The position numbers were made by a program, and so were the translations under genes. From the NCBI GenBank assembly GCA_027064045.1, contig JAMOQK010000048.1, positions 1 through 39,391 on the forward strand: a stretch of DNA of 39,391 nucleotides. Reading direction: 5' to 3'. This document shows, one piece after another, positions 1 through 39,391 of the stretch (position 1 is the first letter of the stretch; each line of letters opens with the position of its first letter). The notes beneath the pieces are model-generated. The model searched no databases. It had not been told where the DNA came from and saw nothing but the letters and a program-made list of their open reading frames with translations. Source of the stretch: Sulfurimonas sp. (GTDB taxonomy: Bacteria; Campylobacterota; Campylobacteria; Campylobacterales; Sulfurimonadaceae).

Positions 1-86
1 AGAAAACAGTCCTATTGTGTCGTTAGATTTTCTTGAATTAACCAGTTAGTTCTTCAAAAATCTGCCTATCACTAGAACTGTTTTCT
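1..86. repeat. Nested imperfect dyad at the left edge
   Basis: The outer arms AGAAAACAGT (1-10) and ACTGTTTTCT (77-86) are perfect reverse complements. Inside them AGATTTT (27-33) faces AAAAATCT (56-63), and GAATTAAC faces GTTAGTTC around a two-base centre with one G-T wobble. The element lies just past the stop of the 39-aa ORF. No T-run follows, so a simple terminator is unlikely. It could be a recombination or attachment structure, or a structured transcript end. The window edge hides what lies further left. Confidence 0.4.
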
Positions 87-205
87 TATCGCTGATAATT
101 GGTGTTCTTTTTGGATAGGTACTTACAAGTCTTAAAAGACACATCCATTGTTTGAGGCTGTTGTTGTTTTGTTGATGAATCTATGTCAAGTTCTTTTGTT
201 TTCAT
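86..205 (-). CDS. Small hypothetical protein (39 aa)
   Basis: This ORF is not in the supplied track. It begins ATG at 205 behind AGGA with good spacing (AGGAAAAAAGATG) and reads MKTKELDIDSSTKQQQPQ to TAA at 86-88. The product is short, polar and glutamine-rich, with no recognisable domain. It follows the coiled-coil ORF on the same strand after a 39-base gap, so the two are probably co-transcribed. The good ribosome-binding site is the only positive evidence. It could be the 5' remnant of a longer gene, because the same frame reopens for about 15 codons after the stop. Confidence 0.4.
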   Translation of the reverse strand: MKTKELDIDSSTKQQQPQTMDVSFKTCKYLSKKNTNYQR

Positions 206-244
206 CTTTTTTCCTATCTGTTTTTAATCTATTGATTTTTATAT

Positions 245-688
245 CTACCCAAAGGTAGAAGACCTAGGTATATATATTCTTGATGATGTTTCTTTTGCTG
301 TATCTTCTATAATTTTATCTGCTGTTTTTTCAATCAAGGTTATTATTTTTTCAAAATATGCACCAATACCATTAAAATTCGCCACTAATTCTTTTGCCAA
401 TCCGTTCATATCCTCAATAGTAACGGTTGTTTCAACAATCGCCCTACAACCAATATCAAATAATTTTTCTTCTGTCAGATTTGTAGATACAAAGGTTTGT
501 AGTTGTGCTATTTGTTTTTTAGCTTGCTTTATCTCTTTATAAAGAACTTCTTCACCTTTTTTTATTGTTGTCAGTTGATTTTGTAACTCAATATTGTGTT
601 GTTCTAGGTTTCCCATTTCTAATTGTAAAAATGCGTTTTGATTTTGAATTGATTGTAACATTTCCATTATTTCATTTTCTTGAGTCAT
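245..688 (-). CDS. Hypothetical coiled-coil protein
   Basis: This 147-aa protein is not recognised. Residues about 1-70 are rich in Q, N, E and K with heptad-like hydrophobics (IMEMLQSIQNQNAFLQLEMGN) and look like a coiled coil. The second half is more mixed (FDIGCRAIVETTVTIEDMNG, then IITLIEKTADKIIED) and could be a helical bundle. No signal peptide or membrane segment is visible. The start ATG at 688 has AAGGAA a few bases upstream. It sits on the 3' side of tRNA-Ser, a position often occupied by integrated elements, so a plasmid- or phage-like accessory gene is plausible. No function is assigned. Confidence 0.65.
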   Translation of the reverse strand: MTQENEIMEMLQSIQNQNAFLQLEMGNLEQHNIELQNQLTTIKKGEEVLYKEIKQAKKQIAQLQTFVSTNLTEEKLFDIGCRAIVETTVTIEDMNGLAKELVANFNGIGAYFEKIITLIEKTADKIIEDTAKETSSRIYIPRSSTFG

Positions 689-812
689 TTTAAGTTCCTT
701 TTTTTGTAGGAAATAGTATCAAAAAAACACTTAAATATAAAATTTCATTTATTAATCAAGCTATACATTTAAAATATTTATGAGATGATGGGTTATTGTT
801 GAGATTTATAGG

Positions 813-902
813 TGGTGGACAAGGAGAGATTCGAACTCTCGGTAGGGTTACCCCTACGCATCCTTAGCAGGGATGTGGTTTCAGCCACTCACCCACTTGT
901 CC
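813..902 (-). tRNA. tRNA-Ser (GCU)
   Basis: On the minus strand the 5' half is GGACAAGTGGGTGAGTGGCT, the anticodon loop is CTGCTAA (anticodon GCT), and a long variable arm precedes the T arm GAGAGTTCGAATCTC. The acceptor GGACAAG pairs with CTTGTCC and an encoded ACCA follows. The length of 90 nt and the long variable arm fit the class II tRNA-Ser. The accessory-looking ORFs lie on its 3' side. Confidence 0.95.
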
Positions 903-916
903 ATTTAAAGACCGAG

Positions 917-922
917 ATTATA
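917..922 (-). promoter_or_regulatory. Probable -10 box for tRNA-Ser
   Basis: TATAAT on the minus strand ends 14 bases upstream of the mature tRNA 5' end, leaving a short leader. No convincing -35 is visible, as is common in Campylobacterota. Confidence 0.55.
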
Positions 923-991
923 ATGATATTTATATAATATATAGCTTAAATTGCTATTTTTAGGTTGAGTTTTAGCTGTTAAGGTGCAATC

Positions 992-1675
992 TTACAAAGC
1001 TTTTAATATTTTTTTAACAACTTCTGCTGGATTATCTGCTCTATAGATTGGGCGACCAACTACGATAAAATCAACTTTGGCATTTTGTGCAAATGCTATA
1101 TCTGCAACTCTTTTTTGGTCACCTGCATCTTCACCGAACGGTCTTATCCCAGGGGTGAGTGTCATAAAATCATCTGATGTTATCTTTTTTATAGATTCAC
1201 TTTCAAAAGCACTGCATACTACACCATCAAGTCCACTACTCATGGCATCTTTTGCAAATTGATCAGCTTTTTTTGATATAGGACTTTCATAAACATCAAC
1301 AAACTCATCTTCACTAAAAGATGTTAAAGCAGTAACAGCTAAAACTATGGGTCTATTGTCATACTTTTTCAATCTATTCATAACCTCTTTCATTGCTCTT
1401 TTTCCAGCACTTGCATGAACATTAAACATGTCCACGCCAAGTCCCATAATAGACTCTGCTGCATCTGCCATAGTATTTGGTATATCATAAAGTTTTAAAT
1501 CTAAAAATATTTTAAAATCAGGATTTATTTTTTTAATCGCTTTTAAAAACTCTTTACCATCTCTTATATAAGTACGAAGTCCAACTTTTAGCCAGACATC
1601 GTAATCTTTTATCTTGGTAACCAAATCTAAGTTTTCTTTTGCTGTAGGTAAATCAAGGGCTACACATAGTTGCAT
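992..1675 (-). CDS. pyrF: Orotidine 5'-phosphate decarboxylase
   Basis: PyrF decarboxylates OMP to UMP, the last step of de novo UMP synthesis, as a cytosolic TIM-barrel dimer. The 227-aa length is typical. The N-terminal strand is CVALDLPT. The catalytic region IFLDLKLYDIPNTM carries the conserved D-K-x-x-D charged network. TPGIRPFG and FIVVGRPIYRA are the phosphate-binding loops near the C-terminus. The start ATG at 1675 lies 3 bases after the acs stop with AAGGA just upstream, so it is translated as the second gene of an acs-pyrF unit. The pathway partners carB and pyrC lie elsewhere in this window on the other strand. Confidence 0.96.
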   Translation of the reverse strand: MQLCVALDLPTAKENLDLVTKIKDYDVWLKVGLRTYIRDGKEFLKAIKKINPDFKIFLDLKLYDIPNTMADAAESIMGLGVDMFNVHASAGKRAMKEVMNRLKKYDNRPIVLAVTALTSFSEDEFVDVYESPISKKADQFAKDAMSSGLDGVVCSAFESESIKKITSDDFMTLTPGIRPFGEDAGDQKRVADIAFAQNAKVDFIVVGRPIYRADNPAEVVKKILKAL

Positions 1676-1678
1676 TTT

Positions 1679-3634
1679 TTATTTCCTTACCATATTTTGA
1701 ATTTTTTTAACAATACTTGGGTCTTCAAGCGTTGATATATCTTGTGTAATCTCTTCATTTTTTGCTATTGCTCTTAAAATACGACGCATAATTTTACCTG
1801 AGCGAGTTTTTGGAAGTCCAGATACAAATACCATGTCATCACAAATAGCGATATTTCCTATCTCTTTTTTTATAACTTCATTTATCGCTTTAACCTCTTC
1901 AACTTCATCTGCCACACCATCATCAGATTTTAAGACGATATATGCAAAAATTCCTTCACCTTTTATGGCATGTGGCTTTGCGACAACTGCAACTTCTGCT
2001 ACATTTGGATGTTTTTTGATAGATGCTTCAACTTCGGCAGTTCCCATCCTGTGACCACTTACATTTATAACATCATCTGTACGACCTGTTATGGTTATGT
2101 AACCATCTTCATCATAAACGGCACCATCTCCTGTAAAATAAACTGCTTTGCCATCTTTTTTTACATCACCAAAGTAAGATTTTACAAATCTTTCTTCATC
2201 TCCCCAAACACCTCTTATCATAGATGGCCAAGGTTTTGTTACACACATGTAACCTTTCTCACCAACTTCAACTCTTTCTCCAGTTTGTGGGTCTAAAATT
2301 TCTCCCATAATTCCAGGTAAAGATAGAGTTGCACATGCTGGTTTAATAGGTGTAGCACCTGGAAGAGGTGATACAATATGTCCACCAGTTTCAGTTTGCC
2401 AGTAGGTGTCAACTATGGCACATTTAGAAGCTCCAACCTCTTCATAGTACCATTTCCACGCAGGTGGGTCTATCGGCTCACCAACTGTTCCTAGCACTTT
2501 AAGTGAACTTATATCATAATTTGCAGGTTCATGCTCACCCATTTTATGAAGTACACGAATAGCAGTTGGAGCAGTATAAAACTGATTAATTCTATGTTCT
2601 TCAACCATTTTCCAAGGTCTTCCAGCATCAGGGTAAGTTATAACTCCTTCAAACATCACAGTTGTAGCACCCATCGCCAAAGGTCCATAAACTATATATG
2701 TATGTCCTGTTATCCAGCCAACATCAGCAGTACACCAGTAGGTATCGTTTTCTTTCACATCAAAAACCCACTCCATCGTCATTTGCGCCCACAAAATATA
2801 TCCTGCTTGGTTATGTTGAACACCTTTTGGTTTACCTGTACTTCCTGAAGTGTAAAGTAAAAAGAGAGGGTCTTCTGCATCCATAACTTCTGCTTCACAT
2901 TTAGCAGATTTTTCTTTTATAAGTTCATTGTATGAGTAATCTCTTCCTGCTACCCACTCAACATCTTCATTATTTCTCTCAATCACTAAAACTTTTTCAA
3001 CAGGAGATTTTTCATCAATCGCAGCATCAACAACTGGTTTTAGCATATATGGTTTCTCTTTTCTAAAAGCTCCATCAGCAGTTATAACTATTTTTGCATC
3101 TGCATCTTCGATTCTGTCTTTTAAAGCTTCAGCAGAAAAACCACCAAAAACGATAGAATGTATAGCACCGATTCTCGCACATGCCAACATTGCATAAGCA
3201 GCTTCAGGAATCATCGGCATATAGATAACAACACGATCACCTTTTTTTACACCAAAATCCTCTTTTAAAAGGTTTGCAAATTTGTTTACATTATAATAAA
3301 GTTCAAGGTAGGTGATAACCTGTTTATCGCCTCTGTCACCCTCAAAGATAATTGCAGCTTTGTTTTTTCTTTTATCTAAATGTCTGTCGATACATTGAGC
3401 AGAAACATTTAGCTTTCCACCTTCAAACCATTTTACAAATGGAAAGTTTGATTCATCCATAACATTAGTAAACGGTTCAATCCAATCGATTTTCTCTTTA
3501 GCATAACCACCCCAAAAACCTTCATAGTCCTCAGTCGCAAAATCTTGTAAAGCTTGATACTCACACATATTTTTAATTCTTGCATTTTGTGCAAATTTTT
3601 TGTTTGGTTTAAAAACTTCTTTTGTATTTGACAT
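1679..3634 (-). CDS. acs: Acetyl-CoA synthetase (AMP-forming)
   Basis: This 651-aa adenylate-forming enzyme activates acetate to acetyl-AMP and then acetyl-CoA. Visible family motifs are the N-terminal ACS segment [15 protein letters not shown], the phosphate loop [11 protein letters not shown], the acetate-site region [10 protein letters not shown], the hinge [14 protein letters not shown], and the C-terminal [14 protein letters not shown], whose lysine is the one acetylated by Pat-type enzymes in characterised homologues. Length is full. The start ATG at 3634 follows GGAGT at a suitable distance. It is divergent from ppiB and upstream of pyrF on the same strand. One copy of the GGCATGTGG motif falls in the conserved PHAIKG segment. 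Confidence 0.97.
1967..1975 (+). repeat. GGCATGTGG motif copy (in acs)
   Basis: Exact 9-mer preceded by T. On the coding strand it encodes PHA within PHAIKGE, a segment I recall as conserved in Acs proteins generally. This copy may therefore be explained by protein constraint. Confidence 0.6.
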
Positions 3635-3640
3635 AAAAAC

Positions 3641-3671
3641 ACTCCATAAATTTAATCTTATAAAAATTATA
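3641..3671 (-). promoter_or_regulatory. acs promoter -10 and ribosome-binding site
   Basis: TATAAT lies at 3666-3671 on the minus strand and GGAGT at 3641-3645, ahead of the acs ATG at 3634. The AT-rich acs-ppiB intergenic region of 96 bases has to hold both divergent promoters. Confidence 0.6.
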
Positions 3672-3697
3672 TCCTACAAATATTAATCATTCTTTAC

Positions 3698-3703
3698 TAT
3701 AAT
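3698..3703 (+). promoter_or_regulatory. ppiB promoter -10 box
   Basis: TTTACTATAAT, with TATAAT at 3698-3703, lies about 27 bases upstream of the ppiB ATG and is followed by an AAGG-like ribosome-binding site. The same 11-mer TTTACTATAAT precedes carB. Confidence 0.65.
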
Positions 3704-3730
3704 TTTACAATTTAAAAAAAAAGGTAAAAA

Positions 3731-4237
3731 ATGTTTGGAAAAACACAACTAAAAGAATACGATTTAAGTCAAGATGAGTTAAATAAACTCCAATGGGCAA
3801 AATTTTCTACTGCAAAAGGTGATATTTGGGTGAAATTGTATCCAGAAGAAACGCCAAATACAGTTGCAAACTTTGCACACTTAGCAAATACAGGTTTCTA
3901 CAATAACCTTAACTTTCACAGAGTAATTCCAGGTTTTATGGCTCAAGGTGGTTGTCCACATGGCACAGGAACAGGTGGACCTGACTGGGCGATAGCATGT
4001 GAAACTGATAAAAATACACATAAACATGTAAAAGGAACTTTATCTATGGCACATGCTGGACCAAATACAGGTGGAAGTCAATTTTTTATATGTTTTGTGC
4101 CGTGTCCTCATTTAGATGGTGTTCACACTGTTTTTGGTGGGATTGAAGAGGGTGATGAAAATAGTTTTGCAGTTCTTGATAGTATTGAGGGAAGTGATGC
4201 GATAAACTCTATTGAAGTTGTAGAGAAAAGAGCATAA
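3731..4237 (+). CDS. ppiB: Cyclophilin-type peptidyl-prolyl isomerase
   Basis: This 168-aa cyclophilin catalyses cis-trans isomerisation of X-Pro bonds. After a short family-variable N-terminus the cyclophilin core runs from about residue 22: [11 protein letters not shown], then [16 protein letters not shown] with the catalytic arginine, [21 protein letters not shown] and [12 protein letters not shown]. No signal peptide is present, so it acts in the cytosol. It is the first gene of a long plus-strand series and is followed after a small hairpin by queH. There are no signs of damage. Confidence 0.93.
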
Positions 4238-4241
4238 AGAG

Positions 4242-4259
4242 GTACGGTTAAAACCGTAC
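4242..4259 (+). promoter_or_regulatory. Intergenic hairpin between ppiB and queH
   Basis: GTACGG and CCGTAC flank TTAAAA, giving a perfect six-pair stem with a six-base loop 4 bases after the ppiB stop. An A-rich run and the queH ribosome-binding site follow rather than a T-run. It is more likely an mRNA stabiliser, processing site or attenuator than an intrinsic terminator on this strand. Confidence 0.45.
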
Positions 4260-4270
4260 TTCCAAAAAAA

Positions 4271-4283
4271 AGGAAAAAACATC
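4271..4283 (+). promoter_or_regulatory. queH ribosome-binding site and probable ATC start
   Basis: AGGA at 4271-4274 precedes ATC at 4281 by six bases. Between the last in-frame stop (TAG, 4221-4223) and the conserved LVHICC there is no ATG, GTG or TTG in any frame. The Shine-Dalgarno spacing therefore points to the non-canonical ATC as start. Confidence 0.5.
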
Positions 4284-5363
4284 TTAGTCCATATCTGTTG
4301 CAGTGTTGATTCACACTTTTTCCTACAAAAATTACAAAATGATTTTCCACATGAAAAACTTACAGGTTTTTTTTATGACCCTAACATCCATCCATATTCA
4401 GAATACCAATTAAGACTTTTAGATGTTCAAAGAAGTTGTAAAAAACTCGGCATTGAGCTTATAGAGGGTGAGTACGATTATGAAAACTGGTTAAAAGCAG
4501 TTCGTGGACTTGAAAAAGAGAGGGAAAAAGGTGCAAGATGTGAAGTCTGTTTTGATAAACGATTTTTAGTAACTGCAAACAAAGCCTTAGAACTTGGTGA
4601 GACAAGTTTTACAACCACACTTCTTGTCAGCCCCCTTAAATCACAAAAACAACTTAAAAAAAGTGGTGAAGTTTTTTATGAAAAACACGGAGTTGAGTTT
4701 ATCGCTGTTGATTATAGAGCAGGTGGTGGCACACAAGACCAAAGTCGTGTTACAAAAGAGGAGCAACTTTACAGGCAGGATTATTGTGGATGTATCTTTG
4801 GTTTGACTATGCAAAGAGATGAGCAAAACCGTTTGATGGATGAGATGTTTAGCCCTATTTCAAACCAAATTTTACCAGCTTCCATAGAAGAAAGATTAGA
4901 ACTTTACAGATACCGTATGGAACTTGAAGATAACAATATAAAATATAAAATTATAAAAGAGAAGTTTTTAAATTATAGGCAATTTTCTTTTAAACTTATC
5001 CAAAATAAAAAAGATATTATTCCAGCCTATGCACTCATCTACTCAACTTTGCCAAGAAAAAAAACACAGGGTCGCATAGAATTTAAAGATAAAAATATAC
5101 ACTATCTTAACCGTGATGAGGTAAGGTTTGTTACTTTAGAATATTTTAATCTTATATGTCAAACAAATTACAAAAATATAAAAGAGTTGATATTCAATCC
5201 ACCACTTATTCAAAAAGAGTTAAGTTTTAGGGAAGCTTTGGCATGTGGGAATTACAGTTTAACTCCCATAATTATAGTTGAACAAATCCCACATGCCAAG
5301 CTTAGTATAGAGCTTGATGCAAAAACATATGAAGATGTCAAAGAAAAACTAATCGTTTTATAA
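4281..5363 (+). CDS. queH: Epoxyqueuosine reductase QueH, non-canonical start
   Basis: QueH reduces epoxyqueuosine to queuosine in tRNA using iron-sulfur and metal centres. The track shows only the fragment from 4803. The reading frame is open from 4224 and the conserved protein begins near 4281 with ILVHICCSVDSHFFLQ, giving about 360 aa. Visible metal-ligand motifs are the N-terminal Cys-Cys pair, CEVCFDKR and QDYCGC. The C-terminal 160 residues after YCGC are an extra domain beyond the minimal QueH core. No ATG/GTG/TTG is available, so ATC is the likely start. A recent start-codon mutation or sequence error would also explain this. It carries two inverted copies of the GGCATGTGG motif near its end. 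Confidence 0.85.
   Translation: MLVHICCSVDSHFFLQKLQNDFPHEKLTGFFYDPNIHPYSEYQLRLLDVQRSCKKLGIELIEGEYDYENWLKAVRGLEKEREKGARCEVCFDKRFLVTANKALELGETSFTTTLLVSPLKSQKQLKKSGEVFYEKHGVEFIAVDYRAGGGTQDQSRVTKEEQLYRQDYCGCIFGLTMQRDEQNRLMDEMFSPISNQILPASIEERLELYRYRMELEDNNIKYKIIKEKFLNYRQFSFKLIQNKKDIIPAYALIYSTLPRKKTQGRIEFKDKNIHYLNRDEVRFVTLEYFNLICQTNYKNIKELIFNPPLIQKELSFREALACGNYSLTPIIIVEQIPHAKLSIELDAKTYEDVKEKLIVL
5238..5299 (+). repeat. Inverted pair of GGCATGTGG motifs (end of queH)
   Basis: The left arm TTGGCATGTGGGA (5238-5250) and right arm TCCCACATGCCAA (5287-5299) are perfect 13-base reverse complements separated by 36 bases. Both lie inside queH (LACGN and IPHAK) about 65-125 bases before its stop. The pair could form a hairpin in the mRNA. 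Confidence 0.9.
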
Positions 5364-5375
5364 TCTTTTTTTAGG

Positions 5376-5381
5376 TAAAAT
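5376..5381 (+). promoter_or_regulatory. Possible -10 box before fabZ
   Basis: TTTTTTTAGGTAAAATATCC lies in the 47-base gap before fabZ. TAAAAT after a T-run resembles the Campylobacterota -10 pattern. The evidence is weak. Confidence 0.3.
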
Positions 5382-5410
5382 ATCCAAAATTATTTACAAG
5401 GCTTTTTATT

Positions 5411-5857
5411 ATGACTATGGATGTTATGGAAATTCAAGAGATTATCCCTCATCGTTACCCTTTTTTACTAGTTGACAGGATTACTGAAGTTATCAAAAAC
5501 GAAGGTCTTACAGGCTATAAAAATGTAAGTATCAGTGAAAATGTATTTCAAGGTCATTTCCCAGGTCACCCAATCTACCCAGGCGTTATGATTTTAGAAG
5601 GTATGGCTCAAGCTGGTGGTATTTTAGCATTTCAGAGTATGGATATGACTAAAGCCGAAGCTGCAAATAAAGTTGTTTATTTTATGAGTATCGACAAAGC
5701 AAAATTTCGCGCTCCTGTTAAACCAGGTGATAGACTTGAATATCATATATCAGTTATCAAACACAAAGGTGCTATCTGGGTTTTAAAAGGTGAAGCGTTT
5801 GTTGATGACAAGATGGTGTCAGAAGCTGAATTAAAAGCTATGATTGTTGATAAATAA
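5411..5857 (+). CDS. fabZ: (3R)-hydroxyacyl-ACP dehydratase
   Basis: FabZ dehydrates beta-hydroxyacyl-ACP in the fatty-acid elongation cycle. The 148-aa hotdog-fold protein contains [14 protein letters not shown] and the active-site block [22 protein letters not shown] with the catalytic His and Glu. The ATG at 5411 gives [18 protein letters not shown], the normal family N-terminus. It is directly followed by lpxA after 9 bases. The fabZ-lpxA order is widely conserved and balances fatty-acid flow between phospholipid and lipid A. Confidence 0.96.
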
Positions 5858-5866
5858 GGGTAAGTT

Positions 5867-6655
5867 TTGAGTAGTAAAATCTCCCCACTCGCTATCATTG
5901 AAGATGGTGCTAAAATCGGAAAAGATGTAGAGATAGGGTCATATTGCCTTATCTCTTCACAAACAACTATTGGTGATGGCACTGTTATAGACCAAAATTC
6001 ATCTATATATGGAAAAACGACTATTGGTAAAAATAACCATATATTCTCACATGCCGTAATAGGTTCTATCCCCCAAGATTTAAAGTTTGCAGGTGAAGAT
6101 GTTGAACTTATTATAGGTGATGATAACAAGATAAGAGAATTTACACTTTTTAATCCTGGAACAAAAGGTGGTGGTGGAAAAACTATTATCGGAAGTCATA
6201 ATCTTTTTATGGGTTATGTTCACATTGGACATGATGTTATTATTGGTAATCATTGTATCTTGGCAAATGCAGCAACTTTAGCTGGGCATGTGGAAATGGG
6301 TGATTATGCCGTTATTGGTGGGATGACACCTATCCATCAGTTTGTTCACATTGGGGACTATGCAATGGTTGCTGGAGCTTCAGCCTTGGCACAAGATGTT
6401 CCACCATTTTGTATGGCAGAAGGAAATCGTGCAACACTGAGAGGTTTAAACCTAACAGGACTTAGAAGAAATCTCAAAAGAGATGAAATAGATGAATTGA
6501 AATTAGCTTATAAAGAGTTGTTTGAAGCTGGTAAGCCACTTAAAGATGTAGCAAGTGAACTTATAGAAAATACACAAAATTATCATGTGCATAATCTTTG
6601 TAATTTTATTTTAAAAACAAAACGGGGAATTCCCTATGAGAGGAAAAATATATGA
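5867..6655 (+). CDS. lpxA: UDP-N-acetylglucosamine acyltransferase
   Basis: LpxA transfers a 3-hydroxyacyl chain from ACP to UDP-GlcNAc, the first step of lipid A synthesis. The 262-aa protein shows the left-handed beta-helix hexapeptide pattern ([19 protein letters not shown]) over residues about 8-190. The catalytic histidine region is [24 protein letters not shown]. The helical C-terminus begins [18 protein letters not shown]. The start is TTG at 5867, close behind fabZ. Its stop overlaps the clpX start (ATGA). One exact motif copy lies at LAGHVEMG and a one-mismatch copy at 6047. Confidence 0.96.
6285..6293 (+). repeat. GGCATGTGG motif copy (in lpxA)
   Basis: Exact 9-mer, but preceded by G rather than the usual T. 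It encodes GHV in LAGHVEMGD, a conserved LpxA segment, so it may be protein-constrained. Confidence 0.55.
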
Positions 6656-7899
6656 TTCAAAAACGATGTAGTTTTTGCGATGCAATTGAGAGTGAAAAAA
6701 ATCCACTTATAGCTGGTAATGGAGTTTATATTTGTAAAAACTGTGTTGTTTCAGCTTATAAAATAATGTTTGGTGATGAAAAAGATTTGGCCAGTGATGA
6801 AGATAAAGAACTTGTAGATACTGTTGAAATGTTAATGACTCCTAAAGAGTTGAATGGTTTTTTAGGTGATTATATTATTGGTCAAGAGAGAGCTAGAAAA
6901 CTTTTAAGTGTTGCTGTTTATAACCATTATAAAAGGATATTTAAAACCAATAATCCAACTGACGATGATGATACGGAGATAGCAAAATCAAACATCCTTC
7001 TTATTGGACCAACGGGAAGTGGTAAAACTCTTATGGCTCAAACCATTGCTAGAGTTTTAAATGTACCTATTGCTATTGCTGATGCTACAAGTCTTACTGA
7101 AGCTGGATATGTTGGTGAAGATGTTGAAAATATTTTAACAAAACTTCTTCAAGCTGCTGATGGGGATATTAAAAAAGCTGAGCAAGGCATAGTTTTTATA
7201 GATGAAGTTGACAAAGTTTCACGAATGAGTGAAAATCGTTCTATAACTCGTGATGTATCTGGTGAAGGTGTTCAACAAGCATTGCTTAAAATCATAGAGG
7301 GTGCTACTGTAAATATCCCACCAAAAGGTGGAAGAAAACATCCAAATCAAGAGTTTACCTCTATTGATACTACTGGAATTTTATTTATCTGTGGTGGTGC
7401 ATTTGATGGACTTGAAGAGATATTAAAAAGAAAACAGGGTGAAAATATTTTAGGTTTTGGTCATGAGAAAAAAACTAAAGATGAGAAAAAACCATCGTTT
7501 GATATGGTTGAGCCTGATGATTTAGTAAATTATGGACTTATTCCTGAACTTATTGGAAGACTTCCTATTATAGCTTCACTCAATGAGATTAGTGAAGAAG
7601 ATATGGTTAGAATATTAACAGAACCTAAAAATTCTCTTATTAAACAATATAAAAAATTGTTTTCAATAGATGAAGTTGAACTTAGTTTTGAAGATGATGC
7701 GCTTCTTGCAATCGCAAAAAAGGCAATAAAAAGAAAAACAGGTGCGAGGGGGCTTCGTGCGATATTGGAAGAAAATATGATAGATATTATGTATGAACTT
7801 CCAGAGTATGCTGGGTATGAACTCTTAATAACAAAAGAGGTTATAGAGGATGGGGCTGAACCAGTTTACATCAAAAAATCAACTAAAAAAATAGCATAA
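6652..7899 (+). CDS. clpX: ClpXP protease ATPase subunit ClpX
   Basis: ClpX is the hexameric AAA+ unfoldase that feeds substrates to ClpP. The 415-aa protein starts with a zinc-binding domain (Cys 6, 9, 28 and 31). The ATPase core has Walker A GPTGSGKT, the pore loop GYVGED, Walker B VFIDEVDK, and [16 protein letters not shown]. The C-terminal domain has [13 protein letters not shown]. The IGF-type ClpP-contact loop appears as ILGFGHEKK. The ATG overlaps the lpxA stop by 4 bases. It lies between lipid A and cell-shape genes; ClpP is not in the window. Confidence 0.97.
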
Positions 7900-7909
7900 G
7901 GCAATATAA

Positions 7910-8947
7910 ATGATATTTAACAAAATAGTGGGACTTTTTTCAAACGATTTATCAATCGACCTTGGAACTGCAAATACAATTGTGATAGCAAAAGGTCGTG
8001 GCATCATCATAAATGAGCCATCTGTTGTTGCAGTAAAAACAGAAAAATACGGACAACAAAGAGTTTTAGCAGTTGGACATGAAGCAAAAGAGATGGTTGG
8101 TAAAACTCCTGGAAATATCAAAGCTATTCGCCCAATGCGTGATGGTGTTATCGCTGACTTTGATATGACTGAAAAAATGATTAGAAAATTTATTGAAAAA
8201 GCTCATGGAAGAAGTACGCTTATTAGTCCAAGAATTATCATTTGTGTACCTTATGGACTTACACAAGTTGAGAGAAAAGCAGTTCGTGAATCTGCTTTAA
8301 GTGCTGGGGCTAGAGAGGTATTTTTAATAGAAGAACCTATGGCTGCAGCTATCGGTGCAGGTGTTGAGATAAGAGAGCCTCAAGGAAATTTAGTAGTTGA
8401 TATTGGTGGTGGTACAACCGAGATAGGTGTTGTAAGTCTTGGTGGACTTGTTTTATCAAAATCTATCCGTACAGCAGGAGATAAAATCGACCAATCAATC
8501 GTCAACTATGTTAGAAAAAAATATAATTTACTTATAGGTGAGAGAGTTGCTGAAGAGATTAAGATAGCGATAGGTACAGCTGTTACACTTGATCAAGAAT
8601 TACTTATGGTTGTAAATGGACGAGACCAAGTTGAAGGGTTGTTAAGTTCAGTTGAACTAACAAGTGAAGATGCAAGAGAAGCTATGAGAGAACCACTAAA
8701 AGAGGTTGGTGAAGCACTTCGTGATGTATTGGAACAGATGCCACCAGATTTAGCTGGGGATATTGTAAATCATGGGATTATATTAACAGGTGGTGGAGCG
8801 CTTATCCGTCAACTAGATAAATTTTTGTCAGATATTGTAAAAATCCCAGTATATGTGGCAGATGAACCTCTTTTAGCTGTTGCTCGTGGAACTGGTAGAG
8901 CTTTAGAAGAGATAGATTTATTACAAGAACTATTTGAAAATGAATAA
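7910..8947 (+). CDS. mreB: Rod shape-determining protein MreB
   Basis: MreB is the bacterial actin homologue that forms membrane-associated filaments guiding lateral wall synthesis. The 345-aa length is typical. The phosphate-1 loop is LSIDLGTANTIV, phosphate-2 is VVDIGGGTTEIGVVSLGG, and the adenosine loop is GIILTGGGALIRQLD. The N-terminal MIFNKIVGLFSNDL matches the usual amphipathic start. The ATG follows AAGG 10 bases after clpX. Its end overlaps the mreC start. Confidence 0.97.
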   Translation: MIFNKIVGLFSNDLSIDLGTANTIVIAKGRGIIINEPSVVAVKTEKYGQQRVLAVGHEAKEMVGKTPGNIKAIRPMRDGVIADFDMTEKMIRKFIEKAHGRSTLISPRIIICVPYGLTQVERKAVRESALSAGAREVFLIEEPMAAAIGAGVEIREPQGNLVVDIGGGTTEIGVVSLGGLVLSKSIRTAGDKIDQSIVNYVRKKYNLLIGERVAEEIKIAIGTAVTLDQELLMVVNGRDQVEGLLSSVELTSEDAREAMREPLKEVGEALRDVLEQMPPDLAGDIVNHGIILTGGGALIRQLDKFLSDIVKIPVYVADEPLLAVARGTGRALEEIDLLQELFENE

Positions 8948-9701
8948 GGGGCTTTTAGGCTTTTTTACAATTTTTATTGCACTCTTTGTGGGTGCATTTT
9001 ACTATAGCAATACCATTCAATCACCAATCATAAGTTCATTAAATTATATTAAATCAACATTTAATGATTCACTAGAAGCTATTAAAAATAAGATACAGAC
9101 GCATACTTTCCAAGCAGAACATATAGAGTCACTAAACACTAAACTACAAAAATATGAAAACAATCATCTAGTTATGCAACAATTGGCTTCTGAAATAAAT
9201 GATTTGTTTGAGGAAAATCACTCAACACTAAAAACAGATCCAAAGGTGGAATTAGTTAGAACAATATCTTATGAAAAATTTGGTGATTTTAACAGAATAT
9301 GGTTAGATATAAAAGATTATAACTCATCAAAAATTTATGGACTTACATATAAAGAGTTGGTTGCTGGAATTGTTATTGACTACAAGGGAAAACCACTCGG
9401 ACTTTTAAATAAGGATATAAAAAGTTCATATTCAGTGGAGATTGGTAAAGAAAAAGCACCAGGTATTGCACATGGAAATAATTCCCAAAACCTTGTAGTA
9501 AATTTTATACCTGCTTGGTTTGAGGTAAATGAAGGGGATGAAGTTACAACATCTGGACTTGACAATATCTTTTTTAAAGGTCTAAAAGTTGGTAAAGTTA
9601 TCTCTGTAAGTTCAGCTCAAGGTTACCAAAATGCTGTTATAGAACCATATTATAAAACAAAGAGTCCAAACTACTTTCATATGATTAGGAGGATTAAATG
9701 A
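8940..9701 (+). CDS. mreC: Rod shape-determining protein MreC
   Basis: MreC links cytoplasmic MreB to periplasmic wall enzymes. The 253-aa protein has one N-terminal membrane segment (GLLGFFTIFIALFVGAFYYS), a coiled coil at about residues 45-80 (AEHIESLNTKLQKYENNHLVMQQL), and a beta-domain with NLVVNFIPAWFEVNEGDEVTTSGLDNIFFKGLKVGKV, the typical C-terminal block. I chose ATG at 8940, which overlaps the mreB stop, over the TTG at 8934 in the track. mreD is absent next door and an OmpV-like gene follows. Confidence 0.92.
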   Translation: MNKGLLGFFTIFIALFVGAFYYSNTIQSPIISSLNYIKSTFNDSLEAIKNKIQTHTFQAEHIESLNTKLQKYENNHLVMQQLASEINDLFEENHSTLKTDPKVELVRTISYEKFGDFNRIWLDIKDYNSSKIYGLTYKELVAGIVIDYKGKPLGLLNKDIKSSYSVEIGKEKAPGIAHGNNSQNLVVNFIPAWFEVNEGDEVTTSGLDNIFFKGLKVGKVISVSSAQGYQNAVIEPYYKTKSPNYFHMIRRIK

Positions 9702-10447
9702 GATTGTTTTTAATACTAATTATGGTGTATTTTACACTTTTAGCCAAAGATGAAAAACAAGAAGTGACTATTGGTGCTGGTGCTTATGTGCAAACACAAC
9801 CATATAAAAATGTAGATAATATTATTTTACCGACTCCTGTGATTTTTTTTGATAATGATTTGTTTTACATCAGATGGTCGAGAGTTGGAGTTTACTTTTT
9901 GGGAGATAAACAAGATGATTATGCTTGGGGATTTTCTTTAACTGCACAACCTAGAACTTATGGATATAAGTCATCTGACTCTCATTATTTAACTGGTTTA
10001 GATGAGAAAAAAAGCACATGGGAAGGTGGAATTTCTTTTAGTGCTAGTATGGATAAAACATATATAGAGATTATGGCATTAGAAGATTTATGTGACAATT
10101 ATAAATCATGGATAGTAAAAACAGAGATAGGATATGACTTTAAAATTGGTAATTTTTCATTATATCCAAGTATGGTTTTAGTTTATCAATCATCTAAATT
10201 TTTAGATTATTATTATGGTATATCTAAAAAAGAGGTGTTGACATCTTCATATAATGAATATACTGCTGATAATGACTTTCAAGTTGGGTTACAAACATAT
10301 ATAAAATATCCATTTACAAAAACAATATCTGCTTTAATAAATTTAAGAGCAGACAGGCTTTCTGATGAAGCAACTAGAAGTCCAATAGTGGACGATAACT
10401 ATATCTATTCAGGGATGGCATCACTTATATATACTTTTGAGTATTAA
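9698..10447 (+). CDS. MipA/OmpV-like outer-membrane protein
   Basis: The 249-aa product has a short signal peptide (MRLFLILIMVYFTLLA) and then alternating aromatic and polar beta-strands ending in an aromatic residue (SLIYTFEY), typical of an outer-membrane barrel. Segments VTIGAGAYVQTQPYKN and ILPTPVIFFDNDLFYIRWSRVGVYFLG fit the MipA/OmpV family, which in some bacteria scaffolds murein enzymes. Its ATGA overlap with mreC suggests co-translation and a link to cell-wall shape, but that is inference. The family call rests on pattern only. Confidence 0.72.
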   Translation: MRLFLILIMVYFTLLAKDEKQEVTIGAGAYVQTQPYKNVDNIILPTPVIFFDNDLFYIRWSRVGVYFLGDKQDDYAWGFSLTAQPRTYGYKSSDSHYLTGLDEKKSTWEGGISFSASMDKTYIEIMALEDLCDNYKSWIVKTEIGYDFKIGNFSLYPSMVLVYQSSKFLDYYYGISKKEVLTSSYNEYTADNDFQVGLQTYIKYPFTKTISALINLRADRLSDEATRSPIVDDNYIYSGMASLIYTFEY

Positions 10448-10474
10448 CTCATCAAATTTTAAGTGCTTTTTTAC

Positions 10475-10480
10475 TATAAT
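10475..10480 (+). promoter_or_regulatory. carB promoter -10 box
   Basis: TTTTTTACTATAAT lies 37 bases before the carB ATG, with TATAAT at 10475-10480 and an AAGGG ribosome-binding site nearer the start. The 11-mer TTTACTATAAT is shared with the ppiB promoter. Confidence 0.65.
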
Positions 10481-10516
10481 ATTCAAATTTTAAAGATATA
10501 TTTTTAAGGGTAAAAA

Positions 10517-13500
10517 ATGCCAAAACGCACCGACATTCATACTATTTTACTTATAGGTTCAGGTCCGATTATTATCGGTCAAGCATGTGAGTTTGATTAC
10601 TCTGGAACACAAGCAGTTAAAACACTAAAAGAACTTGGTTATCGTGTAATTTTAATCAACTCAAACCCTGCTACAATTATGACAGATCCCGAATTTGCAG
10701 ATAGAACTTATATAGAACCTATCAAAGAAGATGTGATTGCAAAAATCATCAAAAAAGAAAGTGTGGATGCAGTTTTACCAACTATGGGTGGACAAACTGC
10801 TCTAAATGTTGCTATGAGTATGTATGAAAAAGGGATGCTTGATGGTATAGAATTTTTAGGTGCAAATCCTGAAGCGATTAGTAAAGGGGAAGACAGGCAC
10901 CTTTTTAACGAAGCTATGATTAAAATTGGTATGGATTTACCAAAAAGTAAAAATGCTTATAGTGTTGAAGAGGCTATAGAAGTAGCAAAAGAGATAGGTT
11001 TTCCAGTAATTTCTCGTGCATCTTTTACCCTTGCTGGTGGTGGTAGTGGTGTTGCTTATAACATGGAAGAGTTTGAAAAACTAGCAGCAGAAGGTATTTC
11101 GGCTAGTCCAATTAACGAAATCGAAATTATGGAATCTATGCTTGGTTGGAAAGAGTATGAGATGGAAGTTATCCGTGATAAGGCAGATAACTGCATCATC
11201 GTTTGTTCCATTGAAAACTTTGACCCTATGGGTGTTCACACTGGCGATAGTATCACAGTTGCACCTGCTTTGACTTTAACAGACAAAGAGTATCAACGAA
11301 TGAGAGATGCTTCTTTTAAAATTTTAAGAGAGATTGGTGTTGATACTGGTGGAAGTAATGTGCAGTTTTCCATAGATCCAAAAACAGGTAGAATGATAGT
11401 GATAGAGATGAATCCTCGTGTTTCTCGTTCATCTGCTCTTGCATCTAAAGCAACTGGTTATCCTATTGCTAAAGTAGCTACACTTTTGGCAGTTGGTTTT
11501 ACACTTGATGAAATTACAAATGACATTACAGGAACACCTGCAGCATTTGAACCAGTGATTGACTATGTGGTTACAAAAGTTCCACGATTTACTTTTGAAA
11601 AATTTCCTGAAGCGATAGACACATTAAGCACAAGTATGAAATCAGTTGGTGAAGTTATGGCAATAGGTCGTACTTTTAAAGAGTCTATCCAAAAAGCTCT
11701 TTGTTCTCTTGAAACTGGACTTTGTGGGTTTGATGATATTGAATCTGATGATGAGTTTGTAAAACATGAGATTAGAAGACCAAATGCAGATAGAATTCTT
11801 TATGTAGCAGAGGGATTTCGTCGTGGTATGAGTATAACAGAGATGTTTGATACTTGTGCTATTGACCATTGGTTTTTATATCAATTACAAGAGCTTATGG
11901 AGAGTGAAAAAAATCTAACTGATAAAGTGCTTTTTGATGAGAAGTTGATGAGAGAGCTAAAAGTTGATGGTTTTTCAGATAAAAGAATTGCTCAACTTAT
12001 AGAGAAAAATTCTCATCATAAAATGAGTGAAGATGAAGTTTATAAAACTAGAAAATCTTTAGGTATCTCACTTGAATACAATGAAGTTGATACCTGCTCT
12101 GCAGAGTTTGAAGCACTTACTCCATATCTTTACTCAACTACAAACATTACAAAACTTCCAGATGTAACTAATCGTATTAGTGATAAGAAGAAAGTCCTTA
12201 TTTTAGGTGGTGGACCTAATCGTATTGGTCAGGGTATAGAGTTTGATTATTGTTGTGTTCATGCTGCTTTTGCTTTAGAAGAGATGGATATAGAGTGTAT
12301 AATGTATAACTGTAATCCTGAAACAGTTTCTACTGATTATGATACTTCTGATGTACTTTACTTTGAACCGATAGATTTTGAGCATGTGCGTGAAGTGATA
12401 GAAAATGAGCAACCAGATGGCATTATAGTTCATTTTGGTGGACAAACACCACTAAAACTAGCTGATTCACTTACAAAAATTGGTGCAAATATTTCTGGAA
12501 CTCCGTCTGCTGTGATTGATTTGGCAGAAGATAGAGAACTTTTTAGTAACTTTGTAAATAAACACGGATTAAAACAACCTGCAAATGGTTTGGCTCGTAA
12601 AAAAGAGGAAGCTGCTCCAATAGCTGCAAAACTTGGCTATCCAGTTCTTGTTCGTCCATCTTTTGTTCTTGGTGGTCGTGGTATGAAGATAGTTTATTCA
12701 CAAGAGGAATTAAACCAATATATGGCACTTGCTATAAGTGTAAGTAATGAAGCACCAGTATTGATTGATAAGTTTTTAGATCAAGCAATAGAGCTTGATG
12801 TAGATGCTATTTGTGATGGTAAAGATGTCTATATAGGTAGTGTTATGCAACATATTGAGGAAGCTGGAATCCATTCTGGTGACTCTGCTTGTTCTCTTCC
12901 ACCTGTAAATCTTAGTGATGAGATGATAGAAAAAGTGGAAACTCAAACAAAAACTATTGCTCTTGGGCTTGGTGTTGTTGGACTTATGAATGTTCAGTAT
13001 GCAATTTATCAAGATGAGATATATCTCATTGAGGTAAACCCTCGTGCTAGTAGGACTGTTCCGTTTGTAAGTAAAGCAACAGGTATGCCTTTGGCAAAAG
13101 TTGCAACTAGAGTTATGATGGGGGAAACACTTAGAGACTCTTTAAAATATTATGATAAATATGAAATTGTTGAAGAGGTTAATGGACTTCTAAAACCTCG
13201 TCTTAAAGGTCATATATCTGTTAAAGAAGCAGTTTTTCCTTTTCATAAACTTTACGGTGCAGATTTAGTTTTATCTCCTGAGATGAAATCAACTGGTGAA
13301 GTTATGGGGATAAGTTCAAATTTTGGTGTTAGTTTTGCAAAAGCTCAACTAAGCGCTGGAAATAAAATCCCAACAGGGGGAACATGTTTCTTGTCTTTTG
13401 TGGATAGTGATAAAATTTATGCACCAGAGATAGCAAAAGGTCTTCATAAACATGGGTTTAAACTTATGGCAACTAAAGGGACGCAAAGTATCATAGAAAA

Positions 13501-13774
13501 AGCTTCTATACCTTGTGAGAGAGTATTGAAAATTTCAGAAGGTCGTCCAAATATTGAAGATAGTATGAAAAATGATGAAATTTCAATGGCTATAAATACA
13601 TCTGATAACAACACAAGTAAAAAAGATGCTGTTGTTATTCGTCAAGAGGTGCTTAAAAGAAGTATCCCTTACTTTACAACTTTAAGTGCGGCAAGAGCAT
13701 TGATTTTAGCATTAGATGAGATGAAAGATGATTCATGGTCACAATCAAAAGCACTTCAAGATTTTCTAGCATAG
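10517..13774 (+). CDS. carB: Carbamoyl-phosphate synthase large subunit
   Basis: CarB makes carbamoyl phosphate from bicarbonate, ammonia from CarA, and two ATP, supplying pyrimidine and arginine synthesis. The 1085-aa length is complete. The two homologous halves are visible: [17 protein letters not shown] at the N-terminus and [17 protein letters not shown] near residue 565. Each has its ATP-grasp motifs ([23 protein letters not shown] and [23 protein letters not shown]). The C-terminal MGS-like allosteric domain begins after about residue 935. carA is not in the window. No motif copies fall in these 3.2 kb. The next ORF starts 40 bases before its stop. Confidence 0.98.
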
Positions 13775-14184
13775 AAAATCTGGTTATTTTAACACAAACC
13801 GACACGACTGTCGGTTTTGTCTCACAAAATGCAGATAAACTTTATGAGATAAAATCTCGTGATACTTTAAAACCTTTTATAAAAGTTTATACTGATTTTA
13901 AAAGTTTCTTGGCATGTGGAAATAGAATCCCACATGCCAAAAAAAACTTTGTTCGCCGTTCAAAAAAAACATCATTTATTGTAAAAAATAGAGCTTTTAG
14001 AGTTGCAAAAATACCTTTTAGTTGGGTTTATTCAACAAGTGCAAATGAATCCAATCAAAAATTTGATAGAACTTTTTGTGAAGATAAAGCTGATATAATT
14101 ATGGAAGATAAAAGAGGATTTAGTGAAGAAAATTCATCAACTCTGTTTAAAATAAACAACAGCAAAGAGGTTAAAATAAGATGA
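13735..14184 (+). CDS. Short Sua5/YciO/YrdC-like protein
   Basis: At 149 aa this is shorter than canonical TsaC/Sua5 proteins (about 190 or more). Segments match the family pattern: [13 protein letters not shown] for the PTDTVYGL strand, KSRDTLKPF for the K-R-x(n)-KP nucleotide and threonine site, and [14 protein letters not shown] for STSAN-x-SG. This suggests binding of ATP or threonyl-type ligands and perhaps tRNA threonylcarbamoyladenosine chemistry, but the short length and altered residues make catalysis uncertain. The ATG lies inside carB (40-base overlap); a later start would cut into the first strand. It holds a perfect inverted motif pair encoding [11 protein letters not shown]. Confidence 0.7.
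13909..13940 (+). repeat. Inverted pair of motifs forming a hairpin
   Basis: TTGGCATGTGG (13909-13919) and CCACATGCCAA (13930-13940) form a perfect 11-base-pair stem with a 10-base loop. A run of A follows on the plus strand, so transcription on the minus strand would see a T-run before the stem rather than after it. The hairpin lies inside the Sua5-like gene. Confidence 0.92.
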
Positions 14185-14624
14185 GTAAATTTATTCAAGC
14201 ATTTTTAAGTGGTGTATTTTTTACTTTTATACAAGATTTTTTCCTTTTTTTAGGGATTAAACAAAACTATATTGATTTTTATGGGGTTGATGTTTATTAT
14301 AATATCTTATTTGCAGATAATCAGAATCTATTTGTATTTATAATCTCATCTTTTATTGTTGGTATTTTGGTTATTTATGTGAAAAATACTAAACTTTCTA
14401 TCATTATAGTAGGTACACTTTTTTTACTTTCTGTATCAACTCTTATACCAACTATTGGTCATAAAGTTGGGGAGATACTTTTAATGAAGAAAAATGTTAC
14501 TTATAAAAATAGTAGATATACCTTTGTTGGTGATGTTTATTACATTGGTAGAGACAAGATAACATTTTATGATTATGAACTTAAAAAAATTATTTTATTA
14601 GATAAAAAGGAATTAAAACAATGA
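14181..14624 (+). CDS. Hypothetical membrane protein
   Basis: This 147-aa protein is not recognised. It has three likely membrane segments: FIQAFLSGVFFTFIQDFFLFLGI at the N-terminus, LFVFIISSFIVGILVIYV around residues 49-66, and LSIIIVGTLFLLSVSTLIPTI around 71-91. A soluble C-terminal tail of about 50 residues follows (YTFVGDVYYIGRDKITFYD), with a beta-rich look. It overlaps the upstream Sua5-like gene by 4 bases and the downstream lipoprotein by 4 bases, so it is tightly co-translated. Context suggests an envelope role, but nothing specific can be claimed. Confidence 0.75.
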   Translation: MSKFIQAFLSGVFFTFIQDFFLFLGIKQNYIDFYGVDVYYNILFADNQNLFVFIISSFIVGILVIYVKNTKLSIIIVGTLFLLSVSTLIPTIGHKVGEILLMKKNVTYKNSRYTFVGDVYYIGRDKITFYDYELKKIILLDKKELKQ

Positions 14625-15184
14625 AGCATATCTCAAGTATAGCAAGTGGTGTAGCCTTAGGTAGTGTTGGTTTGATGATTATGGGTGTTTTGAGTGGATG
14701 TGAAAGATCTCAACAAGAGGCACAAAATAAATTTTTAGTGATACAACAACAGCCAAATGGAAAGTATATAGTTGTTGAGGAGATGCCGACAGAGGGTCCT
14801 AGTCGTGCAATTATTCGTGAAAAAGATGAAAATGGTAAAGTAACCGAAAGGTTTATGAACGAAGATGAGATGAAAGCACTCGCACAGCAAGAGTACAAAA
14901 AAGTACAAAATGGTACAAGCGAAACTATTCAAGATGGTGGAGGAAGTGCAGGGATGGGACTAGCTGGAACTATCTTAGCAGTTGCTGCAGGAAGTCTTTT
15001 GGGAAATATGGTAGGAAATGCTTTAATGAATAACAAAAGTTTTGCTAGAAATTCTGCAAGAACAAATAAAAGTGCTTATTCAAGAAATGCAAAATCAAGA
15101 GCTTCAAAATCAAGTTCAAGAAAAAGTTTTTTTGGAAAATCATCAAGAAGTTCAAGTAGAAGTAGAGGTTTTTTCGGTGGTTAA
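14621..15184 (+). CDS. UPF0323-type lipoprotein
   Basis: The 187-aa product begins with a membrane segment ending in a lipobox-like VLSGC at about residue 26. A polar region with VIQQQPNGKYIVVEEMPTEGPSRAIIREKDENGKV follows, then a glycine-rich segment (GMGLAGTILAVAAGSLLGNMVGNALMNN) and an Arg/Ser-rich tail ending SRGFFGG. This layout matches the UPF0323 family known from Campylobacter and Helicobacter; the function is unknown. It lies immediately upstream of a glutathionylspermidine-synthase-like gene, an arrangement I recall from Campylobacter. Its end overlaps the next start (GTG at 15177). Confidence 0.85.
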   Translation: MKHISSIASGVALGSVGLMIMGVLSGCERSQQEAQNKFLVIQQQPNGKYIVVEEMPTEGPSRAIIREKDENGKVTERFMNEDEMKALAQQEYKKVQNGTSETIQDGGGSAGMGLAGTILAVAAGSLLGNMVGNALMNNKSFARNSARTNKSAYSRNAKSRASKSSSRKSFFGKSSRSSSRSRGFFGG

Positions 15185-16355
15185 ACTAAAAAAAATACTA
15201 CCACTCGATGATAAGACATTAGAAGAGATTGGTTTTAATTGGCACACAGATACAGATGGGACAAAATATGTAAGTGATGAGTTAATAGAGATAACTCAAG
15301 ATGAAGCTCAAGCATATTATGAAGCAACAAATAAGCTTTATGATATGTTTGTTGAAGCTGCTGAATATGTGATAGAAAATAATCTTTTCTTTGAACTTGG
15401 TATCCCTTTTAATCTTGTTGATACTATTAAAAAAAGTTGGGAAAATGATGTTCATTGGCATATTTATGGACGGTTTGATTTAGCAGGTGGTATAGATAAT
15501 AAACCTATAAAACTTATAGAGTTTAATGCAGATACACCGACAGCACTTTTTGAAAGTGCTTTACTTCAGTGGGCTATTTTAAAGCATAACAATATGGATG
15601 AAGATAAACAGTTTAACAACATATATGAAGCAATCACAAATAACTTTAAAAGGCTTATAACTCTTTTTGAAGATACTGATGAATTTGAAAAGAGTTATGA
15701 TGGTTGGAAGATACTTTTTTCATCTATATCTAACAATGAAGAGGAAGAAGCAACAACAAAACTACTACAACAGATGGCAACAGATGCCGGTTTTGCAACA
15801 CATTTTGAATATTTGGAAAACATAGAGTTTGATGAAAATGGAATCTATGATGCTGATGGTAATAGTTATGAATATTTTTTCAAACTATACCCTTGGGAAG
15901 ATATAGCTATAGATGAACCAGAGTTGGCAACAACACTAAAAAATATCATACAAAATCAAAAAGCCATTATCTTAAATCCTGCATATACACTTATTTTTCA
16001 ATCAAAAGGGATTATGAAAATATTATATGACCTTTTTCCTGAGTCACCATATCTTTTAAAAACTTCTTTTGAAGAGATGAAGGGAGTTAAACAGGTACAA
16101 AAGCCACTATTTGGTAGAGAGGGTGCAAATGTAAAAATAATAGAGGCAGATGGTAGTGTATCTTCACAAACAGACGGTGCTTATGATAACTTTGCAAAAA
16201 TATATCAAGAGTATGTACCTTTTGCACAAGATGACTTCAAGAATAAATATCAAGCTGGTGTATTTTTTGCATATGAGGCATGTGGAGTTGGTTTTAGAAA
16301 AGGTGGAGAAATCTTAGACAACATGAGCAAATTTGTTGGGCATGTTATAGTATAA
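15177..16355 (+). CDS. Glutathionylspermidine synthase-like ATP-grasp ligase
   Basis: The track starts this ORF at 15042, out of phase inside the lipoprotein gene. The repetitive Gln/Glu-rich first 45 residues there are a shadow. The likely start is GTG at 15177 (VVKLKKILPLDDKTLEEIGF), giving 392 aa. Family features are HWHIYGRFDLAGG, the metal-site stretch KLIEFNADTPTALFESALLQW, NPAYTLIFQSKGIMKILYDLFP, and KPLFGREGANVKII. These match the C-terminal synthetase domain of GspS and its YgiC/YjfC relatives, which join a peptide carboxylate to an amine using ATP. The true substrate is unknown. One motif copy lies near the end (YEACGVGF). Confidence 0.87.
   Translation: MVKLKKILPLDDKTLEEIGFNWHTDTDGTKYVSDELIEITQDEAQAYYEATNKLYDMFVEAAEYVIENNLFFELGIPFNLVDTIKKSWENDVHWHIYGRFDLAGGIDNKPIKLIEFNADTPTALFESALLQWAILKHNNMDEDKQFNNIYEAITNNFKRLITLFEDTDEFEKSYDGWKILFSSISNNEEEEATTKLLQQMATDAGFATHFEYLENIEFDENGIYDADGNSYEYFFKLYPWEDIAIDEPELATTLKNIIQNQKAIILNPAYTLIFQSKGIMKILYDLFPESPYLLKTSFEEMKGVKQVQKPLFGREGANVKIIEADGSVSSQTDGAYDNFAKIYQEYVPFAQDDFKNKYQAGVFFAYEACGVGFRKGGEILDNMSKFVGHVIV
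16277..16285 (+). repeat. GGCATGTGG motif copy
   Basis: Exact 9-mer preceded by A. It encodes ACG in YEACGVGF near the end of the glutathionylspermidine-synthase-like gene. Confidence 0.8.
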
Positions 16356-16396
16356 ATGTTATACTTTTAATGATAATAAAAATTTAGGAAATACTT

Positions 16397-17404
16397 ATGA
16401 AAACTCATACTCTTTTGATGCCACTTGATATGCATTTGCACCTTCGTGATGGTGTTATGCTTGAAACTGTTGCTCCCCTTACTGCTTATAGCTTTAGTGG
16501 TGCGATTATTATGCCAAATCTTGTTCCTCCTGTTGATACTTTAGAGGCCGTGAAATCTTATAAGCAAAGGGTTATGGCTGCTGTTCCAAATGATTATTTT
16601 GAACCATATATGACTCTTTTTTATAAAAATTATGATAAAGCTTTTTTAGAGAGTGTTGTAGATGAGATAACATCTATAAAACTATATCCTGCTGGGATTA
16701 CAACAAACTCTGAGGGTGGGGTAAGTTCTTTTGACATAGAGGAGATGCGTCCAACTCTTGAAGCTATGAGTGAACTTAATATTCCACTTAGTGTTCATGG
16801 GGAAACTGATGGTTTTGTGATGGATAGAGAAGCTGAATTTATGAGCATTTATGAACTGTTAGCTAAAAACTTTCCTAATCTTAAAATCATTATGGAACAT
16901 ATCACAACAAAAGCTGCTGTTGATATGTTAGATAAATATGACAACCTTTATGCGACTATCACTGTTCATCATCTGCTTCTAACTCTTGATGATGTTATTG
17001 GTGGGATGATGATGCCTCACCACTTTTGTAAACCTATCGCAAAAAGACCTGAAGATTTGGATGCTCTTTTAAGTATAGCTCTTGAAGCTCATCCAAAAGT
17101 AATGTTTGGAAGTGACTCTGCACCACATCCTCAGCACAAAAAAGAAACAAGTGGATGTGCAGCGGGAGTATTTACTGCACCTATTGCTTTACAACTTTTA
17201 TGTGAAATTTTTGAACAGTATGATAAACTAGATAACCTTCAAGCTTTTGTTAGTGATAATGCTCAAAGTATCTATGGAATTTGTCCTGAGTTTAAAGAGG
17301 TAACATTAGAAAAAAGAACTTTTGTAGTACCTCAAAACTATGGTTCTGTTGTACCTATGTACGCAGGTCAAGCTATCGCATGGGCTATTGAGAGTGTCGA
17401 TTAA
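16397..17404 (+). CDS. pyrC: Dihydroorotase
   Basis: PyrC cyclises carbamoyl-aspartate to dihydroorotate in pyrimidine synthesis. The 335-aa length suits the class II enzyme. Metal ligands are in DMHLHLRDG (His 13 and His 15). The carbamylated lysine lies in [17 protein letters not shown]. Further ligands are in PLSVHGE and IIMEHITT, and the catalytic aspartate is in FGSDSAPHP. The ATG follows AGGAAA. A short AT-rich gap of 41 bases separates it from the previous gene. Its end overlaps the response-regulator start. Together with carB and pyrF it covers three of the six UMP steps. Confidence 0.97.
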
Positions 17405-18050
17405 AATTTTATTTTTAGAAGATGATATTCTTTTAGCTGAGACTATTGTTGATTTACTTGAAGATTCTGAATTTATGGTTACTCATGTACCAAATGGGCA
17501 GGAGGCATTAAATCAAACTTTTATACAAAAGTTTGATTTGTATCTATTGGATATAAATGTACCACTTATAGACGGTATTACACTTTTAAAAGAGTTAAGA
17601 GAGTCTGCTGATGATACTCCTGCTATATTTTTAACATCACACAAAGAGAAAGAGATGTTGAAAACTGCTTTTTTAAGTGGTGGTGATGACTATATAACCA
17701 AACCATTTGATAATGATGAACTCATACTAAGGATTGAAGCATTAACAAAAAGAAATAAACAAAACAATGTGGAATGTGTAGGTCTTCTTTGCCATGATGA
17801 AATCCATAAAAGCATACTTTATGATAAAAAAGAGTTAGAATTATCAAAAAAAGAGTATGAATTACTATTGTTGCTAATGACACATGCCAATACAACGGTA
17901 CCAAAAGAGTTGATTTTAGATGAACTTTGGAGTAGCAGTGAAGCAGGAAGTGATGGTGTGGTTCGTGTTTATATAAATCGTATAAAGCAACTCTTACCAG
18001 ATATGACCATAGAAAATATCCGTGCTGTGGGATATAAGCTTGTTTCGTAA
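17388..18050 (+). CDS. OmpR-family response regulator
   Basis: This 220-aa two-component regulator has a receiver domain ([20 protein letters not shown], phospho-acceptor Asp in [14 protein letters not shown], conserved Lys in DDYITKPFD) and a winged-helix DNA-binding domain ([18 protein letters not shown], then [16 protein letters not shown] and [10 protein letters not shown]). The track start at 17340 is an upstream extension over pyrC. TTG at 17388 or GTG at 17394 gives a normal N-terminus. The gene overlaps the pyrC end and the kinase start, so regulator and kinase are translationally coupled. The target genes could be the adjacent exbBD, by position only. Confidence 0.9.
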
Positions 18051-18870
18051 CCTTCGTATAAATATTTTTATATATTATTTTGTAACAGTTATAACATTTC
18101 TTGTAATGTTTTATTATTTATTGGTAATCATAAAGACTGACAATATCTTGTTGCTTAGTATAGTTATAGTGTGTTTTGTGGTTTTATCTGCTATATTTAT
18201 TTCTAAGTTAGCGATTGATCCACTTCAAGAACATATAAAAAATCTTCAAGACTTATCAAAAGAAACTTTACATGAGTTAAATTTGCCAATAAGTACCATA
18301 AAAACAAATATTCAGATGATTAAAAAAAAACTCTCTAATGAAAAAGAGCTTAAAAGGTTGCAACGAATTGAAAATGCTTGTGAGATGTTGGAACAAAGGT
18401 ATAATGAGCTTGACTATATGATAAAGAAACAAACTAAACAAGATATAAAAGAGGATATAGATTTAGCAAAATTGGTACAAAGCAGAATAAACTTTTTAAA
18501 TTCAATATATCCACATATGAAGTTTAATTTGGAGTTAAAAAACACTATAATACATGGCGATAAAATTGGCTTATCCAAAGTCATTGACAATGTTATAGAT
18601 AATGGTGTAAAATACTCACAAAATTCCAATAAGATAGATATAAAATTATCAAACTATACACTTCATATCCAAGATTTTGGTTGTGGTATGGATGAAGTGG
18701 AACTATTACAGATATTTGACAATTATTATCAAAGCAATAAAAATATGCAAGGTTTTGGAATAGGTTTGAGTATGGTAAAAAGATTTTGTGATACAAATGA
18801 TATACAGTTAAATTTTAAATCTAAAAAAGATTTTGGAACAACTGTACTACTAAAATTTAAGGAAAGTTAA
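18040..18870 (+). CDS. Sensor histidine kinase
   Basis: This 276-aa kinase has two N-terminal membrane segments (INIFIYYFVTVITFLVMFYYLLVII and ILLLSIVIVCFVVLSAIFISKLAI) with almost no periplasmic loop, so it probably senses within or near the membrane or through a partner. The phospho-acceptor box is LHELNLPISTIKTN, the N box VIDNVIDNGVKYS, G1 DFGCGMDE and G2 GFGIGLSMVKRF. I chose TTG at 18040 behind GGGA over GTG at 18022. It overlaps the regulator end and abuts exbB through TAATG. The short sensor and the coupling to exbB are unusual. Confidence 0.88.
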   Translation: MFRNLRINIFIYYFVTVITFLVMFYYLLVIIKTDNILLLSIVIVCFVVLSAIFISKLAIDPLQEHIKNLQDLSKETLHELNLPISTIKTNIQMIKKKLSNEKELKRLQRIENACEMLEQRYNELDYMIKKQTKQDIKEDIDLAKLVQSRINFLNSIYPHMKFNLELKNTIIHGDKIGLSKVIDNVIDNGVKYSQNSNKIDIKLSNYTLHIQDFGCGMDEVELLQIFDNYYQSNKNMQGFGIGLSMVKRFCDTNDIQLNFKSKKDFGTTVLLKFKES

Positions 18871-19322
18871 TGCAGATGAATAGTTTTCTCAATTATGCAG
18901 AAAAAAGTTTAGACTATGGAGTTATGGGTATTTTAGTGCTGATGAGCGTGGTTACTTTGTGGTTATTTATAGAGAGGATGATGTTTTATAAAAGTGTTCG
19001 CATAGATGATTATGACCATCGAGATAATTTAGAGATGGATTTGACTGATAATCTTGGTGTTCTGAGTGCTATTGGTGCAAATGCTCCTTATGTTGGACTT
19101 TTAGGGACTGTACTGGGGATTATGATAACTTTTTATACTATGGGTGATGTTGGTGCAGTTGATGCTAAAAAAATCATGGTTGGTTTGGCTCTTGCTTTAA
19201 AAGCTACTGCTATGGGGCTTGTGGTGGCTATGCCAGCTATAGTCGCTTATACTATCGTACTTCGTAAAGTTGAAAGAATTTTAACTAAATATGATGTAGC
19301 ACAAGACACTAAAATGAGCTAA
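18870..19322 (+). CDS. exbB: ExbB/TolQ/MotA-family proton channel
   Basis: This 150-aa inner-membrane protein forms, with ExbD, a proton-driven motor that energises TonB and outer-membrane import. Segments visible are GVMGILVLMSVVTLWLFIERMMFY (first membrane helix) and the conserved pair ANAPYVGLLGTVLGIMITFYTMG and LALALKATAMGLVVAMPAIVAYTIV. It lacks the long cytoplasmic loop of E. coli ExbB, as usual for short Campylobacterota versions. The ATG overlaps the kinase stop by one base. exbD follows after 6 bases. Confidence 0.92.
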   Translation: MQMNSFLNYAEKSLDYGVMGILVLMSVVTLWLFIERMMFYKSVRIDDYDHRDNLEMDLTDNLGVLSAIGANAPYVGLLGTVLGIMITFYTMGDVGAVDAKKIMVGLALALKATAMGLVVAMPAIVAYTIVLRKVERILTKYDVAQDTKMS

Positions 19323-19328
19323 ATCCAG

Positions 19329-19721
19329 ATGGCAAAATGTAAAAAAACACTAAAAAGATTTGATCAGATAAATGTTATACCGTTTATAGATATTATGCTT
19401 GTTTTGTTAGTTATGGTTTTAACAACCGCAACTTTTATAAAGCAGGGTATTATACCTGTTGAACTTCCAGAAGCTAAAGCAACCCAAAAAGAGGATGTAA
19501 AAAAAGAGGTAACTGTTTATGTAAATGCAAAAGGTGAGATGTTTTATGATAAAGAAAAAGTTAATGCAAAAGAGTTAGAGGCTAAATTATCACAAATCTC
19601 AAAAAAACAAACTGTTGTTTTAAGAAGCGATAAAAAATCAAAGTTTCAAGACTTTGTTACTGTTATGGATATATTAAAACGACTAAAGCATGAACAGCTT
19701 TATATAGTTACTAAAGATTAG
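19329..19721 (+). CDS. exbD: ExbD/TolR-family transport protein
   Basis: This 130-aa partner of ExbB has one membrane helix with the proton-carrying aspartate in VIPFIDIMLVLLVMVLTTATFI and a periplasmic domain (VTVYVNAKGEMFYDKEKV, then VVLRSDKKSKFQDFVTVMDILK). No tonB or TonB-dependent receptor follows. The stop codon overlaps the convergent small membrane-protein gene by 4 bases. The start ATG at 19329 lies close behind exbB. Confidence 0.93.
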   Translation: MAKCKKTLKRFDQINVIPFIDIMLVLLVMVLTTATFIKQGIIPVELPEAKATQKEDVKKEVTVYVNAKGEMFYDKEKVNAKELEAKLSQISKKQTVVLRSDKKSKFQDFVTVMDILKRLKHEQLYIVTKD

Positions 19722-19951
19722 TAACCTTTTGGCATAAGTTTAAATCTTGTGCTATTTACTTCAACTACATTCTGCTGAGCTACTTTGGCATGTGGGTTTT
19801 GTTTTATTTGTGTATTAAAACTTTTCTTATCGATCACTTCAACATTGCGAAAAAGTGTAGCAGCTACAAAAAAAAGTATCATAATTACAACTACACTAAC
19901 ATATAAAAGTATATAGTTCCTTATGTGACCTGTTTCAAAAGGGTTATTCAT
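19718..19951 (-). CDS. Small single-pass membrane protein
   Basis: This 77-aa product has a strong membrane helix (YILLYVSVVVIMILFFVAATLF, residues about 13-34) and a short polar tail (VEVNSTRFKLMPKGY) predicted outside. A GGA-containing ribosome-binding site precedes the ATG. It is convergent with exbD and divergent from tpx. No family is recognised. The tail contains the motif-encoded NPHAK. Position beside exbBD might suggest a TonB-like accessory, but it has no proline-rich spacer or TonB C-terminal domain, so that is not claimed. Confidence 0.62.
   Translation of the reverse strand: MNNPFETGHIRNYILLYVSVVVIMILFFVAATLFRNVEVIDKKSFNTQIKQNPHAKVAQQNVVEVNSTRFKLMPKGY
19787..19795 (+). repeat. 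GGCATGTGG motif copy
   Basis: Exact 9-mer preceded by TT and followed by G. On the minus strand it encodes PHA in the tail of the small membrane protein. Confidence 0.85.
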
Positions 19952-20029
19952 TATCTATCCATATTTTAATTTTAAGCAAATTATATACAAATAATGCTAA
20001 TATGTTTAAAACTTTTTAAGGAAATTAAA

Positions 20030-20539
20030 ATGCAAACAACAATGTTTAAAGGAACACCGGTAAAATTGGCAGGAAACGAGCTAAATGTTGGAGATGATGC
20101 TCCAAGTGTCATAGCAACAGGAACTGATTTAAGTGATGTCGAGATAGGTGGGGCAAAAGATAAGATACAACTTATCGTAACTGTACCATCATTGGATACT
20201 GCTACTTGTGCAGCTGAGACTAGGAGATTTAATGTAGAGGTGAATAACTTAGATATTTGTGAGACAACAGTAGTTTCTATGGATTTACCTTTTGCATCAC
20301 AAAGATTTTGTTCAACTGAGGGGATTGACAATCTAACTGTTGCATCTGATTATATTGATAAAAATGTAAGTAAAGCGTTTGGTGTTTTAATGGATGATAA
20401 CAAATTAAAAGGCTTAAGTGCTAGAGCTGTTTTTGTTATAGATAGAGATGGGAAAATTGTATATAAAGAGATTGTACCAGAAGTTACAGATGAGCCAAAC
20501 TATGAAGCAGTATTAGAAGCTATAAAAGGGGCTAGATAG
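20030..20539 (+). CDS. tpx: Thiol peroxidase (Tpx)
   Basis: Tpx is a thioredoxin-dependent peroxiredoxin that reduces hydroperoxides. The 169-aa protein has the peroxidatic cysteine in VPSLDTATCAAETRRF and the resolving cysteine in ASQRFCSTEGI, the atypical 2-Cys arrangement. The N-terminal FKGTPVKLAGNELNVGDDAP is typical. The track start at 19994 is upstream of the true ATG at 20030, which has TAAGGA at the right distance. A NifX-like gene follows with no gap, suggesting a redox-related unit. Confidence 0.95.
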   Translation: MQTTMFKGTPVKLAGNELNVGDDAPSVIATGTDLSDVEIGGAKDKIQLIVTVPSLDTATCAAETRRFNVEVNNLDICETTVVSMDLPFASQRFCSTEGIDNLTVASDYIDKNVSKAFGVLMDDNKLKGLSARAVFVIDRDGKIVYKEIVPEVTDEPNYEAVLEAIKGAR

Positions 20540-20887
20540 ATGATATATGCATCACCTTTAAAAATGGATAAACAAGATAGTGCTATTACTAAGGTGCTTG
20601 GAAAGGCAAAGTATTTTGGTATATATGATGATGCTACAAATAAATTAGAAGTTATACAAAATCATCACACAGGTGGAGCTGGTATTTTTGATGAGTTAAG
20701 TAAAAGAGGTGTAAATATAGTATTGACCCCACATGCAGGTCCAGGTGCAATTAATAAATCTCTTGAACTTAATATAAAATTGTACTATTGTGGAGATGAA
20801 AGAAAAATGTTATTAGAAGCTGTAAAAGAGTTTCAAGATGGTAAATATCCACTTATAACACAACAAAATTTTCAACAGTATCATTAA
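20540..20887 (+). CDS. NifX/NifB-C-terminal-like domain protein
   Basis: This 115-aa single-domain protein fits the dinitrogenase iron-molybdenum cofactor (NifX/NafY/VnfX) fold: MIYASPLKMDKQDSAITKVLGKAKYFGIYDD, then HHTGGAGIFDELSKRGVNIVLTPHAGPGAIN and LYYCGDERKMLLEAVKEFQDGKY. Such proteins bind iron-sulfur or Fe-Mo precursor clusters; stand-alone versions in non-diazotrophs have unclear roles. No nif genes are in the window. The ATG directly follows the tpx stop. A hairpin follows the gene. Confidence 0.85.
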   Translation: MIYASPLKMDKQDSAITKVLGKAKYFGIYDDATNKLEVIQNHHTGGAGIFDELSKRGVNIVLTPHAGPGAINKSLELNIKLYYCGDERKMLLEAVKEFQDGKYPLITQQNFQQYH

Positions 20888-20888
20888 A

Positions 20889-20913
20889 ATGGTGTAGTCT
20901 TAGACTATGCCAT
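20889..20913 (+). terminator. Candidate terminator after the NifX-like gene
   Basis: ATGGTGTAGTC and GACTATGCCAT pair around TTA with two G-T wobbles, just after the stop codon. The downstream tract is A/T mixed rather than T-only, so efficiency is uncertain. The next features are tRNAs on the opposite strand. Confidence 0.45.
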
Positions 20914-20949
20914 AAAATATTTATAACAATAAAGTAAAGGTGTGATTTG

Positions 20950-21024
20950 TGGTGACCCCGAGGAGAATTGAACTCCTGTAACATGGATGAAAACCATGGA
21001 TCCTAACCGCTAGACGACGGGGCC
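20950..21024 (-). tRNA. tRNA-Glu (UUC)
   Basis: On the minus strand it reads GGCCCCGTCGTCTAGCGGTT with the anticodon loop in GGTTTTCATCC (anticodon TTC), T arm AGGAGTTCAATTCTCCT, and an encoded ACCA. The acceptor GGCCCCG pairs with CGGGGTC with one G-T pair. It follows tRNA-Lys in the same transcript. Confidence 0.96.
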
Positions 21025-21040
21025 ACAAATGTAGTAAAAA

Positions 21041-21116
21041 TGGTGTCCTGTGATGGATTCGAACCATCGGCCACATCATTAAAAGTGACGTGCTCTACCA
21101 GCTGAGCTAACAAGAC
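21041..21116 (-). tRNA. tRNA-Lys (UUU)
   Basis: On the minus strand it reads GTCTTGTTAGCTCAGCTGGT with anticodon loop CTTTTAA (TTT), T arm GATGGTTCGAATCCATC and an encoded ACCA. The acceptor GTCTTGT pairs with ACAGGAC. Sixteen bases separate it from tRNA-Glu, and both are driven by the promoter upstream. Confidence 0.96.
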
Positions 21117-21121
21117 ATTTG

Positions 21122-21137
21122 CTCTTAATGTTAAGAG
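21122..21137 (-). promoter_or_regulatory. Dyad in the tRNA operon leader
   Basis: CTCTTAA and TTAAGAG form a perfect seven-base dyad around a two-base centre, between the -10 box and the tRNA-Lys 5' end. Expected transcription would begin at about its outer edge. It could be a 5' hairpin for RNase processing or an operator. Confidence 0.5.
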
Positions 21138-21143
21138 GCTGAA

Positions 21144-21172
21144 ATTATAGACAAATTGTTTTAATATGTCAA
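21144..21172 (-). promoter_or_regulatory. Consensus sigma-70 promoter of tRNA-Lys/Glu
   Basis: On the minus strand TTGACA (21167-21172) is separated by exactly 17 bases from TATAAT (21144-21149). Both hexamers match the sigma-70 consensus perfectly. The -10 lies 27 bases from the mature tRNA-Lys 5' end. Confidence 0.85.
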
Positions 21173-21284
21173 TAAAAAAGTGTAAAAAAATTAAAATTCT
21201 TTTAATTTGTTCTAAAAATCAGTGATTAATGAGCTATTAAATGTTTTTTAACTAAAATCAACCTATTGAAGTTGGAGAAGTTGT

Positions 21285-22226
21285 ATGAAAAAGTTAGTAT
21301 TATTGTTTACATTTTTAGGTATGATGTTTTTTTTGAGTGGTTGTGGTGCTAGTGGTGCAAAGATAGTGATACCATCTTATACAGCTCCAAAAGAGGCTTC
21401 TAAGCTAAGCAAGATAGAAACGAAGGATGAGTTTATATCTGATGGGGCTTATTTGGCAGTTTGGTTAAATCCAGATGTAAAAGGTGCTAAAAAAACTAAC
21501 CCGAAACTTAAAAGCATGCTTATAAACAGTGTAAAGGCAAAGTTAACCGAGACAAACTTTATTGCTATTGATCCACTTGGCGATGAAAACGGTGTAACGC
21601 TTAGTATGATAGTCTCAAATTATGATTATAAAAAAAGCTCAAATAAAATCTATTTGGCTTTGGAAGTAACTTTTGTACTCTCAAGGGCAACCAATGAGTT
21701 TTTAGTAAAAAAGTATAGAGTTAGAAAAAATAGACAAGCACGAGATATTACAAAACTACCAAGTGAAAATGAGTTGGCTTCTCAAGCAGTTAATAAAGTT
21801 GTAAAGTATTTTATATCTGATATATCTCCACTAAAAACATTTCAGCTTAGGGAGTTTAAATCACTTCCTCAAGATTTAAATGCTGTTGTAAATTATGCAA
21901 AACACAAAAATTACAAGGGTGGCATCAAACTAATGAATTATTATAAGGGTAAAAGAGATATGAACTTTTATTATGATTTAGCCATCCTTTATGAAGCAGA
22001 GGCAAGTGAAAAAGAAAATTTAAAACTTTTAAAACTAGCTGATGATAATTATGAAAAAGCGATGGCTCTTGGTGGTACGAATGATAAATTAATCATGGAT
22101 GCAAAGGCAAGGTTTGATAATTTTTATGAACTTTTAAATAAAACAAAAAAACAAGATAAAGCAAATAAAGCCTTGATAGATGATAGAAATGATATGGCAG
22201 GAAGTTCAGATAGTGAATATGAATAA
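21285..22226 (+). CDS. Lipoprotein of unknown function
   Basis: This 313-aa product has a lipoprotein signal peptide with lipobox FLSGC (cysteine about residue 20). The first half contains a beta-rich domain (DGAYLAVWLNPDVKGA, then FIAIDPLGDENGVTLSMIVSNYDY). The second half looks helical with TPR-like content (YDLAILYEAEASEKENLKLLKLADDNYEKAMALGG). I do not recognise the family. It heads a run of three lipoprotein genes, the third LPP20-like, and its stop overlaps the next start. The start ATG follows TGGAGAAG. An envelope complex with the next two genes is plausible. Confidence 0.72.
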   Translation: MKKLVLLFTFLGMMFFLSGCGASGAKIVIPSYTAPKEASKLSKIETKDEFISDGAYLAVWLNPDVKGAKKTNPKLKSMLINSVKAKLTETNFIAIDPLGDENGVTLSMIVSNYDYKKSSNKIYLALEVTFVLSRATNEFLVKKYRVRKNRQARDITKLPSENELASQAVNKVVKYFISDISPLKTFQLREFKSLPQDLNAVVNYAKHKNYKGGIKLMNYYKGKRDMNFYYDLAILYEAEASEKENLKLLKLADDNYEKAMALGGTNDKLIMDAKARFDNFYELLNKTKKQDKANKALIDDRNDMAGSSDSEYE

Positions 22227-23484
22227 GATAATTTTAAATGCTTTAAGTGCCTTTTTTGTAATTTTTATGATGGGTGGGTGTAGTACTGTTGGTGAGAGTT
22301 TGTCTTCTCAAGTTGAGGTACCTACTTTAGAAAATCAGGCAAATCGTGTTGCTGTTGGTATGGCAATAGTAAGAGAAAATAATATTATGGCTTATAAGAT
22401 GCCAATCTCAGCAGATGCTAATTGGCCTGATATGGTAGCAAAAAATATTGATGAAAAAACAAAAAAGTTGATAGATAAGGCACTTATGAGTGACCCTTAT
22501 TTTGCTACACAAAATTATAGTAATTATATACAACGAAAGATGCTAGGTTCAAATCAAAATCTTAACTCCCTTGGTCAATATGCAAATCTTACGGCTATGA
22601 TTTTACAACAAAGTGTATCACCTTTAACATACAGGGCTTTTCAAAAGATAACTATATTTTATGGCAGAGATAAAAAAAATTGGCCAGATATATTTAACTA
22701 TGATAACTCTTTGAAAAAATTTTTAGATTTTAAAGATGGTAAATTTCAAGAGATCGATTCTCCAACTGGTGATGTATATCCCAGTATAGGTCAAGCTTTA
22801 ATCTCTTTAACCCCTGTAAACTTACAAAAAGATTTACAAGAGGCTCGTAGAGATATGTTAGATGCTTATGAAGATGTTGCTTCATATAAATCTGCTATGG
22901 GTGTGATAGAAACAAAATTAAAAGAAAAAAAGAAAAAAAACAGTTCAAAACGACATAAATTACAACAAGAGTTAGATAGTTTAAAAGTTAAAGCAACAGA
23001 AGCTGAATCTATTGCAGATGAGAAAGAAAATATCTATTTTACATTGCTTGAAGGAGCTAGGATAGCAATACAAAGTGATATAAATTTAGATGATAAAAAT
23101 TATGTAAAACTAGCTAGAAATATAAATGTGGTTGCTAAAGAGATATATATGGGTTCAACAGAAGCTTATGCCTCTTTTAGTCTTGCTTTGACAAACTTAG
23201 CTTCAAACAATATTTTAGAAAATTTTCCAAGGGAATTAAAGTCACTTGCTATTGCAAAAGCATCTGTGCCATTAAATTTACAATCTAAATATAATCAAAG
23301 GATTGTAAGATTGGCAAAAAATGCTATATATCTTTTACCAAATGTTTTTATGGGTGCATATTATGCCTCAAAACAGTTGTTGATTGCTAGAAAATATGAA
23401 AAATTTACTGATATTATTTTAGTTGCCTATAAAACAAAACAGGAACAAGAAAAAACAAAAAAAATCAAACAAAAAGGGTTGTAG
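22219..23484 (+). CDS. Lipoprotein of unknown function
   Basis: The track begins at 22180, but the lipoprotein signal starts at ATG 22219 (MNKIILNALSAFFVIFMMGGC), overlapping the previous stop by 8 bases and giving 421 aa. After the lipobox MGGC the sequence has a mixed region, a long helical or coiled-coil stretch around residues 210-285 (SYKSAMGVIETKLKEKKKKNSSKRHKLQQEL), then another helical part with basic ends. No family is recognised. Its tight linkage to the flanking lipoproteins suggests a shared complex. The 3' end abuts the next ATG with no gap. Confidence 0.72.
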   Translation: MNKIILNALSAFFVIFMMGGCSTVGESLSSQVEVPTLENQANRVAVGMAIVRENNIMAYKMPISADANWPDMVAKNIDEKTKKLIDKALMSDPYFATQNYSNYIQRKMLGSNQNLNSLGQYANLTAMILQQSVSPLTYRAFQKITIFYGRDKKNWPDIFNYDNSLKKFLDFKDGKFQEIDSPTGDVYPSIGQALISLTPVNLQKDLQEARRDMLDAYEDVASYKSAMGVIETKLKEKKKKNSSKRHKLQQELDSLKVKATEAESIADEKENIYFTLLEGARIAIQSDINLDDKNYVKLARNINVVAKEIYMGSTEAYASFSLALTNLASNNILENFPRELKSLAIAKASVPLNLQSKYNQRIVRLAKNAIYLLPNVFMGAYYASKQLLIARKYEKFTDIILVAYKTKQEQEKTKKIKQKGL

Positions 23485-24495
23485 ATGTATGTTAGAGTAT
23501 TTTTTATTTTTTTAGTGAGTATATTTTTTACTGGATGTGGAGCTTTGGCTTCATCTACTTCTAACCAAGAGAGTAATTCAAAATCATGGATGATCCATCC
23601 ACCAGCAGATACGGCTAAGTATTTTTATGGTGTTGGATATGGAGAAACTCAAAAAGAGGCAAAGAGTGATGCTCTTGCTACCATAAGTGCTAAAATCTCA
23701 GTAGAAGTTGCATCAAATTTTAGCTCATCAGTGACTGCCACGAGATATGGTAATAATGAAGATGTCTTAAATGAAACAAAAAATGATGTTGTTAGTAAAA
23801 GTAAGCAGATACAGTATGATGATGTAAAGGTTAAAGATAGTTATAAAGACAACAGGCAGTGGGCTGTGCTAGTTGAAGTGGATAGAGATACACTTAGTAA
23901 AACTTATGAGAGAAAGTTAAAAGAGGTAGATAACAGATTAAAAATGGAGTGGGAACTTTATCAAGATGCTAATCTTTTTGAGAAGTTAAAATACTCTGTA
24001 TTGATTAAAAAATATCTAAAAGAGACAGATGGTTTTTTCCCACTTTTACATGCGTTAAATCCAAATTATGATGATTCTAGTTATACTTCTAGGTATTTAA
24101 AATACACAAAAGAGATGTTAAAAACACAAGCGAAGATGGTTTTTAAGATAAAATCTGATAAAAATTCAGAGCCGTTAGCTTCACTAATTCGCTCAAAACT
24201 AAGTGAAAAAAACATCTCATTTTCAAATAAAAATTACAATGCTCTTATAATCATAACAACAAAAGCAAAAAAGAGAAGATATAAATCTACAAATGAAAAG
24301 TTTGCAAAACTTATTTTTGCACTTAGAAAAACTACTATAAAAGTGATAGATAAACACAACAAAGTACTTTCAAATGTTGTATATAAAACTAAATCAGGCT
24401 CATCAGAGGGGTTTGAAGATGCTATTGCTAGGGTGTCAAAATATGAAAAGAAGATAGCTCAAAAAGGGATTATCGCTTTTATAACAGGTAATTAA
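23485..24495 (+). CDS. LPP20-family lipoprotein
   Basis: The 336-aa product has lipobox FFTGC at about residue 18. Next comes SWMIHPPADTAKYFYGVGYGETQKEAKSDALATISAKISVEVASNF, the characteristic LPP20 start in which a W-x(n)-P segment leads to repeated Ala-rich helices, and ending QWAVLVEVDRDTLSKTYERKL. The C-terminal half has a further domain (SLIRSKLSEKNISFSNKNYNALIIITT) resembling a small alpha/beta module. LPP20 in Helicobacter is an outer-membrane-associated antigen of unclear function. The third gene of the lipoprotein run overlaps the next gene by one base. Confidence 0.78.
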   Translation: MYVRVFFIFLVSIFFTGCGALASSTSNQESNSKSWMIHPPADTAKYFYGVGYGETQKEAKSDALATISAKISVEVASNFSSSVTATRYGNNEDVLNETKNDVVSKSKQIQYDDVKVKDSYKDNRQWAVLVEVDRDTLSKTYERKLKEVDNRLKMEWELYQDANLFEKLKYSVLIKKYLKETDGFFPLLHALNPNYDDSSYTSRYLKYTKEMLKTQAKMVFKIKSDKNSEPLASLIRSKLSEKNISFSNKNYNALIIITTKAKKRRYKSTNEKFAKLIFALRKTTIKVIDKHNKVLSNVVYKTKSGSSEGFEDAIARVSKYEKKIAQKGIIAFITGN

Positions 24496-25232
24496 TGTAT
24501 AAACAACCTCAAATATATTACTTAACTTATGAGAAATTATTGGATGATAATATCTTTAGGCATATGATAGCAGATGAACATAATAGCTACTATTGGTGTG
24601 ATGATTGGAGTGAAGAACTCTATATTGCTCTTGCTCAAAAGGGATTTATATCTACTACTTATGACACAAAAGATGGTTTGGTTTTACTTCCTGAGCTGGA
24701 GTTTGATTATGGGATTTTGGATTTTGATAATCTTCACATATCTAAAAAAGTAAAAAAACTTTTAACTAAAAATGATTATAGATTTAGTATAGATGAGAGA
24801 TTTGATGAGGTGATAGAAAAGTTTGGTGATTTTCACAAAGACAACTGGCTAAAAGGTAGATATGTAGAACTTTTTAAAACGCTTCATTCTAAAAAATATA
24901 ATAATTTCAGAACCATATCAGTAGAGATATGTTCAAATGATGGGGAGTTGATTTGTGGGGAAGTTGGTTATATCATAGGTGAAATTTATACAAGTTTGAG
25001 TGGATTTAGTTCCCATGAAAAAAAGTATAATAACTATGGAAATCTTCAACTCGTTTTGTTGGCAAAATATCTACAAAAAAATGGTTTTGCTTTTTGGAAT
25101 CTAGGTCATCCCCACATGCCATACAAGATAAAACTCGGTGCTAAAGTTTATAAAAGAACTGAGTTTCTACAAAGGTGGAACGAGTTTTGTATTTTACCAA
25201 TTATTAACCTCACTGATATATACTTTCGCTAG
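24495..25232 (+). CDS. Leucyl/phenylalanyl-tRNA-protein transferase-like
   Basis: This 245-aa protein resembles Aat of the N-end rule pathway, which moves Leu or Phe from tRNA to N-terminal Arg or Lys. Matching segments are YYWCDDWSEELYIALAQKGFIST, LDFDNLHISKKVKKLL, FGDFHKDNWLKGRYVELFKTLHSK, SVEICSNDGELICGEVGYIIGEIYTSLSGF, and the C-terminal LGAKVYKRTEFLQRW. The N-terminal GIFPW-type motif is altered, so it may be a divergent acyl or aminoacyl transferase. It is one base overlapped with the lipoprotein upstream. The motif copy at 25112 lies in its conserved-looking GHPHMPYK. Confidence 0.72.
   Translation: MYKQPQIYYLTYEKLLDDNIFRHMIADEHNSYYWCDDWSEELYIALAQKGFISTTYDTKDGLVLLPELEFDYGILDFDNLHISKKVKKLLTKNDYRFSIDERFDEVIEKFGDFHKDNWLKGRYVELFKTLHSKKYNNFRTISVEICSNDGELICGEVGYIIGEIYTSLSGFSSHEKKYNNYGNLQLVLLAKYLQKNGFAFWNLGHPHMPYKIKLGAKVYKRTEFLQRWNEFCILPIINLTDIYFR
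25112..25120 (-). repeat. GGCATGTGG motif copy
   Basis: Exact CCACATGCC on the plus strand, followed by A (so T precedes in motif orientation). It is read in a different frame (HMP) from most other copies, which argues against a single peptide explanation. Confidence 0.85.
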
Positions 25233-25349
25233 ATTTCTTACAAAACTTAGATTGAAAATCTTTCTATTTTAAACTTGATTTTTGATTTAAGTATGTAAAA
25301 AATTGTTAATAAAAAATAAAATTTATTTAATTTAGTGAGGTATTTATAG

Positions 25350-26297
25350 ATGATTTCTAAAATTCAAAATATAAAAAAAGAAGTTTCAAAAGTTGTTGTT
25401 GGTCAAGAGAAAATGATAGATTCTCTTTTAATAGCTTTTCTTTGTGATGGGCATATTCTTATAGAGGGTGTTCCTGGACTTGCAAAAACCACTACTGTCA
25501 ATGCTTTGTCAAAAGCTTTAGGACTTGACTTTAAAAGGGCGCAGTTTACACCTGACTTACTTCCATCTGATATCTTAGGTGCTGAGATTTATGATCCACA
25601 AAACAATGCTTTTAAAATCAAAAAAGGTCCAATCTTTACAAATCTACTTTTAGCAGATGAGATAAATCGCGCTCCTGCAAAGGTTCAATCTGCACTTCTT
25701 GAAGTTATGCAAGAGAAACAGGTAACTTTGGGTGATACAACATTCAAGATAGATTTACCGTTTTTTGTTATGGCAACACAAAATCCAGTTGAGCAAGAGG
25801 GTGTTTACCAACTTCCAGAAGCTCAACTAGATAGATTTATGCTTAAACTTGTAGTTGATTACAATACAAAAGATGAGGAATTAGAGATCGCAAGACGAAT
25901 TTCAAGTGGTAATTTTGAGCAGATACAAAGTGTAGTTTCTAGCGATGATTTACTTAAGTTAAGAGATGCTATCAAAGCTGTTCATATAGATGAAGAAGTT
26001 GAAAAGTATATGATAGAACTTGTAAATGCAACAAGAAATCCAAGTGAGTATGGTCTTAGTGAGTTAGAAGATTTTATTCAGTTTGGTGCTTCTCCCCGTG
26101 TAAGTATAGATGCCTTTAAAGTTGTAAAAGCGATGGCATTTTTTAGGGGTAAAGATTTTGTAACTCCTGTTGATGTAGCTTACATCATAAAAGAGTTGAT
26201 GAGACATCGTATAGTTTTATCTTATGAAGCTGAGGCTGAGGGTGTTACTACTGATGAAATTATCCAAAAAGTTTTAGAGACTGTGGCGATACCATAA
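25350..26297 (+). CDS. MoxR-family AAA+ ATPase
   Basis: This 315-aa ATPase acts as a chaperone-like partner for von Willebrand-factor (VWA) proteins. It has Walker A GVPGLAKTT, Walker B LLLADEINRAP with the typical MoxR ending, ATQNPVEQEGVYQLPEAQLDRF (sensor 1 and arginine finger), and SPRVSIDAFKVVKAMA (sensor 2). It heads the Bat operon. The AT-rich 117-base gap upstream probably holds the operon promoter, with a GTGAGG-like ribosome-binding site before the ATG. Confidence 0.94.
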   Translation: MISKIQNIKKEVSKVVVGQEKMIDSLLIAFLCDGHILIEGVPGLAKTTTVNALSKALGLDFKRAQFTPDLLPSDILGAEIYDPQNNAFKIKKGPIFTNLLLADEINRAPAKVQSALLEVMQEKQVTLGDTTFKIDLPFFVMATQNPVEQEGVYQLPEAQLDRFMLKLVVDYNTKDEELEIARRISSGNFEQIQSVVSSDDLLKLRDAIKAVHIDEEVEKYMIELVNATRNPSEYGLSELEDFIQFGASPRVSIDAFKVVKAMAFFRGKDFVTPVDVAYIIKELMRHRIVLSYEAEAEGVTTDEIIQKVLETVAIP

Positions 26298-26308
26298 AGG
26301 TCGCAAGT

Positions 26309-27139
26309 ATGAGTAAATTACAAAAAATTTTGGTTCGTGCAAGACGACAGGTATTTAGTGAGATGATTGGCAATAATCCCTCCATATTTCAAGGGGAGGG
26401 GTATGATTTCATCGAACTTAGAGAGTATATGAGTGGTGATGATATAAGGCATATCGATTGGAATATCACAGCCAAAATGCAAAAACCATATATAAAAGTT
26501 TTTCGTGAAGAGAGGGAACTTAATGTAGTTATAGTTTCTGTTTTAAATGGAAGTGTGCATTTTGGTTCCAAAAAGTTTAAACAAGAGAGCATAGCTGAGA
26601 TAGTTGCTATGCTTGGTTTTTCAACTTTAAAAAATGGCGATTTACTGAGTTCTTATATATTTACTGACAAGATGGTATCGCACTTAAAACCAAGTAAAAA
26701 ATTAAATCAGGTGCAAAAAAGTGTTCAAGATATTTTGGAGTTTGATGCAATAAACCAAAAGGTTGATTTTAAAGTTATAGCAGATACTTTGTATAAAAGG
26801 CTGAAGAGAAAATCTCTTATCATTATTGTGGGTGATTTTTTTGAGATACCATCTTTTAAACTTTTGGCAAAAAAACATGAAGTGGTGGCTGTTGTTGTTC
26901 GAGATTTATTAGAAGAAAAACCACCACAGATGGGTTTTTCATCTTTGGTTGACCCAGAAAGTGGGACAGTTATGGAAGGTGATTTTAACTCTAGCAGTGT
27001 TAAAAGTTATGCAAAAAAAGTGCAAATTCATGATAGAAAACTTTATGAGGCATTTAGAAAATATCAGATTAGATTTACAAAAGTTTATACAACAAGTTGC
27101 GCATCTGTTGAACTTCGCAGACTTTTTGAGGGTAGGTAG
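26309..27139 (+). CDS. DUF58 domain protein
   Basis: The 276-aa protein shows the DUF58 signature FIELREYMSGDDIRHIDWNITAKMQKPYIKVFREERE and then a VWA-like alpha/beta region (ELNVVIVSVLNGSVHFG, KSLIIIVGDFFEIPSF). It lies 11 bases after the MoxR gene and directly before the small membrane protein, the standard position in Bat operons. It is probably a MoxR partner that links ATPase action to membrane VWA proteins. The serine of the MIDAS-like DxSxS is replaced (VLNGS), suggesting a non-metal-binding form. Confidence 0.9.
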   Translation: MSKLQKILVRARRQVFSEMIGNNPSIFQGEGYDFIELREYMSGDDIRHIDWNITAKMQKPYIKVFREERELNVVIVSVLNGSVHFGSKKFKQESIAEIVAMLGFSTLKNGDLLSSYIFTDKMVSHLKPSKKLNQVQKSVQDILEFDAINQKVDFKVIADTLYKRLKRKSLIIIVGDFFEIPSFKLLAKKHEVVAVVVRDLLEEKPPQMGFSSLVDPESGTVMEGDFNSSSVKSYAKKVQIHDRKLYEAFRKYQIRFTKVYTTSCASVELRRLFEGR

Positions 27140-27544
27140 ATGGATAATAAAATTACAGATATACCTTTGCATGATATAAAACCATTATTGGAGATAAAAG
27201 AGTACTCATTTTATTACCTTTTAGGTGGGAGTATTTTAGCACTTTTATTGGCATGTGGGATTATATTTTTGATATATAGATATGTAAAAAATAGAAATAA
27301 ATTTAATATAAGAAAAGAGAATTTAAAACTTTTGAAATCTATAAATTTAAAAGATACAAAAAAAGCAGCCTATGATATAACCTTTTATGGTGTATCATTT
27401 AAAGATGATAGCCCTAAACATCTTCAAATGTATAATGATTTGGTATCAAGGCTTCAAGATTATAAATATAAGCAAGAAGTTGAACCTATGGATAAAGAGA
27501 CTTTAGAATATATTCAACTTTACAAGGAGATGTGCGATGTTTAG
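27140..27544 (+). CDS. Small membrane protein of the Bat operon (DUF4381-like)
   Basis: The 134-aa product has one membrane helix (YYLLGGSILALLLACGIIFLIYRYV, residues about 22-46) and a cytoplasmic helical tail (DTKKAAYDITFYGVSF, then YKQEVEPMDKETLEYIQLY). The N-terminal DIPLHDIKPLLEIKEYSFYYL precedes the helix as in DUF4381 proteins, which occupy this same place between DUF58 and BatA. Its end overlaps the BatA start by 8 bases. The motif copy encodes LACG inside the membrane helix. Confidence 0.78.
   Translation: MDNKITDIPLHDIKPLLEIKEYSFYYLLGGSILALLLACGIIFLIYRYVKNRNKFNIRKENLKLLKSINLKDTKKAAYDITFYGVSFKDDSPKHLQMYNDLVSRLQDYKYKQEVEPMDKETLEYIQLYKEMCDV
27250..27258 (+). repeat. GGCATGTGG motif copy
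   Basis: TTGGCATGTGGGATT matches the extended consensus fully. It encodes LACG within the membrane helix of the DUF4381-like protein. Confidence 0.9.
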
Positions 27545-28463
27545 TGGAATCTATTTTCAATATCCATATCTTTTAGCTTTAATTATATTGTTTATGATTT
27601 GTGAGAGATTTTGTAAGATGAGATTACCATCTATATATTTTCCACATGCCAAAGAGTTTATGCAACAAGGTATATCAAGCTCAAAACTTTTGTTTTTGTT
27701 GAAATGGATTGGGATAATTATGCTTGTTGTCTCCATAGCTTCACCTGTAAAAGATGAACCATATGAGATTGAACCAAAACATGGGCATGAGATAGCACTC
27801 ATTTTAGATGCTTCACAATCTATGAGTACGAGAGGCTTTGACAGAGCTAATCCAAGTTTGTCAAGATTTGATGTGGTAAAAGAGATAGTTAGTGATTTTA
27901 TATCTCAAAGAAAGCATGATAACATAGGTCTTGTAGTTTTTGGGGCTTACTCTTTTATAGCTTCTCCATTAACATATGATGCAAATATTTTAAACAAAAT
28001 AGTATCTCAACTTTATGTAGGTATGGCTGGAAAATATACTGCTCTTTATGAATCATTGGCTCAGGGTATAAACCTTTTAAAGATGAGTAAATCAAAAAGT
28101 AAAGTGATGATACTTTTAACTGATGGTTATAACACGGCTAGAAATCGATTTCCATTTGATGTTGCTATAGATATGGCAAAAAAAGAGAAAGTGAAAATAT
28201 ATCCTATAGGTATAGGTTCACCAAATGAATATAATCAAAGAGTGTTACTAAAGATTGCTAAAGAAACAGGTGGTGTGGCTTATGGAGCTTCTAGTGCGAG
28301 TGAACTTCAAGAGGTTTATAAGCAGATAGATAAACTTGAAAAAGTTGAGATCAAAAGTGAGACATTTACATATATGAAATATTATTATATGTATCCGTTG
28401 TTTATATCATTTTTTGCACTTATGTTTTATGTATATCTTAGAAATAAAAGGGGTCATAATTGA
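27537..28463 (+). CDS. BatA-type VWA membrane protein
   Basis: The 308-aa protein has two N-terminal membrane segments (YPYLLALIILFMICERF and LLFLLKWIGIIMLVVSIAS), a VWA domain with MIDAS motif LILDASQSMS and LTDGYNT, and a C-terminal membrane helix (MYPLFISFFALMFYVYL). BatA proteins sit in the inner membrane with the VWA domain in the periplasm and have been linked to stress tolerance and envelope maintenance in Bacteroides and Leptospira. One copy of the motif lies between the first two helices (FPHAKEF). Confidence 0.92.
   Translation: MFSGIYFQYPYLLALIILFMICERFCKMRLPSIYFPHAKEFMQQGISSSKLLFLLKWIGIIMLVVSIASPVKDEPYEIEPKHGHEIALILDASQSMSTRGFDRANPSLSRFDVVKEIVSDFISQRKHDNIGLVVFGAYSFIASPLTYDANILNKIVSQLYVGMAGKYTALYESLAQGINLLKMSKSKSKVMILLTDGYNTARNRFPFDVAIDMAKKEKVKIYPIGIGSPNEYNQRVLLKIAKETGGVAYGASSASELQEVYKQIDKLEKVEIKSETFTYMKYYYMYPLFISFFALMFYVYLRNKRGHN
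27642..27650 (-). repeat. GGCATGTGG motif copy
   Basis: TTCCACATGCCAAAG on the plus strand. It encodes FPHAK in the short loop between the first two membrane helices of BatA. Confidence 0.9.
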
Positions 28464-30340
28464 GTTTTTTACATCCTGAATTTTTATATTTTATGTTGGT
28501 GCCTTTGTTTATATTTTTTGGATTACTGCTTACTAAAAAAGAGTCTCAAATGCATTTTTTTAGTGAAGAGGTTATAGCTAAACTTCGTGTTGGCTCAAGT
28601 GGTTTGAGCATGAAAGTTAGAAATATTTTGTTTTTATTTATTGGATTTTTTATGATTGTTGCACTTGCAGAGCCTGTGATAAATAATGGTGTCATAAAAG
28701 TACAAGCAAAAAGTGCTGACATCATGATAGCTTTTGATATATCTGACTCTATGTTAGCAAGGGATGTTTATCCAAACCGTTTAGAATTAGCAAAACAAAA
28801 AGCGATAGAACTTTTGAAATTAGCACCAAACGAGAGGATTGGGGTAGTGGCTTTTGCTAAAAATTCATATCTTGTTTCTCCAATGAGTTTTGACCATGGT
28901 GCGGTAAATTTTTTGCTTCATCAGTTAGATACTACAAATATAACAGAAAAAGGAACAAATTTTCTTTCTATGTTAGAAGTGGTTGACAAGAGTATAAAAA
29001 ATGATAAAAAATATCTTCTTATCATCAGTGATGGTGGGGATAAAGATAGTTTTAAAGATGAGATAGCATTTGCAAAAGAAAAAAATATTACTATCTTTGT
29101 TTTAGGTGTTGGGACAAAAAAAGGTTCACCAATCAAGAAAAAAGATGGTTCGTTTATAAAATATAAAGGAGAAATTATTATCTCAAAATTAAATGATAAC
29201 ATCTCAGAATTAGCAACTGCTACAGGTGGTGTTTATATTCAAAATGTAAAATCTGATAAGGATATAAAAACTATGCTTAAAGAGATGGAGTCTAAAAGCA
29301 AGAAAAAAGAGTTAAAAAGTGAAGAGGTACATAGATATATAGCACTTTTTTATTATCCTCTTGGATTGGCTTTGTTTTTACTACTTATAGCTACAAGTTC
29401 ATTTAGAAAAAGTTCCAATGCTAGTGTGTTGGCTGTTATTTTGTTCTTATTTGTGGTTCCACATGCCAAAGCTGGTGCATTTGACTTTATGAAACTAGAT
29501 GATGCTAAAAAAGCTTATAACTCAGGTGAGTACGAAAAATCTGCAAAACTTTATGAAGAATATGCAAAAAAGAGTGGTAATTCAAAAGCATATTATGATG
29601 AGGGAAATGCATTTTATAAATTAAAGCAATATAATAAGGCTATAAAATCTTATAAAAGTGCAAAATTTCAGGATAAGGTTTTAAAAGCTAAAAAACTTGC
29701 AAATATAGGAAATGCTTATGCAAAACAGTTGAAACAAAAAGACTTAAAACAAGCGATAAAATCTTATGAAGAGTCGTTAAAACTTAAAGAAGATAAAGAT
29801 GTCAGGGAGAATCTTCAAGAGGTTAAAAAATTGCTAAAAAAACAACAGCAAAAATCTAAAAATAACAAAAATAACAAGAAAAAGAAGGATAAAAACAAAG
29901 AGAATCAAAATAAAGAGAATCAAAATAAAGATGGTAAGTCTAAAAAGTCTAATAATAAAGACAATAAAAATAAAGATGCTAAGTCTAAAAAGTCAAAGAA
30001 AAAAGACAATAAAAACAAAGACAGTAAGTCCAAAAAATCTAGTAAAAAGGATGACAAAAATAAAAAAGAGAATAAATCCAGCAAATCTGATAATAACAAA
30101 AAAGATAAAAAATCAGATAAAAATTCTAAAAAATCACAAGGTGATAAAAAGAAAAAACAAGATTTAAAAAAGCTAGATAAAAATCTCCAAAATCAGAAAC
30201 TCTCTTGTTCTAAAGAGAAGATGAGTGAAAAAGAGGAAGCTAAATGGTTAAAACAGCTAAATCTACAAAAAAATACATATCTATATAGATTAAACAATCA
30301 AAAACCTAAAGAGGAGAACAACGATGAAAAACCTTGGTAA
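28460..30340 (+). CDS. BatB/BatC-type fusion: VWA, TPR and Lys-rich tail
   Basis: This 626-aa protein joins functions that are often separate BatB and BatC genes. Residues 1-80 carry two membrane helices. The VWA domain has MIAFDISDSM and LLIISDGGDKD. A helix follows (YIALFYYPLGLALFLLLIATS), and another segment (VLAVILFLFVVPHAKAGAFDF) has a signal-peptide-like look. TPR repeats run from about residue 345 to 455 (AYYDEGNAFYKLKQYNKAIKSY). A lysine/asparagine-rich tail with three 15-residue repeats precedes a conserved end (EEAKWLKQLN). TTG at 28460 overlaps the BatA stop. Confidence 0.9.
   Translation: MSFLHPEFLYFMLVPLFIFFGLLLTKKESQMHFFSEEVIAKLRVGSSGLSMKVRNILFLFIGFFMIVALAEPVINNGVIKVQAKSADIMIAFDISDSMLARDVYPNRLELAKQKAIELLKLAPNERIGVVAFAKNSYLVSPMSFDHGAVNFLLHQLDTTNITEKGTNFLSMLEVVDKSIKNDKKYLLIISDGGDKDSFKDEIAFAKEKNITIFVLGVGTKKGSPIKKKDGSFIKYKGEIIISKLNDNISELATATGGVYIQNVKSDKDIKTMLKEMESKSKKKELKSEEVHRYIALFYYPLGLALFLLLIATSSFRKSSNASVLAVILFLFVVPHAKAGAFDFMKLDDAKKAYNSGEYEKSAKLYEEYAKKSGNSKAYYDEGNAFYKLKQYNKAIKSYKSAKFQDKVLKAKKLANIGNAYAKQLKQKDLKQAIKSYEESLKLKEDKDVRENLQEVKKLLKKQQQKSKNNKNNKKKKDKNKENQNKENQNKDGKSKKSNNKDNKNKDAKSKKSKKKDNKNKDSKSKKSSKKDDKNKKENKSSKSDNNKKDKKSDKNSKKSQGDKKKKQDLKKLDKNLQNQKLSCSKEKMSEKEEAKWLKQLNLQKNTYLYRLNNQKPKEENNDEKPW
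29459..29467 (-). repeat. GGCATGTGG motif copy
   Basis: TTCCACATGCCAAAG on the plus strand, sharing 15 bases with the copy at 27642. It encodes VPHAKAG just after a membrane helix of the BatB/C protein. Confidence 0.9.
29930..30064 (+). repeat. Three tandem 45-bp repeats
   Basis: Units start at 29930, 29975 and 30020 and encode DGKSKKSNNKDNKNK, DAKSKKSKKKDNKNK and DSKSKKSSKKDDKNK. They lie in the disordered, strongly basic tail of the BatB/C protein and could vary in copy number between strains. Confidence 0.85.
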
Positions 30341-31724
30341 AATACTATTAATACTTTTTTTATTTCCACATGCCATATTTGCTTCTGTAAGAGCAACACT
30401 TGATTCAAACTATGTGGAGCTTGGTGATACTGTTACATACTCATTAAATATATCTGGTGAAAATATTAAAAGACCAAATATACAAGCTTTATGTGATAGT
30501 GATGTAATCTCTAGCAGTTCACAAAGAAGCATACAAATCATAAATGGTGATATTAAAAAAAGTTATATTTTAAGTTATAAATTTACACCTCAAAAAAGTT
30601 GTGAGATACCACCACTTAGCGTTGAAGTAGATGGTAAAGTTGAAAAAACAAATAGCGTCAGTTTAAAGATAGTTTCTGGTGTCGTAAAAAAAGATGCTTC
30701 ATTTATGTTGAATTTAACAGCTGATAAAAAAGAAGTATTTGTCGGTGAACCTTTTAAAGTTACACTTTTATTTAAACAAAGGGAGGATGCTCAAGCAGTT
30801 GATTCTCAATTTATAGCACCAAAATTAAAAGGTTTTTGGATAAAAAAAGAGTCAAAACCTGTACGATATAGAGATGGAAGATATGTTATAACGAAGTTAG
30901 TTTATACTATGGCAGCACAAAGAGTAGGGGATTTGACAATTTCAAAAGCTCAAATGAGGATAGCTTCAAGGGCAAACAGTAGAGATAGTTGGGGTGCTTG
31001 GATACCACAAGTAAAATGGAGAAGTTATTTCTCAAACTCTTTAGATATTAAAGTAAAAGAGTTGCCAAATGGTGTAAGTCTTATTGGTGATTTTAGCATA
31101 AAAGCAACTGCTGATAAAGCTCAAATCAACTCAAATGAGGCTTTAAATGTAGAGGTGGAGGTTGATGGAATTGGAAATTTAGAAGATATAAAAAGTTTTA
31201 AACCATATATAGATGGTGTGAGTGTTTTTGATGAAAAAATTGTTATAAAAGACAATAAATTAACACAAAAACTCGCATTTGTCTCAGATAAAGATTTTAT
31301 AGTTCCACCATTTACCCTAAAATATTTTGATACAAAAACAAAGCAGATAAAAACAATACAAACAAAAAGTATTTCTGTGAAAGTTATGGGTGTAAAAGAG
31401 AAAACACCACTAGTTATAAAACATTCAAAAGAGGTTGAAGTAAAACATGAAACTTCAAAAATCTTGCTTTTGGTCTCGTTTTTAGTTGGTCTGGCATGTG
31501 GGATTGTTTTGATGTTGTTAAAATCTATAAAATTTAAGAAAAAAGAAACATCATTAGATATTAAAGATGAAAAACTACTTTTGATGAAACTTTTACCATA
31601 TAAAGATGATGAAGAGGTTAAAAAGATATTTGATATGTTAGAAAATAATATCTACTCAAATACTAAACAAAAGATAGATAAGAAAAATTTAAAAGAAATA
31701 ATTAAAAAATATAATATCTCTTAG
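30324..31724 (+). CDS. BatD-like protein
   Basis: The 466-aa protein has a signal peptide (ILLILFLFPHAIFAS), then a large periplasmic beta-sandwich region starting VRATLDSNYVELGDTVTYSLNISGENIKRPNI, with a second repeat at DKKEVFVGEPFKVTLLFKQ and a third at ADKAQINSNEALNVEVEVDG. A C-terminal membrane helix (ILLLVSFLVGLACGIVLMLLKSI) and a short cytoplasmic tail follow. This is the BatD layout. It overlaps the BatB/C end by 17 bases. Two motif copies lie in it, one at the signal-peptide end and one in the membrane helix. Its stop overlaps tyrA by 4 bases. Confidence 0.9.
   Translation: MKNLGKILLILFLFPHAIFASVRATLDSNYVELGDTVTYSLNISGENIKRPNIQALCDSDVISSSSQRSIQIINGDIKKSYILSYKFTPQKSCEIPPLSVEVDGKVEKTNSVSLKIVSGVVKKDASFMLNLTADKKEVFVGEPFKVTLLFKQREDAQAVDSQFIAPKLKGFWIKKESKPVRYRDGRYVITKLVYTMAAQRVGDLTISKAQMRIASRANSRDSWGAWIPQVKWRSYFSNSLDIKVKELPNGVSLIGDFSIKATADKAQINSNEALNVEVEVDGIGNLEDIKSFKPYIDGVSVFDEKIVIKDNKLTQKLAFVSDKDFIVPPFTLKYFDTKTKQIKTIQTKSISVKVMGVKEKTPLVIKHSKEVEVKHETSKILLLVSFLVGLACGIVLMLLKSIKFKKKETSLDIKDEKLLLMKLLPYKDDEEVKKIFDMLENNIYSNTKQKIDKKNLKEIIKKYNIS
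30366..30374 (-). repeat. GGCATGTGG motif copy
   Basis: TTTCCACATGCCATA on the plus strand. It encodes FPHA at the end of the BatD signal peptide. Confidence 0.9.
31493..31501 (+). repeat. GGCATGTGG motif copy
   Basis: CTGGCATGTGGGATTG fits the extended consensus. It encodes LACGI within the C-terminal membrane helix of BatD, the same peptide as in the DUF4381-like helix. Confidence 0.9.
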
Positions 31725-32551
31725 TCTAAAATATCGTGTAGTTTTTTACCATTTTTCATGTCTTGGTAAACTTTATTCCACTCATCATTTTGGATGCTTT
31801 TTTTGAGGTGGCTCAGTTCGGTTTCAAAAAGTTCTATCGCTTCAAGAATGTTGGATTTGTTTTGTTTAAAAACATCTTCCCACATATCTGGCGAACTTTT
31901 TGCTAATCGACTCATAGAACGAAAACCACCTGCTGCAAGGGCTAAGATATTGTTCTTGTTCTCTTGTTTCATAACTGTATTTGCGAGTGAATATGATATG
32001 GCATGTGGCATGTGGGATATAAAGGCAGCGTGACGGTCATGCTCGTGAGATTTCATAAAATATTTTTTCATATTCAATGATTTAAACATCTTTTTTGCCA
32101 CTTTGCACTGATGTTCACCACTCTCCTCTAAATCACATAAAACAACGCTTTTGCCATCATACAAACCATCTATTGCAGCATGTGGACCAAAATTTTCCGT
32201 TCCTGTCATTGGGTGTGCCGCTATAAAATTTTTTCTGATTTGTTTTGGTACAGATGAGACTATAAGCTCTTTTGTACTTCCTAAATCTATGATAGTTGTA
32301 TCTTCATCAATCTCTGTTAGATTTTTTAAAGCAGAAATAATACCATTTACCGGTATGGCTAAAACAATAATATCGTACTTTTTTACATCTTCAAATTTTA
32401 TGATTTTATCTACTAAATTTAACTTTATCGCATCTTGTTGATGTCCTTTGTTGTGATCACTCCCAACAACTTTATCGATAAAATCAAACTTTTTTAAACT
32501 AAGTGCAAGTGAGCCACCCATAAGTCCAAGACCAACTATCGCTACATTCAT
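31721..32551 (-). CDS. tyrA: Prephenate dehydrogenase
   Basis: TyrA converts prephenate to 4-hydroxyphenylpyruvate for tyrosine synthesis using NAD. The 276-aa protein has the Rossmann start VAIVGLGLMGGSLALSLKK, DLGSTKELIV, the substrate-site block FIAAHPMTGTENFGPHAAIDGLYDGKSVVLC and the C-terminal HMPHAISYSLANTV and FRSMSRLAKSSPDMWEDVF. No chorismate mutase or ACT domain is attached. It is convergent with BatD and divergent from the frameshifted gene. Two overlapping motif copies lie at HMPHAIS, partly conserved in the family. Confidence 0.95.
   Translation of the reverse strand: MNVAIVGLGLMGGSLALSLKKFDFIDKVVGSDHNKGHQQDAIKLNLVDKIIKFEDVKKYDIIVLAIPVNGIISALKNLTEIDEDTTIIDLGSTKELIVSSVPKQIRKNFIAAHPMTGTENFGPHAAIDGLYDGKSVVLCDLEESGEHQCKVAKKMFKSLNMKKYFMKSHEHDRHAAFISHMPHAISYSLANTVMKQENKNNILALAAGGFRSMSRLAKSSPDMWEDVFKQNKSNILEAIELFETELSHLKKSIQNDEWNKVYQDMKNGKKLHDILD
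32000..32015 (+). repeat. Overlapping tandem pair of GGCATGTGG motifs (in tyrA)
   Basis: ATGGCATGTGGCATGTGGGAT contains two exact 9-mers at 32000-32008 and 32007-32015 that share GG. On the minus strand they encode HMPHA in two different frames. A one-mismatch copy lies at 32177-32185. Confidence 0.9.
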
Positions 32552-32579
32552 ATCATCTCTTTTTTACATATTTTGTAAA

Positions 32580-32585
32580 ATTATA
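32580..32585 (-). promoter_or_regulatory. tyrA promoter -10 box
   Basis: TATAAT on the minus strand lies 28 bases before the tyrA ATG in the AT-rich divergent gap of 125 bases. A plus-strand -10 candidate (GATAAAAT, around 32633-32640) serves the next gene. Confidence 0.55.
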
Positions 32586-32676
32586 CTAAATTTACTTAAT
32601 ATCTTTGTTAATAGTTGTTTTTTTGATTATTTAGATAAAATGTTAAAAATAATTTTTTAATGAGGGACACAAGTTA

Positions 32677-34233
32677 ATGTATGGGAAGATACTATTTTAT
32701 AATGAACAAAATGGGGATGGTATCATCATTACAAAAGATAATCAAAAAATAAAATTTAATATTCAAGAATGGAACGATTACAGCAAAATGCCCAGTCTGG
32801 GTTTAGAAATATCTATAAAGTTAATTGATGATGGTATAGCAAAAGAGATTCATGTTGTTGGTAAAGATGATGAGATTCAAAAAGAGGAAGATAGTTGTGA
32901 AAAGTCTGAAACTTCTGAAATCTCTGAAACTTCTGTGGCGATAAAGCCATTAAAATGTAAAAATAAAGATTTGGAAAAAGCTGGTAATGAACTAGATACT
33001 TTGTTGAATGACTCAAGTGATAATATAGATTCTTTAAACAATAAAATAATTTTATCTATGAGTATTAGTGAAACTATGCATGATTATTTTGATAGCTTAA
33101 AAAAAGAGTTAAACAAAAGGGAAGGTTATAAAAAAGTACAGGGTAGATTATTTTCTTTCAAAAAGGTTTTTATGGACAACTTTTAATAATCTAGTAGATA
33201 TAGATAATAATATTGTAACTTTAAGAATCAGTTCTATTAGTTATGATTTAAAATTTGTAAGTGATTTAAAAGATAATTTTGATAAAAAAGTTAAGTATCC
33301 ACTCATTGCTTTTGAAGATATATTTTTATCTTCCCAATCAGAATATAAATTAGTCAAGCAAATGACTCTTGAAGTTACTGAAAAATTAAATTTTTTAAAA
33401 AATAAAGAAGAAAAGCTTATTGTTGAAAAAGAAATCAAGAAAAATAGTATCCTTAAAACAAAAGATGAAGATAAAAAAAACACTCTGATGCAAGAGTTTA
33501 AAGTTCTAAATGGTACCTATGTTGATATTGTTCACATGATGGCAAAACTTCAAGAGATACATAAAAAAACACACAAAGACTAAATGAATTTGAATCCTCA
33601 TATAAAGAAAGTTTTTATAAAACATTTAAAACTGAAGCAAAAAAATACCAAAAAAATATTATAGATATTTTAAATGCACAAGCATATTTGTTAGACTCTG
33701 TATTGTGGAAAGAAGCGAAAACTTCACAGGAAATTCTGAACTATTTTAAATCATTATCTATAGATTTGGAGTTAAATACAAAGACATATTTGAAATATTA
33801 TTTGAGTACGCTTGATGAGAGTAAAGCAAACAAAGAAACTAAAGATTTATTTACATTCTATAATTATTTACTAGAGAAGCAAAGAGATTATGTTTTAATT
33901 GTTAGTGCTTCTGCTCAAGATGCTCTTGATTATGCACAAACTATACTAAACTCTAACAAAACATTAATCGTAAAGTCATTTATTAGTGAATTAGAAAGTA
34001 TAAAGTGGGCGATGACTCATACTATTAAAATTCTTGTTCTTGAAGATAAACTTTTATCAACGACGGCTAAAAATTATTTGGATTATTATCATACTCATAT
34101 ATTTTCAAAGCCTAAAATTATACTGATTGGAGATAGCTTACAGATTAAATCCACTAACTATATGGTTCACAAAATATTACCTGCTTTTGTTCAACCGAAG
34201 CTTTTAGTAGATAATTTAAATGAACTTTTATAA
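32677..34233 (+). pseudogene. Frameshifted gene, receiver-like C-terminus
   Basis: Three track ORFs (32677-33186, 33362-33583, 33688-34233) read as one protein once two shifts are allowed. The first lies at or before a TTTT at 33181-33184: dropping one T gives FMDNFNNLVDIDNN. The second lies within 33563-33580, a run of seven A plus ACACAC, after which the frame continues QRLNEFESSYKE. The joined product would be about 518 aa. Its N-terminus (MYGKILFYNEQNGDGIIIT) resembles a small nucleic-acid-binding beta-barrel. The middle is helical. The C-terminus (RDYVLIVSASAQDALDYA, IKILVLEDKLLSTTAK, PKIILIGDS) resembles a degenerate receiver domain. Decay, sequencing error or phase switching are all possible. 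No function is assigned. Confidence 0.72.
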
Positions 34234-34310
34234 GATAAATTATTTTTTTAACTTACTATTAACACAATTATAGATAGAATCTCAACTTATTTTACAATTA
34301 TGGACTTTTA

Positions 34311-36551
34311 ATGAGAATTTTTTTGGCGACAACGCTAACCCTATTAAGTATAAACTCTTTTGCATACACAATTAAAGCAATAAATTATGATGGTATGGTA
34401 CATATTTCTAAGTCAGTGGCACTTAGGATGCTTCCTTTTAGTGTTGGCAGTGATGTTGATGATGAGATGATTGACAAATCAATAAAAAAATATTTTAAAC
34501 AGGGTTATTTTAATGATATATGGGTTGATTTTAAAGATGGAGTTCTAACATACCATTTTAAAGAAAAAGCTCTTATATCTAAAGTTGAGTTAAAAGGCTG
34601 GAAAGAGGGCGATAAAGATATTTTGGATAGTGTTGTTCAAATAAAAAGAGGTTCTTTATATGATGAGAAAAAACTAGAAGCTGCAAAAAAAAGAATTATA
34701 GAAACAATTTCACATGATGGCAAGATAGATAGTGTTGTGGAGATTGAAAAAGAGTATCTTGATAACGGAAGTATTAAAGTTACATTTGTTGTTAATGAGG
34801 GCGAAGAGATAATTATTGACAATTTAGTATATAGTGGAGTTTCTGGACTTGATAGTGACCTTTTTGATGATGTAATATCAAACAAAGAACATCAGTTTAT
34901 GGGGTGGTTCTGGGGTAGAAATGATGGGGAGCTTAGTTTAAGTGATTTGGAATATGACCCATTAAGAATTCGTGATTTGTATATGCAGTATGGATATTTG
35001 GATGCTAAGGTTGACTCACCTTTTGTAAGAGTGAATTTTGATCATTATACGGCAGATATGAGCTATCAGATAAAAGAGGGTGAAGTTTACAATATTAGTG
35101 CTGTTTCTATTAATCAGGTTGTGCATGTCATAGATGATGAGAAGATTAGAGAGGTTATTAGTTTACAAAAGGGTAAAGCTTTTAATATTAAAACATTTAG
35201 AGAAGATGCTAAAAAAATTAAGACAATTATTGCAGATTTAAGTTATGCTTTTGTGCAGGTTGTTCCTGATTTAAAAAAAGATAAGAAAAAACATACAGTT
35301 GAAGTTGTTTTTAAAATTATACCAGGTGACAAAGTTAGGATTAGAAATGTTCTTATCTCTGGAAATACCAGAACACTCGATAGAATTATAAGGCGTGAAC
35401 TTTATTTAGGTCCTGGAGATATGTACTCTTTGACAGATTTAAAAGATTCTCGCAACTCACTTGGTAGGCTTGGTTACTTTGACAGTAACACTATTGAGGA
35501 GAAAAGGGTTGATAACCATACTATGGATTTAATAGTAAAAGTTAAAGAAGCACCAACAGGTAATGTTCAAATAGGTGGTGGATATGGTAGTTATGGTGGA
35601 TTGATGGTTAGTTTATCGGTTGATGATAGAAATATTTGGGGATCTGGTATAAATATAGGTGTAAAAGCTGAAAAATCACAAATGACTCAAAATTATTCAT
35701 TCAATATCTCAAATCCAAGATTAAATGATAGTGATTTTAGTGGTAATTTTTCCATCTATAAATCAGCATATGATTATAATGACTATAGTGTTTATACTAA
35801 TGGTTTGAGTATTGGTACCGGACATAGATTTACAAGGCATATCAGTGGTTATTTGGGCTATAATTATTCATCAAATAGCTATGATTTAGATGATTCTGTA
35901 GATCAAACGACAGTTGATGATTATTATTTTGAAGATTATGCAAAAAGTTCAATTACTGTGAGTATGAGTTATGATAGTACAGATGATTATTATCTCCCTC
36001 GTGAGGGTTTTACTTTTAGTCAAGGGATTGAGAGATCAGGCTTAGGTGCTGATGCTGATTTTTTTAAATCAAGAACAAGATTTGGAAAATATACTGGTCT
36101 TGAAGATTATGTAGGATTTGATGCCATTTTTAGATATAAAGCTAGATTTTATTATGTTGAAGACACTGGTTATTTACCTATTGCTGAGAGATTTTATATG
36201 GGTGGTATTGGTAGTGTAAGGGGGTATGAATCGTATTCTCTATCACCAAGGATTGCAGATTCTAGAAGTTCTACTGGATATAGACTTATTGGTGGAAAAC
36301 AAACTTTTTCAAATAATGTTGAGTTGAGTTTTCCACTTGTGCCAAAAGCTAAAATGCGTTTAGTAACTTATGTGGATTGGGGCTTTATAGGTGATGATTC
36401 TCTTAGTGAAATTTCTCGTGGTGGTTACGGTGCTGGTATAGAGTGGTTTAGCCCTGTTGGACCAATTCAGTTAATGTTCTCAAGACCTCTTAATGATAAA
36501 CCAGACGATAGAACATCAGGATTTGAATTTACTATGGGGCAAAGGTTTTAA
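34311..36551 (+). CDS. bamA: Outer-membrane protein assembly factor BamA
   Basis: BamA is the essential core of the machinery that folds barrels into the outer membrane. The 746-aa protein has a signal peptide (MRIFLATTLTLLSINSFA), five POTRA-like repeats to about residue 400 (including LISKVELKGWKEGDKD, VRIRNVLISGNTRTLDRIIRREL), and a C-terminal 16-strand-type barrel (GNVQIGGGYGSYGGLMVSLS to FEFTMGQRF with terminal Phe). The conserved lid-lock-type VRGYESYSLSPR is present. The start follows a short AT-rich gap. The stop overlaps the convergent ppx/gppA gene. Confidence 0.96.
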   Translation: MRIFLATTLTLLSINSFAYTIKAINYDGMVHISKSVALRMLPFSVGSDVDDEMIDKSIKKYFKQGYFNDIWVDFKDGVLTYHFKEKALISKVELKGWKEGDKDILDSVVQIKRGSLYDEKKLEAAKKRIIETISHDGKIDSVVEIEKEYLDNGSIKVTFVVNEGEEIIIDNLVYSGVSGLDSDLFDDVISNKEHQFMGWFWGRNDGELSLSDLEYDPLRIRDLYMQYGYLDAKVDSPFVRVNFDHYTADMSYQIKEGEVYNISAVSINQVVHVIDDEKIREVISLQKGKAFNIKTFREDAKKIKTIIADLSYAFVQVVPDLKKDKKKHTVEVVFKIIPGDKVRIRNVLISGNTRTLDRIIRRELYLGPGDMYSLTDLKDSRNSLGRLGYFDSNTIEEKRVDNHTMDLIVKVKEAPTGNVQIGGGYGSYGGLMVSLSVDDRNIWGSGINIGVKAEKSQMTQNYSFNISNPRLNDSDFSGNFSIYKSAYDYNDYSVYTNGLSIGTGHRFTRHISGYLGYNYSSNSYDLDDSVDQTTVDDYYFEDYAKSSITVSMSYDSTDDYYLPREGFTFSQGIERSGLGADADFFKSRTRFGKYTGLEDYVGFDAIFRYKARFYYVEDTGYLPIAERFYMGGIGSVRGYESYSLSPRIADSRSSTGYRLIGGKQTFSNNVELSFPLVPKAKMRLVTYVDWGFIGDDSLSEISRGGYGAGIEWFSPVGPIQLMFSRPLNDKPDDRTSGFEFTMGQRF

Positions 36552-38008
36552 AATTTTACTTTAAGACCTTTGATGTTGTTTAATCTTTTTACAGCATCTC
36601 TTGATAGGTATAGTTTGTTTTTTGAAACTATTGTGAGTGTTCCATCTTTAAAGTTACACTCAAAGTCTATATTTCTTGGCTTGTGACTTAGTAGAGCTAT
36701 GGTAAGTGAAAGCAGATAACTCATAGCATTTAAAGTTTCCTCTTTTGGCAATAATCTTTTGTATTTATTTATATGCTCAAAAGATGGAAGTTTTCTTTTA
36801 GCATATCTCACAAGCGTAGCAATAAGCATAATTTGTTCATGTGTAAAGCCATATTCAAGAGCATTTTGTATTAGATAGTAACTATGTTTATGTTGAGAAT
36901 AAAAATGAATACTACTTCCTGTTGAGTACAGTTTTGCAGCTATTGTAAAATCTTGACGATATTTTTTGTCAATATCAAGGTAGCTGTGTGTTGCATCAAA
37001 AAGTTTTTTTGAAAGTGTATTAAGCTGATTTGAAAAACTATTTTCAAGTGTATGTCTATCGATAAGGTATCTTACGGAGGTATTATAGTTATGTGGAAAT
37101 TTATCTTTAGAATTTCTAAGTAGATCTGATAGATAAACACCTTCTCTTACTCCAACACCACTTGTAATAAGTTTCTTTATATCTGTCTTTTTTAAAACTC
37201 TATCTAGTATGAGTGCGCCTGGTTTTATAACATCAAATCGTTCTGGTTTTATACCTAATTTTTTAAGTTGTTTTTCGTCTGCTTTTAATATATCTGATAT
37301 GAAATTTAAAAGGATTTTCCTTGAATATTCATAAGCATGTAGTTTGTCTAGTGGATAGTTTTCTATCCCCATGATAGCACTTGAAATAGCTCGAAAAGTT
37401 CCACCTATACCTATAAGTGTTGAGGCCTCGATAGTGTCGAGAAATTTAAGCTTAGAATCTACATATGCTATAGCACCTTCAATATCATGTTTATCAAAGA
37501 AAAGTTCCTTTAGTCTAACTGTTCCAAGTTCTAAAGAGATTGGATTTTTAACATCTTTATTGTCTATGATTGTAAATTCTGTTGAACCTCCACCTATATC
37601 TATACTAAGAGCATTTTTTTGTGGTGGTAGTAGATTTGCACATGCTATGGCTCCGAGATATGCTTCTCTTTCCCCATTTATAATTTTTATATTTAATTTT
37701 AAATGTTTTCTGACTTTGTTTATAAAATCTTTTTTATTAGGTGCATCTCTTAGTGCAGAAGTAGCAACACATAAAATTTTTCTTACTTTAAAAGAGGAAG
37801 ATATGCTTAAAAAATCTTTTAGTGCATCAAAAGTTCTTTGCATTGGAATCTCTTGAAGATAGTTGTTGTTTTTGTAAGCATTTTGGGAGATTCTTACTTT
37901 ACTTTTTTCTTCGTGGAGTAGATGAAATGCAAAACGGGATGTTTTTTCATAAACAACCATTCTAGCTGAATTAGAACCTATATCTATGACAGCTACCCGT
38001 TTTGCCAT
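36548..38008 (-). CDS. ppx: Ppx/GppA phosphatase family protein
   Basis: The 486-aa protein hydrolyses polyphosphate and/or pppGpp. N-terminal actin-like domain motifs are VAVIDIGSNSARMVVYE, ALSIDIGGGSTEFTII and ASTLIGIGGTFRAI. Residues beyond about 310 (YLIDRHTLENSFSNQ, AAKLYSTGSSIHFYSQHKHSYYLIQNALEYGFTHEQ) form the HD-like helical domain typical of long family members. Distinguishing Ppx from GppA is not possible here. It follows the ferredoxin gene with a 4-base gap on the minus strand. Confidence 0.93.
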   Translation of the reverse strand: MAKRVAVIDIGSNSARMVVYEKTSRFAFHLLHEEKSKVRISQNAYKNNNYLQEIPMQRTFDALKDFLSISSSFKVRKILCVATSALRDAPNKKDFINKVRKHLKLNIKIINGEREAYLGAIACANLLPPQKNALSIDIGGGSTEFTIIDNKDVKNPISLELGTVRLKELFFDKHDIEGAIAYVDSKLKFLDTIEASTLIGIGGTFRAISSAIMGIENYPLDKLHAYEYSRKILLNFISDILKADEKQLKKLGIKPERFDVIKPGALILDRVLKKTDIKKLITSGVGVREGVYLSDLLRNSKDKFPHNYNTSVRYLIDRHTLENSFSNQLNTLSKKLFDATHSYLDIDKKYRQDFTIAAKLYSTGSSIHFYSQHKHSYYLIQNALEYGFTHEQIMLIATLVRYAKRKLPSFEHINKYKRLLPKEETLNAMSYLLSLTIALLSHKPRNIDFECNFKDGTLTIVSKNKLYLSRDAVKRLNNIKGLKVKF

Positions 38009-38012
38009 AAAC

Positions 38013-38264
38013 TTACTCTTCTACGGAGAGATTTTTATATTTAAATTGAAGTTCTGCGATTGACTCTACATTATCTTTATCTGGAACTATACAATCAACT
38101 GGACAAACTGAGATACAAGCTGGTTCATCATACACAGTAACACACTCTATACAGCGATCAGGATCTATATAGTAAATAGGGTCTCCTTCTTCTATCGCTG
38201 TTGTTGGACATTCTTCGCGACATGCGTCACATGCTATACACTCATTATTTATTATTAATGCCAT
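38013..38264 (-). CDS. 2[4Fe-4S] ferredoxin
   Basis: This 83-aa electron carrier has two cluster motifs: CIACDACREECP (Cys 9, 12, 15, 19) and CIEC-x8-CISVCP (Cys 38, 41, 50, 54). The eight-residue insertion in the second motif is that of YfhL/FdxN-type alvin-like ferredoxins. The ATG at 38264 follows AAGG. It is the first gene of a two-gene unit with ppx/gppA. Partner enzymes are not evident in the window. Confidence 0.95.
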   Translation of the reverse strand: MALIINNECIACDACREECPTTAIEEGDPIYYIDPDRCIECVTVYDEPACISVCPVDCIVPDKDNVESIAELQFKYKNLSVEE

Positions 38265-38355
38265 TGAAAAACCTTATATATTATTACTTATATTTTTGAT
38301 GTCAGATTTATAGCAGAATAAAGCTTTATTGTATTTTAAATAGATAATTATCTAT

Positions 38356-39391
38356 CTATCTTTTTATGGGTAAAATACAAGAAAGTTTTGAATTTAGCGT
38401 AAGAGAAGCAATTGTTCCATCAATACCATCATCTCTATTTTGAAGTTTGATCGTTGCTCCAAGTCCATCTGCAGCACTTTTTGCTAAAAAAAGTCCTAGC
38501 CCAACACCAGGTTTATTGCCTTGCCTTTTAAATGGTGCAAACAGATCAGCACTATCATCTATCCCACACCCCTCATCAATAACTTCTATTAGTAAACCCA
38601 TAGAATTTTGAGAACTTCTTATAGTTACTTTTTTATTTTTTGGAGTAAATTTTAAAGCATTTTGTAAAAAGTTTTGTACGATTTGATTAAGTAAGCTAAC
38701 TTGCAATGTTGCCATATATTGATCAGGTTCAAAGTGTATGATTAATTCTTTATTTTCATTTTCAGCTAGTAGTTTAAAGTCATTAGCTTTTTGTTTTAAA
38801 AACTCAATTACATCAATTTCTACTGGTTTGTCAAGTTGCGCACCCTCTTGCCTACCAATGTTTAAGATGTTTGATACTATTATATTCATCTCATCTATAG
38901 TTTTATTTGTAACTTTTAGAGCATCTATGTACTCCTCAGCAGAGCGTTTTTTTATGAGTGTAACTTGATTTTTAAGCTTTATTACTGCAAGGGGAGTTTT
39001 TAGTTCATGTGCTGTTCCAATAAATAGTTCCTTTTGGTATTTCACAAAATTTTGTATTCTGCTTATAAGGTGGTTTATAGTAGTTCCTAGTGGTTCAAAC
39101 TCTTCTGGAAGTTCTTCTACTCTTATGGGTTGAATAAGATGCTCATTCATATTTGAGAGCTTAGAAGTTAAAGTTTTCACAGGTGCAACTAACATTTTTG
39201 AAAGACCTATTGCATAAAGAATAACTAGTAAAAAACCAGCAATATTTATGATGAAAATATAGTTTAAAATCTTTTCTAATAATAATTGAGTATGAGTGAC
39301 TTCTCTTATGATTTTTAGATAGCTATTGGTGTCTATTTGAAATGGGTATATCAGTGTTAGAAAAGTTTTTTTATTTTTTGTTGTTTTATAT
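38356..39391 (-). CDS. Sensor histidine kinase, 5' end outside the window
   Basis: The track starts at an internal ATG (39195), but the frame stays open to the window edge: FLTLIYPFQIDTNSYLKIIREVTHTQLLLEKILNY reads as the end of a periplasmic sensor region, followed by membrane helix IFIINIAGFLLVILYAIGL and a HAMP-like linker. The visible part is about 344 aa. The phospho-acceptor box is GTAHELKTPLAVIKLK, the N box LNQIVQNFLQNALKF, G1 EVIDEGCGID and G2 GVGLGLFLAKSAADGLG. The partner regulator probably lies to the right. Nothing in the window suggests the signal. Confidence 0.92.
   Translation of the reverse strand, partial: YKTTKNKKTFLTLIYPFQIDTNSYLKIIREVTHTQLLLEKILNYIFIINIAGFLLVILYAIGLSKMLVAPVKTLTSKLSNMNEHLIQPIRVEELPEEFEPLGTTINHLISRIQNFVKYQKELFIGTAHELKTPLAVIKLKNQVTLIKKRSAEEYIDALKVTNKTIDEMNIIVSNILNIGRQEGAQLDKPVEIDVIEFLKQKANDFKLLAENENKELIIHFEPDQYMATLQVSLLNQIVQNFLQNALKFTPKNKKVTIRSSQNSMGLLIEVIDEGCGIDDSADLFAPFKRQGNKPGVGLGLFLAKSAADGLGATIKLQNRDDGIDGTIASLTLNSKLSCILPIKR

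Follow-up and report, generated by a model that had tools for sequence, protein, structure and literature searches.

The two arms of a perfect inverted pair close to the end of queH in a Sulfurimonas genome probably represent two mutually independent sites of a putative DNA uptake sequence that is abundant, specific to a species group and has the consensus TTTGGCATGTGGRAWW. This reading is based on the observed enrichment of the motif, its sharp consensus and strand balance, its conservation at the DNA level, the separate gain and loss of the two arms, a dialect-like exclusivity among related genomes and the presence of competence genes. The window, a stretch of 39,391 nucleotides, belongs to a metagenome assembly of 1.53 Mb (75% complete, hereafter G000), about a quarter of which was read base by base. 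Arm 1, TTGGCATGTGGGA, lies at 5238-5250 on the forward strand. Arm 2, at 5287-5299, reads TCCCACATGCCAA, its perfect reverse complement, and represents this 13-mer on the opposite strand; a spacer of 36 bases (5251-5286) separates the two. Both arms fall in the frame of queH (4281-5363, forward strand), coding for an epoxyqueuosine reductase (PF02677), and are translated L-A-C-G and I-P-H-A-K, respectively, some 60 bases or more upstream of the stop codon (5361-5363). The next gene, fabZ (5411-5857, forward strand), starts 111 bases past arm 2. These coordinates agree with the preliminary description, which had reported a perfect 13-base pair 36 bases apart near the queH stop, with both arms coding and fabZ about 110 bases further on.

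The motif core TGGCATGTG is present in 528 copies in the 1.53 Mb of G000, around 60 times the expectation, and is evenly shared between the strands (263 forward and 265 reverse, vs 3 and 1 for a reversed control). A 343-kb sample contained 131 copies where 2.2 were expected from trinucleotide frequencies, and yielded the consensus given above, whose core YGGCATGTGG is sharp and whose flanks are not conserved, conservation stopping abruptly about 3-6 bases or less from the core. The window harbors 15 exact copies of TGGCATGTG, while only about 6 matches would be expected even with one mismatch allowed. Besides the queH arms, the window scan located it on the forward strand at 1966-1974, 19786-19794, 27249-27257 (an exact copy of the 13-mer) and 31492-31500, and on the reverse strand at 3178-3186, 17881-17889, 25113-25121, 27643-27651, 29460-29468 and 30367-30375. 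The core is also found in the CGGCATGTG form at 6048-6056 (reverse strand), as a second, tight inverted pair inside an open reading frame (left arm at 13910-13918, forward; right arm at 13931-13939, reverse), and as two overlapping cores in tandem, TGGCATGTGGCATGTG, at 31999-32014 (forward). Close repeats on the same strand (100 bases apart or less) number 13 in the G000 sample vs about 3.5 expected, among them overlapping copies offset by 7 bases, as at 31999-32014.

Simple ORF calls place 144 of the 149 sites of the sample in coding sequence, and two of the six frame and orientation classes hold 106 of these 144, the favored frames being xTG-GCA-TGT-GGx (LACG type) and xCA-CAT-GCC-Axx (PHA type). 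The intergenic DNA of G000 is correspondingly almost motif-free (5 of 149 sites); the intergenic density of the motif in G143, G105, G107 and G018 is several times the coding density. The motif might also be the target of a methyltransferase, a restriction system or an abundant DNA-binding protein unrelated to uptake, and the lineage-specific variants described below could then follow changes of specificity proteins. This has quite a small chance of being correct, as restriction sites are usually avoided rather than enriched some 60-fold, and the sites of regulators are mostly intergenic rather than coding. Being short, very abundant, lineage-specific and mostly coding, the motif also resembles Chi, KOPS or other chromosome-organizing sites, and Chi and KOPS motifs likewise differ between lineages. 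However, sites of these kinds favor the leading strand, and the motif displays no polarity, neither in the overall strand counts of G000 nor with respect to the leading strand (71:78 in G000, 45:42 in G143 and 45:56 in G105, scored against local GC skew in carrier genomes that are not closed); on the latter counts we rejected this candidate. Moreover, tight inverted pairs are enriched in the relatives of G000, unlike what is seen for oriented sites, and we consider a chromosome-organizing function unlikely. Over-representation of a short motif, on both strands and without polarity, is among the traits of DNA uptake sequences.

A set of 29 orthologous queH loci served to follow the history of the two sites. 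Seven of the ten high-copy carriers have arm 1 (G000, G170, G083, G145, G105, G107 and G136), and the core of arm 2 is found in G000, G170, G143, G144 and G018; among these loci an exact copy of both arms is limited to G000 and G170. A further genome (L220) likewise has both arms, and the locus of L221 is of the type found in G170. These two nearest relatives match each arm at 13 of 13 positions, while the spacer, whose conservation does not exceed the gene average, is identical at 26 and 25 of its 36 positions and the gene at about 78%. Each arm is therefore held as DNA, which is the outcome looked for in a check proposed by the preliminary description, with arms conserved at this level while the protein varies. 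Six other high-copy carriers have a single arm left, with 2-9 of 13 positions pairable. Genomes devoid of the motif have different amino acids at the positions of the arms, and the peptides LACG and IPHA are almost confined to motif-bearing lineages. The arms, found only in motif-bearing lineages, are kept or lost separately, and since the length of queH is constant across orthologs, the sites arose by substitution. This pattern of orthologous sequences is that of two sites coming and going separately and not that of a maintained stem. Conservation at the DNA level and gain by point mutation, which are typical of uptake sequences, are thus both seen at the queH sites. The two places also approach the motif in G143, G144 and G149, where 11-13 positions could pair if G-U is counted, and the two queH sites may consequently be old. 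A small mobile or dispersed repeat could also account for hundreds of copies, but its probability appears negligible, since motif conservation ends a few bases from the core and substitution within a gene of constant length already contradicts it.

The preliminary description had proposed an uptake sequence whose inverted pairs may double as terminators. The first part is sustained by the genome-wide and comparative evidence, whereas the second does not hold for the queH pair. An RNA hairpin ending or tuning queH transcription, as a terminator or attenuator before fabZ, would be consistent with the good folding of the stretch as RNA (-32.9 kcal/mol, z -6.3) and with the location of tight inverted motif pairs in intergenic gaps of relatives. 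However, good folding is expected of any such inverted pair. Both arms are translated, the loop of 36 bases is not followed by a T-run after 5299, no terminator match was obtained for the pair, and most of the carriers hold a single arm with few pairable positions. The spacer also exceeds the 21 nt or less at which inverted pairs are treated as terminators in Neisseria (PMC2397512). In addition, a conserved promoter-like TAAAAT for fabZ follows the pair. On the T-tract, terminator-match and arm-pairing evidence we rejected a terminator or RNA structure at this place, and a role of the pair in queH transcription is very improbable.

Pairing at the queH spacing is at chance level in G000, where the genome count gave 3 convergent pairs with 31-60 bases between the 8-base cores vs about 2.5 expected (expectations for pairs being derived from motif densities in the sampled stretches). 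That the two queH sites face in opposite directions thus looks incidental; the pair itself is ordinary within the motif system, and it is this system that is novel. Tight pairs (spacer 0-30), to which the queH pair does not belong, are weakly enriched in G000 (6 convergent and 7 divergent vs about 2.6 expected each) and strongly in its relatives, with 57 convergent and 59 divergent pairs in G107, 44 and 60 in G143, 33 and 28 in G105, and 45 and 19 in G083, for about 4-10 expected. Such an enrichment is also known from genomes with uptake sequences (PMC3630211). Many of the tight pairs in relatives are intergenic and, by analogy with Neisseria, may plausibly act as terminators. One of them lies between a peptidylprolyl isomerase gene and queH (L039 1422-1448, L040, L043, L034, L037, L044 and L057), and the ATG of the pair in this gap is in frame upstream of queH in L233 and L236. 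At around 4242-4259, G000 has a palindrome-like GTACGGTTAAAACCGTAC instead.

In a survey of 200 genomes of the Sulfurimonadaceae, eight other members of the genus harbor 480-1269 copies of the core, and a genome from another, sister genus (G018) has 666. A few genomes are intermediate, with 48-197 copies, and most have around 5-25. The carriers are paraphyletic in a queH tree and the intermediate genomes mostly adjoin them, which suggests an old presence of the motif followed by repeated loss and decay, several forks of this one-gene tree being open. The end of the motif varies among carriers: GG(G/A) in G000, GGAA in G143, G107, G105 and G083, and GAA in G018. A search for a replacement motif in non-carriers revealed a second type, TACATGTAA, in G117 and G053. 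It is present at 400-2726 copies in several genomes of the same genus and in genera g2, g4, g5 and g16, and always low where TGGCATGTG is high. The genomes with this type include G117, G053, G138, G151 and G064, and its strands are balanced in the samples. In G016, the first 20 sites listed are all on the plus strand; this apparent polarity is most likely a listing artefact, because 20 such sites in a stretch of 85 kb agree with the density of this strand alone and the samples of both G117 and G053 are balanced. A third class, CTGCGT(TT/GA)R, is seen at named loci as the GCTGCGTTTR and CTGCGTGAG types, and CTGCGTKWR reaches 400-1525 copies in a dozen genomes of the genus with low counts of the two other motifs. 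Near queH, these two types occur at 0.5-1.2 per kb (L242, L251, L260, L227, L237, L274 and L292; L273, L238 and L286). L273 corresponds to the cultured S. indica NW8N, in which the CTGCGTGAG type is dense near queH.

None of the genomes examined has high counts of two motif types. For example, the counts of TGGCATGTG, TACATGTAA and CTGCGTKWR are 1107, 12 and 58 in G107, 15, 1029 and 84 in G117, and 7, 25 and 1525 in G141. The variants are therefore lineage-specific with one dominant type per genome, as is the case for uptake sequences. Some genomes are low in all three motifs and may have further types or none. A looser type, CATGTGGAA, preceded by a variable base, was observed at 0.34 per kb in samples of G169 (L086-L089 and L176), and is either a dialect of its own or one in decay. 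As the CATGT and CTGCGT classes have no core in common, a single receptor lineage may not explain all types.

Among the genes for natural transformation expected in a host of uptake sequences, G000 has those for ComEC, three prepilins in a row adjoining priA, and an operon coding for PilO-like, secretin, AAA, GspE (MshEN) and GspF proteins. ComEC also exists in genomes without the TGGCATGTG motif. In the same phylum, Campylobacter uses a Cts/type IV pilus-like competence system together with ComEC, whose secretin, GspE, GspF, PilO-like protein and prepilins resemble those of the G000 operons. Campylobacter is not known to have an uptake sequence, and its self-preference reportedly rests on DNA methylation. 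As for a carrier-specific receptor, none was found among the prepilins, the secretion operon and the pseudopilin considered. The prepilins by comEC and priA do not distinguish carriers from non-carriers, being present in both. All high-copy carriers at least 90% complete share a type II secretion operon (L180 of G083 and its orthologs), which a search did not find in G000 and G170 and which also occurs in some non-carriers. Of 30 genomes, only 7 have the Cts-like pseudopilin of G018.

The known systems with comparable properties are DNA uptake sequences, and by analogy with them we infer binding of the motif, its role in promoting uptake and the kind of protein that would bind it. Free DNA carrying the motif would be recognized by a surface receptor of the transformation machinery, most probably a minor pilin, and would then enter through the secretin and ComEC. 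DNA of the own group would thereby be preferentially taken up and recombined, and recombination of motif-bearing alleles would keep the sites and slowly add copies, even at a cost in amino acids, as may be the case for LACG and IPHAK in queH.

The Neisseriaceae DUS, read by the receptor ComP, similarly consists of a 10-12 base motif present in hundreds to thousands of copies on both strands, many of them intragenic, with lineage dialects sharing an inner core and with intergenic inverted pairs (PMC3630211, PMC2397512). The sequences are nevertheless unrelated and belong to different phyla, with a CTG core in the DUS and GGCATGTGG with CATGT here; moreover, the second class of the Sulfurimonadaceae (CTGCGT) has no core in common with the first, and the system presented here is known from sequence. 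The Pasteurellaceae USS likewise has a 9-base core, a high copy number and inverted pairs, and its receptor is only predicted (PMC12616744), but its motifs, AAGTGCGGT and ACAAGCGGT, are again unrelated. According to a 2025 paper, these two families are still the only ones known to have uptake sequences. We found no paper joining the term DNA uptake sequence with Sulfurimonas, nor uptake or transformation data for this genus, in a literature search covering sources other than subscription literature and preprints, and a text search for the motif letters gave none on Sulfurimonas or uptake sequences among the matches listed. It appears reasonably likely that uptake sequences evolved in the Sulfurimonadaceae separately from those of Neisseriaceae and Pasteurellaceae, that a single genus has at least three types excluding one another (GGCATGTGG, TACATGTAA and CTGCGT(TT/GA)R), and that gene exchange in these free-living chemolithotrophs is divided along motif types. 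If so, this would be the first such tag in Campylobacterota and a third, unrelated case, in another phylum and in environmental bacteria with several types in a single genus, implying that sequence-tagged sex arises repeatedly. The gain, decay and switch of motifs would then provide natural experiments on the way a tag spreads and on the identity of the pilin reading it. As at least one cultured species of the set, S. indica NW8N, carries the CTGCGTGAG type at high density near queH, a test is feasible in this species.

The QueH fragment used matched Pfam and gave no match in NCBIfam. From comparison of start codons, queH apparently begins with ATC (window 4270-4283, aaggaaaaaacATCTTAGTC), the first in-frame ATG, GTG or TTG not occurring before 4803. 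Among about 92 distinct queH loci of the Sulfurimonas group, the start reads ATC in 23, ATT in 24, ATA in 2, ATG in 34 and TTG in 9, and a Shine-Dalgarno core precedes 47 of the 49 AUU, AUC or AUA starts vs 9 of the 34 ATG starts. This looks like a conserved non-AUG initiation of the infC type. Past the queH stop, the region 5370-5410 (GGTAAAATA, CAAAATTAT and AAGGC, in this order) is conserved across most relatives and has the appearance of a separate fabZ promoter and leader, of which TAAAAT at 5376-5381 (forward strand), conserved in most orthologous loci of 29 genomes, is the likely -10 element.

Follow-up and report, generated by a model that had tools for sequence, protein, structure and literature searches.

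A Dispersed Sequence Motif of Sulfurimonas as a Probable DNA Uptake Sequence with Dialects

Introduction

Uptake sequences have been reported in the Neisseriaceae and the Pasteurellaceae only (PMC12616744), and their hallmarks are high copy number, inverted repeats that act as terminators, and dialects that follow phylogeny (PMC12616744, PMC3630211). In Campylobacter jejuni, which belongs to the same phylum as Sulfurimonas, no uptake sequence has been identified (PMC3458841); a methylated RAATTY site is required there for telling self-DNA apart during uptake, and the pilin-motif protein Cj0683 is required to start DNA uptake (PMC10046745). We found no report of an uptake sequence in Sulfurimonas, Campylobacterota or Epsilonproteobacteria in the literature covered, which left out many subscription journals and preprints. 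Other short sequences to be considered here are the Chi site of E. coli, GCTGGTGG, and HIP1, the highly iterated palindrome of cyanobacteria.

Here, we describe a dispersed motif of Sulfurimonas, whose consensus from aligned copies is (A)TT(T/C)CCACATGCCAA(R). Judged from its sequence behaviour and by analogy with the known systems, it is probably a DNA uptake sequence (DUS) with dialects in a competent Sulfurimonas lineage, which would entail binding, a bias in uptake and a receptor. The motif resembles the Neisseriaceae DUS, which is read by the minor pilin ComP, in its length of ~10–13 bp, in hundreds of copies on both strands, in genic copies and inverted terminator pairs, and in lineage-specific dialects (PMC3630211, PMC12616744). 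Unlike that system, it occurs in another phylum at lower density, has another sequence without the CTG core and sister words that share little core, and its receptor is at the stage of a candidate. With the uptake signal sequence (USS) of the Pasteurellaceae, it shares a 9-bp core, high copy number and inverted terminator pairs; the sequence is, however, unrelated, and its A/T-rich flank consensus directly adjoins the core, no distant A/T tracts being seen in the aligned copies. C. jejuni is alike in phylum, in discriminating self-DNA and in the pilin gene that immediately precedes priA, but RAATTY is short and its use is methylation-based.

Materials and Methods

The window is the whole stretch of DNA analysed, 39,391 nt of Sulfurimonas sp. 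(GCA_027064045.1, contig JAMOQK010000048.1). Relatives of its BatA protein likewise pointed to Sulfurimonas as the genus. Its own genome, G000, comprises 1.53 Mb and is 75% complete with 4.4% contamination. Several of the compared genomes are metagenome assemblies; each genome was read in part, with open reading frames taken as genes. For G036, G035 and most non-carriers, the data consisted of thin samples or pattern counts only. Retention of 9-mers was determined for pairs of carriers, on reciprocal best hits aligned by codon, with all other 9-mers of unchanged peptide as controls.

Copy Number and Strand Behaviour of the Motif

The motif is real and genome-wide, far beyond chance. In the whole of G000, CCACATGCCA was found 418 times (211 forward, 207 reverse) and the reversed control word twice; a 364-kb portion held 120 copies, where a third-order Markov model predicts 0.3. 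In four species, the motif was by far the top k-mer. Enrichment was confined to seven Sulfurimonas species, with 972 copies in G420, 770 in G308, 541 in G402, 418 in G000, 114 in G035 and 63 each in G361 and G036; every other genome searched, from a set of ~400 in the order plus additional congeners, had 0–10 copies. Perfect copies outnumbered all 27 one-mismatch variants summed, 141 versus 78 in the sampled G000 DNA and 141 versus 59 in G308.

Copies were divided ~50:50 between strands. A Chi-like recombination signal or an FtsK-type orienting sequence is brought to mind by a short, over-represented word that is G-rich on one strand, and GCATGTGG, the G-rich strand, agrees with E. coli Chi at 6/8 positions. 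However, on a 420-kb contig of G402, which is largely one GC-skew domain, 71 versus 80 copies were found by strand, that is, without the orientation bias along the replichore that characterizes Chi; neighbouring copies had no common orientation, inverted pairs were favoured, and the motif was absent from sister species. We regard this explanation as very unlikely.

Motif Copies in the Window

The window holds 16 copies of CCACATGCC or its reverse complement GGCATGTGG (Table 1), 7 of them within 27250–32015. Every copy and peptide that the first-pass annotation had listed over the Bat operon and tyrA was confirmed, as was the absence of an exact copy from clpX, mreB, mreC, carB and bamA (0 found versus 3.5 expected, P(0) = 0.03). 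That this cluster is notable, on the other hand, was not borne out: the probability that any such span holds 7/16 copies was 0.06, or 0.18 with the tyrA tandem counted once, and 7–9 copies per 4.77 kb were reached on other contigs, equalling or exceeding the Bat/tyrA density. We thus rejected the Bat operon as a special location; its copies are ordinary examples of a genome-wide motif.

Table 1. Motif copies and inverted pairs located in the window.
Feature	Position	Strand	Remarks
Motif copy, acetyl-CoA synthetase-like gene (PHA)	1967..1975	-	
Inverted pair (LACG...PHAK), gene upstream of fabZ-like gene	5240..5297	.	
Motif copy, lpxA-like gene (GHVE)	6285..6293	-	
Inverted pair GGCATGTGG-aaatagaatc-CCACATGCC, Sua5/YrdC-like gene	13911..13938	.	
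Motif copy, ORF 15042-16355 (EACG)	16277..16285	-	
Motif copy, intergenic	19787..19795	-	
Motif copy, leucyl/phenylalanyl-tRNA transferase-like gene (PHMP)	25112..25120	+	
Motif copy, DUF4381-like gene (LACG)	27250..27258	-	Aligned position also holds a copy in G420 and G402; G308 has just the 8-mer
Motif copy, batA (YFPHAK; YFPH universal in Sulfurimonas)	27642..27650	+	G420 and G402 have a copy at this site
Motif copy, batB/C-like gene (PHAK ahead of conserved AG..D)	29459..29467	+	G420 and G308 have a copy at the corresponding site
Motif copy, batD signal-peptide end (LFPHAIF)	30366..30374	+	
Motif copy, batD C-terminal helix (LACG)	31493..31501	-	
Two overlapping motif copies, tyrA (SHMPHA, conserved PDH_C peptide)	32000..32015	-	

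Selection at the Level of DNA, Not of Protein

The proposal that selection acts on the DNA and that conserved protein is avoided held genome-wide. Motif density was 0–0.25/kb in genes of at least 85% identity and 0.4–1.0/kb in those of 60–75%; the most conserved genes had nearly none, and the least conserved genes also had few. In comparison with non-carriers and the weak carrier G361, 42% of the amino acids were identical at motif codons, 64% within the 10 flanking residues and 70% over the remainder of these genes. Furthermore, where the peptide was unchanged between carriers, the exact 9-mer was kept at 77–100% of the sites, as against 18–24% for control 9-mers. When the Bat operons of relatives were compared, motif sites lay at the same aligned places in G000, G420, G402 and G308.

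The further suggestion that copies use tolerant segments stood only in part, since it failed for tyrA and partly for BatA. The tyrA tandem lies inside HMPHAISYS, which was invariant in 4/4 orthologues compared, and YFPH of BatA was kept in every relative compared, carriers and non-carriers alike. As for whether LACG and PHAK are kept in motif-free relatives, which would count against selection on the DNA, LACG of the DUF4381-like protein occurred only in carriers, whereas YFPH of BatA was universal and PHA of BatB/C was present in a few motif-poor relatives.

PHA and LACG were the commonest readings of the motif, as a codon or peptide preference would produce, and a dispersed mobile repeat might likewise scatter one word over a genome. 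Against both, all six reading frames and intergenic DNA were used, the peptide changed along with the motif, and aligned positions were held without any larger repeat unit, so that we consider either source extremely unlikely.

Motif deserts comprised rpoBC, ribosomal genes, atp genes, hydrogenase genes and one island of G402, the genes being named by eye from protein sequences. The island (L118–L120, G402:C20:179968-209663) is a 29.7-kb stretch without the motif that carries helicase- and defence-like genes, and is possibly acquired DNA.

Intergenic Copies and Hairpins

Although copies lie mostly within genes genome-wide, the intergenic share in G420, G308 and G402 was 2.8–3.3 times that expected, with a peak of 2.6–5.3/kb between convergent genes. 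Inverted pairs spaced by 12–30 bases numbered 4, 19, 9 and 10 in four carriers versus 0.4–1.1 expected, the 4 (versus 0.4 expected) being those of G000. In G420, G308 and G402, where 9–19 such pairs compare with 0.5–1.1 expected, most inverted pairs lay between a few and some tens of bases past stop codons. The terminator-like hairpin trait is thus strong in these three species and weak in G000, where intergenic enrichment was not observed (9/141).

This lack of intergenic enrichment is what would be expected if the motif were the relic of an ancestral uptake sequence, non-functional now in the window's species, and the weak carrier G361, with its few copies, resembles decay. However, the excess of perfect over one-mismatch copies in G000 (141 versus 78) implies recent maintenance, and we give the relic explanation little credence.

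Different Words in Sister Species

Non-carrier samples of 34–117 kb were scanned for dispersed words. The 9-mer CCTCACGCA (L219–L223) was found 327 times in the genome of G060, 266 in G111 and 169 in G020, and at a background of 0–15 in the other Sulfurimonas searched. Counts of TTACATGTA, whose palindromic form TTACATGTAA was scored on both strands, were 1029 in G011, 888 in G161, 669 in G216, 407 in G367 and 157 in G237. TCCACATGCT was found 188 times in G036. Different Sulfurimonas species thus have CCACATGCC, CCACATGCT, CCTCACGCA or TTACATGTA, as dialects would, and we infer that CCTCACGCA and TTACATGTA do the same job as the main motif. Neither showed intergenic enrichment in the samples read, and G012 had no dispersed word in 117 kb. 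Two further candidates, TGATCGCA (G031, L224–L228) and AGATGC(A/T)A (G350, G272, G379, G396), were rejected as dialects because they were weaker words with strong reading-frame bias. The strand counts of TTACATGTA in G216 were uneven (252/417).

To our knowledge, known uptake sequences are not palindromic, and TTACATGTAA therefore counts against the DUS reading. A palindrome, as HIP1 is, would suit a site for a methyltransferase or another DNA-binding housekeeping protein, whose density has nothing to do with sequence-specific uptake. The location of most copies inside genes is in keeping with such a site, and a methylated motif is plausible in the phylum because self-recognition in C. jejuni needs methylated RAATTY (PMC10046745). 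On the other hand, the main motif, CCACATGCC, is no palindrome, its consensus extends into A/T-rich flanks, uptake sequences are known to form paired hairpins past stop codons, and the words differ between close relatives; a methylation or housekeeping site is accordingly judged unlikely.

We return to the DUS reading. If the words have replaced each other between species, the specificity of the receptor would have changed more than once, and the several hundred copies in the genome along with it. Whether Sulfurimonas has an uptake-sequence system independent of those of the Neisseriaceae and Pasteurellaceae, in which three or more almost unrelated words, a palindrome among them, swap between species of one genus with such joint turnover, appears to us evenly balanced.

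Competence Machinery and Proposed Mechanism

Genes for comEC (18/18), dprA (14/14), a secretin (8/8) and pilins were found in G000 and its relatives, the other carriers included. They were equally frequent in species without the motif, indicating that competence genes do not track it. With DUS and USS, then, the motif has in common its copy number, the lack of strand or replichore preference, inverted hairpin pairs, dialects and the presence of competence machinery.

Two or three pilins are encoded directly upstream of priA in carriers and non-carriers. Their N-terminus is near-invariant, their C-terminal half very variable and their Cys pair mostly conserved. A model of one of them (pLDDT 82) was pilin-like, showing a long helix at the N-terminus next to a small sheet, and had no match among solved structures in the PDB. 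C-terminal variation was not cleanly sorted by motif or dialect, and no clear-cut link of one pilin to the dialect was seen among the priA-linked pilins compared. By their position, which is that of Cj0683 in C. jejuni, the priA-linked pilins would nevertheless be the first receptor candidates.

In the mechanism that we propose, the putative uptake word of the carriers, ATTTCCACATGCCAAG, would be bound by a surface pilin of a competence pilus or pseudopilus, and conspecific DNA would preferentially be pulled in and then recombined. Transformation bias together with selection would keep hundreds of genomic copies, which would settle at places tolerated by the protein and, in some species, double as terminator-like hairpins. 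If this is true, the uptake-sequence strategy evolved again in a third unrelated group, sulfur-oxidising environmental bacteria, and a third receptor could be compared with ComP. Word changes between sister species of the genus would make receptor/genome co-evolution testable, and a route to deliver DNA into Sulfurimonas would be suggested.

Origin of the Motif

In a six-protein tree, G420, G402, G308 and G361 formed one clade, and G000 and G036 were placed elsewhere with non-carriers in between. Given this scatter, the motif is either old and was then lost, or was gained twice. We favour an old origin over a double gain on the strength of the Bat operon sites, which align among G000, G420, G402 and G308.

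Two related metagenome-assembled genomes (L007, L009) had 4 CACATGCC each in 21 kb and one full CCACATGCC between them; CACATGCC is perhaps a decayed or variant motif there. In G361 (L093–L095), a repeat with GTCATTGCGAG was present at several places, some of them adjoining runs of N. Furthermore, an array of units with GACACAGATAC, in 44 copies, occupied bases 18–980 of L074 (G420:C50), at the start of the contig.
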